The translations under genes were made by a program, and so were the position numbers. A stretch of 64,000 nt of DNA from Medicago truncatula (lineage: Eukaryota > Streptophyta > Magnoliopsida > Fabales > Fabaceae), in assembly GCF_003473485.1 (NCBI RefSeq), contig NC_053047.1, positions 8,075,001 through 8,139,000 on the forward strand. The letters run 5' to 3'. Below, piece by piece: positions 1 to 64,000 of the stretch. The notes under the pieces are model-generated. The model was given only the letters and a program-made list of their open reading frames with translations, had not been told where the DNA came from and did no database searches. Position 1 is the first letter of the stretch. Each line of letters opens with the position of its first letter.

Positions 1-587
1 TCCAAAACCACCCCTCAATGAAGAAACGAAAACCTAGAGAGAGAAAACTAGAGCTGACTTGTTTATATTTATAGTGTTATATTTCTTTGCTCAAAATCGA
101 TAGACCAACGTAGTGTAACAAAACTAAAAGTTAAGAACAAAAATATAAATGGGCATGTATAAGACAAAATAAAACAAAAATATGATCAAGATTTATGAGA
201 ATTGTTCAAACTCTTAAAGATAAAATTATGTGGTTTGCAATTGCAGTTGCACACATTCATGTTGGTCTTTTTCCATGAAGAGAGAAAAAATTATTAAAAT
301 TTCGGAAACCGTAAAATTGTGTCAGATGTCAAGCTTTGACATCTGGAAAATATTTATGTAAGATATCTCGTGGAATTTGTACCTACAAAATATAGGACCC
401 CCAGCCCGCGCCAAACATGTCAAATTTTTTAGCCCCGCTAATCTCTTTGTGATACGATAAATACAAAGTCACTTGCACGAGCTCTTTGAGCTATAAGGCT
501 TTTTCTACCTTAAAATTGAAACACATTTCTCTTGCCTTAATTTCAATACCAAAAATGAAGTCATAGCTAGAGTCTTCAACTCCATTG

Positions 588-1623
588 GTTCTTAGCTTCA
601 TCTAATTTCATTTTCTGCTGTTTGATGCGATCAGTCTCATTCTAATTGCACTTTTTAGATGTCTGAATAACAGATTTACAACAAAATAAGTAATAAACAA
701 AGTTGAAGAAATTCAGAACCAATTGTAAAGACTTAACCCATCAATCATTTAGGCAGAGGATAAAGAAGTAAGCAACTCAAGCATGCATAAGGAGATTGAA
801 AAAGTTTACGAAACATCACAAGTAAACTTATATCAGTATCGACATTAAAATCTGCTGAAGTATATGCAAGAGCACCGTGAAGTGAATCTTCTTTTCCAAC
901 ACTAGGAAGCGGAAGAAATTCCTTTCTCGCAGCAGCTTGCAAGTGGTTAATAGTCTTTGCATTCTCAGGAATGTAGCCTTCTTCATCGTAGTTAACAAAA
1001 GGTGACAAGTAAGGTGGAGGAGTGCTGTTAACAAAAGAAAAATTTTAGGTTTTTAACGTTTAGCAATTAAAATTTCAATTAGAAACAAATTAATCAAACA
1101 AAATGAAAAGAAAAAAGGATGTGTGGATTTGTGATTCCACAAGAAGATATCCCTTGAAGAAAAAACAAATTTGCTCAGAATATAATATAGGACACTCCTA
1201 CCATATAAGTTTCTATCGGAAAAATTATGCGTGCATTGACACAATCAAATATCATATATATTTTTGGTTTTGGTGTTTTCTCCCGTAACCTGTCTGTACG
1301 TTCGTAGTTTTTCTTTGTCTCGGCTTTCTTTATTTTTCTGTCATGCACTCTAATTGTTCTATGTTCTTCCAGCAAAGGTTCACGATAAAGAAAGCTAACA
1401 TCTTTCAAATGGTAATAAGTCTGATGAGTTCCCTTGACCTTTTTCTTAGGCTGCCGGGGTGTTACAGCTTTTGAAATGCTTAGTTTCCTAATATTTGCAA
1501 AAGCCAACGTAAAAATCGAAGTAGTAACACTTCAACACATTATATAGATGCATTTTCCGAATGACAACAGATCAGTAATGCCAGAAATTACAAATTTGGC
1601 AGCATTTCCCTCCTTTTCTTCCC
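588..1623 (-). pseudogene. Pescadillo (PES) pseudogene, block A, unit 1
   Basis: Fragments of the gene for Pescadillo, a nucleolar protein of the PeBoW complex needed for 60S ribosome maturation. In minus-strand order: an N-terminal exon piece from 1623 (EGNAAKF); a stretch at 1507-1240 with the family motif PKKKVKGTHQTYYH and EPLLEEHR; a short BRCT piece (FDCVNARI) joined directly to it; the post-BRCT exon (PFVNYDEEGYIPENAKTI, then LPLPSVGKED) at about 1010-745; and basic tail codons near 590-660. Roughly residues 110-420 of a normal protein are missing, so this is an internally deleted pseudogene. The first exon piece has one A fewer than in units 2 and 3, which shifts its frame. Family assignment is from motif recognition. 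Confidence 0.82.
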
Positions 1624-1647
1624 CTACGATACAAAAGTAACAACATT

Positions 1648-1910
1648 AAGGGCATGTTTGGTTTGAATTTGTCAGAATACATTCAGAGCTAAAGTACTTT
1701 CCTATAAAACATACGTTTGTATGGACCCTGATACTTTTTCATTCTCCTCTTGCCGTTTGAGTTGTTCCATTTACCATTTGAACATATATTATGTTGTTGC
1801 AGTAATGCGATTTTTTTGGTAATTACATATCCAAAAGTACTTTCAATAACTATTATATCTAAATGAATTACCTTTCATCATACATGCTTTTGACAAGGGT
1901 CCCAAACATA
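1648..1910. repeat. Possible hAT-type MITE (repeated at about 13846 and 25873)
   Basis: A non-coding stretch bounded by gggcatgtttggtttg on the left and cccaaacataaac on the right, giving short imperfect inverted ends of the kind seen in hAT-derived MITEs. It lies just upstream of PES block A in each unit. No clear target duplication was found. Confidence 0.3.
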
Positions 1911-3200
1911 AACAACGCTAGAGCTGACTCATTTTAATCAAACTTGATTTTATAAAATGAGGCTTGATCAAACTAATATAGCTAACTTTAATCCTAACAT
2001 GCCTCAAATATATGAAAAGGGCTAACTTTCGTCTAGAAAATTTTCATTCTTCTTTTCTAACTAGTTACGGTTAAAAACTATAAATTCCAAAAAAACCAAA
2101 AAATATATCTACAAATATCTGCCTTCGACGCCAACTAAAGCAGAGAGTGTGGCATCGACATCGACACTTCAGATGGAAGACATGTCCACGCCAACACAAG
2201 TAAACACGTTTAATCAGTGTTGATGTGTCAGTGTCCGTGTTTGTGTTTCGTATGCAAAAAGAAATAACAATTAACAATAAGCTCCAACATTTCAGCAGAA
2301 AAATATAATAATAGCTGAAACTTTTAAGCTTGAGACCCTAATTTGATTATGAACTTTGTGGCATTAACACTTCTAATCGAAAGTGTGTCTGGTTTCCGAT
2401 GACGTCCGATGCGAACGTGACTTTGACACATATGATTTTATTGAACCTTGAAATTTGGTCATTTTCCGGCTCTGTAGTGTTTCACCATTGTTGTTGATGA
2501 AAGTGAAACCACCATTGGTGACATTTTTATTTGGATGGTGATATGTAAGGTTTGAGTCAGGACTAATGCTTCTTTCCAGGTTTTGAAGAGGTGATTAGGA
2601 GAGTTTGGGATAAAAAATAAGTTTGGAAACTCACTATTCGGCCGCCTAATGATCAATTAATAATAAGCCTAAAGAATTTGATGTGATCTTTGAAAGAAGA
2701 AAACATATCAGATCCAATAAAATATTACTAAAATTTATTATCGGTCTAAGGTAATTAAAAAAAAATGTTGGCTATTTTATTGGACCGACAACATTTAAAA
2801 TGGACACAATTTATTACTATAATTTATTACTAAAATTTACTAACATTTAAAATGGAAATTCTTAATTTGTGGAGCAATTTAGTAAAGTAAGAATTGCGGT
2901 CTTATCACTTTTAGCAAGAATATTCACTAATCAACTATTAATAAATAAATATCACTATATTTCAATTTTTCAATATTAAAAAAAATGTGAATCTTACCTA
3001 ACATTGAGGTTTAAATGAGACATTGAGTCTTGAAGACTCAAAAAATAAAAAATTCTCTTGAATTGGCTACCAAGTCTTAAAAGTTTGAAACCTGTTAGGG
3101 ATGGTTCGGGTCACATTCATGGTGACTTTTCAAACAAGAATTAGTGATTAAATATAGTTCTGATCACAATTTAAATTGATGGTGGGAATACTTTTTCAAT
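1911..3200. other. Intergenic stretch between PES block A and DEF1
   Basis: AT-rich DNA with short reading frames that show no recognisable domain. It repeats in units 2 and 3 (about 14109-15390 and 26136-27415). The last 270 bp, from about 2930, is shared with the sequence upstream of DEF2 (about 10265), so it marks the left limit of the DEF1/DEF2 duplication and probably includes the DEF promoter. Confidence 0.6.
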
Positions 3201-3210
3201 TTTTGGGGTT

Positions 3211-3218
3211 CTATAAAT
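3211..3218 (+). promoter_or_regulatory. Putative TATA box of DEF1, unit 1
   Basis: CTATAAAT lies 69 bases before the ATG at 3287. It is identical at 15403 and 27428, and also before DEF2 at 10563. Start-site position is inferred. Confidence 0.6.
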
Positions 3219-3286
3219 TGGCTACATCTATCAACAATGTGATAGCACATAACCACTTACATTTTTTTAGAAGACAAAAAAAGGTG

Positions 3287-5381
3287 ATGGAGAGGAAAAC
3301 ACTTGCTAGCTTGTGCTTCTTTCTCATTGTTCTCTTAGCTGCTCGTAAGTTTATATTATAGTAATTTGGGATATGATTTTGTATTTTAGTCATTATGTTT
3401 AACAAATAAAACCATTTTATTACAATACTTTTTATTTGAAAATAAAAACATGTATGCAAGCTATAATTTAGAGTTCAATTTTTATATGTTTACGATTTTT
3501 AAAGAATATTTTATCAGGTTAGTAATTCTAAATTGACACATATTATTCATGATTGTTTGACACTATTTCAATCAAATTTTTAAATACTTAGATCAAATGT
3601 GGTTAATAATAAGATTCAGTTAATAATAAACCATTTTAGATAATATGATTGTAAATTCTAATTGAAATCATCTTGGCAAAATTCACTTACCTCTCGATCA
3701 AATTATATATCACTATGGCCCTCTTCCCTTAAGAATTGAAGGAGGAAAACATAAAAACAAATCTTAAATTTGATGTAACAATTTTTTTTCTTTCTATTTA
3801 CTATCTTTATCCCTAAAAATTATACACCCTCTGTTCTTTAGTTATTTTGCATGTATTAAGAAATGTAATTCATTTTGTATGGAAAAGAGATATTATTAGT
3901 TATTTTACAAAATTGTCCTTAATAAATAGTATAAGAAAGATAAATTAAATAATTGAAAGAAGAGAGAGTAATAAATAGCTAATGATATAATAGAAAAGTA
4001 ACATTAATGTTTTATTATTATTGTAAAACGAAAAATAATTTCTTCTTCAAAGGGACGTATAATTTGAGACAAAAGGAGTATCTTAAATAAATCACGAGAA
4101 TCTAAAAGGTTGACTCTGATATTATAAATTTATCTTCAAGAGAATTAATTATCTTTCACAAATCATTATCTTGAAGAGAAATAAATTACTGGAATCTATG
4201 CTTCAGTGGCAATTGATTTTGCTTTTACAAATTTGGTGTTGTTGTCATCGTGAGCTTAACTCAGTTGGTATGGTCAATGCATAAAATATGCAAGGTACGG
4301 GACCCCGGGGCACTGGTTAAGGAGTAATAAATGAACAGATTTCATTTGTTTTACTTCAATTAAAGTGATAAATATTTTAATTAATTAAAATAAAAAAGTT
4401 GTATTTAATACTCGGTCAAATTTCCTTTTCCATTACATATTTACATTCTTGTATCCTTTTCATTAATTAACAATTTTTTTTTTCGTGGATTTTACTCAAA
4501 CCAATTTTCCTTTCCGTCAATTTGTTGTGAATCATTTTTTTCTTTCAAACCAATTCACGGAAAGCCTATGCATAATTAGCAACATATTCAATTAAAATAA
4601 AGTCTAAAATAAATTAACAATTCCAAAGGTAAAACATAACCAATTAAAATATCAAATACAACTTCTCAAAAAAATATCAAATACAAAATCATCAAATGTG
4701 TAGAAATTCCATGCTTGTATCACAAAATAGGAAATTTGATAGTGTATTGAATGCACATTTTTCTTATTTTAATTATTTGACTTTTTTTTGAAGGAAATTA
4801 CTTAACTTATTTCTCACTTTAATAAAGATAAAACAATGGGGATCTGATAATTTATTACTCCTTAACCAGTGCCCCACATTAAGCACCCAATGTGGCGTGC
4901 TCTATTGTGGTTGATCTTATAAATTTGTCTTCAAGATAATTAATTATCCTTTACCAATAATTATCTTGAATAGAAATAAATTACGGGAATCTATGCTTCA
5001 ATGGCAATTGATTTTGCTTTTACAAATTTATCTTCAATAGAAATAATTAGCTAATGTTTTCTTCATAGTATTTATTTCATATCAAACAAACATATGTAAC
5101 ATAATATACTAATAATAAAAAAGTTTTTCTATCATGTGCAAATGTAATTTTGTTAACTATCGAGTGTTGAAGATATATTGCTTATGAAAAATAATATTGT
5201 TCTTTTGGAAATTGCAGAAGTAGTGGCGCAAATTGTGCCTTGTAAGACACGAAATCGTAACTTCAAGAGTGCATGTATTGCTGTATCTGGCGACAACGAA
5301 GAATGTGACCATGATTGCAGGAGAGTAGGAGGCTGGTATGGTGGTTCTTGCAAAAATCAGAAATGTGTTTGTGACTGTTGA
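3287..5381 (+). CDS. Defensin-like secreted peptide DEF1, unit 1 (two exons)
   Basis: Predicted 73-residue secreted cysteine-rich peptide of the plant defensin (CS-alpha-beta) family; such peptides act outside the cell, often against fungi or in symbiosis, but the target here is unknown. Exon 1 is 3287-3344 and exon 2 is 5218-5381, joined across a perfect GTAAGT donor and a TTGCAG acceptor with a split Gln codon. Residues 1-19 (LCFFLIVLLAA core) are a hydrophobic signal peptide. The mature part has eight cysteines at 28, 39, 49, 53, 64, 69, 71 and 73, with the family CxxxC, GxC and CxC patterns. The last two cysteines are separated by one residue (CVCDC), tighter than the usual three. The start is the only ATG giving a signal peptide and lies 69 bases after a TATA box. 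The 1873 bp intron is packed with transposon relics. An AATAAA lies about 60 bases after the stop. Confidence 0.88.
3823..4080. mobile_element. Stowaway-like MITE in DEF1 intron, unit 1
   Basis: Starts TA-caccctctgttc and ends caaaaggag-TA, the Stowaway pattern of degenerate CTCCCTCCGT-type ends flanked by a TA duplication, about 258 bp and non-coding. A related element with the same body motif (ttttacaaaattttccttaataaata) lies at 39710. Confidence 0.65.
4249..4306 (+). mobile_element. tRNA-derived SINE head (relic), unit 1
   Basis: GTGAGCTTAACTCAGTTGGTA resembles the A box of a legume tRNA-derived SINE and matches the head of the fuller SINE at about 40011-40130. It is cut off where the MITE at 4307 begins. 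Copies occur in units 2 and 3. Confidence 0.5.
4307..4875. mobile_element. MITE with perfect 25 bp inverted ends, DEF1 intron unit 1
   Basis: Left end 4307-4331 begins ggggcactggttaaggag; right end 4851-4875 is its exact reverse complement. The 569 bp element has no coding capacity. No clear target duplication is seen, so the superfamily is uncertain. Confidence 0.7.
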
Positions 5382-5660
5382 ACATCTCCTACATAAATAA
5401 ATAATCTAGTTATAGTATGATTCATAGCTAGATTATGTTTATGGAATAAATCATTGATCAATTCTCTTCCCTTGAGTGAGAAGAGAATTAATTAATATAT
5501 AGAGTAATATGTGTGACAAGATAGCATGTTGTCTTATTAAATAAACGGAAATGATTATCATAGCAAGACATTGCATCGTGAGGATTTCCAGAATGATGTG
5601 GCAACATAATATCTTTATTAAATTGGCTGAATAGTGTTTCGCGGCCGTTTCACGATTTGA

Positions 5661-5969
5661 GGAATGCTAGGGTCACACCCTCTAACTCACCATTTAACAC
5701 ACTCCAATAGGTCACCTCATCCAATTTTTTATTTTCCTTTTGATTTAATTTGGGTGAAAAGCGACAATTCCTTCGGGACATACAAGAACTTGGTCTTGGA
5801 GAAGGTCGAGCGAAGAAGATAGATATTAAACTCCAAAAAATAAAAAATAAAATAAATGTTCATAAAGTGAAACCGGTAGCTGTAAAGAAAATAAAAAAGT
5901 GGACTACATGGCTTATCTTGATTGGAGTGTATTAAAAGGGTATGTTAGAAGGTGTGACCCTAGCATTCC
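5661..5969. mobile_element. MULE-like MITE downstream of DEF1, unit 1 (internally shortened)
   Basis: Inverted ends of about 48 bp: ggaatgctagggtcacacc at the left, its reverse complement at the right. The 61-residue reading frame inside (5750-5935) has no recognisable domain and is probably not a gene. Unit 3 has a longer version with a 9 bp target duplication. Confidence 0.65.
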
Positions 5970-6257
5970 TCTTCATGATTTTTCACCTTGGGATGTATAG
6001 CATCGCTGTTAAATAAAATATGTGTTAATTATGTTTGTAGTGTTATATTTCTTTGTTCAAAATTTATAGACCAACGTAGTGTAACAAAACTAATTAAGAG
6101 TTAAGAACAAAAATATAAATGGACATGTATTCGACAAAATACAACAAAAATATGTGGTTTGCAATTGCAGTTGCGCACATTCATGTTGGTCATATTCCAA
6201 GAAGAGAGAAAAAATGATTAAAATTTCGGAAACCGTAAAACTGTGTCAGGTGTCAAG

Positions 6258-6592
6258 TGTTTGTTAGCGCAGCAATGGAAGCATTGTTCAACAAACAAAA
6301 ATAACAGAAATAGTTATTAGGGTTTCTAGGTTTTTCTAGTTTTGATGATTTTGTGAATTAGAGAGGATGAGAAGAAAGAGCAAGTGAATAGAATTGATAA
6401 AATGAATTGTATTATTGAGATATGAAAAATTGTACAAGGAATGAGCTTATATACAAGCATGTGTTAGGTTACTTGAAGCACATACTCTAACAAAGTTGTA
6501 ACAAACTTCAAAACAAACTAAAATCAAAGTGTGATTAATCAACCTAAACATGATTATCACTAATGTAAACTTGAATTAACAACTAAACTAAG
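6258..6592. mobile_element. Possible solo LTR inside PES block B, unit 1
   Basis: Blocks A and C read through gtcaag to ttttgacatct, whereas block B has about 335 bp inserted here, starting tgtttgttagcgcagcaatg and ending actaaactaag. Size and ends suggest a solo LTR, but no clean target duplication was seen. It is also present in units 2 and 3 (about 18451-18785 and 30912-31247). Confidence 0.35.
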
Positions 6593-6845
6593 AGTTTTGA
6601 CATCTAGAAAACATTTATATAAGATATCCCGTGGAATTTGTACCGAAAAAATATAGGACCCCCGGCCCGTGCCTAACAAATCAAATTTTTGAGCCCCCGC
6701 TAATCTCTTTATGATTCAATAAAAACAAAGTCGCTTGCATGAACTCTTTGAGCTATAAGGCTTTTTCTACCTTAAAATTAAAACACATTCATCTTGCCTT
6801 AATTTCAATACCAAAAATGAAGTCATAGCTAGAGTCTTCAACTTC

Positions 6846-8036
6846 TTTGACCCTTAGCATCATCTAATTTCATTTTCCGCTGTTGATGTGATCAGTCTCA
6901 TTCTGCTTGCGCTTATTAGATATCTGAATAACAAATATCCAACAAAATAACTAATAAACAAATTTGAAGAAATTCAGAACCAATTGTAAAGACTTAACCC
7001 ATCAATCACTTGCAACCATTTATACAAAGAATAAAGAAGTAAGCAACTCAAGTATGCAAGGAAATTGAAAAAGTTTACCTCATGGCTTCGAATATCTTAA
7101 TATTTTTACGAGACATCACAAGTAAACTCATATCAGTATCGACATTTTCTTGGCCATTCGTTGTTGATTCTTCGGTCTGTACCACACTAGAAGATATTTC
7201 TTTTTCAACATTAGAATCTGCTGAAATATATGTAATAGCACCCTGAAGTGAATCGTCTTTTCCAACACCAGGAAGCGGAAGAAATTCCTCTGTGGCAGCA
7301 GATTGCAAGTGGTTGATAGTCTTTGCATTGTCGGAAATGTAGCCTTCTTCATCGTAGTTAACAAAAGGTGACAAGTGAGGTGGAGGAGTCCTGTTAACAA
7401 AAGAAACGCAAGAATAACAAAAAACAATGATTCCCTTTGTACTGGAGTAATTAGGCCAAAACAGTGCAAATAATGACATAGAAATCAATCATATAAATGA
7501 TTTCATAAATAAGTTCAAGAGATATAGCATCAATAAAAAAGTCTAATAATCTTTGTTGTGTTACGTGCACAACATCCCCATATTATTAATTTTTTTACTT
7601 TCTTATAAATTTAATTTGAAAAGAAACTTGAAATAAAATTAGGAAAATAATGTGTCTCATACTTCCCAATTATGACAGAAACAATACTTTCAAATAATTG
7701 TGTTTGTCAAGACTATCAAAAGGTCTTACCTCCCTAATCAAGAAGAATTTGAGATTTTTGAAGAGATTTTTACATTCTCTTGTATCTTGATCCTCTTCAT
7801 CTTCACGGCTAAGTCTTAAACCAGGTGCATCCGTGCACCAGGTTCATTGTGAAGAAGATAGGATATTACTGTCTTCAAATTTGCACTTTCTTAAAGGAAA
7901 TATAGAAGTTACAAATAATGATCAAATTTTTTACAAATTCCAAGTATTATATACCTTCGGATTTTGTGTACAAGATCTACATCAATTTTCTTGCTCTTTG
8001 ACGCAGGTAATGCTCCAAAGAGATTTACCATTGTAA
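6846..8036 (-). pseudogene. Pescadillo (PES) pseudogene, block B, unit 1
   Basis: Two parts of the PES gene remain. A mid-protein exon at about 8036-7945 reads TMVNLFGALPASKSKKID, matching the family motif TMVHLFAALPAS. The post-BRCT exon at about 7412-7075 reads PPPHLSPFVNYDEEGYIS and later MSRKNIKIFEAM. Tail codons near 6925-6846 are frameshifted by a one-base loss in the run tgttgatgtg. The BRCT domain itself is missing, so this cannot make a working protein. Confidence 0.8.
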
Positions 8037-8663
8037 GATAGTCGTCCAGTTATCCAAGTGGGTCCACAAATCTTGGGTACCTATAATACATAGAAAAATC
8101 AAATAAACTGGAAAATTTTATTAAACAGAAAACAAAAAGCCAAAAACAAAGCTAGAGACCTAAGGATAACGGAAAGAAGGAAGTCTGTATCTGTCTCTAT
8201 AAAAATTATCTCAAAAAATATAAATGGACATGTATTAGACAAAATACAAAAAAATATGAACAAGATTTCTGAGAATTCAAACTCTTGACATAAAATTATG
8301 TGGTTTGCAATTGCAGTTGCACACATTCATGTTGGTCTTATTCCAAGAAGAGAGAAAAAATTATTAAAATTTCAGAAACTGTAAAATTGTGTCAGATGTC
8401 AAGTTTTGACAACTTGACATCTGGAAAATATTTATCTAAGATACCCCGTGGAATTTGTAACTAAAAAATATAGGACCCTCGGCCCTCGCCAAACAAGTCA
8501 AATTTTTTAGCCCCCGCTAATCTCATTTTGATACAACAAATACAAAGTCACTTGCATGAGCTCTTTGAGCTATAAGGCTTTTTCTACCTTAAAATTGAAA
8601 CACATTCCTCTTGCCTTAATTTCAATACCAAAAATGAAGTCATTGCTAGATTATTCAACTCCT

Positions 8664-9246
8664 TTGACCCTTTGCTTCATGTAATTTCATTTTCCGCTGT
8701 TTGATGCGATCAGTCTCATTCCGCTTGCGCTTATTAGATATCTGTAACAGATTTACAACAAAATAAGTAATAAACAAAGTTGAAGAAATTCAAAATCAAT
8801 GGTAAAGATTTAACCCGTCAATCACTTTGCAACCATTTATGTAGAGGATAAAGAAGTAAGCAACTCAAGTATGCATAAGGAGATGGAAAAGTTTACCTTC
8901 ATGGTTCGAATATCTTTCTATTTTTATTAGACATCTCAAATAAACTCATTTCAGTATCGATATTTTCTTGGCCATTCGTTGTTGATTCTCCGGTCTGTAC
9001 CACACAAGATGTTTCTTTTTCGACATTAGAATCTACCGAAGTATATGTAATAGAACCCTGAAGTGATTCTTCTTTTCCAACACCATAAAGCAGAAGAAAT
9101 TCCTTTATGGCAGCAGCTTGCAAGTTGATAGTCTTTCCATAGTCGAGAATGTAGCCTTCTTCATCGTAGTTAGCAAAATTTCCATAGTCGAGAATGTAGC
9201 CTTCTTCATCGTAGTTAACAAAATTGCAAGTGTGGTGGAGGAACAT
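8664..9246 (-). pseudogene. Pescadillo (PES) pseudogene, block C, unit 1
   Basis: Third PES fragment of the unit: only the post-BRCT exon (9246-8899) and the basic tail (SNKRKRNETDRIKQRKMK, near 8735-8664). The exon carries a 45 bp tandem duplication (9136-9180 and 9181-9225), giving NYDEEGYILDYG twice. A one-codon loss (INLQ instead of INHLQ) separates it from units 2 and 3. It lies next to the MBD4-like promoter fragment. Confidence 0.8.
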
Positions 9247-9339
9247 TTTACGTTTTTAACATTTAGACAATTAAAATTTCAAAAGGTTTTTTTTAAGATG
9301 AAAATAAAAAAGAAGTTATAAAAGAAAATAAATTGGTTA

Positions 9340-9895
9340 GTAGGTAGGTAGGTAAGGTTCATAGCTTAAACCATTTCTCATTCTCATCACTACTGCCTTT
9401 ACACTTTCCAGCGCGCGCACTCTCTCTCTCCATTTCTGACCTGACCCATTTAGCTCATTTCCAGATCAAAATCTTAGTGATTAGTGGTGACAGAAACATT
9501 TCGGTGGTGTTAGGTATTGATTTCATTGAAACACATCTCTTTTTTGTCTCATGTTTTTCTTTTTTATATTATTCTGTCTCTCTTTTATTCCTTCTTCGTC
9601 AGTTATTATGTTTATTGGTGTCAGACACCGAACACGTCTTTGATCTGAATTGTCGGTGTTACTGAACACGGCCTCTATTTACTTGTTGGGTGGTTTTTTT
9701 TAGTTTTCTTTCTTACTTTTTAAATTCAAATTTTTCTGTTACACAAGGAAGAATGGAAAGTAAGAATTCAAAGATGTGGGCAATTCTTTCAACGAGTTTG
9801 CGTATGTCAACAATCCTTTCGGTGAGTACGCGTATAAGGGAAATCATCTTAGAAAGAGTGAAGTTGAAGAGGATTCTTGTCGTACTAGGAAGGTT
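9340..9895 (+). pseudogene. MBD4-like DNA glycosylase 5' fragment, unit 1 (truncated)
   Basis: Upstream region plus the first coding stretch of the gene that runs longer at 33740-34977. The ATG is at 9753 (MESKNSK). After seven codons a one-base loss shifts the frame; the other frame then reads the expected GNPFNEF. Homology ends abruptly at 9895, where a 30 bp tandem repeat and DEF2 sequence begin. It lacks all catalytic sequence. Confidence 0.75.
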
Positions 9896-9907
9896 GACAG
9901 AGGAAGA

Positions 9908-10050
9908 GTTAAGGGACCAAAACGAAACCAAAAAGTAAGTTAAAGGACCAAAACGAAACTTTTAATAGTTAAGGGACCAAAACGAAACCAAAAATTAGGT
10001 TAAGGGACCAAAACGAAATCAAAAAATAAGTTAAGGGACCAAAAGAGTAA
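9908..10050. repeat. Five-copy ~30 bp tandem repeat, unit 1
   Basis: gttaagggaccaaaacgaaa recurs at 9908, 9939 (one change), 9968, 9999 and in part at 10030. It sits exactly after the truncated MBD4-like fragment, marking the rearrangement junction. Confidence 0.85.
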
Positions 10051-10638
10051 TTAAAACATTTTTTTAAGAGAGGTGTTATATGACACAACTCTCTTTTGCC
10101 TACGAACACACGACATGTATAGAGCGCCTCGCATACAATACATGGGGGGAGAGAAAATTAATCTAGTGCTATATGCTTCATATATCCAAGGGTCATTAAA
10201 CATTCGTGCTTGTTGTCGTGTGTTATTGTCGTGCATACAATCATTTCTCATTTTTTAAATGGGACTCACTCATCAACTATTAATAAATTCATATCACTAC
10301 ATTTCAATTTGTCAATATTAAAAGAAATATGGATCTTACTTAACATTGAGGTTTTAAATGAGACATTGAGTCTTGTAAGACTCAAAAAACTTCTCTCTCA
10401 AATGAGGTACCTAATAGATATTATGTCTTAAAAATTTGAAACCTATTAGGGATGGTATGGGTCACATTCATGGCGACTTTTCAAACAAGAATTAGTGATT
10501 AAATATAGTTCTGATCACAATTTAAATTTTTTGGTGGGAATACTTTTTCAATTTTTGGGGTTCTATAAATTGGCTACATCTATCAACAATGTGATAGCAC
10601 ATAACCACTTACATTTTTTTAGAAGACAAAAAAAGGTG

Positions 10639-10940
10639 ATGGAGAGGAAAACACTTGCTAGCTTGTGCTTCTTTCTCATTGTTCTCTTAGCTGCTCGTAA
10701 GTTTATATTATAGTAATTTGGGATATCATTTTGTATTTTAGTCATTGTGTTTAACTCATAAAACCATTTTTTAGTACAATACTTTTTATTAGAAAATAAA
10801 AACATGTATGCAAGCTATAATTTAGAGTTTAATTTTTATATGTTTACGATTTTTAAAGAATAATTTTTCAGTTCAGTAATTATAAATATATATACATATA
10901 TTTTTTTTGAGAGAATGAATATATCTATATATGTATGTAC

Positions 10941-10971
<31 letters not shown>

Positions 10972-11608
10972 TGATTATTCATGATTGCTTGACACTTTCA
11001 ATCAGATTTTTAAATACTTGATTGTAAATTCTAATTGAAATAATCTTGGTAAAATTTACTTTTCTCTCGATCAAATTATATATCACTATGGCCATCTTCC
11101 CTTATGAATTGAAGAAGGAAAACATAAAAACAAATCTTAAATTTGATGCAACAATTTTTTTTCTATTTAGAAAAAAATAGAAATATAGCATTGGAAAATG
11201 ATGAAAAGTGATAAATTTAACTTTTTAAAAGTCAAAATATTGTTGAAACCAATGCAGACATGCTACTTTTGGCTTCCTTAATCATTGCCCCGAGGGCAAT
11301 GGTTAGCAAGACCTTAATAATAATAATAATAATAATAATTTTGTCAAAAAAATAATATACTAATAATAAAAAAGTTTTTCTATCATATGCAAATTAATTT
11401 AAAATAGTAATTTTGTTACCTATCGAGTGAGACACCAAATCAGCACTTCAGGGGTGCATGTATTGGTTCATCTCGCAAACAAGAATGTGACTATGGTTGC
11501 AGGAGAGGAGAAGGCTGGAGAGGAGGTTATTGCAAAAAGCAGAAATGTGTTTGTGACTGTACATGTATTGGTGCATGTATAAATTATGATCATCTCCTAC
11601 ATAAATAA
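10639..11608 (+). pseudogene. Defensin-like pseudogene DEF2, unit 1
   Basis: Exon 1 (10639-10696) and its TATA box (10563) are identical to those of DEF1, with an intact GTAAGT donor. The exon 2 relic (about 11421-11608) keeps seven of the eight cysteines (ACIGS, ECDYGC, GGYC, KCVCDC). A deletion has removed the splice acceptor, the VVAQ region and the codon for cysteine 1, so the expected mRNA cannot form. The reading frame continues past the usual end and adds TCIGAC before a stop at 11606. Confidence 0.75.
10915..10972. repeat. AT microsatellite in DEF2 intron, unit 1
   Basis: Interrupted tatata/catata tract ending in a pure (at) run. Confidence 0.9.
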
Positions 11609-11769
11609 ATAATCTAGCTAGATTTTATATGTTCATGGAATAAATCATTGATCAAGAGAATTAATTAATATATGGAGTAATATGTGTGATAAGATAGCAT
11701 GTTGTCTTATTAAATAAAATATGTGTTATTCTTCAAAAAAAATATGTGTTAATTATATTTGTAGTGTTT

Positions 11770-12255
11770 TTTTTTTTTAAAAAAACAAAATGATATTCAT
11801 TCATTCAAATCGAGAGATTACATCATTCAACATCGCTAAAAACGTAAAGGATGAATCTGCGAACAAAGTCACAGCATCCAAGTTAATAGCATATAACGGC
11901 ATAATGCCTACAAAAATATATGATGAAATTAAAGTGACCGGAATATCCATTGCCTCCGGATCTGCAACGTTGACGCCCAAATCTTTGATTGAACAATCGA
12001 TCTTTCAATATGAATCAATTGAACACCGCATGAAGATGGAAAATCAAACAACGCCGCACAAGACGACGAACAACAAATCACCACACTTAGATGATGAAAT
12101 TGCAAAGAAAAAAAATCTAGATCTATGTGAAAATCACTTATTTAGATTGAAATAAAGAGAAAAAGATGAAGAAAGGTGATTTCAAGTCAATAATTGATCC
12201 AAAACCACCCCTCAATGAAGAAACGAAAACCTAGAGAGAGAAAACTAGAGCTGAC
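11770..12255 (-). repeat. Unrecognised repeat at unit 1/2 junction, possibly a LINE 3' end
   Basis: On the minus strand the block ends in a run of A (T/A-run near 11768-11785), as at a retroposon tail. The plus strand has an open frame of 121 codons (11790-12155) with no recognisable domain. It is open in units 1 and 2, but composition and position argue against a gene. Confidence 0.3.
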
Positions 12256-12783
12256 TTGTTTATATTTATAGTGTTATATTTCTTTGCTCAAAATCGATAG
12301 ACCAACGTAGTGTAACAAAACTAAAAGTTAAGAACAAAAATATAAATGGGCATGTATAAGACAAAATAAAACAAAAATATGATCAAGATTTATGAGAATT
12401 GTTCAAACTCTTAAAGATAAAATTATGTGGTTTGCAATTGCAGTTGCACACATTCATGTTGGTCTTTTCCCATGAAGAGAGAAAAAATTATTAAAATTTC
12501 GGAAACCGTAAAATTGTGTCAGATGTCAAGCTTTGACATCTGGAAAATATTTATGTAAGATATCTCGTGGAATTTGTACCTACAAAATATAGGACCCCCA
12601 GCCCGCGCCAAACATGTCAAATTTTTGAGCCCCGCTAATCTCTTTGTGATACGATAAATACAAAGTCACTTGCACGAGCTCTTTGAGCTATAAGGCTTTT
12701 TCTACCTTAAAATTGAAACACATTTCTCTTGCCTTAATTTCAATACCAAAAATGAAGTCATAGCTAGAGTCTTCAATTCCATT

Positions 12784-13821
12784 GGTTCTTAGCTTCATCT
12801 AATTTCATTTTCTGCTGTTTGATGCGATCAGTCTCATTCTAATTGCACTTTTTAGATGTCTGAATAACAGATTTACAACAAAATAAGTAATAAACAAAGT
12901 TGAAGAAATTCAGAACCAATTGTAAAGACTTAACCCATCAATCATTTAGGCAGAGGATAAAGAAGTAAGCAACTCAAGCATGCATAAGGAGATTGAAAAA
13001 GTTTACGAAACATCACAAGTAAACTTATATCAGTATCGACATTAAAATCTGCTGAAGTATATGCAAGAGCACCGTGAAGTGAATCTTCTTTTCCAACACT
13101 AGGAAGCGGAAGAAATTCCTTTCTCGCAGCAGCTTACAAGTGGCTAATAGTCTTTGCATTGTCGGGAATGTAACCTTCTTCATCGTAGTTAACAAAAGGT
13201 GACAAGTAAGGTGGAGGAGTGCTGTTAAAAAAAGAAAAATTTTAGGTTTTTAACGTTTAGCAATTAAAATTTCAATTAGAAACAAATTAATCAAACAAAA
13301 TGAAAAGAAAAAAGGATGTGTGGATTTGTGATTCCACAAGAAGATATCCCTTGAAGAAAAAACAAATTTTCTCAGAATATAATATAGGACACTCCTACCA
13401 TATAAGTTTCTATCGGAAAAATTATGCGTGCATTGACACAATCAAATATCATATATATTTTTGGTTTTGGTGTTTTCTCCCGTAACCTGTCTGTACGTTC
13501 GTAGTTTTTCTTTGTCTCGGCTTTCTTTATTTTTCTGTCATGCACTCTAATTGTTCTATGTTCTTCCAGCAAAGGTTCACGATAAAGAAAGCTAACATCT
13601 TTCAAATGGTAATAAGTCTGATGAGTTCCCTTGACCTTTTTCTTAGGCTGCCGGGGTGTTACAGCTTTTGAAATGCTTAGTTTCCTAATATTTGCAAAAG
13701 CCAACGTAAAAATCGAAGTAGTAACACTTCAACACATTATATAGATGCATTTTCCGAATGACAACAGATCAGTAATGCCAGAAATTACAAATTTGGCAGC
13801 ATTTCCCTCCTTTTTCTTCCC
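12784..13821 (-). pseudogene. Pescadillo (PES) pseudogene, block A, unit 2
   Basis: Array copy of block A with the same N-terminus-to-BRCT junction (13704-13372). The first exon piece reads GKKKEGNAAKF in frame, closer to the functional family than in unit 1. In the post-BRCT exon, a CAA-to-TAA change near 13136 (complement of ttacaagtgg) adds a stop, so the open stretch seen in units 1 and 3 is lost here. Confidence 0.82.
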
Positions 13822-15402
13822 CTACGATACAAAAGTAACAACATTAAGGGCATGTTTGGTTTGAATTTGTCAGAATACATTCAGAGCTAAAGTACTTTCC
13901 TATAAAACATACGTTTGTATGGACCCTGATACTTTTTCATTCTCCTCTTGCCGTTTGAGTTGTTCCATTTACCATTTGAACATATATTATGTTGTTGCAG
14001 TAATGCGATTTTTTTGGTAATTACATATCCAAAAGTACTTTCAATAACTATTATATCTAAATGAATTACCTTTCATCATACATGCTTTTGACAAGGGTCC
14101 CAAACATAAACAACGCTAGAGCTGACTCATTTTAATCAAACTTGATTTTATAAAATGAGGCTTGATCAAACTAATATAGCTAACTTTAATCCTAACATGC
14201 CTCAAATATATGAAAAGGGCTGACTTTCGTCTAGAAAATTTTCATTCTTCTTTTCTAACTAGTTACGGTTAAAAACTATAAATTCCAAAAAAACCAAAAA
14301 ATATATCTACAAATATCTGCCTTCGACGCCAACTAAAGCAGAGAGTGTAGCATCGACACTTCAGATGGAAGACATGTCCACGCCAACACAAGTAAACACG
14401 TTTAATCAGTGTTGATGTGTCAGTGTCCGTGTTTGTGTTTCGTATGCAAAAAGAAATAACAATTAACAATAAGCTCCAACATTTCAGCAGAAAAATATAA
14501 TAATAGCTGAAACTTTTAAGCTTGAGACCCTAATTTGATTATGAACTTTGTGGCATTAACACTTCTAATCGAAAGTGTGTCTGGTTTCCGATGACGTCCG
14601 ATGCGAACGTGACTTTGACACATATGATTTTATTGAACCTTGAAATTTGGTCATTTTCCGGCTCTGTAGTGTTTCACCATTGTTGTTGATGAAAGTGAAA
14701 CCACCATTGGTGACATTTTTATTTGGATGGTGATATGTAAGGTTTGAGTCAGGACTAATGCTTCTTTCCAGGTTTTGAAGAGGTGATTAGGAGAGTTTGG
14801 GATAAAAAATAAGTTTGGAAACTCACTATTCGGCCGCCTAATGATCAATTAATAATAAGCCTAAAGAATTTGATGTGATCTTTGAAAGAAGAAAACATAT
14901 CAGATCCAATAAAATATTACTAAAATTTATTATCGGTCTAAGGTAATTAAAAAAAAATGTTGGCTATTTTATTGGACCGACAACATTTAAAATGGACACA
15001 ATTTATTACTATAATTTATTACTAAAATTTACTAACATTTAAAATGGAAATTCTTAATTTGTGGAGCAATTTAGTAAAGTAAGAATTGCGGTCTTATCAC
15101 TTTTAGCAAGAATATTCACTAATCAACTATTAATAAATAAATATCACTATATTTCAATTTTTCAATATTAAAAAAAATGTGAATCTTACCTAACATTGAG
15201 GTTTAAATGAGACATTGAGTCTTGAAGACTCAAAAAATAAAAAATTCTCTTGAATTGGCTACCAAGTCTTAAAAGTTTGAAACCTGTTAGGGATGGTTCG
15301 GGTCACATTCATGGTGACTTTTCAAACAAGAATTAGTGATTAAATATAGTTCTGATCACAATTTAAATTGATGGTGGGAATACTTTTTCAATTTTTGGGG
15401 TT

Positions 15403-15410
15403 CTATAAAT
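15403..15410 (+). promoter_or_regulatory. Putative TATA box of DEF1, unit 2
   Basis: CTATAAAT, 69 bases before the ATG at 15479; same context as in unit 1. Confidence 0.6.
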
Positions 15411-15478
15411 TGGCTACATCTATCAACAATGTGATAGCACATAACCACTTACATTTTTTTAGAAGACAAAAAAAGGTG

Positions 15479-17574
15479 ATGGAGAGGAAAACACTTGCTA
15501 GCTTGTGCTTCTTTCTCATTGTTCTCTTAGCTGCTCGTAAGTTTATATTATAGTAATTTGGGATATGATTTTGTATTTTAGTCATTATGTTTAACAAATA
15601 AAACCATTTTATTACAATACTTTTTATTTGAAAATAAAAACATGTATGCAAGCTATAATTTAGAGTTCAATTTTTATATGTTTACGATTTTTAAAGAATA
15701 TTTTATCAGGTTAGTAATTCTAAATTGACACATATTATTCATGATTGTTTGACACTATTTCAATCAAATTTTTAAATACTTAGATCAAATGTGGTTAATA
15801 ATAAGATTCAGTTAATAATAAACCATTTTAGATAATATGATTGTAAATTCTAATTGAAATCATCTTGGCAAAATTCACTTACCTCTCGATCAAATTATAT
15901 ATCACTATGGCCCTCTTCCCTTAAGAATTGAAGGAGGAAAACATAAAAACAAATCTTAAATTTGATGTAACAATTTTTTTTCTTTCTATTTACTATCTTT
16001 ATCCCTAAAAATTATACACCCTCTGTTCTTTAGTTATTTTGCATGTATTAAGAAATGTAATTCATTTTGTATGGAAAAGAGATATTATTAGTTATTTTAC
16101 AAAATTGTCCTTAATAAATAGTATAAGAAAGATAAATTAAATAATTGAAAGAAGAGAGAGTAATAAATAGCTAATGATATAATAGAAAAAGTAACATTAA
16201 TGTTTTATTATTATTGTAAAACGAAAAATAATTTCTTCTTCAAAGGGACGTATAATTTGAGACAAAAGGAGTATCTTAAATAAATCACGAGAATCTAAAA
16301 GGTTGACTCTGATATTATAAATTTATCTTCAAGAGAATTAATTATCTTTCACAAATCATTATCTTGAAGAGAAATAAATTACTGGAATCTATGCTTCAGT
16401 GGCAATTGATTTTGCTTTTACAAATTTGGTGTTGTTGTCATCGTGAGCTTAACTCAGTTGGTATGGTCAATGCATAAAATATGCAAGGTACGGGACCCCG
16501 GGGCACTGGTTAAGGAGTAATAAATGAACATATTTCATTTGTTTTACTTCAATTAAAGTGATAAATATTTTAATTAATTAAAATAAAAAAGTTGTATTTA
16601 ATACTCGGTCAAATTTCCTTTTCCATTACATATTTATATTCTTGTATCCTTTTCATTAATTAACAATTTTTTTTTTTCGTGGATTTTACTCAAACCAATT
16701 TTCCTTTCCGTCAATTTGTTGTGAATCATTTTTTTCTTTCAAACCAATTCACGGAAAGCCTATGCATAATTAGCAACATATTCAATTAAAATAAAGTCTA
16801 AAATAAATTAACAATTCCAAAGGTAAAACATAACCAATTAAAATATCAAATACAACTTCTCAAAAAAATATCAAATACAAAATCATCAAATGTGTAGAAA
16901 TTCCATGCTTGTATCACAAAATAGGAAATTTGATAGTGTATTGAATGCACATTTTTCTTATTTTAATTATTTGACTTTTTTTGAAGGAAATTACTTAACT
17001 TATTTCTCACTTTAATAAAGATAAAACAATGGGGATCTGATAATTTATTACTCCTTAACCAGTGCCCCACATTAAGCACCCAATGTGGCGTGCTCTATTG
17101 TGGTTGATCTTATAAATTTGTCTTCAAGATAATTAATTATCCTTTACCAATAATTATCTTGAATAGAAATAAATTACGGGAATCTATGCTTCAATGGCAA
17201 TTGATTTTGCTTTTACAAATTTATCTTCAATAGAAATAATTAGCTAATGTTTTCTTCATAGTATTTATTTCATATCAAACAAACATATGTAACATAATAT
17301 ACTAATAATAAAAAAGTTTTTCTATCATGTGCAAATGTAATTTTGTTAACTATCGAGTGTTGAAGATATATTGCTTATGAAAAATAATATTGTTCTTTTG
17401 GAAATTGCAGAAGTAGTGGCGCAAATTGTGCCTTGTAAGACACGAAATCGTAACTTCAAGAGTGCATGTATTGCTGTATCTGGCGACGACGAAGAATGTG
17501 ACCATGATTGCAGGAGAGTAGGAGGCTGGTATGGTGGTTCTTGCAAAAATCAGAAATGTGTTTGTGACTGTTGA
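15479..17574 (+). CDS. Defensin-like secreted peptide DEF1, unit 2 (two exons)
   Basis: Array copy of the 73-residue eight-cysteine peptide. Exon 1 is 15479-15536 and exon 2 is 17411-17574, with the same donor, acceptor and split codon as unit 1. The product differs from unit 1 at one position, Asn46 to Asp (GDDEEC), between cysteines 2 and 3. All cysteines and both splice sites are intact, so it should be expressible. Intron length is 1874 bp. Confidence 0.88.
16015..16273. mobile_element. Stowaway-like MITE in DEF1 intron, unit 2
   Basis: Array copy of the element at 3823, with one extra A in an A-run. Confidence 0.65.
16500..17068. mobile_element. MITE with 25 bp inverted ends, DEF1 intron unit 2
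   Basis: Array copy of the element at 4307. Confidence 0.7.
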
Positions 17575-17853
17575 ACATCTCCTACATAAATAAATAATCT
17601 AGTTATAGTATGATTCATAGCTAGATTATGTTTATGGAATAAATCATTGATCAATTCTCTTCCCTTGAGTGAGAAGAGAATTAATTAATATATAGAGTAA
17701 TATGTGTGACAAGATAGCATGTTGTCTTATTAAATAAACGGAAATGATTATCATAGCAAGACATTGCATCGTGAGGATTTCCAGAATGATGTGGCAACAT
17801 AATATCTTTATTAAATTGGCTGAATAGTGTTTCGCGGCCGTTTCACGATTTGA

Positions 17854-18162
17854 GGAATGCTAGGGTCACACCCTCTAACTCACCATTTAACACACTCCAA
17901 TAGGTCACCTCATCCAATTTTTTATTTTCCTTTTGATTTAATTTGGGTGAAAAGCGACAATTCCTTCGGGACATACAAGAACTTGGTCTTGGAGAAGGTC
18001 GAGCGAAGAAGATAGATATTAAACTCCAAAAAATAAAAAATAAAATAAATGTTCATAAAGTGAAACCGGTAGCTGTAAAGAAAATAAAAAAGTGGACTAC
18101 ATGGCTTATCTTGATTGGAGTGTATTAAAAGGGTATGTTAGAAGGTGTGACCCTAGCATTCC
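17854..18162. mobile_element. MULE-like MITE downstream of DEF1, unit 2 (internally shortened)
   Basis: Array copy of the element at 5661, the same short form. Confidence 0.65.
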
Positions 18163-19038
18163 TCTTCATGATTTTTCACCTTGGGATGTATAGCATCGCT
18201 GTTAAATAAAATATGTGTTAATTATGTTTGTAGTGTTATATTTCTTTGTTCAAAATTTATAGACCAACGTAGTGTAACAAAACTAATTAAGAGTTAAGAA
18301 CAAAAATATAAATGGACATGTATTCGACAAAATACAACAAAAATATGTGGTTTGCAATTGCAGTTGCGCACATTCATGTTGGTCATATTCCAAGAAGAGA
18401 GAAAAAATGATTAAAATTTCGGAAACCGTAAAACTGTGTCAGGTGTCAAGTGTTTGTTAGCGCAGCAATGGAAGCATTGTTCAACAAACAAAAATAACAG
18501 AAATAGTTATTAGGGTTTCTAGGTTTTTCTAGTTTTGATGATTTTGTGAATTAGAGAGGATGAGAAGAAAGAGCAAGTGAATAGAATTGATAAAATGAAT
18601 TGTATTATTGAGATATGAAAAATTGTACAAGGAATGAGCTTATATACAAGCATGTGTTAGGTTACTTGAAGCACAAACTCTAACAAAGTTGTAACAAACT
18701 TCAAAACAAACTAAAATCAAAGTGTGATTAATCAACCTAAACATGATTATCACTAATGTAAACTTGAATTAACAACTAAACTAAGAGTTTTGACATCTAG
18801 AAAACATTTATATAAGATATCCCGTGGAATTTGTACCGAAAAAATATAGGACCCCCGGCCCGTGCCTAACAAATCAAATTTTTGAGCCCCCGCTAATCTC
18901 TTTATGATTCAATAAAAACAAAGTCGCTTGCATGAACTCTTTGAGCTATAAGGCTTTTTCTACCTTAAAATTAAAACACATTCATCTTGCCTTAATTTCA
19001 ATACCAAAAATGAAGTCATAGCTAGAGTCTTCAACTTC

Positions 19039-20229
19039 TTTGACCCTTAGCATCATCTAATTTCATTTTCCGCTGTTGATGTGATCAGTCTCATTCTGCT
19101 TGCGCTTATTAGATATCTGAATAACAAATATCCAACAAAATAACTAATAAACAAATTTGAAGAAATTCAGAACCAATTGTAAAGACTTAACCCATCAATC
19201 ACTTGCAACCATTTATACAAAGAATAAAGAAGTAAGCAACTCAAGTATGCAAGGAAATTGAAAAAGTTTACCTCATGGCTTCGAATATCTTAATATTTTT
19301 ACGAGACATCACAAGTAAACTCATATCAGTATCGACATTTTCTTGGCCATTCGTTGTTGATTCTTCGGTCTGTACCACACTAGAAGATATTTCTTTTTCA
19401 ACATTAGAATCTGCTGAAATATATGTAATAGCACCCTGAAGTGAATCGTCTTTTCCAACACCAGGAAGCGGAAGAAATTCCTCTGTGGCAGCAGATTGCA
19501 AGTGGTTGATAGTCTTTGCATTGTCGGAAATGTAGCCTTCTTCATCGTAGTTAACAAAAGGTGACAAGTGAGGTGGAGGAGTCCTGTTAACAAAAGAAAC
19601 GCAAGAATAACAAAAAACAATGATTCCCTTTGTACTGGAGTAATTAGGCCAAAACAGTGCAAATAATGACATAGAAATCAATCATATAAATGATTTCATA
19701 AATAAGTTCAAGAGATATAGCATCAATAAAAAAGTCTAATAATCTTTGTTGTGTTACGTGCACAACATCCCCATATTATTAATTTTTTTACTTTCTTATA
19801 AATTTAATTTGAAAAGAAACTTGAAATAAAATTAGGAAAATAATGTGTCTCATACTTCCCAATTATGACAGAAACAATACTTTCAAATAATTGTGTTTGT
19901 CAAGACTATCAAAAGGTCTTACCTCCCTAATCAAGAAGAATTTGAGATTTTTGAAGAGATTTTTACATTCTCTTGTATCTTGATCCTCTTCATCTTCACG
20001 GCTAAGTCTTAAACCAGGTGCATCCGTGCACCAGGTTCATTGTGAAGAAGATAGGATATTACTGTCTTCAAATTTGCACTTTCTTAAAGGAAATATAGAA
20101 GTTACAAATAATGATCAAATTTTTTACAAATTCCAAGTATTATATACCTTCGGATTTTGTGTACAAGATCTACATCAATTTTCTTGCTCTTTGACGCAGG
20201 TAATGCTCCAAAGAGATTTACCATTGTAA
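19039..20229 (-). pseudogene. Pescadillo (PES) pseudogene, block B, unit 2
   Basis: Array copy of block B, nearly identical to unit 1: mid exon near 20229-20138 and post-BRCT exon in 19605-19268. Confidence 0.8.
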
Positions 20230-20850
20230 GATAGTCGTCCAGTTATCCAAGTGGGTCCACAAATCTTGGGTACCTATAATACATAGAAAAATCAAATAAA
20301 CTGGAAAATTTTATTAAACAGAAAACAAAAAGCCAAAAACAAAGCTAGAGACCTAAGGATAACGGAAAGAAGGAAGTCTGTATCTGTCTCTATAAAAATT
20401 ATCTCAAAAAATATAAATGGACATGTATTAGACAAAATACAAAAAAATATATATGAACAAGATTTCTGAGAATTCAAACTCTTGACATAAAATTATGTGG
20501 TTTGCAATTGCAGTTGCACACATTCATGTTGGTCTTATTCCAAGAAGAGAGAAAAAATTATTAAAATTTCAGAAACTGTAAAATTGTGTCAGATGTCAAG
20601 TTTTGACAACTTGACATCTGGAAAATATTTATGTAAGATACCCCGTGGAATTTGTAACTAAAAAATATAGGACCCTCGGCCCTCGCCAAACAAGTCAAAT
20701 TTTTTAGCCCCCGCTAATCTCATTTTGATACAACAAATACAAAGTCACTTGCATGAGCTCTTTGAGCTATAAGGCTTTTTCTACCTTAAAATTGAAACAC
20801 ATTCCTCTTGCCTTAATTTCAATACCAAAAATGAAGTCATTGCTAGATTA

Positions 20851-21446
20851 TTCAACTCCTTTGACCCTTTGCTTCATGTAATTTCATTTTCCGCTGTTTG
20901 ACACGATCAGTCTCATTCCGCTTGCGCTTATTAGATATCTGTAACAGATTTACAACAAAATAAGTAATAAACAAAGTTGAAGAAATTCAAAATCAATGGT
21001 AAAGATTTAACCCGTCAATCACTTTGCAACCATTTATGTAGAGGATAAAGAAGTAAGCAACTCAAGTATGCATAAGGAGATGGAAAAGTTTACCTTCATG
21101 GTTCGAATATCTTTCTATTTTTATTACACATCTCAAATAAACTCATTTCAGTATCGATATTTTCTTGGCCATTCGTTGTTGATTCTCCGGTCTGTACCAC
21201 ACAAGATGTTTCTTTTTCGTCATTAGAATCTACCGAAGTATATGTAATAGAACCCTGAAGTGATTCTTCTTTTCCAATACCATAAAGCAGAAGAAATTCC
21301 TTTATGGCAGCAGCTTGCAAGTGGTTGATAGTCTTTCCATAGTCGAGAATGTAGCCTTCTTCATCGTAGTTAGCAAAATTTCCATAGTCGAGAATGTAGC
21401 CTTCTTCATCGTAGTTAACAAAATTGCAAGTGTGGTGGAGGAACAT
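20851..21446 (-). pseudogene. Pescadillo (PES) pseudogene, block C, unit 2
   Basis: Array copy of block C with the same 45 bp tandem duplication; the exon lies at 21446-21096. Confidence 0.8.
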
Positions 21447-21539
21447 TTTAAGTTTTTAACATTTAGACAATTAAAATTTCAAAAGGTTTTTTTTAAGATG
21501 AAAATAAAAAAGAAGTTATAAAAGAAAATAAATTGGTTA

Positions 21540-22095
21540 GTAGGTAGGTAGGTAAGGTTCATAGCTTAAACCATTTCTCATTCTCATCACTACTGCCTTT
21601 ACACTTTCCAGCGCGCGCACTCTCTCTCTCCATTTCTGACCTGACCCATTTAGCTCATTTCCAGATCAAAATCTTAGTGATTAGTGGTGACAGAAACATT
21701 TCGGTGGTGTTAGGTATTGATTTCATTGAAACACATCTCTTTTTTGTCTCATGTTTTTCTTTTTTATATTATTCTGTCTCTCTTTTATTCCTTCTTCGTT
21801 AGTTATTATGTTTATTGGTGTCAGACACCGAACACGTCTTTGATCTGAATTGTCGGTGTTACTGAACACGGCCTCTATTTACTTGTTGGGTGGTTTTTTT
21901 TAGTTTTCTTTCTTACTTTTTAAATTCAAATTTTTCTGTTACACAAGGAAGAATGGAAAGTAAGAATTCAAAGATGTGGGCAATTCTTTCAACGAGTTTG
22001 CGTATGTCAACAATCCTTTCGGTGAGTACGCGTATAAGGGAAATCATCTTAGAAAGAGTGAAGTTGAAGAGGATTCTTGTCGTACTAGGAAGGTT
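21540..22095 (+). pseudogene. MBD4-like DNA glycosylase 5' fragment, unit 2 (truncated)
   Basis: Array copy of the fragment at 9340, with ATG at 21953, the same frameshift and the same abrupt end. Confidence 0.75.
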
Positions 22096-22107
22096 GACAG
22101 AGGAAGA

Positions 22108-22250
22108 GTTAAGGGACCAAAACGAAACCAAAAAGTAAGTTAAAGGACCAAAACGAAACTTTTAATAGTTAAGGGACCAAAACGAAACCAAAAATTAGGT
22201 TAAGGGACCAAAACGAAATCAAAAAATAAGTTAAGGGACCAAAAGAGTAA
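22108..22250. repeat. Five-copy ~30 bp tandem repeat, unit 2
   Basis: Array copy of the repeat at 9908. Confidence 0.85.
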
Positions 22251-22836
22251 TTAAAACATTTTTTTAAGAGAGGTGTTATATGACACAACTCTCTTTTGCC
22301 TACGAACACACGACATGTATAGAGCGCCTCACATACAATACATGGGGGGAGAAAAATTAATCTAGTGCTATATGCTTCATATATCCAAGGGTCATTAAAC
22401 ATTCGTGCTTGTTGTCGTGTGTTATTGTCGTGCATACAATCATTTCTCATTTTTTAAATGGGACTCACTCATCAACTATTAATAAATTCATATCACTACA
22501 TTTCAATTTGTCAATATTAAAAGAAATATGGATCTTACTTAACATTGAGGTTTTAAATGAGACATTGAGTCTTGTAAGACTCAAAAAACTTCTCTCTCAA
22601 ATGAGGTACCTAATAGATATTAAGTCTTAAAAATTTGAAACCTATTAGGGATGGTATGGGTCACATTCATGGCGACTTTTCAAACAAGAATTAGTGATTA
22701 AATATAGTTCTGATCACAATTTAAATTGTTGGTGGGAATACTTTTTCAATTTTTGGGGTTCTATAAATTGGCTACATCTATCAACCATGTGATAGCACAT
22801 AACCACTTACATTTTTTTAGAAGACAAAAAAAGGTG

Positions 22837-23113
22837 ATGGAGAGGAAAACACTTGCTAGCTTGTGCTTCTTTCTCATTTTTCTCTTAGCTGCTCGTAAGT
22901 TTATATTATAGTAATTTGGGATATCATTTTGTATTTTAGTCATTGTGTTTAACTCATAAAACCATTTTTTAGTACAATACTTTTTATTAGAAAATAAAAA
23001 CATGTATGCAAGCTATAATTTAGAGTTTAATTTTTATATGTTTACGATTTTTAAAGAATAATTTATCAGTTCAGTAATTATAAATATATATACATATATT
23101 TTTTTTGAGAGAA

Positions 23114-23179
<66 letters not shown>

Positions 23180-23660
23180 TATTCATGATTGCTTGACACT
23201 TTCAATCAGATTTTTAAATACTTGATTGTAAATTCTAATTGAAATAATCTTGGTAAAATTTACTTTTCTCTCGATCAAATTATATATCACTATGGCCATC
23301 TTCCTTATGAATTGAAGAAGGAAAACATAAAAACAAATCTTAAATTTGATGCAACAATTTTTTTTCTATTTAGAAAAAAATAGAAATATAGCATTAGAAA
23401 ATGATGAAAAGTGATAAATTTAACTTTTTAAAAGTCAAAATATTGTTGAAACTAATACAGACATGCTACTTTTGGCTTCCTTAATCATTGCCCCGAGGGT
23501 AATGGTTAGCAAGACCCTAATAATAATAATAATAATTTTGTCAAAAAAAATAATATACTAATAATAAAAAAGTTTTTCTATCATATGCAAATTAATTTAA
23601 AATAGTAATTTTGTTACCTATCGAGTGAGACACCAAATCAGCACTTTTTTATATGTTCAT
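22837..23660 (+). pseudogene. Defensin-like pseudogene DEF2, unit 2 (exon 2 deleted)
   Basis: Exon 1 (22837-22894) survives with one change, Val to Phe in the signal peptide (LIFLLAA). After gagtgagacaccaaatcagcac near 23645, the whole exon 2 relic of unit 1 is missing and sequence resumes in the 3' flank. This is a later step of decay than in unit 1. Confidence 0.75.
23117..23176. repeat. AT microsatellite in DEF2 intron, unit 2 (purified)
   Basis: The same site as in unit 1 is here an uninterrupted (at) run of about 30 repeats. Confidence 0.9.
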
Positions 23661-23807
23661 GGAATAAATCATTGATCAAGAGAATTAATTAATATATGGA
23701 GTAATATGTGTGATAAGATAGCATGTTGTCTTATTAAATAAAATATGTGTTATTCTTCAAAAAAAAAAAATGTGTTAATTATATTTGTAGTGTTTTTTTT
23801 AAAAAAA

Positions 23808-24282
23808 AAAAACAAAATGATATTCATTCATTCAAATCGAGAGATTACATCATTCAACACCGCTAAAAACGTAAAGAATGAATCTGCGAACAAAGTCACA
23901 GCATCCAAGTTAATAGCATATAACGGCATAATGCCTACAAAAATATATGATGAAATTAAAGTGACCGGAATATCCATTGCCTCCGGATCTGCAACGTTGA
24001 CGCCCAAATCTTTGATTGAACAATCGATCTTTCAATATGAATCAATTGAACACCGCATGAAGATGGAAAATCAAACAACGCCGCACAAGACGACGAACAA
24101 CAAATCACCACACTTAGATGATGAAATTGCAAAGAAAAAAAATCAAGATCTATGTGAAAATCACTTATTTAGATTGAAATAAAGAGAAAAAGATGAAGAA
24201 AGGTGATTTCAAGTCAATAATTGATCCAAAACCACCCCTCAATGAAGAAACGAAAACCTAGAGAGAGAAAACTAGAGCTGAC
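23808..24282 (-). repeat. Unrecognised repeat at unit 2/3 junction, possibly a LINE 3' end
   Basis: Copy of the block at 11770. Only its last part survives at positions 1-60, because the window starts inside it. Confidence 0.3.
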
Positions 24283-24810
24283 TTGTTTATATTTATAGTG
24301 TTATATTTCTTTGCTCAAAATCGATAGACCAACGTAGTGTAACAAAACTAAAAGTTAAGAACAAAAATATAAATGGGCATGTATAAGACAAAATAAAACA
24401 AAAATATGATCAAGATTTATGAGAATTGTTCAAACTCTTAAAGATAAAATTATGTGGTTTGCAATTGCAGTTGCACACATTCATGTTGGTCTTTTTCCAT
24501 GAAGAGAGAAAAAATTATTAAAATTTCGGAAACCGTAAAATTGTGTCAGATGTCAAGCTTTGACATCTGGAAAATATTTATGTAAGATATCTCGTGGAAT
24601 TTGTACCTACAAAATATAGGACCCCCAGCCCGCGCCAAACATGTCAAATTTTTTAGCCCCGCTAATCTCTTTGTGATACGATAAATACAAAGTCACTTGC
24701 ACGAGCTCTTTGAGCTATAAGGCTTTTTCTACCTTAAAATTGAAACACATTTCTCTTGCCTTAATTTCAATACCAAAAATGAAGTCATAGCTAGAGTCTT
24801 CAACTCCATT

Positions 24811-25848
24811 GGTTCTTAGCTTCATCTAATTTCATTTTCTGCTGTTTGATGCGATCAGTCTCATTCTAATTGCACTTTTTAGATGTCTGAATAACAGATT
24901 TACAACAAAATAAGTAATAAACAAAGTTGAAGAAATTCAGAACCAATTGTAAAGACTTAACCCATCAATCATTTAGGCAGAGGATAAAGAAGTAAGCAAC
25001 TCAAGCATGCATAAGGAGATTGAAAAAGTTTACGAAACATCACAAGTAAACTTATATCAGTATCGACATTAAAATCTGCTGAAGTATATGCAAGAGCACC
25101 GTGAAGTGAATCTTCTTTTCCAACACTAGGAAGCGGAAGAAATTCCTTTCTCGCAGCAGCTTGCAAGTGGTTAATAGTCTTTGCATTCTCAGGAATGTAG
25201 CCTTCTTCATCGTAGTTAACAAAAGGTGACAAGTAAGGTGGAGGAGTGCTGTTAACAAAAGAAAAATTTTAGGTTTTTAACGTTTAGCAATTAAAATTTC
25301 AATTAGAAACAAATTAATCAAACAAAATGAAAAGAAAAAAGGATGTGTGGATTTGTGATTCCACAAGAAGATATCCCTTGAAGAAAAAACAAATTTGCTC
25401 AGAATATAATATAGGACACTCCTACCATATAAGTTTCTATCGGAAAAATTATGCGTGCATTGACACAATCAAATATCATATATATTTTTGGTTTTGGTGT
25501 TTTCTCCCGTAACCTGTCTGTACGTTCGTAGTTTTTCTTTGTCTCGGCTTTCTTTATTTTTCTGTCATGCACTCTAATTGTTCTATGTTCTTCCAGCAAA
25601 GGTTCACGATAAAGAAAGCTAACATCTTTCAAATGGTAATAAGTCTGATGAGTTCCCTTGACCTTTTTCTTAGGCTGCCGGGGTGTTACAGCTTTTGAAA
25701 TGCTTAGTTTCCTAATATTTGCAAAAGCCAACGTAAAAATCGAAGTAGTAACACTTCAACACATTATATAGATGCATTTTCCGAATGACAACAGATCAGT
25801 AATGCCAGAAATTACAAATTTGGCAGCATTTCCCTCCTTTTTCTTCCC
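24811..25848 (-). pseudogene. Pescadillo (PES) pseudogene, block A, unit 3
   Basis: Array copy of block A, nearly identical to unit 1. N-terminal and BRCT pieces are fused at 25731-25399, and the post-BRCT exon lies at 25232-24969. The first exon piece keeps the GKKKEGN frame. The middle of the protein is missing as in the other copies. Confidence 0.82.
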
Positions 25849-27427
25849 CTACGATACAAAAGTAACAACATTAAGGGCATGTTTGGTTTGAATTTGTCAG
25901 AATACATTCAGAGCTAAAGTACTTTCCTATAAAACATACGTTTGTATGGACCCTGATACTTTTTCATTCTCCTCTTGCCGTTTGAGTTGTTCCATTTACC
26001 ATTTGAACATATATTATGTTGTTGCAGTAATGCGATTTTTTTGGTAATTACATATCCAAAAGTACTTTCAATAACTATTATATCTAAATGAATTACCTTT
26101 CATCATACATGCTTTTGACAAGGGTCCCAAACATAAACAACGCTAGAGCTGACTCATTTTAATCAAACTTGATTTTATAAAATGAGGCTTGATCAAACTA
26201 ATATAGCTAACTTTAATCCTAACATGCCTCAAATATATGAAAAGGGCTGACTTTCGTCTAGAAAATTTTCATTCTTCTTTTCTAACTAGTTACGGTTAAA
26301 AACTATAAATTCCAAAAAAACCAAAAAATATATCTACAAATATCTGCCTTCGACGCCAACTAAAGCAGAGAGTGTAGCATCGACACTTCAGATGGAAGAC
26401 ATGTCCACGCCAACACAAGTAAACACGTTTAATCAGTGTTGATGTGTCAGTGTCCGTGTTTGTGTTTCGTATGCAAAAAGAAATAACAATTAACAATAAG
26501 CTCCAACATTTCAGCAGAAAAATATAATAATAGCTGAAACTTTTAAGCTTGAGACCCTAATTTGATTATGAACTTTGTGGCATTAACACTTCTAATCGAA
26601 AGTGTGTCTGGTTTCCGATGACGTCCGATGCGAACGTGACTTTGACACATATGATTTTATTGAACCTTGAAATTTGGTCATTTTCCGGCTCTGTAGTGTT
26701 TCACCATTGTTGTTGATGAAAGTGAAACCACCATTGGTGACATTTTTATTTGGATGGTGATATGTAAGGTTTGAGTCAGGACTAATGCTTCTTTCCAGGT
26801 TTTGAAGAGGTGATTAGGAGAGTTTGGGATAAAAAATAAGTTTGGAAACTCACTATTCGGCCGCCTAATGATCAATTAATAATAAGCCTAAAGAATTTGA
26901 TGTGATCTTTGAAAGAAGAAAACATATCAGATCCAATAAAATATTACTAAAATTTATTATCGGTCTAAGGTAATTAAAAAAAATGTTGGCTATTTTATTG
27001 GACCGACAACATTTAAAATGGACACAATTTATTACTATAATTTATTACTAAAATTTACTAACATTTAAAATGGAAATTCTTAATTTGTGGAGCAATTTAG
27101 TAAAGTAAGAATTGCGGTCTTATCACTTTTAGCAAGAATATTCACTAATCAACTATTAATAAATAAATATCACTATATTTCAATTTTTCAATATTAAAAA
27201 AAATGTGAATCTTACCTAACATTGAGGTTTAAATGAGACATTGAGTCTTGAAGACTCAAAAATAAAAAATTCTCTTGAATTGGCTACCAAGTCTTAAAAG
27301 TTTGAAACCTGTTAGGGATGGTTCGGGTCACATTCATGGTGACTTTTCAAACAAGAATTAGTGATTAAATATAGTTCTGATCACAATTTAAATTGATGGT
27401 GGGAATACTTTTTCAATTTTTGGGGTT

Positions 27428-27435
27428 CTATAAAT
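27428..27435 (+). promoter_or_regulatory. Putative TATA box of DEF1, unit 3
   Basis: CTATAAAT, 69 bases before the ATG at 27504; same context as in unit 1. Confidence 0.6.
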
Positions 27436-27503
27436 TGGCTACATCTATCAACAATGTGATAGCACATAACCACTTACATTTTTTTAGAAGACAAAAAAAG
27501 GTG

Positions 27504-29601
27504 ATGGAGAGGAAAACACTTGCTAGCTTGTGCTTCTTTCTCATTGTTCTCTTAGCTGCTCGTAAGTTTATATTATAGTAATTTGGGATATGATTTTGTA
27601 TTTTAGTCATTATGTTTAACAAATAAAACCATTTTATTACAATACTTTTTATTTGAAAATAAAAACATGTATGCAAGCTATAATTTAGAGTTCAATTTTT
27701 ATATGTTTACGATTTTTAAAGAATATTTTATCAGGTTAGTAATTCTAAATTGACACATATTATTCATGATTGTTTGACACTATTTCAATCAAATTTTTAA
27801 ATACTTAGATCAAATGTGGTTAATAATAAGATTCAGTTAATAATAAACCATTTTAGATAATATGATTGTAAATTCTAATTGAAATCATCTTGGCAAAATT
27901 CACTTACCTCTCGATCAAATTATATATCACTATGGCCCTCTTCCCTTAAGAATTGAAGGAGGAAAACATAAAAACAAATCTTAAATTTGATGTAACAATT
28001 TTTTTTCTTTCTATTTACTATCTTTATCCCTAAAAATTATACACCCTCTGTTCTTTAGTTATTTTGCATGTATTAAGAAATGTAATTCATTTTGTATGGA
28101 AAAGAGATATTATTAGTTATTTTACAAAATTGTCCTTAATAAATAGTATAAGAAAGATAAATTAAATAATTGAAAGAAGAGAGAGTAATAAATAGCTAAT
28201 GATATAATAGAAAAAGTAACATTAATGTTTTATTATTATTGTAAAACGAAAAATAATTTCTTCTTCAAAGGGACGTATAATTTGAGACAAAAGGAGTATC
28301 TTAAATAAATCACGAGAATCTAAAAGGTTGACTCTGATATTATAAATTTATCTTCAAGAGAATTAATTATCTTTCACAAATCATTATCTTGAAGAGAAAT
28401 AAATTACTGGAATCTATGCTTCAGTGGCAATTGATTTTGCTTTTACAAATTTGGTGTTGTTGTCATCGTGAGCTTAACTCAGTTGGTATGGTCAATGCAT
28501 AAAATATGCAAGGTACGGGACCCCGGGGCACTGGTTAAGGAGTAATAAATGAACATATTTCATTTGTTTTACTTCAATTAAAGTGATAAATATTTTAATT
28601 AATTAAAATAAAAAAGTTGTATTTAATACTCGGTCAAATTTCCTTTTCCATTACATATTTACATTCTTGTATCCTTTTCATTAATTAACAATTTTTTTTT
28701 TTCGTGGATTTTACTCAAACCAATTTTCCTTTCCGTCAATTTGTTGTGAATCATTTTTTTCTTTCAAACCAATTCACGGAAAGCCTATGCATAATTAGCA
28801 ACATATTCAATTAAAATAAAGTCTAAAATAAATTAACAATTCCAAAGGTAAAACATAACCAATTAAAATATCAAATACAACTTCTCAAAAAAATATCAAA
28901 TACAAAATCATCAAATGTGTAGAAATTCCATGCTTGTATCACAAAATAGGAAATTTGATAGTGTATTGAATGCACATTTTTCTTATTTTAATTATTTGAC
29001 TTTTTTTTTGAAGGAAATTACTTAACTTATTTCTCACTTTAATAAAGATAAAACAATGAGGATCTGATAATTTATTACTCCTTAACCAGTGCCCCACATT
29101 AAGCACCCAATGTGGCGTGCTCTATTGTGGTTGATCTTATAAATTTGTCTTCAAGAGAATTAATTATCCTTTACCAATAATTATCTTGAATAGAAATAAA
29201 TTACGGGAATCTATGCTTCAATGGCAATTGATTTTGCTTTTACAAATTTATATTCAATAGAAATAATTAGCTAATGTTTTCTTCATAGTATTTATTTCAT
29301 ATCAAACAAACATATGTAACATAATATACTAATAATAAAAAAGTTTTTCTATCATGTGCAAATGTAATTTTGTTAACTATCGAGTGTTGAAAATATATTG
29401 CTTATGAAAAATAATATTGTTCTTTTGGAAATTGCAGAAGTAGTGGCGCAAAATGTGCCTTGTCAGACACGAAATCGTAACTTCAAGAGTGCATGTATTG
29501 CTGTATCTGGCGACGACGAAGAATGTGACCATGATTGCAGGAGAGTAGGAGGCTGGAATGGTGGTTCTTGCAAAAATCAGAAATGTGTTTGTGACTGTTG
29601 A
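27504..29601 (+). CDS. Defensin-like secreted peptide DEF1, unit 3 (two exons)
   Basis: Array copy and the most divergent of the three. Exon 1 is 27504-27561 and exon 2 is 29438-29601. Compared with unit 1 the product has Ile25 to Asn, Lys29 to Gln, Asn46 to Asp and Tyr60 to Asn. The last falls in the GGW-x-GG loop between cysteines 4 and 5. Signal peptide, eight cysteines and splice sites are unchanged. No silent change is seen in exon 2 between units 1 and 3. Confidence 0.88.
28040..28298. mobile_element. Stowaway-like MITE in DEF1 intron, unit 3
   Basis: Array copy of the element at 3823. Confidence 0.65.
28525..29095. mobile_element. MITE with 25 bp inverted ends, DEF1 intron unit 3
   Basis: Array copy of the element at 4307. 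Confidence 0.7.
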
Positions 29602-29880
29602 ACATCTCCTACATAAATAAATAATCTAGTTATAGTATGATTCATAGCTAGATTATGTTTATGGAATAAATCATTGATCAATTCTCTTCCCTTGAGTGAG
29701 AAGAGAAATAATTAATATATAGAGTAATATGTGTGACAAGATAGCATGTTGTCTTATTAAATAAACGGAAATGATTATCATAGCAAGACATTGCATCGTG
29801 AGGATTTCCACAATGATGTGGCAACATAATATCTTTATTAAATTGGCTGAACAGTGTTTCGCGGCCGTTTCATGATTTGA

Positions 29881-30635
29881 GGAATGCTAGGGTTACACCC
29901 TCTAACTCACCATTTAACACACTCCAATCAAAATAGGTCACCTCATCCAATTTTTTATTTTCCTTTACCTATTGACCGGTGATACAAGTTGAACAAAACA
30001 ACATTTCTTTTCTCACACACAAACAAACAAAAAGGTTGAACAAAATTATCATGGCTCCTTCAAGGTTCTCCACAAATCAAACTGCTCTTCCCTGTCCATA
30101 ACTCATCTCCTTCCGATCTGGTGCAAGCACATCTCTGTTATACGCCGATGTATCGTACGGTCGCGAGCTCCGGTGCTCTTATTTACGAGCTCTGGTGGCC
30201 GTCGATGATTGGGTTTTCAGTTGGATTTAATTCGTTTGTTGTAGCATTTCCAGATCCAGGATCCAGTTGGGTTATATACAAGGTTTCCAGATCTAATTAT
30301 ATTTGCTTTTGAGATTTTAGTGGAAAGTAATTTTTATTATATCTATGAAAAGACGATGATAGAGAAGAAAGAAAACCAAATTATGAGCAATTTTTTATTT
30401 TCCTTTTGATTTAATTTGGGTGAAAAGCGACAATTCCTTCCGGACATACAAGAACTTGGTCTTGGAGAAGGTCGAGCGAAGAAGATAGATATTAAACTCC
30501 AAAAAATAAAAAATAAAATAAATGTTCATAAAGGTGAAACCGGTAGCTGTAAGGAAAATAAAAAAGTGGACTACATGGCTTATTTTGATTGGAGTGTGTT
30601 AAAAGGGTATGTTAGAAGGTGTGACCCTAGCATTC
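29881..30635. mobile_element. MULE-like element downstream of DEF1, unit 3 (long form)
   Basis: Same inverted ends as at 5661, but 440 bp longer (29967-30406). Flanks read tcatgattt on both sides, a 9 bp target duplication typical of Mutator-like elements. The extra segment is less AT-rich and contains an ATG (complement-free, near 30051, atggctccttcaagg), so it may be captured gene DNA as in a Pack-MULE. The captured gene was not recognised. Confidence 0.65.
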
Positions 30636-31499
30636 ATGATTTTTCATCTTGGGATGTATAGCATCGCTGTTAAATAAAATGTGTTAATTATGTTTGTAGT
30701 GTTATATTTCTTTGTTCAAAATTTATAGACCAACGTAGTGTAACAAAACTAATTAAGTTAAGAACAAAAATATAAATGGACATGTATTCGACAAAATACA
30801 ACAAAAATATGTGGTTTGCAATTGCAGTTGCACACATTCATGTTGGTCATATTCCAAGAAGAGAGAAAAAATGATTAAAATTTCGGAAACCGTAAAACTG
30901 TGTCAGGTGACAAGTGTTTGTTAGCGCAGCAATGGAAGCTTGTTCAACAAGCAAAAATAACAGAAATAGTTATTAGGGTTTCTAGGTTTTTCTAGTTTTG
31001 ATGATTTTGTGAATTAGAGAGGATGAGAAGAAAGAGCAAGTGAATAGAATTGATAAAATGAATTGTATTATTGAGATATGAAAAATTGTACAAGGAATGA
31101 GCTTATTACAAGCATGTGTTAGGTTACTTGAAGCACAAACTCTAACAAAGTTGTAACAAACTTCAAAACAAACTAAAATCAAAGTGTGATTAATCAACTA
31201 AACATGATTATCACTAATGTAAACTTGAATTAACAACTAAACTAAGAGTTTTGACATCTAGAAAACATTTATATAAGATATCCCGTGGAATTTGTACCGA
31301 AAAAATATAGGACCCCCCAGCCCGTGCCTAACAAATCAAATTTTTGAGCCCCCGCTAATCTCTTTATGATTCGATAAAAACAAAGTCGCTTGCATGAACT
31401 CTTTGAGCTATAAGGCTTTTTCTACCTTAAAATTAAAACACATTCATCTTGCCTTAATTTCAATACCAAAAATGAAGTCATAGCTAGAGTCTTCAACTC

Positions 31500-32694
31500 C
31501 TTTGACCCTTAGCATCATCTAATTTCATTTTCCGCTGTTGATGTGATCAGTCTCATTCTGCTTGTGCTTATTAGATATCTGAATAACAAATATCCAACAA
31601 AATAACTAATAAACAAATTTGAAGAAATTCAGAACCAATTGTAAAGACTTAACCCATCAATCACTTGCAACCATTTATACAAAGAATAAAGAAGTAAGCA
31701 ACTCAAGTATGCAAGGAAATTGAAAAAGTTTACCTCATGGCTTCGAATATCTTAATATTTTTACGAGACATCACAAGTAAACTCATATCAGTATCGACAT
31801 TTTCTTGGCCATTCGTTGTTGATTCTTCGGTCTGTACCACACTAGAAGATATTTCTTTTTCGACATTAGAATCTGCTGAAATATATGTAATAGCACCCTG
31901 AAGTGAATCGTCTTTTCCAACACCAGGAAGCGGAAGAAATTCCTCTGTGGCAGCAGATTGCAAGTGGTTGATAGTCTTTGCATTGTCGGAAATGTAGCCT
32001 TCTTCATCGTAGTTAACAAAAGGTGACAAGTGAGGTGGAGGAGTCCTGTTAACAAAAGAAACGCAAGAATAACAAAAAACAATGATTCCCTTTGTACTGG
32101 AGTAATTAGGCCAAAACAGTGCAAATAATGACATAGAAATCAATCATATAAATGATTTCATAAATAAGTTCAAGAGATATAGCATCAATAAAAAAGTCTA
32201 ATAATCTTTGTTGTGTTACGTGCACAACATCCCCGTATTATTAATTTTTTTACTTTCTTATAAATTTAATTTGAAAAGAAACTTGAAATAAAATTAGGAA
32301 AATAATGTGTCTCATACTTCCCAATTATGACAGAAACAATACTTTCAAATAATTGTGTTTGTCGTCAAGACTATCAAAAGGTCTTACCTCCCTAATCAAG
32401 AAGAATTTGAGATTTTTGAAGAGATTTTTACATTCTCTTGTATCTTGATCCTCTTCATCTTCACGGCTAAGTCTTAAACCAGGTGCATCCGTGCACCAGG
32501 TTCATTGTGAAGAAGATAGGATATTACTGTCTTCAAATTTGCACTTTCTTAAAGGAAATATAGAAGTTACAAATAATGATCAAATTTTTTACAAATTCCA
32601 AGTATTATATACCTTCGGATTTTGTGTACAAGATCTACATCAATTTTCTTGCTCTTTGACGCACGTAATGCTCCAAAGAGATTTACCATTGTAA
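31500..32694 (-). pseudogene. Pescadillo (PES) pseudogene, block B, unit 3
   Basis: Array copy of block B: mid exon near 32694-32603 and post-BRCT exon in 32067-31730, with the same missing BRCT domain. Confidence 0.8.
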
Positions 32695-33067
32695 GATAGT
32701 CGTCCAATTATCCAAGTGGGTCCACAAATCTTGGGTACCTATAATACATAGAAAAATCAAATAAACTGGAAAATTTTATTAAACAGAAAACAAAAAGCCA
32801 AAAACAAAGCTAGAGACCTAAGGATAACGGAAAGAAGGAAGTCTGTATCTGTCTCTATAAAAATTATCTCAAAAAATATAAATGGACATGTATTAGACAA
32901 AATACAAAAAAATATATATGAACAAGATTTCTGAGAATTCAAACTCTTGACATAAAATTATGTGGTTTGCAATTGCAGTTGCACACATTCATGTTGGTCT
33001 TATTCCAAGAAGAGAGAAAAAATTATTAAAATTTCAGAAACTGTAAAATTGTGTCAGATATCAAGTA

Positions 33068-33646
33068 ATTTCATGTAATTTCATTTTCCGCTGTTTGATG
33101 TGATCAGTCTCATTCCGCTTGCACTTATTAGATATCTGAATAACAGATTTACAACAAAATAAGTAATAAACAAAGTTGAAGAAATTCAAAATCAATGGTA
33201 AAGATTTAACCCGTCAATCACTTTGCAACCATTTATGTAGAGGATAAAGAAGTAAGCAACTCAAGTATGCATAAGGAGATGGAAAAAGTTTACCTTCATG
33301 GTTCGAATATCTTTCTATTTTTATTAGACATCTCAAATAAACTCATTTCAGTATCGATATTTTCTTGGCCATTCGTTGTTGATTCTCCGGTCTGTACCAC
33401 ACAAGATGTTTCTTTTTCGACATTAGAATCTACCGAAGTATACGTAATAGAACCCTGAAGTGATTCTTCTTTTCCAACACCATAAAGCAGAAGAAATTCC
33501 TTTATGGCAGCAGCTTGCAAGTGGTTGATAGTCTTTCCATAGTCGAGAATGTAGCCTTCTTCATCGTAGTTAGCAAAATTTCCATAGTCGAGAATGTAGC
33601 CTTCTTCATCGTAGTTAACAAAATTGCAAGTGTGGTGGAGGAACAT
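33068..33646 (-). pseudogene. Pescadillo (PES) pseudogene, block C, unit 3
   Basis: Array copy of block C with the 45 bp duplication; the exon lies at 33646-33296. A deletion just beyond its tail (junction near 33062) removes about 280 bp of 3' flank present in units 1 and 2. Confidence 0.8.
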
Positions 33647-33739
33647 TTTAAGTTTTTAACATTTAGACAATTAAAATTTCAAAAGTTTTTTTTTAAGATG
33701 AAAATAAAAAAGAAGTTATAAAAGAAAATAAATTGGTTA

Positions 33740-34977
33740 GTAGGTAGGTAGGTAAGGTTCATAGCTTAAACCATTTCTCCCATTTCTCATTCCCATCACT
33801 ACTGCCTTTACACTTTCCAGCGCGCGCACTCTCTCTCTCCATTTCTCACTCTCTCTCTCCATTTCTGACCTGACCCATTTAGCTCATTTCCAGATCAAAA
33901 TCTTAGTGATTAGTGGTGACAGAAACATTTCGGTGGTGTTAGGTATTGATTTCATTGAAACACATCTCTTTTTTGTCTCATGTTTTTCTTTTTTATATTG
34001 TTCTGTCTCTTTTTTATTCCTTCTTCGTCAGTTATTATGTTTATTGGTGTCAGACACCGAACACGTCTTTGATCTTAATTGTCGGTGTTACTGAACACGG
34101 CCTCTATTTACTTGTTGGGTGGTTTTTTTTAGTTTTCTTTCTTACTTTTTAAATTCAAATTTTTATGTTACACAAGGAAGAATGGAAAGTAAGAATTCAA
34201 AGATGTGGGCAATCCTTTCAACGAGTTTGCGTATGTCGACAATCCTTTCGGTGAGTACGCGTATAAGGGAAATCATCTTAGAAAGAGTGAAGTTGAAGAG
34301 GATTCTTGTCGTACTAGGAAGGTTTTGAAATATTTTCAAAAAGTCAAACACGAGTGTAGAGTGGAGCATCAAAAGAGAGTTATCTCTCGTTATTTTCAAA
34401 ACAAACGTGGTAGGAAGGATTTTGATGATGTTTCTAGATATTTTTTATGTCAGAGCAGAACATTTGATGAAAACTTGAAAGTGGAAGAGGATTCTTGTCG
34501 TATAAGGAAGGTTTCAAAATATTCTCAGAAAGACGAACAAGAGTCTAAAATGGAGCATCCAAATAGGGTGGTATCTTCGTGTTTTCAAAACTGTTCTACG
34601 AAGAGCATTGAAGAATTTTTAAATCAGTTTAAATATCAGAATAAAAGTGTGTCAAGTCTCAGAAAGTGTGTTAAGAAGAGTGAACATGAAGGAACTTTTG
34701 AAGAGGATTCATCTCCTCTTCCTCCTAAGATTTCCAAAGACTCCGAAAGAGACCGAAAGTTGAAAAGCCTAGAAAATCCGAAAGAAAAACTAAACCTTTT
34801 ATAAAGGCTGATAGATGTAGGGAGGCTTACAAAAGGAAAACGCCGGATAATAATTGGGTGAATCCACGTTCTACACGTCCTATCCTTGAAGAGCCTCTTC
34901 TTTAAGAGTATCATTTACATGATCCATGGAGGGTGACTGTTATATGTATGCTATTGAACCGCACTAAAGGTGTTAAG
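33740..34977 (+). pseudogene. MBD4-like DNA glycosylase pseudogene, plus-strand arm (unit 3)
   Basis: 5' part of a plant homologue of MBD4, a nuclear base-excision-repair glycosylase acting on T or U mispaired with G. Coding begins at about 34192 (MESKNSK). The N-terminal region carries repeated KVSKYFQ/VSRYFQ-type motifs, as in plant MBD4-like proteins. It then enters the start of the HhH-GPD glycosylase fold: REAYKRKTPDNNWV, HDPWRV, CMLLNRTKG. Lesions: one-base losses near 34203 and 34742, and a stop TAA at 34903-34905. Homology stops at a GT after codon 'GTTAAG', the likely end of this exon; later exons with the catalytic Asp are absent. The identification is by recognised motifs. Confidence 0.8.
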
Positions 34978-35429
34978 GTACATTCATCGAAGTATTTCCT
35001 TAGTTTTTCTTTATTGCATCCCTTATATTTTATACCGATGTTTTACTGTCGGTTTATGATATTGTATCTTTCTATTTTAGTGATTAATAAATATTGTTTC
35101 TTATTTGCTTTAGAAAGGTTTACTGCTATTGTTCGTTATTTTGGCTTTCTAAACTGTTAATCGTCTTCATATCGTAATGCTATAATGTCATATTTGAAAT
35201 TTATCCTCTTGAGGGCCCTGCTTAGCAAATTATAATAAAGAATTTGGTGTTGAACTTCCGCTTCTGTTAGAAGCTTATTGATGACTACATGTTGAAAGAG
35301 ATGCAAACCGTTAGCATATGTTGAGTTTTATTGAATTACTCCCAATCCCTATGAATTAGTAAACACAAGTTAACATAAACAGAAAAATCCTTATGAGTCA
35401 TTTTGAATTCATCGTAAAGAAGAACAGTG

Positions 35430-36510
35430 GCTTCCTTTTTCTCTGTTTTCCTGGGCTTTTCAACTTTCGGTCTCTTTCGAGAGTCTGTGGAAATCTTAGG
35501 AGGAAGAGGAGATGAATCCTCTTCAACAGTTCCTTCATGTTCAATCTTCTTAACACACTTCCTAAGACTTAACACACTTTTACTTTGATATTTAAATTGA
35601 CTTAAAAATTCTTTAATGCTCTTCGTAGAACAGTTTAGAAAACAAGGAAATACCACCCTCTTTGGAGTCTCCATTTTAGACTTTTGTTAGCTTTCTGAGA
35701 ATATTTTGAAACCTTACGAATATGACAAGTATCGTCTTCCACTTTCAAGTTTTCATCAAATGTTCTGTATTGACATAAAAAATCTTTAGAAACGTCATCA
35801 GAATCCTTCCTACTACGTTTCTTCTGAAAATAACGAGACACAACTCTCTTTGGATGCTCCACTTTATACTCGTGTTCGACTTTCTGAAAATATTTCGAGA
35901 CCTTCCCAGTACGACAAGAATCCTCCTCAACTTCACTCTTTCTAAGATGATTTCCCTTATACGCATACTCACTGAAAGGATTTTTGAAATACGCAAATTC
36001 GTTGAAAGGATTGCCCACATTCTTTGAATGCTTACTTTCCATTCTTCCTTGTGTAACAGAAAAATTTGAAGTTAAAAAATAAGAAAGAAAACTAAAAAAC
36101 CACTCAACAAGTAAACAAGTAAATAGAGGTCGTAACACCGACACTTCAAATCGAAGACGTGTCCGGTGTCCGACACCAAAAAACATAATAAGTGACGAAG
36201 AAGCAAGAAAAAAGAAACAGAACAATATAAAAAAAAAAACAAGAAACAACCAAGAGACGTGATTCAATGAAATCAATACCTGGCACCGCCAGAATGTTCG
36301 TGTCACCACCGGTTACCAAGATTTTGACCAGAAAATGAGATAAATGGGTCCGATCATAAATGGGGAGAGAGAGAGCGCGCTAGAATGTGTAAATAGAGTA
36401 GTGATGAGAATGACAAATGGTTAAAGCTGGGATATAATGTGAAATCAATACCTATTAACCATTTATTTTCTTTTATAACTTCTTTTTTATTTTTATCTTA
36501 AAAATAACTT
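35430..36510 (-). pseudogene. MBD4-like DNA glycosylase pseudogene, inverted arm
   Basis: Minus-strand copy of 33690-34790, roughly 90% similar over the parts compared by eye. It includes the upstream region (36510-36040) and coding sequence from the ATG near 36042 (MESKHSKNVGNPFNEF), which here keeps the original frame at the site broken in the plus arm. It breaks later, after YSQK near 35690, and resumes in another frame (CFLNCSTKSIKEFL). It ends near 35430 before the glycosylase domain. Confidence 0.8.
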
Positions 36511-36599
36511 TTGGATTTTTTATTGCTCCATAATGTGATTATAATTTTCCCTATTAACAAAAGAAACATTTTAAGTTTTTAACATTTAGACAATTAAAT

Positions 36600-38130
36600 T
36601 TTCAACTAGAAACAATAATCAAACAAAATGAAAAGAAAAAAGGATGCGTGGATTTGTGTTTCCACAAGAAGATATCCCTGGAAGAAAACACAAATTTGCT
36701 CAGAATATAATATAGGACACTCCAACCAAGATTGCTACAACAAATAAGAACCCAAACGAACCCAAAACAATAAGCACGGAAAATGGAAACAAATTACCTT
36801 CCCACTATATAATTTTATGTCGGCAAAATTATGCGTGTATTCACACAATCAAATATCCACTGTGGTTGGAGATATGAAAGCAATAGCTTGGTGAATACAA
36901 AAGGAAGGCTTGAAAATTTATGGTACATAGAAGATGATATGCTTAATCACAAACCTGATGAGTAATTCTCTGGTCAGATTCATCGAAAGGCACCCCCTTT
37001 CCGACCCAAGAAACAGTACCACCAAATGCAGGAATAACAAAAAGCAATGACTCCTATTGTACCTGAGTAATTAGGACAAAACCGTGCAAATAATGACATA
37101 GAAATCAATCATATAAATGATTTCATAAATAAGTTCAAGAGATATAGCATCAATAAAAAAGTCTAATAAGCTTTGTTGTGTTACGCGCACAACATCCGTA
37201 TATTATTAAAAAAAAAATATATATATATAAATTTAATTTGAAAAGAAACATGAAATGAAATTAGAAAGAAGTTGGTGGTGAAGTTGAGAAAGTCTTAGTT
37301 CAGATTTTTCATTTTCACCATCTGTGCCTTTTCTCTTGTACTCCACTTGTTTAGAATCATCTAACTGAGAAGCTTCAAATATCAGTCCAGAGGGTTTGGT
37401 CACATTGGCATATCTTGACAGTGCATATAGATCTATAGTTTGAAAAGAGAATTGATCAATGGACTTATAGAGTATCTACACAAATTCAAGTTTCTGAAGG
37501 TCCGTCTAAGTTAAGAAAATGGTACCTGCTGCGAAAGCTTCCAATCGAGTGTCAAGCCTGGGAGGATACTCCAGGTTTATAGAATGATAGAGGCGGAAAT
37601 TTACAAACTGAAGAAGAGGTTGTAGCAATTCATTATGAAATTATGGATATTAGTAAAATGTTAAAAGTCTTAATAATTATGATGACATGAATGTTGATGC
37701 ATCAACAGAACAAAGACAAGATATGAACATTAATATGAAACCAACCTCATAAAATTGCAAAAAAATTAGCATGGTAGGAATGTCAACATCATCGGACACA
37801 ACCTGTTGTAGTAAATGAGGAGTTAACCATGTTATTGTCAGACCCTAAAAAATTTGGCATGGTAGGAAATATAGAAGTTACACATAATGATCAAAATTTA
37901 TACAAATTCCAAGTATTATATACCTTCGGCATTTGTGTACAAGCTCTACATCAATATTCTTGCTCTCTGACGCAGGTAATGCTGCAAAGAGATGCACCAT
38001 TGTAAGACATAACTCATCGTTATTCAAAAAGTACACAGCGCATGGAGGATATATCTCAAAACCATGGTGACTAGCCCAAAAAATGATATGAACAACTATA
38101 TATTCTTGTCTCCTAATAAACTCATACGAG
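36600..38130 (-). pseudogene. Pescadillo (PES) pseudogene, block D (colinear, outside the array)
   Basis: The most complete PES relic here. On the minus strand, in protein order: CLTMVHLFAALPASESKNID followed by VHKCRRY (about 38020-37930); VNFRLYHSINLEYPPRLD (about 37620-37530); LYALSRYANVTKPSG (about 37437-37330); the BRCT start LLFVIPAFGGTVSWVGKG with ITHQ (about 37055-36955); and the BRCT end QWIFDCVNTRIILPT (about 36880-36800), followed at once by a stop in place of a conserved residue. N-terminal and post-BRCT exons are absent; the left end abuts the inverted MBD4-like arm. Intron sequence at 36541-36720 matches the flank of block A. Confidence 0.82.
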
Positions 38131-38168
38131 TGTGTTGTTTCTTGCGAACCAAACGGGGGTGTTGACAA

Positions 38169-39128
38169 TTTAGAAATTGCGTGTTCAAATCAGGTATGTC
38201 TGTGATATTTGATCATCTGAGACAACTAACTCTTTGTTCTATAGATTAATGCTACAACTTCACCTAACCCAATGACACATTCATTCATTAGAAAAAGAAA
38301 CAACTAACTCTTTGTTCTGTGTTCACAGATTTGAGTATTCCAGCCGAATGAAAAGAGAAATAAGGCAGTGATGGAAGTGATCTCATCTTTCCAAGTTAAG
38401 GGCTGCAGTTTTAGTAAATAGATCAATGTAGGATGATACAATCATACAATGGTAACTGTGGGACCTATGGTCTTTGTACAAGTTATAATTATCTCATCTT
38501 TCCATTTCTCCCTCTTCCTATCTTCTTATAACAGATTAATGATCACTCAACAACTTGCTTCTTAATCTTTGTAAAAAGTTAGGATTGGGGAACAAAATCG
38601 TCAAAACTTCGTGTTTAATATAAAACCATTCATGCATTTCCACCTAACAATTTAAGCTTTTGGGAATGGTTCTTGAACAAAAGACAACTTGGCCAAATAG
38701 GTAAAGAGCAATAAAGAGAAAGTGCAACACACAAAATTGTAAGTTGTAACTATCTCTTGCCATTGTATTTTCTTTGGCTCTTTCTATTTACTGTTAACAA
38801 AGGAAATATAATCAAGTAGAATCAAACAACACTGACAACAAATAGGACTTGTAACAATTCTCACTTTCAATGCAATAAAGCAAAATAAATTTAAAAGCAT
38901 CCAAACATAATCATTACCAAGACACAATGGTAGTCCACTCTAGAATTTGTCCATATAATAATGACCAAGCTATCAAACTAAATGGTTGCAGCATATTAGA
39001 AAAGAAACTAATGCAATCAAAAGCTTTGGATTTGAGGAGCCGGTATAAATGTCTATTGTAAAAGACTCGCGTTTTGCAAAATATAAGTTGCAATTCAATC
39101 AAGACCCAAAATTGGGCATTTCCATTCC
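38169..39128. other. Intergenic DNA
   Basis: AT-rich DNA between the PES relic and the F-box fragment. No convincing gene or repeat was recognised. Confidence 0.5.
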
Positions 39129-39198
39129 TTAGATGAGTTGGTGAGTTTGAACTATCAAAGGGTTAAGAAAATAACATTTATCAAAATATATGAAGGAG

Positions 39199-39214
<16 letters not shown>

Positions 39215-39236
<22 letters not shown>

Positions 39237-39398
39237 GGAGTGAATAGCAAAGTGGGGCCACCGCGTGGAAAGAAGGGTTGTCATGAAAGCTTGTTTAATC
39301 GAAAGAAATGAGAGTATGTGACACAACAATTCATCTGGCAAACCACTGATTCCATCGACCAAACTATTTCTGCCATCACAGGGAGCATCATAATTCAC
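39215..39398 (-). pseudogene. F-box gene 5' fragment
   Basis: A minus-strand frame from 39398 begins [16 protein letters not shown] and continues with a clear F-box core ([16 protein letters not shown], then TTLLSTRW), the SKP1-binding module of SCF ubiquitin ligases. After the RW the usual downstream FBD/LRR sequence is lost and the frame runs into a long T-run (A-run at 39200-39228). A probable 5'-UTR intron acceptor (ttttag) directly precedes the start. Probably a truncated gene; a first exon with an intron right after the F-box is possible. Confidence 0.6.
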
Positions 39399-39709
39399 CT
39401 AAAACATACAAATAAAAAAAAAATTATTCAGAAATATATTGATTTCTTCTTAAAAAGATCAGAATAAGGAAACCCTATTAATTAACAAGAGAATAAGGAA
39501 ACCCTAAAAAAGTAGAAACGATAAAGGCAGAAAAAATTATTACGGAATATATCGGTGCTCTTTCTTCTCAGATGCTCTATACCTCTTCTTGATAGCTGAA
39601 TCAACGCCGCAACCAACACAATGCCTGTGATCTCAATTCTCCAACTTGTTACTGTTTATATAGTAAAAGGCCCAGCAAAGACAAAGCCCAACCGGTGCCC
39701 AAGTATGTC

Positions 39710-39945
39710 ATACTCCCCTTGTGTCCCAAATTGTATAACGTTTTGGACATTTCACACATATTAAAAAATTCAATTAATATTATGTGGAAAAAATATATTA
39801 TGGGTTGTTTTACAAAATTTTCCTTAATAAATAATATGAGAAATATAAATGAAAGAAGAGATAGTAATAAATAGTTAAGGTTATAATAGGAAAAGTAACA
39901 TTAATGTTGCATTGGTATTGCAAAGCACATATAATTTGGAACAAA
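39710..39945. mobile_element. Stowaway-like MITE
   Basis: Begins tactccccttgtgtcccaaa and shares its body (acaaaatttTCCTTAATAAATA, then gaaagaagag) with the MITE in the DEF1 intron. The right end (acatataatttggaacaaat) is a degenerate inverted match. Confidence 0.6.
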
Positions 39946-40010
39946 TTTTTTTCCCTAAAGCGACATATTTTATCATTTGAGTCGTACTATTTTATAATTT
40001 TATATCTTTT

Positions 40011-40130
40011 TTTTTTGCTGAAGCTCATGCATCTTTAATATGGAGAAGTGGGGTGTCCGGGGTTCGAACCCCGACCCCTGCATATATTATGCATTTATCC
40101 CTACCAACTGATCTAAGCTCACGGAGACTT
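40011..40130 (-). mobile_element. tRNA-derived SINE
   Basis: On the minus strand: CGTGAGCTTAGATCAGTTGG (A box) and GGGGTTCGAACCCC (B box), spaced as in a tRNA, then a short tail ending in an A-run (T-run at 40009-40016). This is the arrangement of RNA polymerase III-driven legume SINEs. Confidence 0.75.
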
Positions 40131-40599
40131 TATATCTATCTATTCTATATAATTAAATGAAATAATGCGACTTTAATGTACTAATATACAGTATTACCGA
40201 GAATCTCTATTTTTGTGTTAACTTGTGACTTTTAGTTTCATGTCTCCTTACTATTTCAAATACTTCGGTCATTATATACTTAATAGATTTTTCTCTAGTG
40301 TACCAAGAAAAAAAATTATATTTTTTTTAAGCAAAGGAGATTACAGCGGCTGCTGCAACCCCAAAATTCGTTCAAATCATATTATGATATGTATGGGGAT
40401 TATTGTTAACTAAAACACAGCAATTACAATTAGACTTAGGTGATAAATTTGGGGTTGTTTGGTGAATGATTTTGTAAATCGAGAAATCAAATTGGTGGTA
40501 CCGGGCTTCTTCAAAAAAATGGGTTTAATAGGATGTTAAAAGTAAAAAAGATTAAGATTTCTGAATCCACTCTTTGTCACTACTTGGTAATAAATATCC

Positions 40600-41650
40600 T
40601 AGTTATTTGGTTCAAAGTCCGGTTGCTAATGGCTTGGAGATTTCCTTTTGGAATGAAGCGTGGTTGGAAAACGAGCCTCTTAAAGATCTATTTTCAAGAC
40701 TTTTTTTGGTTTCTAGTGGTCAAGATTTGAAGGTGGGGGAGGTGTGGTTTAATGATGCCTTTGCGTAGGGAGTTGTTTGCTTGGGAAAAGGAGCTTTTAC
40801 AAAGCCTTTTTCTAAGGTTGGAAGGGGTGGAGTTGCGGGAAGGGGACGATTGTTGGTGGTGGAAACCGGAAGAGGGGGGAATCTTTTCCGTGAAGTCTTG
40901 CTACAGCATTTTGCAATGTTTGCGGCTAGTAGAGGGTGGTTTGAGTGGGGAGGTGGAGGTGGTGTTCCAGAACCTTTGGAAGAGTAAGGTACCGGCTAAG
41001 GTGTTGGCTTTTTTGTGGACTTTATTTCTTGATCGTATTCCATCCAAGGTAAATCTTGCGAGAAGAAGGCTTTTGGCAATTGAAGGCTCAAAGAGATGTG
41101 TGTTTTGTGGCCTAGAGGATGAATCGACATTACACTTGTTCTTACATTGCCAAGTTACATGTAGTGTTTGGTTGGAGGTGATGCGGTGGTTGCAATTCTT
41201 TCTTATTAATTCACCTAATTTATTCATCCATATTGATTGTTGGTTGGGCATGTGGTGCAAGAAGAAATGGAGGAGAGGGGCTTGGCTAATTTGGCATTCG
41301 GTTATTTGGGTAATTTGGAATTCTAGAAATGACCGGATTTTCAATGACAAGGTTAAGGAGGTTGATGAAATGGTTGAGGAGATTAAAGTACTCTTGTGGA
41401 ATTGGAGTTTGAATAGACTTAAAATCTCATCTTGCTTATTTTATGAATGGTGTTGGAATCCGAGAGAGTGCTTAGGTAGGTAGTTGATGCAACTTGCTGT
41501 AGGTGGTATTGGTGGCGTTGTTTAGGAGCATTAGCTGTGTTGGCTTAGGTGCTGGTGTTTGTTAGTTTTTGGTAGCTTTTTGGTGGCGGCCTGCCGTTTT
41601 TTCTGCTGTTGGTTATGACAGCCACCTTGTCTCTCCCTTGTATGGGTAAT
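40600..41650 (+). mobile_element. 5'-truncated LINE (ORF2 C-terminus with zf-RVT domain)
   Basis: A frame at 40574-40768 has the LINE motif GLEISFWNEAWLENEPLKDL. Across a frameshift near 40750 the frame 40752-41483 continues with a plant LINE zinc-binding reverse-transcriptase domain (FSVKSCYSIL, LWKSKVPAKVLAFLW, then CVFCGLEDESTLHLFLHC). The reverse-transcriptase core and ORF1 are missing, so it is dead. The 3' UTR-like G/T-rich sequence extends to about 41650. Confidence 0.8.
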
Positions 41651-41679
41651 GTGAAGTAATATCCTCCTCTTGTGCCTTC

Positions 41680-42030
41680 AAGTTCAATGGTGATGAGTCT
41701 TATATATGTAATGTAGGCATTTCAGCTTGTGGCAGACTTATCAGGAATCCTAATGGCCGTTCTTTTAATTTAGTAATTTTACTTGTCATATCGGTCGGAC
41801 CACTTTAGTTTTGGCTAAAATTTGGGGCTTAGTGCATGGTTTGAAGTTGAAATGTAATAAAGTCTTAATCCTATATCAGTTTTAAAATAAACTTCTCATA
41901 ATGGTTAACATGATTTTCGCCTCAAAAGACTCGTAATCTTCATATAAAGCTCCTTCTTGAAGAAGCTCTTTCTTTTATGGATTAAATTGATTTGAAGTTG
42001 ACATGTAACGCCGTTTACTCTAGTTTGCTT
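41680..42030 (+). pseudogene. RNase H-like (RVT_3) fragment
   Basis: Frame near 41685: FKFNGDESYICNVGIS, then CGRLIRNPNGRSFNL, and in a nearby frame AKIWGLVHGLKLKCNKV. This resembles the plant RNase H-like domain that follows zf-RVT in LINE-derived genes (GGLIRDxxG then AELWGLxxGLxLA). The expected acidic residues are largely lost and stops interrupt it. Confidence 0.5.
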
Positions 42031-42370
42031 ATTGGTAATGAGATCGTAGATAGGGATGTACAAAAATTAAAAAACCAAAAATCGAATCAAACTGAGAAAC
42101 CGAACTGCACAAAAAAAAACCAGAAATTGACAAAATTCTTCCAATATTCTTCCAGAATGTAAACATATTCAAAAAAATTCTTTAGAACTGTATATAAGAT
42201 GAAAACTAATCCAAAATATAGAAGCTTGAACACATGAATTAAGTTGTGTGGAACAATATTCTCGTCATTTAACAGAAGCAAAATTATTCCAAAAATCTAC
42301 TTTACTGAATGCTTGATTTGTAAGATAGAAGTGTCATTGCACTAGATGTATGCCAAAAACTCCTTGCACA

Positions 42371-46979
<4,609 letters not shown>

Positions 46980-47140
46980 GACTCTTTCTCACTATGACTT
47001 AACTAACAAGAAACAAAAGAAGTGTAACAATCAAAGAAGATCAAAGAGAAGTGGCAGTGTTGATGCATATATATTGGACATAGCGTAAGAGAAAGTTGTG
47101 GTGTGATGTGTTCCACAAAGTTTGTGGTTCAACCATGCAT
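46980..47140 (-). promoter_or_regulatory. GAPC core promoter and 5' UTR
   Basis: On the minus strand AATATATATGCATC (TATA box, about 47066-47077) lies some 90 bases before the ATG at 46979, followed by a CT-rich leader. The block is duplicated near 51.1 and 58.0 kb. Confidence 0.6.
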
Positions 47141-47345
47141 CCTTTGATCTCGAGAGAAATTAAGGTTCAAACGCACAAAACATAACTGTCCCCAAATAAT
47201 TGGACAAGAAGAATCAGTCAAATCATGCACACGTATATTCCAACTTGTTAGCTCAAAAGATTAATTAGAAGGTACAGATTCCTTAAATTAAAAATAGAAT
47301 GCACGATTTTATTTTTTTTTAAGAAAATAATGTACGAATTAAAAA

Positions 47346-47624
47346 CAAATTAAAGTTAAATTGTTGAAAAAAAATAAACATAATTTAGAAGTTATAGGAT
47401 CTAGCAGGTGCATGTTGCACGTATATGATCAAGTGTTAATATATTAGGAGTGACCGGTGGCGGAACCACAATAGGGCTCTGCTATCATCCCACCAAAACC
47501 CTAACGTGCCTTCACCATCAGCCACTCCCAATATAAACACTTAATCATGTGTAAGATGTACCTGCTAAAATCGTATAACTTCTAAATTATTATTTTTTCA
47601 ATAGTTTAGCTTTAATTTATTCTC
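47346..47624. mobile_element. Fold-back element, about 100 bp inverted arms
   Basis: Left arm 47346-47450 and right arm 47524-47624 are imperfect reverse complements (for example taatttagaagttata, then agcaggt and agtgtt, against their complements). The roughly 70 bp centre is less AT-rich. Non-coding, MITE-like. Confidence 0.7.
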
Positions 47625-48181
47625 CGGTGCACAATTGACACTTTCAAGTTATTCTCCGGTACGTGTTACCTTCACACTTTCAAGAGATACGGAATGCGTA
47701 GTTAATTAGTTTAAATTTTTGTAAGTTATGTAGTTTAATTTTTTTATGATCAGGACGGTATAAATTTGTTGCACAAGAATATACTTTTTTAAGGATAAAT
47801 ATGCATCATAAATATTGTATACGGTTTCTTAGTATATTCTAATATTATTTAATGATTTTCTTATTCGAGAAAAAATACTAAACAATCAAAAGAATAAAGG
47901 GGTTTGTAGGTTGAATTATTTTTTTAAGTGTGGACAACTTATTCAATTGATCAAATTATTTGTATTTGTTGTGGTCCTTTCTTAAGGAGTATATAGTGTT
48001 AACGTCTCCCCAAAACATAGTGAGGGCCCTAGCCCACCCAAGGCTTAACATAGTGTTGTACTTGATCAACTATTACTCCATGTTTATTAAAACATAAATT
48101 TCGTGAGCGTGTGAAGAAGCATGTAATCAACATTTCTCCTCAAAACATCAACTTTACTCACTAGTTTTTTTTTTTTTTAGC

Positions 48182-48604
48182 TTAATGATGTGTTTCGTCC
48201 TTGCAATTAGGCGTCATTTAAAAATTAGTCCTTGTAATCGTTAATCCTGGCAATTTACCCTTGCATTATTTAATCATTTAAAATTTCGTCATTTGACCAA
48301 CTTAATCACCGTCAAGTCATCAAATTAGCAAAATGGCACGGGAATGGACAAAAATACCCTCGTCTTTATTATGAGAAGAATATGAAGACAGGGGTAAGAA
48401 TGTCATTTCACAAATGGATGACGAGGGTATTTTTGTCCATTCCCATGCCATTTTGCTAATTTGATGACGTGGCAGTGATTAAGTTGGTCAAATGACGAAA
48501 TTTGAAATGATTAAACAATGCAAGGGTAAATTGCCAGAATTAGCGATTATAGGGACAAATTTATAAATGACACCTAATTGCAAGGACGAAACACATCATT
48601 AAAC
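48182..48604. mobile_element. Fold-back element, about 185 bp inverted arms
   Basis: Arms 48182-48365 and 48421-48604 are near-perfect reverse complements, from taatgatgtgtttcgtcctt at the outer ends to aaaataccctcgtc near the centre. The loop is about 55 bp. The structure resembles a MITE or large snap-back element and would form a strong hairpin if transcribed. Confidence 0.85.
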
Positions 48605-49950
48605 CTTTTTTTTTGTTTTGACAAAGCTAAAAATTCAATAAATGTTGTCAGGGGCAGCCTGAACCTCATACAAAAAGTCTTAGAGACAAAAACAAAAAGA
48701 AACAAATCCAACAAAAAGAAACAAACCCTCCTAAAACAGCAAGGAGGGAAGAAAAACAGCTAAAGCATAGAAAATCTAGTAAAGACAATTCCCCTAAAAT
48801 TCCAAAGGATGCACTTCATGCTTGGTCCTTAATGCGAACATTAGTTTTCTTATGTCTAGTTGAAACTCAGACAGAACTGTTACCATCTAAGGTTTTAGCA
48901 GCTTTCTTCCAGCCTTTCCTGCCTGGTTTAATAAAACCATCTTCAGGAGTTTCCTTCAAATTGGCTAGGGTACCAGTTGTGTCTATATCATGCTCCAATG
49001 AGCTTTAACAGTTGCTCTTGTGAGCCTCATGGTCAGTATCAGGTTCCAATGTACCATCAGTGGTATCAGTGTCCTCATCCCCCCAATACTTACTCAAGAT
49101 TTTACCATCTTTCAAACAGGTAGCAGTCAGATTTTTAGGGCCAACAGTGAATTGCACCTTTCTCTTATCTTGGCCTAAAATCTCATCATTGATTGTGACA
49201 GGAGTAGGCTGCAATGTGATGGCATCATCAAAAAAGGGGTTTGCAGTTACTACAAGAGACTCAATAGTAGCAGTGGGGAATGACCTCCCAAGAGTGCTAC
49301 CCTGAGCTAAGGAAGAGGGACCTGTAATGAGGGATGCCTTCTTCCCATTGACCGGGCCCAATAGAGGGTTACTTGAACTCAAAGCAACAAAGTTAGAGTT
49401 CCTTTTTACCAAGTTACCAGTACTATCTAAGTTTGTGTTGTGATTCAAGTCCTCCTTCCTTAGTGAATTATCTTCCACATTTGGATTTTTATCACTGTGC
49501 ATATCCAGTAAAATGGGGATCGATTCTTCATCACTTGTCTTAGCATACCCTATAACATGCTCAGTACCACCTTCAAGCAGTTCAAAGGAATTGTGAAGTG
49601 TCAACTTAGCTGAATTACTCTGATCTGGGACATGAGCCTGAGGTGCAGTGTGATGTGCAATATCATTATTTTCAGGAGCTGAAATCTGACCTTCCTCAAA
49701 AATCATCAGCTGAGACATAAGGCACCTCATGAATGTCACCATGAACAGAAGCCTCAGCAGGTTTAATATCAGTTGCATCAGTGTGAAGGGGAGCTTGTTT
49801 ACCAACCCCAGTAGAGGCACCTTCATTGACAGAGAACTTAGCAGTTTCCTTATGAATCAAGTCAGGTTTGGGTTGAATATTTCTCACTAGCTTTATTGAC
49901 TGGTAACGAAGAACTAAATACATATGAAGATGCATGTAATCATCCTGGTT
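48605..49950 (-). mobile_element. Internally deleted LINE
   Basis: Minus strand, 5' to 3': a frameshifted ORF1 remnant (VNEGASTGVGKQAPLH near 49840; main frame 49826-49005 with NSFELLEGG and LSKYWGDEDTDTTDG), the ORF1 end (KPGRKGWKKAAK, stop near 48885), an ORF2 start (MKCILWNFRGI near 48815), and then almost at once the 3' end (FLYEVQ.../LYEVQAAPDNIY-like) and a poly(A) run (T-run at 48605-48613). Most of ORF2, including reverse transcriptase, is absent. Identification of ORF1 is from its position before the ORF2 start motif. Confidence 0.65.
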
Positions 49951-49959
49951 GGTAAGATG

Positions 49960-50770
49960 CGATGCAGGCTGAGCTTAAGGCTCTACAAGAAAATCATACA
50001 TGGAAGAGTTAGTTAGAGTAACTCATCTATAAATGTGTATTATGTACTTTACTTTCATTCATTCAATAGAATCAAATTTTCCTTTAGATTCATTTCTCTC
50101 TTTATTCACTCCAGTTGAGTTTTCTATTCTACATTGTGAATTTTTACAATGCAAAAATACATTCATGATTGTCTTAAAAATATTAGATTGGAGAGTTGCA
50201 AACCATTCTAAACCCCAATGGTTTTGAATTAAAAACTAAGTTGAACGATGATGCAGAAAAAACATATCAAAAATATGTCGAACGCTTGTTGATTCCTCGA
50301 TTTATTCCACAATTACGAAGACATATATAGTTCATTTACTTAATTTGGTTTCCAAATTTATGATTGAATCGAGTATAAGCTTCAATTTTCATCGACAATG
50401 AGAATTGAACATTATTTCTTAGGCACGAAGAAGCTTGGAGTCAAGTATGTGAAGAAAGAAAAAACCATGTTGGCTAGATATACTAATATATTCATATATT
50501 ATTTTTCCAACTACATCAAACATTTTAATCTCCTTGTTCTCCAACTCCATTGAATAATTTATTTAGTAATTGACCATAACTAATCATGTTTCTCTTCATA
50601 CTTGGAGCATACAAGACCTCATAAATGATAGATTCATGGCCATATTTTCTTTTCACTCAGACTTAACAACTACTCGAGGCAACACTACAATATTATTTGC
50701 AAATCTACTTCTTTTCTTCCCAATTTCATCATGTTTCAGGAACCACTCTTTGTTCCTTGTCATGTGATTG
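49960..50770. other. Intergenic DNA
   Basis: AT-rich, with short frames only and no recognised family. Confidence 0.4.
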
Positions 50771-50779
50771 GAGCATCCT

Positions 50780-51265
50780 ATATGTCTAGGTACTAAAAAT
50801 TGGATTTGTCACTTTCCTATGTAGTATTATACATTCTTAAGAGCATGTTCAATTTCCCTAACTACTACTCATATTTAGATCATGTAGGAGTTGTTGAATC
50901 CAGGATCCAAATCGTGGAACTCTAACATTATTCATATAGTCTACCACTAATCTAATTCTACAATTATCCTAAAGGTGCAGCTGTTTGATTCAGTTACTAT
51001 TCAAGCAAATCAAATTACGTAGTTAATATAGTCATCGAGCAAATTTAAGAGCTTGTAACCAACCTTGAACTTCCTAACTCTTTCTTGCTGTGATTTATAC
51101 CTACCTAACAAGAAACAAAAGGGTGTAACAACCAAAGAAGATAAAAATAAAAAATAAAAAAGTTACAATGTTGTGCTGATGCATATATACTGGATATAAC
51201 GTAGGAGAAAGTTGTGTTGTGATATCTTTCGTCCAAAGTTTGTCTCCAACCCTTTAAAAAAAGTT
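50780..51265 (-). pseudogene. GAPC promoter/exon 1 duplicate, decayed (copy 2)
   Basis: 51055-51260 matches the GAPC exon 1, leader and TATA region (aacaagaaacaaaagggtgtaa, gatgcatatatactgg, aggagaaagttgtg). The start codon and much of exon 1 are lost (reads TTAGGAAGTTCAAGG instead of ATGGGAAAG). Its lower-coordinate flank (50780-51050) is shared with 57150-57830, so a larger block was duplicated. Confidence 0.7.
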
Positions 51266-51269
51266 TTAT

Positions 51270-52000
51270 TTGAGTAAAAAGAAAATAACCATTAGAGTTT
51301 ATACAGTTAAAAGAAAATGTTAAAAGTAAAAAATGCAAGTAAAGATTGATTTGAGAATCAATGAGTAAATAGTATCTAATGGAATAAATCCATTAACATT
51401 TGTTTGCATGTTGTAGCGTGTGTTAAAGCGTCACGGGACCATTTGGTCTTAGGGATTTACCACCTCAGCTATCATGGTTATCATTATGCCATTAATCTTA
51501 TGAGGTTCACACACTACAAAAATCAAATCATGCAACATATATTTTACGAAGCTTCACTGATGCAAAGTTATTTGTGTGGGTCTGTCATCTAAGTGATCAA
51601 TTTAGGTTTCAAGGATATGGAGTTCAAAACAATTTGTTCAAAAGATATAAAGATGCAATAACATACTAAGACACAAACATGTATTAAAACTTCAGTATCC
51701 CTTACAGGTATGCGCGGTGTTTTGACTTTAGATCCAGTACACTCCAATGTTGCAGTATTCAAATCGGTTGTTACAACATCCTATCCGAAATTTATCATAA
51801 AATTACTAAAATTGAATTATAAACCTAAATTTCAATTGTGAACCGGAACCAAGGAGAAATAGGAATTGCATGCACTCAAAAGCTACATAAAGTGGGAGAC
51901 TAAAAAAAAGGTAAATAAACACATAACTTGAGTTGGGACAAAAATAGAAAGATTTTTTATTTGTTTTACATATTATTGCAATGATTGACAATAATATCAA
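51270..52000. other. Intergenic DNA
   Basis: No gene or repeat recognised between the GAPC duplicate and the tRNA gene. Confidence 0.4.
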
Positions 52001-52005
52001 CAAAT

Positions 52006-52087
52006 GTGGACGTGCCGGAGTGGTTATCGGGCATGACTAGAAATCATGTGGGCTTTGCCCGCGCAGGTTCGAATCCTGCCGTCCACG
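52006..52087 (+). tRNA. tRNA-Ser(AGA)
   Basis: 82 bases. The acceptor arm GTGGACG pairs with CGTCCAC; the D arm is TGGTTATCGGGCA-like; the anticodon loop CTAGAAA gives anticodon AGA (52039-52041), decoding UCU and, after A-to-I editing, UCC and UCA; a long variable arm follows (class II tRNA); the T arm is GGTTCGAATCC. There is no intron. A T-run begins near 52089, but the best terminator is the T-run at 52125-52134. Confidence 0.96.
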
Positions 52088-52838
52088 CCTTTTGCAATTT
52101 TTATTTTCCTGTTTTTTCCTTCTTTTTTTTTTTTCTCTTGTGGATTTGACAAAGTCGGGGTATGACATTGTGTGGTGGTTGAGAGATCCAACGGGAAGTG
52201 TTGCTTTTTGGATTCCACGCGAGGATTTCGGGGTAGAGATTTTGTGGTCGAAAATTAATTACGTGGGGGGTTGGATTAGTTAGTAGAGAAAATTTAATAT
52301 AACAACTGAGGTTACAAAGTAGTTCTTTTAACTATTCTTTTCTTCATTATCTTTTTTTATATCTTTGTTTGTTTTCTTTTAAGTTAATTTGTTGTAATTT
52401 AGTTAATTAAGTTTTTAGATTTTTTTTCCCTATTATAATTTATTAAGTAATGGTTAAAGTGTCTATTAATTCAAAAGGCTAAACTAATATGGAATTAATA
52501 AGCTCGTATTCTTCTTTTAGAAAACCAAAAAAAAAAAAAACTCATTGTTCTTTAATCAAAGAATTATATTTTTTTAATGAAAGTGAATTATAAAACTTTT
52601 TGTTTTAAAAGCAAGTGAATTACATAACTTACAACTACCAATGTTATTGTTGATTTTTCTTATTACTTAATGAAAATAAAAATATAAAACTTTCGCTAAT
52701 TCAAATATTATAATAACATGATTTTCTCTATCTCTCATCCTCTTTTTTTTTTATTTTATGTTAAAACATATTCTCTCTTTTTTAGTGAAACATTCTCTTT
52801 TTTACTACTTAATTTATGGGAAACATTCTCTTTTTCTC
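52088..52838. other. Intergenic DNA
   Basis: Includes a G-rich open stretch at 52140-52283 with no recognised family; the rest is AT-rich. Confidence 0.4.
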
Positions 52839-53081
52839 TACTTCATTTGTTTTAAAATATAAAAATATATTGAAATAAATATAATTTTAAGTTTTTTAAT
52901 GTCACATTAATTATTATTTTCTCGATTATACCTTAAATTACTCCTACATTACTTTTAGGTCATTATATTTCAATTTACTATTTTCTTTATAAAATTGTGA
53001 CATTTTATAAGTTATTTACATTTTTCATAATCTGTGTAAAAAAAAAACTAGGATGATATTTATTTTCAAATGAATGAAGTA
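52839..53081. mobile_element. Stowaway-like MITE
   Basis: Left end ta-cttcatttgttttaaaata and right end tattttcaaatgaatgaag-ta are inverted matches flanked by TA. About 240 bp, non-coding. Confidence 0.6.
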
Positions 53082-54746
53082 TTTTCGTTTATTCCTTCTC
53101 TGTTTTCAATTTCTAGTGGCAAATATATTTTAATTTATAATTTTTCAAAAAAAAGTGGAAGATACTGAATTTTATGTGTTTATTTAAAAAATATATAACA
53201 TTTATATCTCAAAAAAATGGTAAAATATAATAGAAAAAAATATTCACTACACAAAAAATATATATAATTGTTAAATCCAGGATTATGGATCCGCCAACTG
53301 TGAGACCCGGGGCAAGTTTATTTTTATTGTTTCTTATAGTTTTTCCTATTTGTTTTTCCTTGATTTTTTAAAACTTTAAATCTTGTTAAAGAAATTTGTA
53401 AAATTGATTTATGAAACTATGTATCCCACATAGTCACAATAGGATAATTTGGAAGTGATCAATAAACAAAGTTTTTAAGTTTATATGGGAACAGAGAGAG
53501 AGAGTAGGAAAGACATGGAAAAGGGAGAGTATTTTCCCATCTCGTTTTCTCCATTTAAAGTAAATATTATATATTCATAAAAAAATTTCTCTCTCTCTTG
53601 CCTGAAAAATGCGCTCACAATTTCATACATAGTCTGTTTATACTCATAAAATTCTTCCTCTTTTATATTGATTATTTCATACATAGTCCGTTTAAAGATT
53701 ACACCATTAATAAATTCATGATACAACCACATAACATGGGACAATTTATGTTATATCATGCAATTCTCATTTAAGAAACCATATCTTGTGACAAAATGCA
53801 TAATCTCCTTAAAACAATCACCATTTTTTGTCCTACAATTTGCATTCTATCATACAATTATCGTTCAATAAAATTTATAATAAAGTTAACATTCCTTCAT
53901 ACGATTTTAATATGACAAGAAACTTATATGCATTTCCTTAGATGCTTTTCCTTAAAGATATAAGAAAATCGGTTACCAATTAAATAAAAATATATAAATA
54001 ATTTGAAATAAAGCTTTATTAATTTTAAAATACAATAAAATAATCAAATATATTTACAATGGAAAATTATTAAATATTCAATACATATTATGAATTTTCC
54101 ATCTACTCAATAATAATTTTTTGGGAAGCCTTTCAAAAACAAAAATTATTGGGAAAGTTCACTCGACACCTAAGGTAAAAAGTATTTTAAATTTCGTTTT
54201 ATGATGGAGTGGTGTTTTTATTTGAAGAGCGTGTCGAAACACTTTGTCGTTTCAAACTTGATTGATTTGGAAGGAAATGGATCAAGAAATTAGACTAAAG
54301 AGAGTAACTATTAAGTGAAAGATGACGCATGTAAAGGATACGAAAATCAAAATTTTATTCACTGTACTTACAACTTACATTGAGTGATTGATAATACATA
54401 AATTATTTCAAACCAATAAGCAAACTCAACACAAACAAACTAACAAACTGATTACTTGTCAAACAAATCACTCAACAAACAAACTAACTAATCTCAATTG
54501 AAAAATGATGTTGACACCTTTAAAAAGGCTTAAAAACAACATTAAAAAACGTAAATGCCCTGACTGCAATTAACTATTGAGGAAAAGAACCGGAAGCAGT
54601 TAACTACCGAAGAAAACTTCGGCAGTTTACTGCCGTCGATTCCATCGACAGTTAACTGCCAATGCGTCCTTTATACAGAAACAAAAGCACCAGAAACATA
54701 TCACTTTCATTGTTCTTCAAAATTCCTCCAATTTCTCTCCAATTAT
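53082..54746. other. Intergenic DNA
   Basis: AT-rich. Near 54560-54660 there is a cluster of short agttaactgcc/cttcggcag motifs in both directions. No gene recognised. Confidence 0.4.
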
Positions 54747-55540
54747 TGTAACACCCGAGGCTGATGAGAGCGGGGAGTGGTCCGACTCCTGGCATGTTTC
54801 TAGGAAAAACTGAATCACATCGGAATGAGAGGGATCTCGAGGCCGTGCAGGTATAGGACTGCATGGTTGAAGGAAAACTTATAAGAATTGTTTGGTACTA
54901 CCTATATCAACAAGATGCATCTTCTTTTCGGTAGCTCATTCCATAAGAACTCCACAGTTATGCATGCTTGACTTGGAGCAATTTTGGGATGGGTGACCTA
55001 CCGGGAAGATTCTCGGTAAGCATGCGAGTGAGGACAAAACACGCTGAAAAGACTTGTGTTGGTTTGTGGGGTCAGTCGACAATCCTGAAAGCAGTCTGGG
55101 ATGTTACAAATGGTATCAGAGCAGACCTCTCCCAGTACGATGTGGTTCGAGGACGAACCAAGCGAAAGCTGGTGGGCATGTAACGCCCGACGCAGATGAG
55201 GGCGGGGAGTGGTCCGGCTCCTGGCATGCTTCTAGGAAAAACTGAATCACATCGGAATGAGAGGGATCTCGAGGCCGTGCAGGTATGGGACTGCATGGTT
55301 GAAGGAAAACTTATATGAATTGTTTGGTACTACCTATATCAACAAGATGCATTTTCTTTTCGGTAGCTCATTCCATAAGAACTCCATAGTTAAACGTGCT
55401 TGACTTGGAGCAATTTTGGAATGGGTGACCTGCTGGGAAGTTTCCCGTTAAGCGTACGAGTGAGGACAAAACACGCTGAAAAGACTCATGTTGGTTTGTG
55501 GGGTTAGTCGGCAATCCTGAAAGCAATCTGGGATGTTCCA
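54747..55540 (+). mobile_element. Complete Cassandra-type TRIM retrotransposon (5S-bearing LTRs)
   Basis: Two 362 bp LTRs (54747-55108 and 55179-55540) begin TGTAAC. The first ends GTTACA, the second GTTCCA. After the 5' LTR comes TGGTATCAGAGC (55111-55122), a primer-binding site for initiator tRNA-Met, then a 70 bp interior with no coding capacity. A 5 bp target duplication ATTAT flanks the element. Each LTR contains a 5S rRNA-like segment (for example AAGAACTCC-CAGTTA and GGATGGGTGACCT, then GGGAAG), the hallmark of Cassandra elements, whose LTRs carry Pol III promoter sequence. The LTRs differ at about 25 positions, so the insertion is not recent. Confidence 0.92.
54940..55045 (+). other. 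5S rRNA-like segment in the 5' LTR
   Basis: CATAAGAACTCCACAGTTA, GCATGCTTGACTTGGAGC and GGGATGGGTGACCTACCGGG correspond to the internal promoter half of plant 5S rRNA. It is repeated in the 3' LTR at about 55370-55460. It is part of the retroelement, not a 5S gene. Confidence 0.85.
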
Positions 55541-55944
55541 ATTATCACCAAATACATTTTCACGATTTGCAAGCCAGCATTAATCATTGTAATCATAATG
55601 TTAGTTTGTTTAGATTTATTTTTATAAAAAAAATTAAGTAGTTTGCATGTGGTTAGGGTTGATGTTGAAATTGAACTTTTGGTATATTGCATGTGTTGTT
55701 AAGATGTTATAGATGAATGCAGTTGTTGTAATTGATGTTTGAATAATTTTTAAGTATAAAGTTATATTAATTTATTTATTTTCCGTTTCCATAATGGTTC
55801 AACCGGTTAAACCCTAAATCGAAAGCCTCGCCAGTCCGAATTCCGATCCGATTTCTTAAACTTATAACGGTTCAGCTATAAATTTATTTTGTTTAAAGCT
55901 ATGTGATTTGAGGATTTTTTTTTTCTTTGCTGTCAATTTCTTAG

Positions 55945-56070
55945 GCTAATGTTCATGGGAATGTAGTTCTTGATTATGGAGAGTTTGTAGCTGTGACAAT
56001 TCACTTGCAAAAAATGGAGAATGACGACCATTTCTGCAAAACATTCAAGTTGTTTGACAAATTCAAATGA
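55945..56070 (+). pseudogene. Calcium-dependent protein kinase (CDPK) EF-hand exon relic
   Basis: After a good acceptor (tttcttag) the frame reads [20 protein letters not shown], then QKMENDDHF and FKLFDK, matching the second EF-hand region of plant CDPKs ([20 protein letters not shown]). Two calcium-binding aspartates of the loop are replaced (Asn, His), and a TGA follows where the next EF-hand loop should start. No kinase domain lies nearby. A single stranded exon, clearly non-functional. Confidence 0.8.
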
Positions 56071-56579
56071 CATACAATGTATTTGTTTTTTGAGAGATAT
56101 ATAATTTATTTGTTCTTTTCATTATCAATCAATTTTAGCTTGTTGAAATCTTTGAAATCAAATATATAAATGTTTTACTGATTGATCTACCTAGTCATCA
56201 CTATTCAGTAACATTTATGCAACAAAATTTGCTACAATTGCACCTAAAATTGTTAGCTATAAATTGGCTACAAATTAGCTACTTAATAAGTAACACTTTT
56301 TAAGTGTTACAAGTAATACTTTCAAGTGTTATTGAAATCATTTAGTAACACAGACTTTACCTAATATTTCTCAAATGTTACAAGATCTAAAGAGTAACAT
56401 TTGTTTTTGATTTAGTTACAATTTTGAAGTGTTACTAAATCTCATACATGTTGTAGTGATTGTGACTAACACATGAATTACTTGTGATAAAAGTCCCTCA
56501 ACTAATATAGATTACTTTTTTTCTTAAAGGAATATGGATTACTGCATAACAATTCAACTAAGTTGTATGTTGACTATAA

Positions 56580-57000
56580 TTAATCCATCCCTATCAATTT
56601 CTTCAAGTCATCAAACTTGATTTTCTTCAAAGGTTTTGTGAGTATACCAGCTAATTGTATATTAGTATGTTGCGGTACTCAAGTTTCAACTTCTACTAAT
56701 GTACTTGGTCTCGAGTTTCAATTTCTTTTCTATATGCTTGCTCCTACCATGACTCACGTGATGCTTGGCTGAATCAATTGTTGATTTGTTATCTACAAAT
56801 AGTTCCATTCTTATAGCAACATTCCAATCCATAATCTTTGACATGATACAATTGAAGTTGCCACATATTTTACTTCGCATGAGGATAAAGCAACATTATT
56901 TATCCTCATTAGCATCTTTAGTAAGCTTTGATCCAATATCCATTGGTGTCACAACTGCATTTCAATTAATCATATTAAATTTCTTCAACACATTTTCATC
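56580..57000 (-). pseudogene. Ty1/copia polyprotein C-terminal fragment (RNase H end)
   Basis: Minus-strand frames carry the copia RNase H motif LFVDNKSTIDSAKHHVSHGR, then SKHIE, and in another frame the typical end of pol QHTNIQLAGILTKPLKKIKF and LIGMD with a stop at 56582-56580. Frameshifts separate the pieces and no LTR is seen next to it. Confidence 0.8.
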
Positions 57001-57149
57001 ATAGGATAAGAGCATGTATTCATAAATTATAGGATAAGTACATTATAGACCCAAATAAACTAGTACCAAAAGTAATAACTCATCACACAATATTAATTTT
57101 GTTGAAAGTAGAGACAAATATCAAACTACATATTTATAAAATTGATAAC

Positions 57150-58145
57150 AGTGAGGGTAAGTGCATGTCCAAATTCCCTTAACTACTTCTCATATATGGA
57201 ATATGTAGGAGTTGTTGAATTATCTTAAGTATCGTGAGTAACTATGTAGGATCCAAGTCAACTATAACATTATTCATACTAGCAAAAAGACGAGCATTCA
57301 CGTGTCAATCGTTCCACCTCTTTTATTGCTCTAATGTTTGTATATTATCAATGATATTTTATCGAAATTTACGTGTAACTTACAAATAAAAATACAATAT
57401 TTTATATAATTTTTTTGATATAGATTAAAATTTCAAGTATAGATATTTTTGACTTTCAAATGTAACAAACTCAACAAACCATATTTATCTTTTCATATTG
57501 ACAGCAATAATATAACAAATATAATAAAAAAAATCTTGTTTTTAACAACACCAACAATATAACATTATTATATGAAAACATGTTTAAGGGTATAATTGAA
57601 ATAAAAAAAAAAAAAAACTAATAAAAAAATCGAAACATGTTATTTTCTTTATATATCGCGTAGATAATCTACCACCAATCTAATGCTAAAGAATATCCTA
57701 AAGTGTCTCTGTTTGATTCAGGTACTATTGCTGAATTCTTCAAGCCAAATCAAATTACGTAGTTAATATGTTAGTCGTCAAGAAAATGTAGCACCTTATA
57801 ATGTAGATAGGATGATTATTTTTCTCTATTGAAATTATATGAGCCACTTTTAATGATCAAAGTTAAAACAAGTTGAAAAATCTAACAAAGTTGTGCGACA
57901 AACGAAAAAAGAAATATCATTATTGGAGTATCATTGATGTCAATCTTGAACTTCCCCATAACTCTTTCTCACTATGATTTACCTACCTAACAAGAAACAA
58001 AAGGGGTGTAACAACCAAAGAATATAAAAAAAGAAGCAACAATGTTGTGTTGATTCATATATATTGGACATAACGTAGGAGAAAGTTGTGGTGTGATATA
58101 TTTCATCCAAAGTTTGTGTTCAACCATGCATCTATTATATTGATC
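57150..58145 (-). pseudogene. GAPC promoter/exon 1/intron 1 duplicate, decayed (copy 3)
   Basis: 57855-58145 matches the true GAPC locus at 46865-47135: TATA region, leader, exon 1 (ATG at 57959; reads MGKFKIDIND against MGKIKIGING) and the start of intron 1. The exon 1 donor is destroyed (ATGATAC instead of ATGGTAC), and none of exons 2-11 follow. The flank 57150-57830 matches 50780-51050 apart from a Helitron insertion. Confidence 0.75.
57279..57664 (-). mobile_element. Non-autonomous Helitron
   Basis: On the minus strand it starts TCTACGCGATATATAAAG and ends GCTCGTCTTTTTGCTAG. It is inserted precisely between A (57665) and T (57278), the Helitron rule. The empty site is visible in the duplicate at about 50930-50945 (attcatatagtctaccac). 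386 bp, no coding capacity. Confidence 0.82.
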
Positions 58146-58149
58146 TAAG

Positions 58150-58535
58150 GGTGAGATTATGTTGGGTCAAATTAGACTTTGTAAAGCTTAAATTTGATCG
58201 ATAAAAAAAAAAAAAAAAAGTCTATAATTTGTCACAAATTTATGTTTTAAGTCTGAGTTTCATATTTCGAAAATCTGATATGATTAATTAACTTGTTTAA
58301 GAGTCTATTTCATATTAAAATATTTAAATAAGTTATCTAATTTATGTTTTAATAGATTGACCAACTAAAAGAGCATTGAGATTAAAATTTATTTAGATAT
58401 TTAACATTTATATTTTAAAGAAGTTAACTATATGTGATATCATATTTAATTTCAATTATAATCTAATTAGATTCCTGACTAATTAGTTCATATGTTTTTT
58501 CCTCTTCTTTCGTAATTGAACAAAATTAGAATAAA
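58150..58535. other. Intergenic DNA
   Basis: AT-rich; nothing recognised. Confidence 0.4.
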
Positions 58536-58736
58536 GATCGGTAGACACCTTTAATGTGTACACCCTTTTGTATCACTCTGAAAAAATTTCAGTTAATCAA
58601 ATATGTGGTATGTGTGAAGCTGAAAAAATGTGGTCACGCAACTAAAAAATTGTGGTCACACAGACGATATATTTGATTAACTGAAATTTTTCAGAGTGGT
58701 AAAAGAGGGTGTACACATTAAGAATGTCTATCTATC
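58536..58736. mobile_element. MITE with about 65 bp inverted ends
   Basis: The left side gatcggtagacacc to cagttaatcaaatat and the right side atatttgattaactg to gaatgtctatctatc are reverse complements with few mismatches; the centre is about 60 bp. Confidence 0.75.
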
Positions 58737-58748
58737 ACACCAAAATTA

Positions 58749-58870
58749 TTTGTTAAGAGTCCAACATTGGATAGAAGTTGGCCTGACAATGTGTTTATAA
58801 GTGGGGGGCAATCCTCACCTCACAAGCCGATTTTGTGGGGTTGTTAGACCCAACCACGATTTCTAAGATT
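58749..58870. repeat. LTR-like legume repeat
   Basis: gttaagagtccaacattgga, then tgtgtttataagtggggggc and caagccgattttgtgggg, resemble a widespread legume LTR/TRIM end. Only one end is present. Assignment is from memory of the family. Confidence 0.4.
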
Positions 58871-59289
58871 ATTAAGAAGAGTTGTTTGTTTTATCCGCTT
58901 TTAACATGTGATGTTGGGACACATGCCTCTTGAGTTAGATTATCCACCGTTGATAATATTACATCTAAAGGCTGAGATTCTTCTCTTGTGACATGTAAAA
59001 GATGGTGATCCATGTGATCTCTTTTCAACCAATAACCATTCAGCCTTTTCATCTATAAATAATCTCTTCCCACCTCTTCCTCACCAATCATCTTATTAAC
59101 TCTTCCCTTTCTCTCCATTTTTTTTACAAGATTGTACAACCACATTTTCACCCACTATCAAATCACAGAAACGCCAATGTCTTGTATCAACCTGTCTTCG
59201 TTGTGTTTGTTCCTAAGTTGTGTGAATATGACAAGTTGCAACGTCTTAATCTTCAACACACTGAACCTTAAATTTGTTTTCATTCTTGA

Positions 59290-59423
59290 AGGTGCAAGTC
59301 TAAGGTTGTAAGTGTAGATGATAAGGATAGTATGCCACTTGCAACATTCAAAACTTTGTTGCAAAGAGAGTTTGTGAAAAGTGGAGAAAGTGCAATATCA
59401 CAGCAGTATAAGCTTTTCAAGGT
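59290..59423 (+). other. Candidate exon, unrecognised
   Basis: A clean open stretch reading KVVSVDDKDSMPLATFKTLL, then QREFVKSGE and QQYKLFK, ends at a plausible donor (AAG|GTAAAA) near 59423. Its composition is protein-like, unlike its AT-rich flanks, and a promoter-like region with CT-rich leader lies upstream (59030-59150). No family was recognised and no continuing exon was found. It could be a relic. Confidence 0.35.
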
Positions 59424-61200
59424 AAAAAAAATAAAAATAAAACAAAAATTAAATATCCCAAGATTTTTTTTCCATTATCAAACAAATCACATTTCTCTTT
59501 TTTAGTTGCTTTGTAACAATGATATAATTTTAAAAGTAACATAATGACTTTCTAAAACCACCTTTTTTCTAAACCATTTTGAAAGTAACATAATAACTTT
59601 CCACAACCATAGTAGTTATCTGCACAGACCTCCGAGATGAGGCACTAATTTAAATGGATAAAATGGTAATGAAAAGAAAAAGAATTGAAAACAAAATATA
59701 AAGACACAAAATGAGAAAAGTAATGAAAACAAAAGTACTATGCAATATTGTTATAAATTATATGTGATAGAATTACAAAGCAGTGGAATGGTGTAATGGT
59801 TGAGTCAATTGTTAAAAAGGTAGGTTAGATTCATGCATGCTTTCTGCATTTTTCTTATTTAGGTGAAAAACAAGCTTTTTTTCTTATTTAGGTGAAAAAC
59901 AAGCTTCTAGTACAAAACAAAATCCTAACGTGAAAAACAAGTTTCTAGTACAAAGAAAAATACTATAATTATTAATTAAAAAATCAAAAGTCATATATGG
60001 TTAAATGCCAATCAATCTTTAAAAACTAGTAGTAAAAAGGAACGAGTAGTTAACCTTAAAAGCAAGAGTCCAGGTTTGAGTCAACCTGTGTGCTTTGATA
60101 GAGTCTTGGTTCAGCAAAGGTGCAAGGTTAAAAATTGAGGATATTCAAATTATGTATAAACTACGAAAATACCCAAAACTTTTACGGTTGTAGCATTATA
60201 CATTCTTATTACTTTCACTTTACCATGCTTGTAACTTCCACCTCCTTTATTTATAGTCAATTCAACATGATTCTATTCACCTTCATTGAAACTTTCTACA
60301 TGTTCTTTCTTCCACTTTTCTTTACTTTTATTGTTCCTCTTGTGCACTTTTTCTTGAAGAGCTGGCTAAGTCACTTTGTGTGTCTCTAAAGATCCATGAA
60401 GATCCTCACAATTTCAAATCTGAATATCACTTTCATTTGGGCGCACCAACGATTGTAGTTATCGCCTTTGAATATTGTAATATTTGTAGTCAATTGTTGA
60501 TTTGAAGTTAATTTTCAATTTGTAATTGTTCTTGAGTTTTCTGAAAATGATTGTACTAGTTTGTTGAAACACTTTGTTATTTCACACGAAGGAATGAAAA
60601 TGGAGAGATTACTTGTTTAGTTAAATATGAAAACACAATCATTTTTTTCTCGATAGAAGAATCAGAATTTTATTTTATTTTTTAATGATTACAATGGACA
60701 AGGCAACACTAACTAATTAACAAATGGTTTACTTGTCAACCAAGTAACTTAATAAACAGTCGATGGACAAGTCCTACACTAATATGAAATCTTTAAGAAT
60801 TTTCACATTCGTCTAGAACCACGACATATATGAACTAATACCTTCGATATGGAGGAACTATGTATCCACATGTTTTAAAACAAATCGCAACCAGATCGGC
60901 CAGTTGAACTGATCCAACTATGAACGGATGGGGTGACTCACTTTAAGTGAAGTACAAATGAATTGAATAAAAACTAGATTGCCATTCATAATAGATAGAG
61001 TTTCAATTAGGGTTACAAAAAAATCATCTCTCAAACCTAATCTCTAAGAGATTTAGCCAAGGTTGTCAAAATCGGGGCTTTACTTCAGGTCGAAAGGGAA
61101 TAGCAGAATCAGGACTCGTAAAATTGCAATCAAAATCGAAGAATTTTACTCAAGGACTTTTGTAGAATCAATATAGGAAATTGTAAAATCGCAATCAAAA
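59424..61200. other. Intergenic DNA with small repeats
   Basis: No gene seen. 59465-59565 is repeated at 62697-62793 (cacatttctcttttttagtt core). Near 59860-59960 the motif gtgaaaaacaagcttctagt is tandemly repeated three times. Confidence 0.5.
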
Positions 61201-61229
61201 TCGATGGATTTTACCAAAAAAATAATACT

Positions 61230-61312
61230 AAATTTATGTTATAAATGATATATAGTCATAAATGACTTAATTTATAAATGATATATAGTCATAAATGACT
61301 TAATTTATAAAA
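61230..61312. repeat. Tandem duplication, two ~36 bp copies
   Basis: ttataaatgatatatagtca followed by taaatgacttaat occurs twice in direct succession. Confidence 0.85.
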
Positions 61313-61702
61313 AATCGCAAAATCCCAATCAAAATCGATTGATTTTGCTTATGTTAGGATTTTACTATGGATTTAAGTCGTTGAAGGTGAAAAAAGTCGC
61401 AAAATCCTGAATTTTAGAATTTAAGTCGGGATTTTGACAACAATAAATTTAGCTATTCATACTCATGAAAATAAACAACATAAAATAGAAGAAAATAAAC
61501 CCGGAAGCATTTTCTTGTTGTATGTTGTGTTGTTCCCAATCTGTGCGTGCCTGGCCTTTTCTCCTTTCCTTCAATTTCCTAACTTTCTTTTAGCACAAAA
61601 CGTGATTCTGTCGTACTGTGCGGCTAGCTTTTTGGCCAATTCGTAATCCTGTACAAAGCTACCTCATACACATGTTTCTTTCTCCTTTTATAGAAAGATT
61701 TC

Positions 61703-62370
61703 TGCTCTCCCTCTACACTTTTCCTTCGCACCCTACTGCCTTGTCCAAAATGCCCCTGCGTGAGTTAACTCATGCTAGAAGAAGCCATAGCCATAACCAT
61801 TTATTAAGAGAAAACAACACACACAAAGATAGATTATGATTTATGAATACATGTGGTTCAGAGAGATTGTGTGTTATTCTGTCATGGGGCTCCAATTCGA
61901 CAGTGGCCATAATACTAGAACTTTGGAAATTGAAAATTGGAAAGTGTTACGATCATAGAAGAATTGAATATGGAGTTTGCAGAAGAGGACTTTGGTAGGT
62001 TACTGTTTGCCGAGAACAATCGAAAAGCAGCTGAAGAAAATTGGAAATTGGAACACGTTGGCTGCGGCCAGAGGCATTTACCTTCTTGATTATTATGTCA
62101 TCTTGATGATGATGATGATGATGATGGACTAAAATATTTGCCTTTTTTGCTTGGTTGCTAAACAAAACGTGAGTTTTGGGTTGGGGGATGTGCAACAAAC
62201 GTATTCACATTTAGTACGAACTAGTGTGAGTTAACACAATAACACATGTGTGAGTTAACTCATGTTGTGTTAGTTAACTAACGCATAAATTTTCACTTGC
62301 GTTAGTTAACTAATGCAGGGGCATTTTGGACAAAGGTTGTAGGGTGTGAGCGAAAACAGCAAGGGGAGCA
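61703..62370. mobile_element. Element with about 70 bp imperfect inverted ends
   Basis: Left end 61703-61775 (tgctctccctctacac, then ttgtccaaaatgcccctgcg) is the reverse complement of the right end 62290-62370 (gcaggggcattttggacaa, then gcaaggggagca). Nested gttagttaac palindromes and a (gat)n run at 62105-62126 lie inside. No coding capacity recognised. Confidence 0.65.
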
Positions 62371-62399
62371 TAAATCTTATAGAAACTCCACTCGTTGTT

Positions 62400-62560
62400 G
62401 ACTTGAAGTGCATGTCACCACTCTAATGCTAACAACATCCTAAAAGGGGCCTATGCTTGATTCAATTATTATTGTTGAGTGTTATATGCTTCTTCAAACC
62501 AAATTAAATTACAATGAGTAATATGTTAGATGTTAAGAAAATGTAGCAGTTTGTAAATTA
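62400..62560. repeat. Degenerate copy of the GAPC-duplicate flank
   Basis: ctctaatgctaacaacatcc, then cttcaaaccaaattaaatta and gttaagaaaatgtagca, match 57675-57800 and 50950-51050, so a third, older trace of the same duplicated block. Confidence 0.6.
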
Positions 62561-63058
62561 CCTAAAATGACTATTTTCCATCTTGTCACCATATTTCAGT
62601 TCTACTGCTTTTGTGAAAAGTTAAGTAAAACGATCCAAAGACTTTTGGGTATCATAATCTTATTTTGCTGGAATTCATTCAAGAACAATATCACAACATT
62701 TTTTTCATCATCAAGCAAGTCACATTTCTCTTTTTTAGTTGCTTTGTAAAAATGCTACAATTTTGAAAGTTACATAATAACTTTCCACAACCAAGAATTC
62801 TGGCGGATCCAAGACCTTGATTCAAAGGGTGCAATTTCTTAATTCAATAATGATTATTATATTTTGTAAAGAAAAATTAGTATTAAGTTATATAGACTAT
62901 CTGATTCAAATTCAAAATACAAAGTCATAACAAGATAATGTTATTTTTAATCATACGATATATATTGACGGTTGCATGATTTTGTAAAATTATAAATTAT
63001 AAGTCGCTTTAAAATTCAAATAAATTTTATTTTTCATATTATATCTTTAACTATTTAT

Positions 63059-63333
63059 TACTCCCTCCATCTCAAAATAATTATTTTTTTTGCTTTTTTT
63101 TTCTTTTTCTCAAAATAATTATCACTTTAGAATATCAATGCAACATTTATTTATTTTTCACTATTATACCATTATTTATTGAATTTCATTCAAATTAAAT
63201 ACTTCACTAACTACAATTAATAAGATATTTTAGTAAATGGTTTTAATTTTACCATTGAAATCAACAAAATTAATCATTTCTTTAAAAATCGTGCACAAAT
63301 CTTAAACGGATATTATTTTGAGACAGTGTAAGT
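63059..63333. mobile_element. Stowaway MITE
   Basis: TA-CTCCCTCCATCTCAAAATAA at the left and ttattttgagacagtgtaag-TA at the right are inverted ends with TA target duplication, the classic Stowaway form. About 275 bp. Confidence 0.75.
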
Positions 63334-64000
63334 ACATTCTCAACTTTCAATTCTTTAATTTATTTTTTCATATCATTAATTAAGGACAATTTTGTAAAAC
63401 AAATTATAATATTTTATTGGCAAAATTACATAATTAGTCCTCTAACTTAATTTTAGGTAACAATTCAGTCCTTTATCCTTTTATTTTCCCATTTTAATCC
63501 TAAATGTTCTAAAATGTTACCGTTATTATCCTTTTTTACATAAAATTTCCCAAAATTCCAAAAATTCAAACTATTGCATCTTCACATTCAACAAAACTCT
63601 TATCTTCATCCTAGAACCCATATTTTATTAGTTTGTCGGAAAATCTTGTTTCTAATGGAAGAGGAATTTCAACACATATAGGGAAGTTTGAAATATTCAA
63701 CACAATTTTCTGATAACCCATATCATCTTTCTGGTTCATATTTTAATTTTAATGTTCAATTTGTTTCATCATTATTTTTTAAAAATCCCAATTTTGAGAA
63801 AACCTTCCACAAGATTAACGTTGTTGGAGTTAGTTCTTCAAAACCCAAAACCTGAGATCTTGGAATATGGCAACAACAATAACAATGTTGATATGCAACA
63901 ACCAACATCAATGAACACCGATTTTGTTTGATTACAAGTAGCAACAACCAACACCAATTCATATCTTTGAGTTTTTGTTTATATTTCAGTTTTGGAGATT
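63334..64000. other. Intergenic DNA
   Basis: AT-rich. The stretch ttagtcctctaacttaattt at about 63434 resembles repeat-derived sequence. No gene recognised. Confidence 0.4.

Follow-up and report, generated by a model that had tools for sequence, protein, structure and literature searches.

A probable decaying fold-back pseudogene of MBD4-like 5' sequence in Medicago truncatula, predicted to form a long hairpin if transcribed

Described inverted repeats and the Medicago locus

The soybean I locus is a 27-kb cluster of inverted chalcone synthase (CHS) sequence with identical 10.91-kb arms, siRNAs and a seed-coat phenotype, in which the inverted gene or pseudogene copies have related intact genes elsewhere (PMC6710647); the GmIRCHS structure of the same system is described as containing pseudoCHS repeats (PMC13051633). 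Arabidopsis has a long endogenous inverted repeat, IR71, which is transcribed and is reported to be diced by DCL2 and DCL3 and secondarily by DCL4 (PMC12825306). Young MIRNA loci, too, are described as originating from inverted copies of genes or pseudogenes, and in rice and Arabidopsis most miRNA genes related to transposable elements or pseudogenes are stated to have arisen by inverted duplication (PMC3237417).

The locus analysed here lies in a 64-kb window (the whole stretch of DNA that was analysed, C6:8075001-8139000) and belongs to this known class of gene-derived endogenous inverted repeats. It resembles the soybean I locus in its inverted pseudogene copies with related intact genes elsewhere, and IR71 in its kilobase-scale dsRNA potential; unlike either, it is known here from its sequence alone, and its arms, in contrast to those of soybean, are 89% alike and hold upstream sequence and exon 1 only. 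It shares inverted duplication with young MIRNA loci but has no defined miRNA, and its arms exceed 1 kb. The source of the arms is the 5' portion of a plant MBD4-like (MBD4L) glycosylase gene, from which they differ in lacking the catalytic domain and in their broken frames. Since plant MBD4L is described as removing uracil derivatives, and thymine with lower efficiency (PMC6728418), the label "demethylation-related" given to the gene by a sequence-only reading of this locus was too strong. Judged on sequence alone, the locus is an ordinary pseudogene rearrangement; it provides a well-dissected case of the conversion of a plant gene fragment into an inverted repeat, with breakpoints, probable insertion site and source family all readable, and a specific test case for whether fold-back pseudogenes matching a repair gene yield small RNAs.

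Anatomy and probable origin of the inverted repeat

The features of the locus, in window positions, are as follows.

33668-34789, plus strand: left arm, 1122 bases; MBD4L-like upstream region (33668-34181), then N-terminal exon 1 from the ATG at 34182
34790-35435, plus strand: spacer or loop, 646 bases; the left copy running on through the end of exon 1 and then intron 1
35436-36525, minus strand: right arm, 1090 bases; inverted exon 1 (ATG at 36042 on the minus strand, with a frameshift of its own) and upstream region
35436-35449, no strand assigned: fold-back junction, an imperfect microhomology matching the right arm at its inner end as well as the intron of the left copy
34290-34402, plus strand: internal tandem duplication, first copy, 189-base spacing
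34479-34591, plus strand: internal tandem duplication, second copy
33639-33682, plus strand: 44-base direct repeat, left copy, of which 33642-33682 matches array unit positions 1039-1078
36562-36605, plus strand: 44-base direct repeat, right copy, inside the array-derived segment 36551-36728

The 1.1 kb inverted arms and 640 bp loop of the sequence-only reading are thus real, with slightly wider arms and a 646-base spacer. Global alignment of the arms yielded 959 matches, 117 mismatches (66 transitions and 51 transversions) and 60 gap columns in 19 gaps, corresponding to an identity of 89.1% ungapped (959/1076) or 84.4% with gaps counted, and including nine perfect runs of at least 21 nt, the longest of 39. 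A divergence of 11% between the arms argues against a chimeric-read assembly artefact.

Related loci were searched for in the 429.9-Mb genome (42 contigs) using 1001 bases of the left arm as the query, and the matches listed were to both arms, to at least four truncated copies in the array and, more weakly, to pieces on C5, C6 and C7. The C5 locus L009 (below, the C5 gene) contains three open exons whose GT/AG splice sites preserve the frame and is apparently an intact three-exon MBD4-like gene; residues 134-272 of its joined exons match the solved human MBD4 glycosylase domain 4dk9 (E 3.8e-32). All three MBD4L exons are also matched at a further C5 locus (L010); at C6:10.9 Mb (L011, 8.5 kb examined) the matches are confined to exon 1 and a portion of the last exon. 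Exon 1 of the MBD4L genes on C5 lies at C5:23765133-23765678 and C5:23678649-23679194. The assignment of both arms to an MBD4-like 5' region is borne out by their match to the first exon of the C5 gene; the arms contain only the upstream region and the N-terminal exon 1, however, and lack the C-terminal MBD4-type glycosylase domain. The left copy, whose exon 1 ends at about 34977 (read by eye), reaches the start of that domain but carries an in-frame TAA at 34903. A protein-coding role of the arms was ruled out by this stop codon, by frameshifts (relative to the right arm, the left arm lacks one base soon after its start codon at 34182 and one more near 34742, both of which shift the frame) and by the lack of a Pfam match (threshold E 0.05) for either arm frame; exon 1 of the C5 gene likewise had no match in this search.

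Colinearity of the left copy with the C5 gene extends from exon 1 into intron 1 as far as position 35449 (87.7% over 34593-35449). The right arm starts at 35436, and the loop therefore belongs to the left copy, of which it is the continuation. As read from these breakpoints, the anatomy is that of a fold-back inverted duplication, and fold-back template switching is the mechanism that we infer. The internal duplication with 189-base spacing is common to both arms and corresponds to a single stretch in three related loci. Within exon 1 the arms differ less from one another (K 0.102) than from the C5 gene (K 0.164 and 0.207 for the two arms), and their identity to related loci is 80-86%. The divergence of the left copy from the C5 gene is uneven (K 0.473 upstream, 0.164 in the N-terminal exon and 0.107 in the remainder of the exon and the intron), which is not explained by one duplication date. 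The lower K of 34593-35449 against the C5 gene (0.107) possibly reflects a mosaic or conversion, or else a poor upstream alignment.

The inverted repeat lies next to an array of units of about 12.2 kb (about 99% identity) that occupies window positions 1-33066 and extends upstream of the window, with a third, rearranged unit preceding the inverted repeat. The units include a defensin-like cysteine-rich frame near 11423-11600 (cysteine pattern recognised by eye), for which the match to a Knot1-domain protein was weak (E 0.061) and a Pfam search gave none. Two copies of left-arm sequence lie in the array within the window.

9268-9895, plus strand: truncated array copy of the outer 5' part of the left arm
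21468-22095, plus strand: second truncated array copy of the outer 5' part of the left arm

Further array copies were found upstream of the window, at C6:8060088 and C6:8072280. The "three array copies" proposed earlier therefore exist as copies but not in that number, there being two in the window besides the left arm itself and two more upstream; and, although further potential targets had been suggested, they are not functional targets, being fragments of the same pseudogene within a defensin-like array. Upstream of the ATG, the array copies differ from one another by K 0-0.002 and from the left arm by 0.012-0.015, and were therefore made from the left arm, or along with it, recently.

The two copies of the 44-base direct repeat, which are 95% alike, bracket the inverted-repeat module. 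In the array unit the same stretch is uninterrupted at 1039-1078 and is followed by sequence matching the right flank (array 1025-1203 against window 36551-36728, 92%); a second stretch of it, at 9239-9282, is part of the captured left-arm junction. The flanks would thus fit an insertion into an array-type unit with target duplication. On the left, however, agreement with the presumed insertion site is only 75% over 124 gapped columns, and the flank there also matches another sub-repeat (6860-7366) at 88.9%. As the similarity of the right arm to the upstream region of the C5 gene extends to 36574, the left outer edge has probably been trimmed or replaced.

The order of events that we infer is as follows. 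An MBD4-like 5' fragment, from the upstream region to intron 1, would already have carried the internal duplication when it was turned into a tail-to-tail inverted duplicate; a fold-back template switch at the short microhomology is the likeliest route. The duplicate would then have come to lie in defensin-like array sequence, with the 44-base target duplication, and later amplification of the array would have carried part of the left arm along. With between 6.5e-9 and 1e-8 substitutions per site and year, the 11-12% arm divergence would correspond to roughly 5.5-9 million years. The locus has since, it appears, decayed as a pseudogene; transcription from the old upstream region of either arm, if any, would give a long hairpin cleavable by Dicer enzymes, and any small RNAs derived from the arms would most likely be incidental. 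The best reading of the locus is put at a probability of about 0.7: a decaying fold-back pseudogene that could supply dsRNA if transcribed.

Predicted hairpin, target similarity and alternative explanations

Folding of 33668-36525 in RNAfold gave -1541.0 kcal/mol for the plus strand, compared with -640.0 +/- 13.1 kcal/mol (s.d.) for eight dinucleotide shuffles, with 972 of the 1122 left-arm bases paired with the right arm. The minus strand, folded without a shuffle comparison, gave -1521.1 kcal/mol with 956/1090 bases paired arm to arm. Either strand is predicted to form one long hairpin, on the plus strand far above chance, which bears out in silico the hairpin potential ascribed to the inverted pseudogenes.

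Target potential was assessed using a custom-written, ungapped score resembling that of psRNATarget, applied to 21-base windows over exon 1 and the 40 bases before it with a cut-off of 3 or lower. Against the arms, this score was reached by 148/554 windows of target C5a, 126/550 of C5b and 139/555 of C6b, and by none in one shuffle of the C5a target; the longest perfect matches between arms and targets were 22-24 nt. The hairpin is thus similar enough to MBD4L exon 1 for 21-mers to match; neither selection on pairing nor past methylation left a positive sign in the comparisons below. Targets of the inverted CHS repeat of soybean are described as including CHS7 and CHS8, which are 81% similar to CHS4 (PMC6710647), and by this analogy an exon 1 identity of 80-86% should be no bar to silencing in principle. 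Silencing of MBD4L by the locus is, on these matches, possible. Among the matches listed in Medicago literature on inverted-repeat or hairpin small RNAs, MBD4 was absent, and a search for literature on long-hairpin gene duplicates found none; the main text of a Medicago root small-RNA paper contains none of the terms "glycosylase", "MBD", "methyl-CpG" and "long hairpin" (PMC4212123).

Signs of use or selection were sought in the differences between the arms. Mismatches are spread evenly across the three codon positions (17/188, 19/186 and 20/187), in a comparison whose final 48 bases lie past a left-arm frameshift and which has little power, since C5a and C5b differ equally evenly (6, 4 and 7 of 172 each). 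Wobble-preserving transitions numbered 34 for the plus and 32 for the minus hairpin (p 0.90, with limited power), so that a bias of wobble-type changes between the arms was absent in either orientation. The arm-arm dN/dS was 0.66, a point estimate below 1 with a wide interval (bootstrap 0.37-1.31). A higher conservation of the exon depends on the alignment and was seen in one of two: with MAFFT the arms differ at 75/474 upstream and 56/592 exon positions (p 0.0019), and in a pairwise alignment at 59/470 and 58/606 (p 0.14). The MAFFT result slightly lowers confidence in simple decay; the exon part of the hairpin may be under constraint, or constraint may have acted while the frames were still open. 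The observed/expected CpG ratio was 0.77 and 0.90 in the arms, 0.75-0.86 in related loci and 0.62 in the window; the arms thus show no CpG depletion relative to either, a weak argument against dense methylation over a long time. At gathering score, Rfam had no match in 33000-37500.

These observations bear differently on the explanations other than a decaying pseudogene. A working endogenous siRNA locus, in which the hairpin would be diced to 21-24 nt RNAs that lower intact MBD4L mRNA as in soybean CHS, would account for the strong predicted fold, for the many exon 1 windows matching the arms where the shuffle had none and for the greater exon conservation in one of two alignments, and it gains from the dicing of IR71 and from the presence of a second, independent MBD4L fold-back (below). 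It is nonetheless quite unlikely, given that wobble bias is absent in both orientations, that Rfam has no match and, as a weaker point, that the arms are not depleted in CpG. An inverted repeat that is transcribed but inconsequential, or an early-stage MIRNA gene, its small RNAs having no selected effect on a target, is unlikely but a little less so. Both the retention in the arms of upstream regions resembling that of the C5 gene and the inverted-duplication origin of so many miRNA genes in rice and Arabidopsis are consistent with this explanation. A typical miRNA stem is, however, much shorter than arms of more than 1 kb.

The inverted termini and the flanking direct repeat could also be those of a fold-back transposable element or MITE that had captured MBD4L sequence. 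DNA-transposon target-site duplications are, however, usually shorter than 44 bases, both arm frames lack a Pfam match, and the whole 1001-base left-arm query matched, among the matches listed, only at this locus. The many dispersed whole copies expected of such an element were absent among the matches listed for this query, and an origin of this kind is highly improbable.

Last-exon fold-backs and other features of the window

In a protein search, the last exon of MBD4L was found as inverted pairs at two further positions on C6.

L025, 4311-5510 (C6:15.22 Mb): inverted repeat of the last exon with flanking introns
L026, 4173-5372 (C6:14.74 Mb): inverted repeat of the last exon with flanking introns

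Both have arms of about 540 bases that are 87% alike, around a spacer of about 132 bases, and the two loci represent one segmental duplication (98.6% over 8.3 kb). Folded without a shuffle comparison, the C6:15.22 Mb and C6:14.74 Mb hairpins gave -711.3 and -700.9 kcal/mol, with 486/538 and 482/538 bases paired arm to arm, and windows scoring 3 or lower against them numbered 48/82 for C5a and 60/76 for C5b. As a different part of the gene is involved, this fold-back probably arose independently of the event in the window. That the 5'-end and last-exon fold-backs would jointly supply dsRNA keeping MBD4L low, and so link the repair of deaminated 5-methylcytosine to RNA silencing, is very unlikely on the evidence of these sequences.

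A scan of the window for other inverted repeats (filter of 100 aligned bases, within 3 kb) returned one sub-match of the MBD4L locus and three palindromes. The latter are fold-backs of MITE-like shape, at 48182-48602 (85.5%), 47344-47621 (73.1%) and 58536-58736 (76.5%). The window also contains a reverse-transcriptase zinc-binding fragment at 40731-41483 (zf-RVT, PF13966, E 7.7e-17) and, on the minus strand at 43895-44125, an exon of a glyceraldehyde 3-phosphate dehydrogenase gene (Gp_dh_C, E 1.3e-17).
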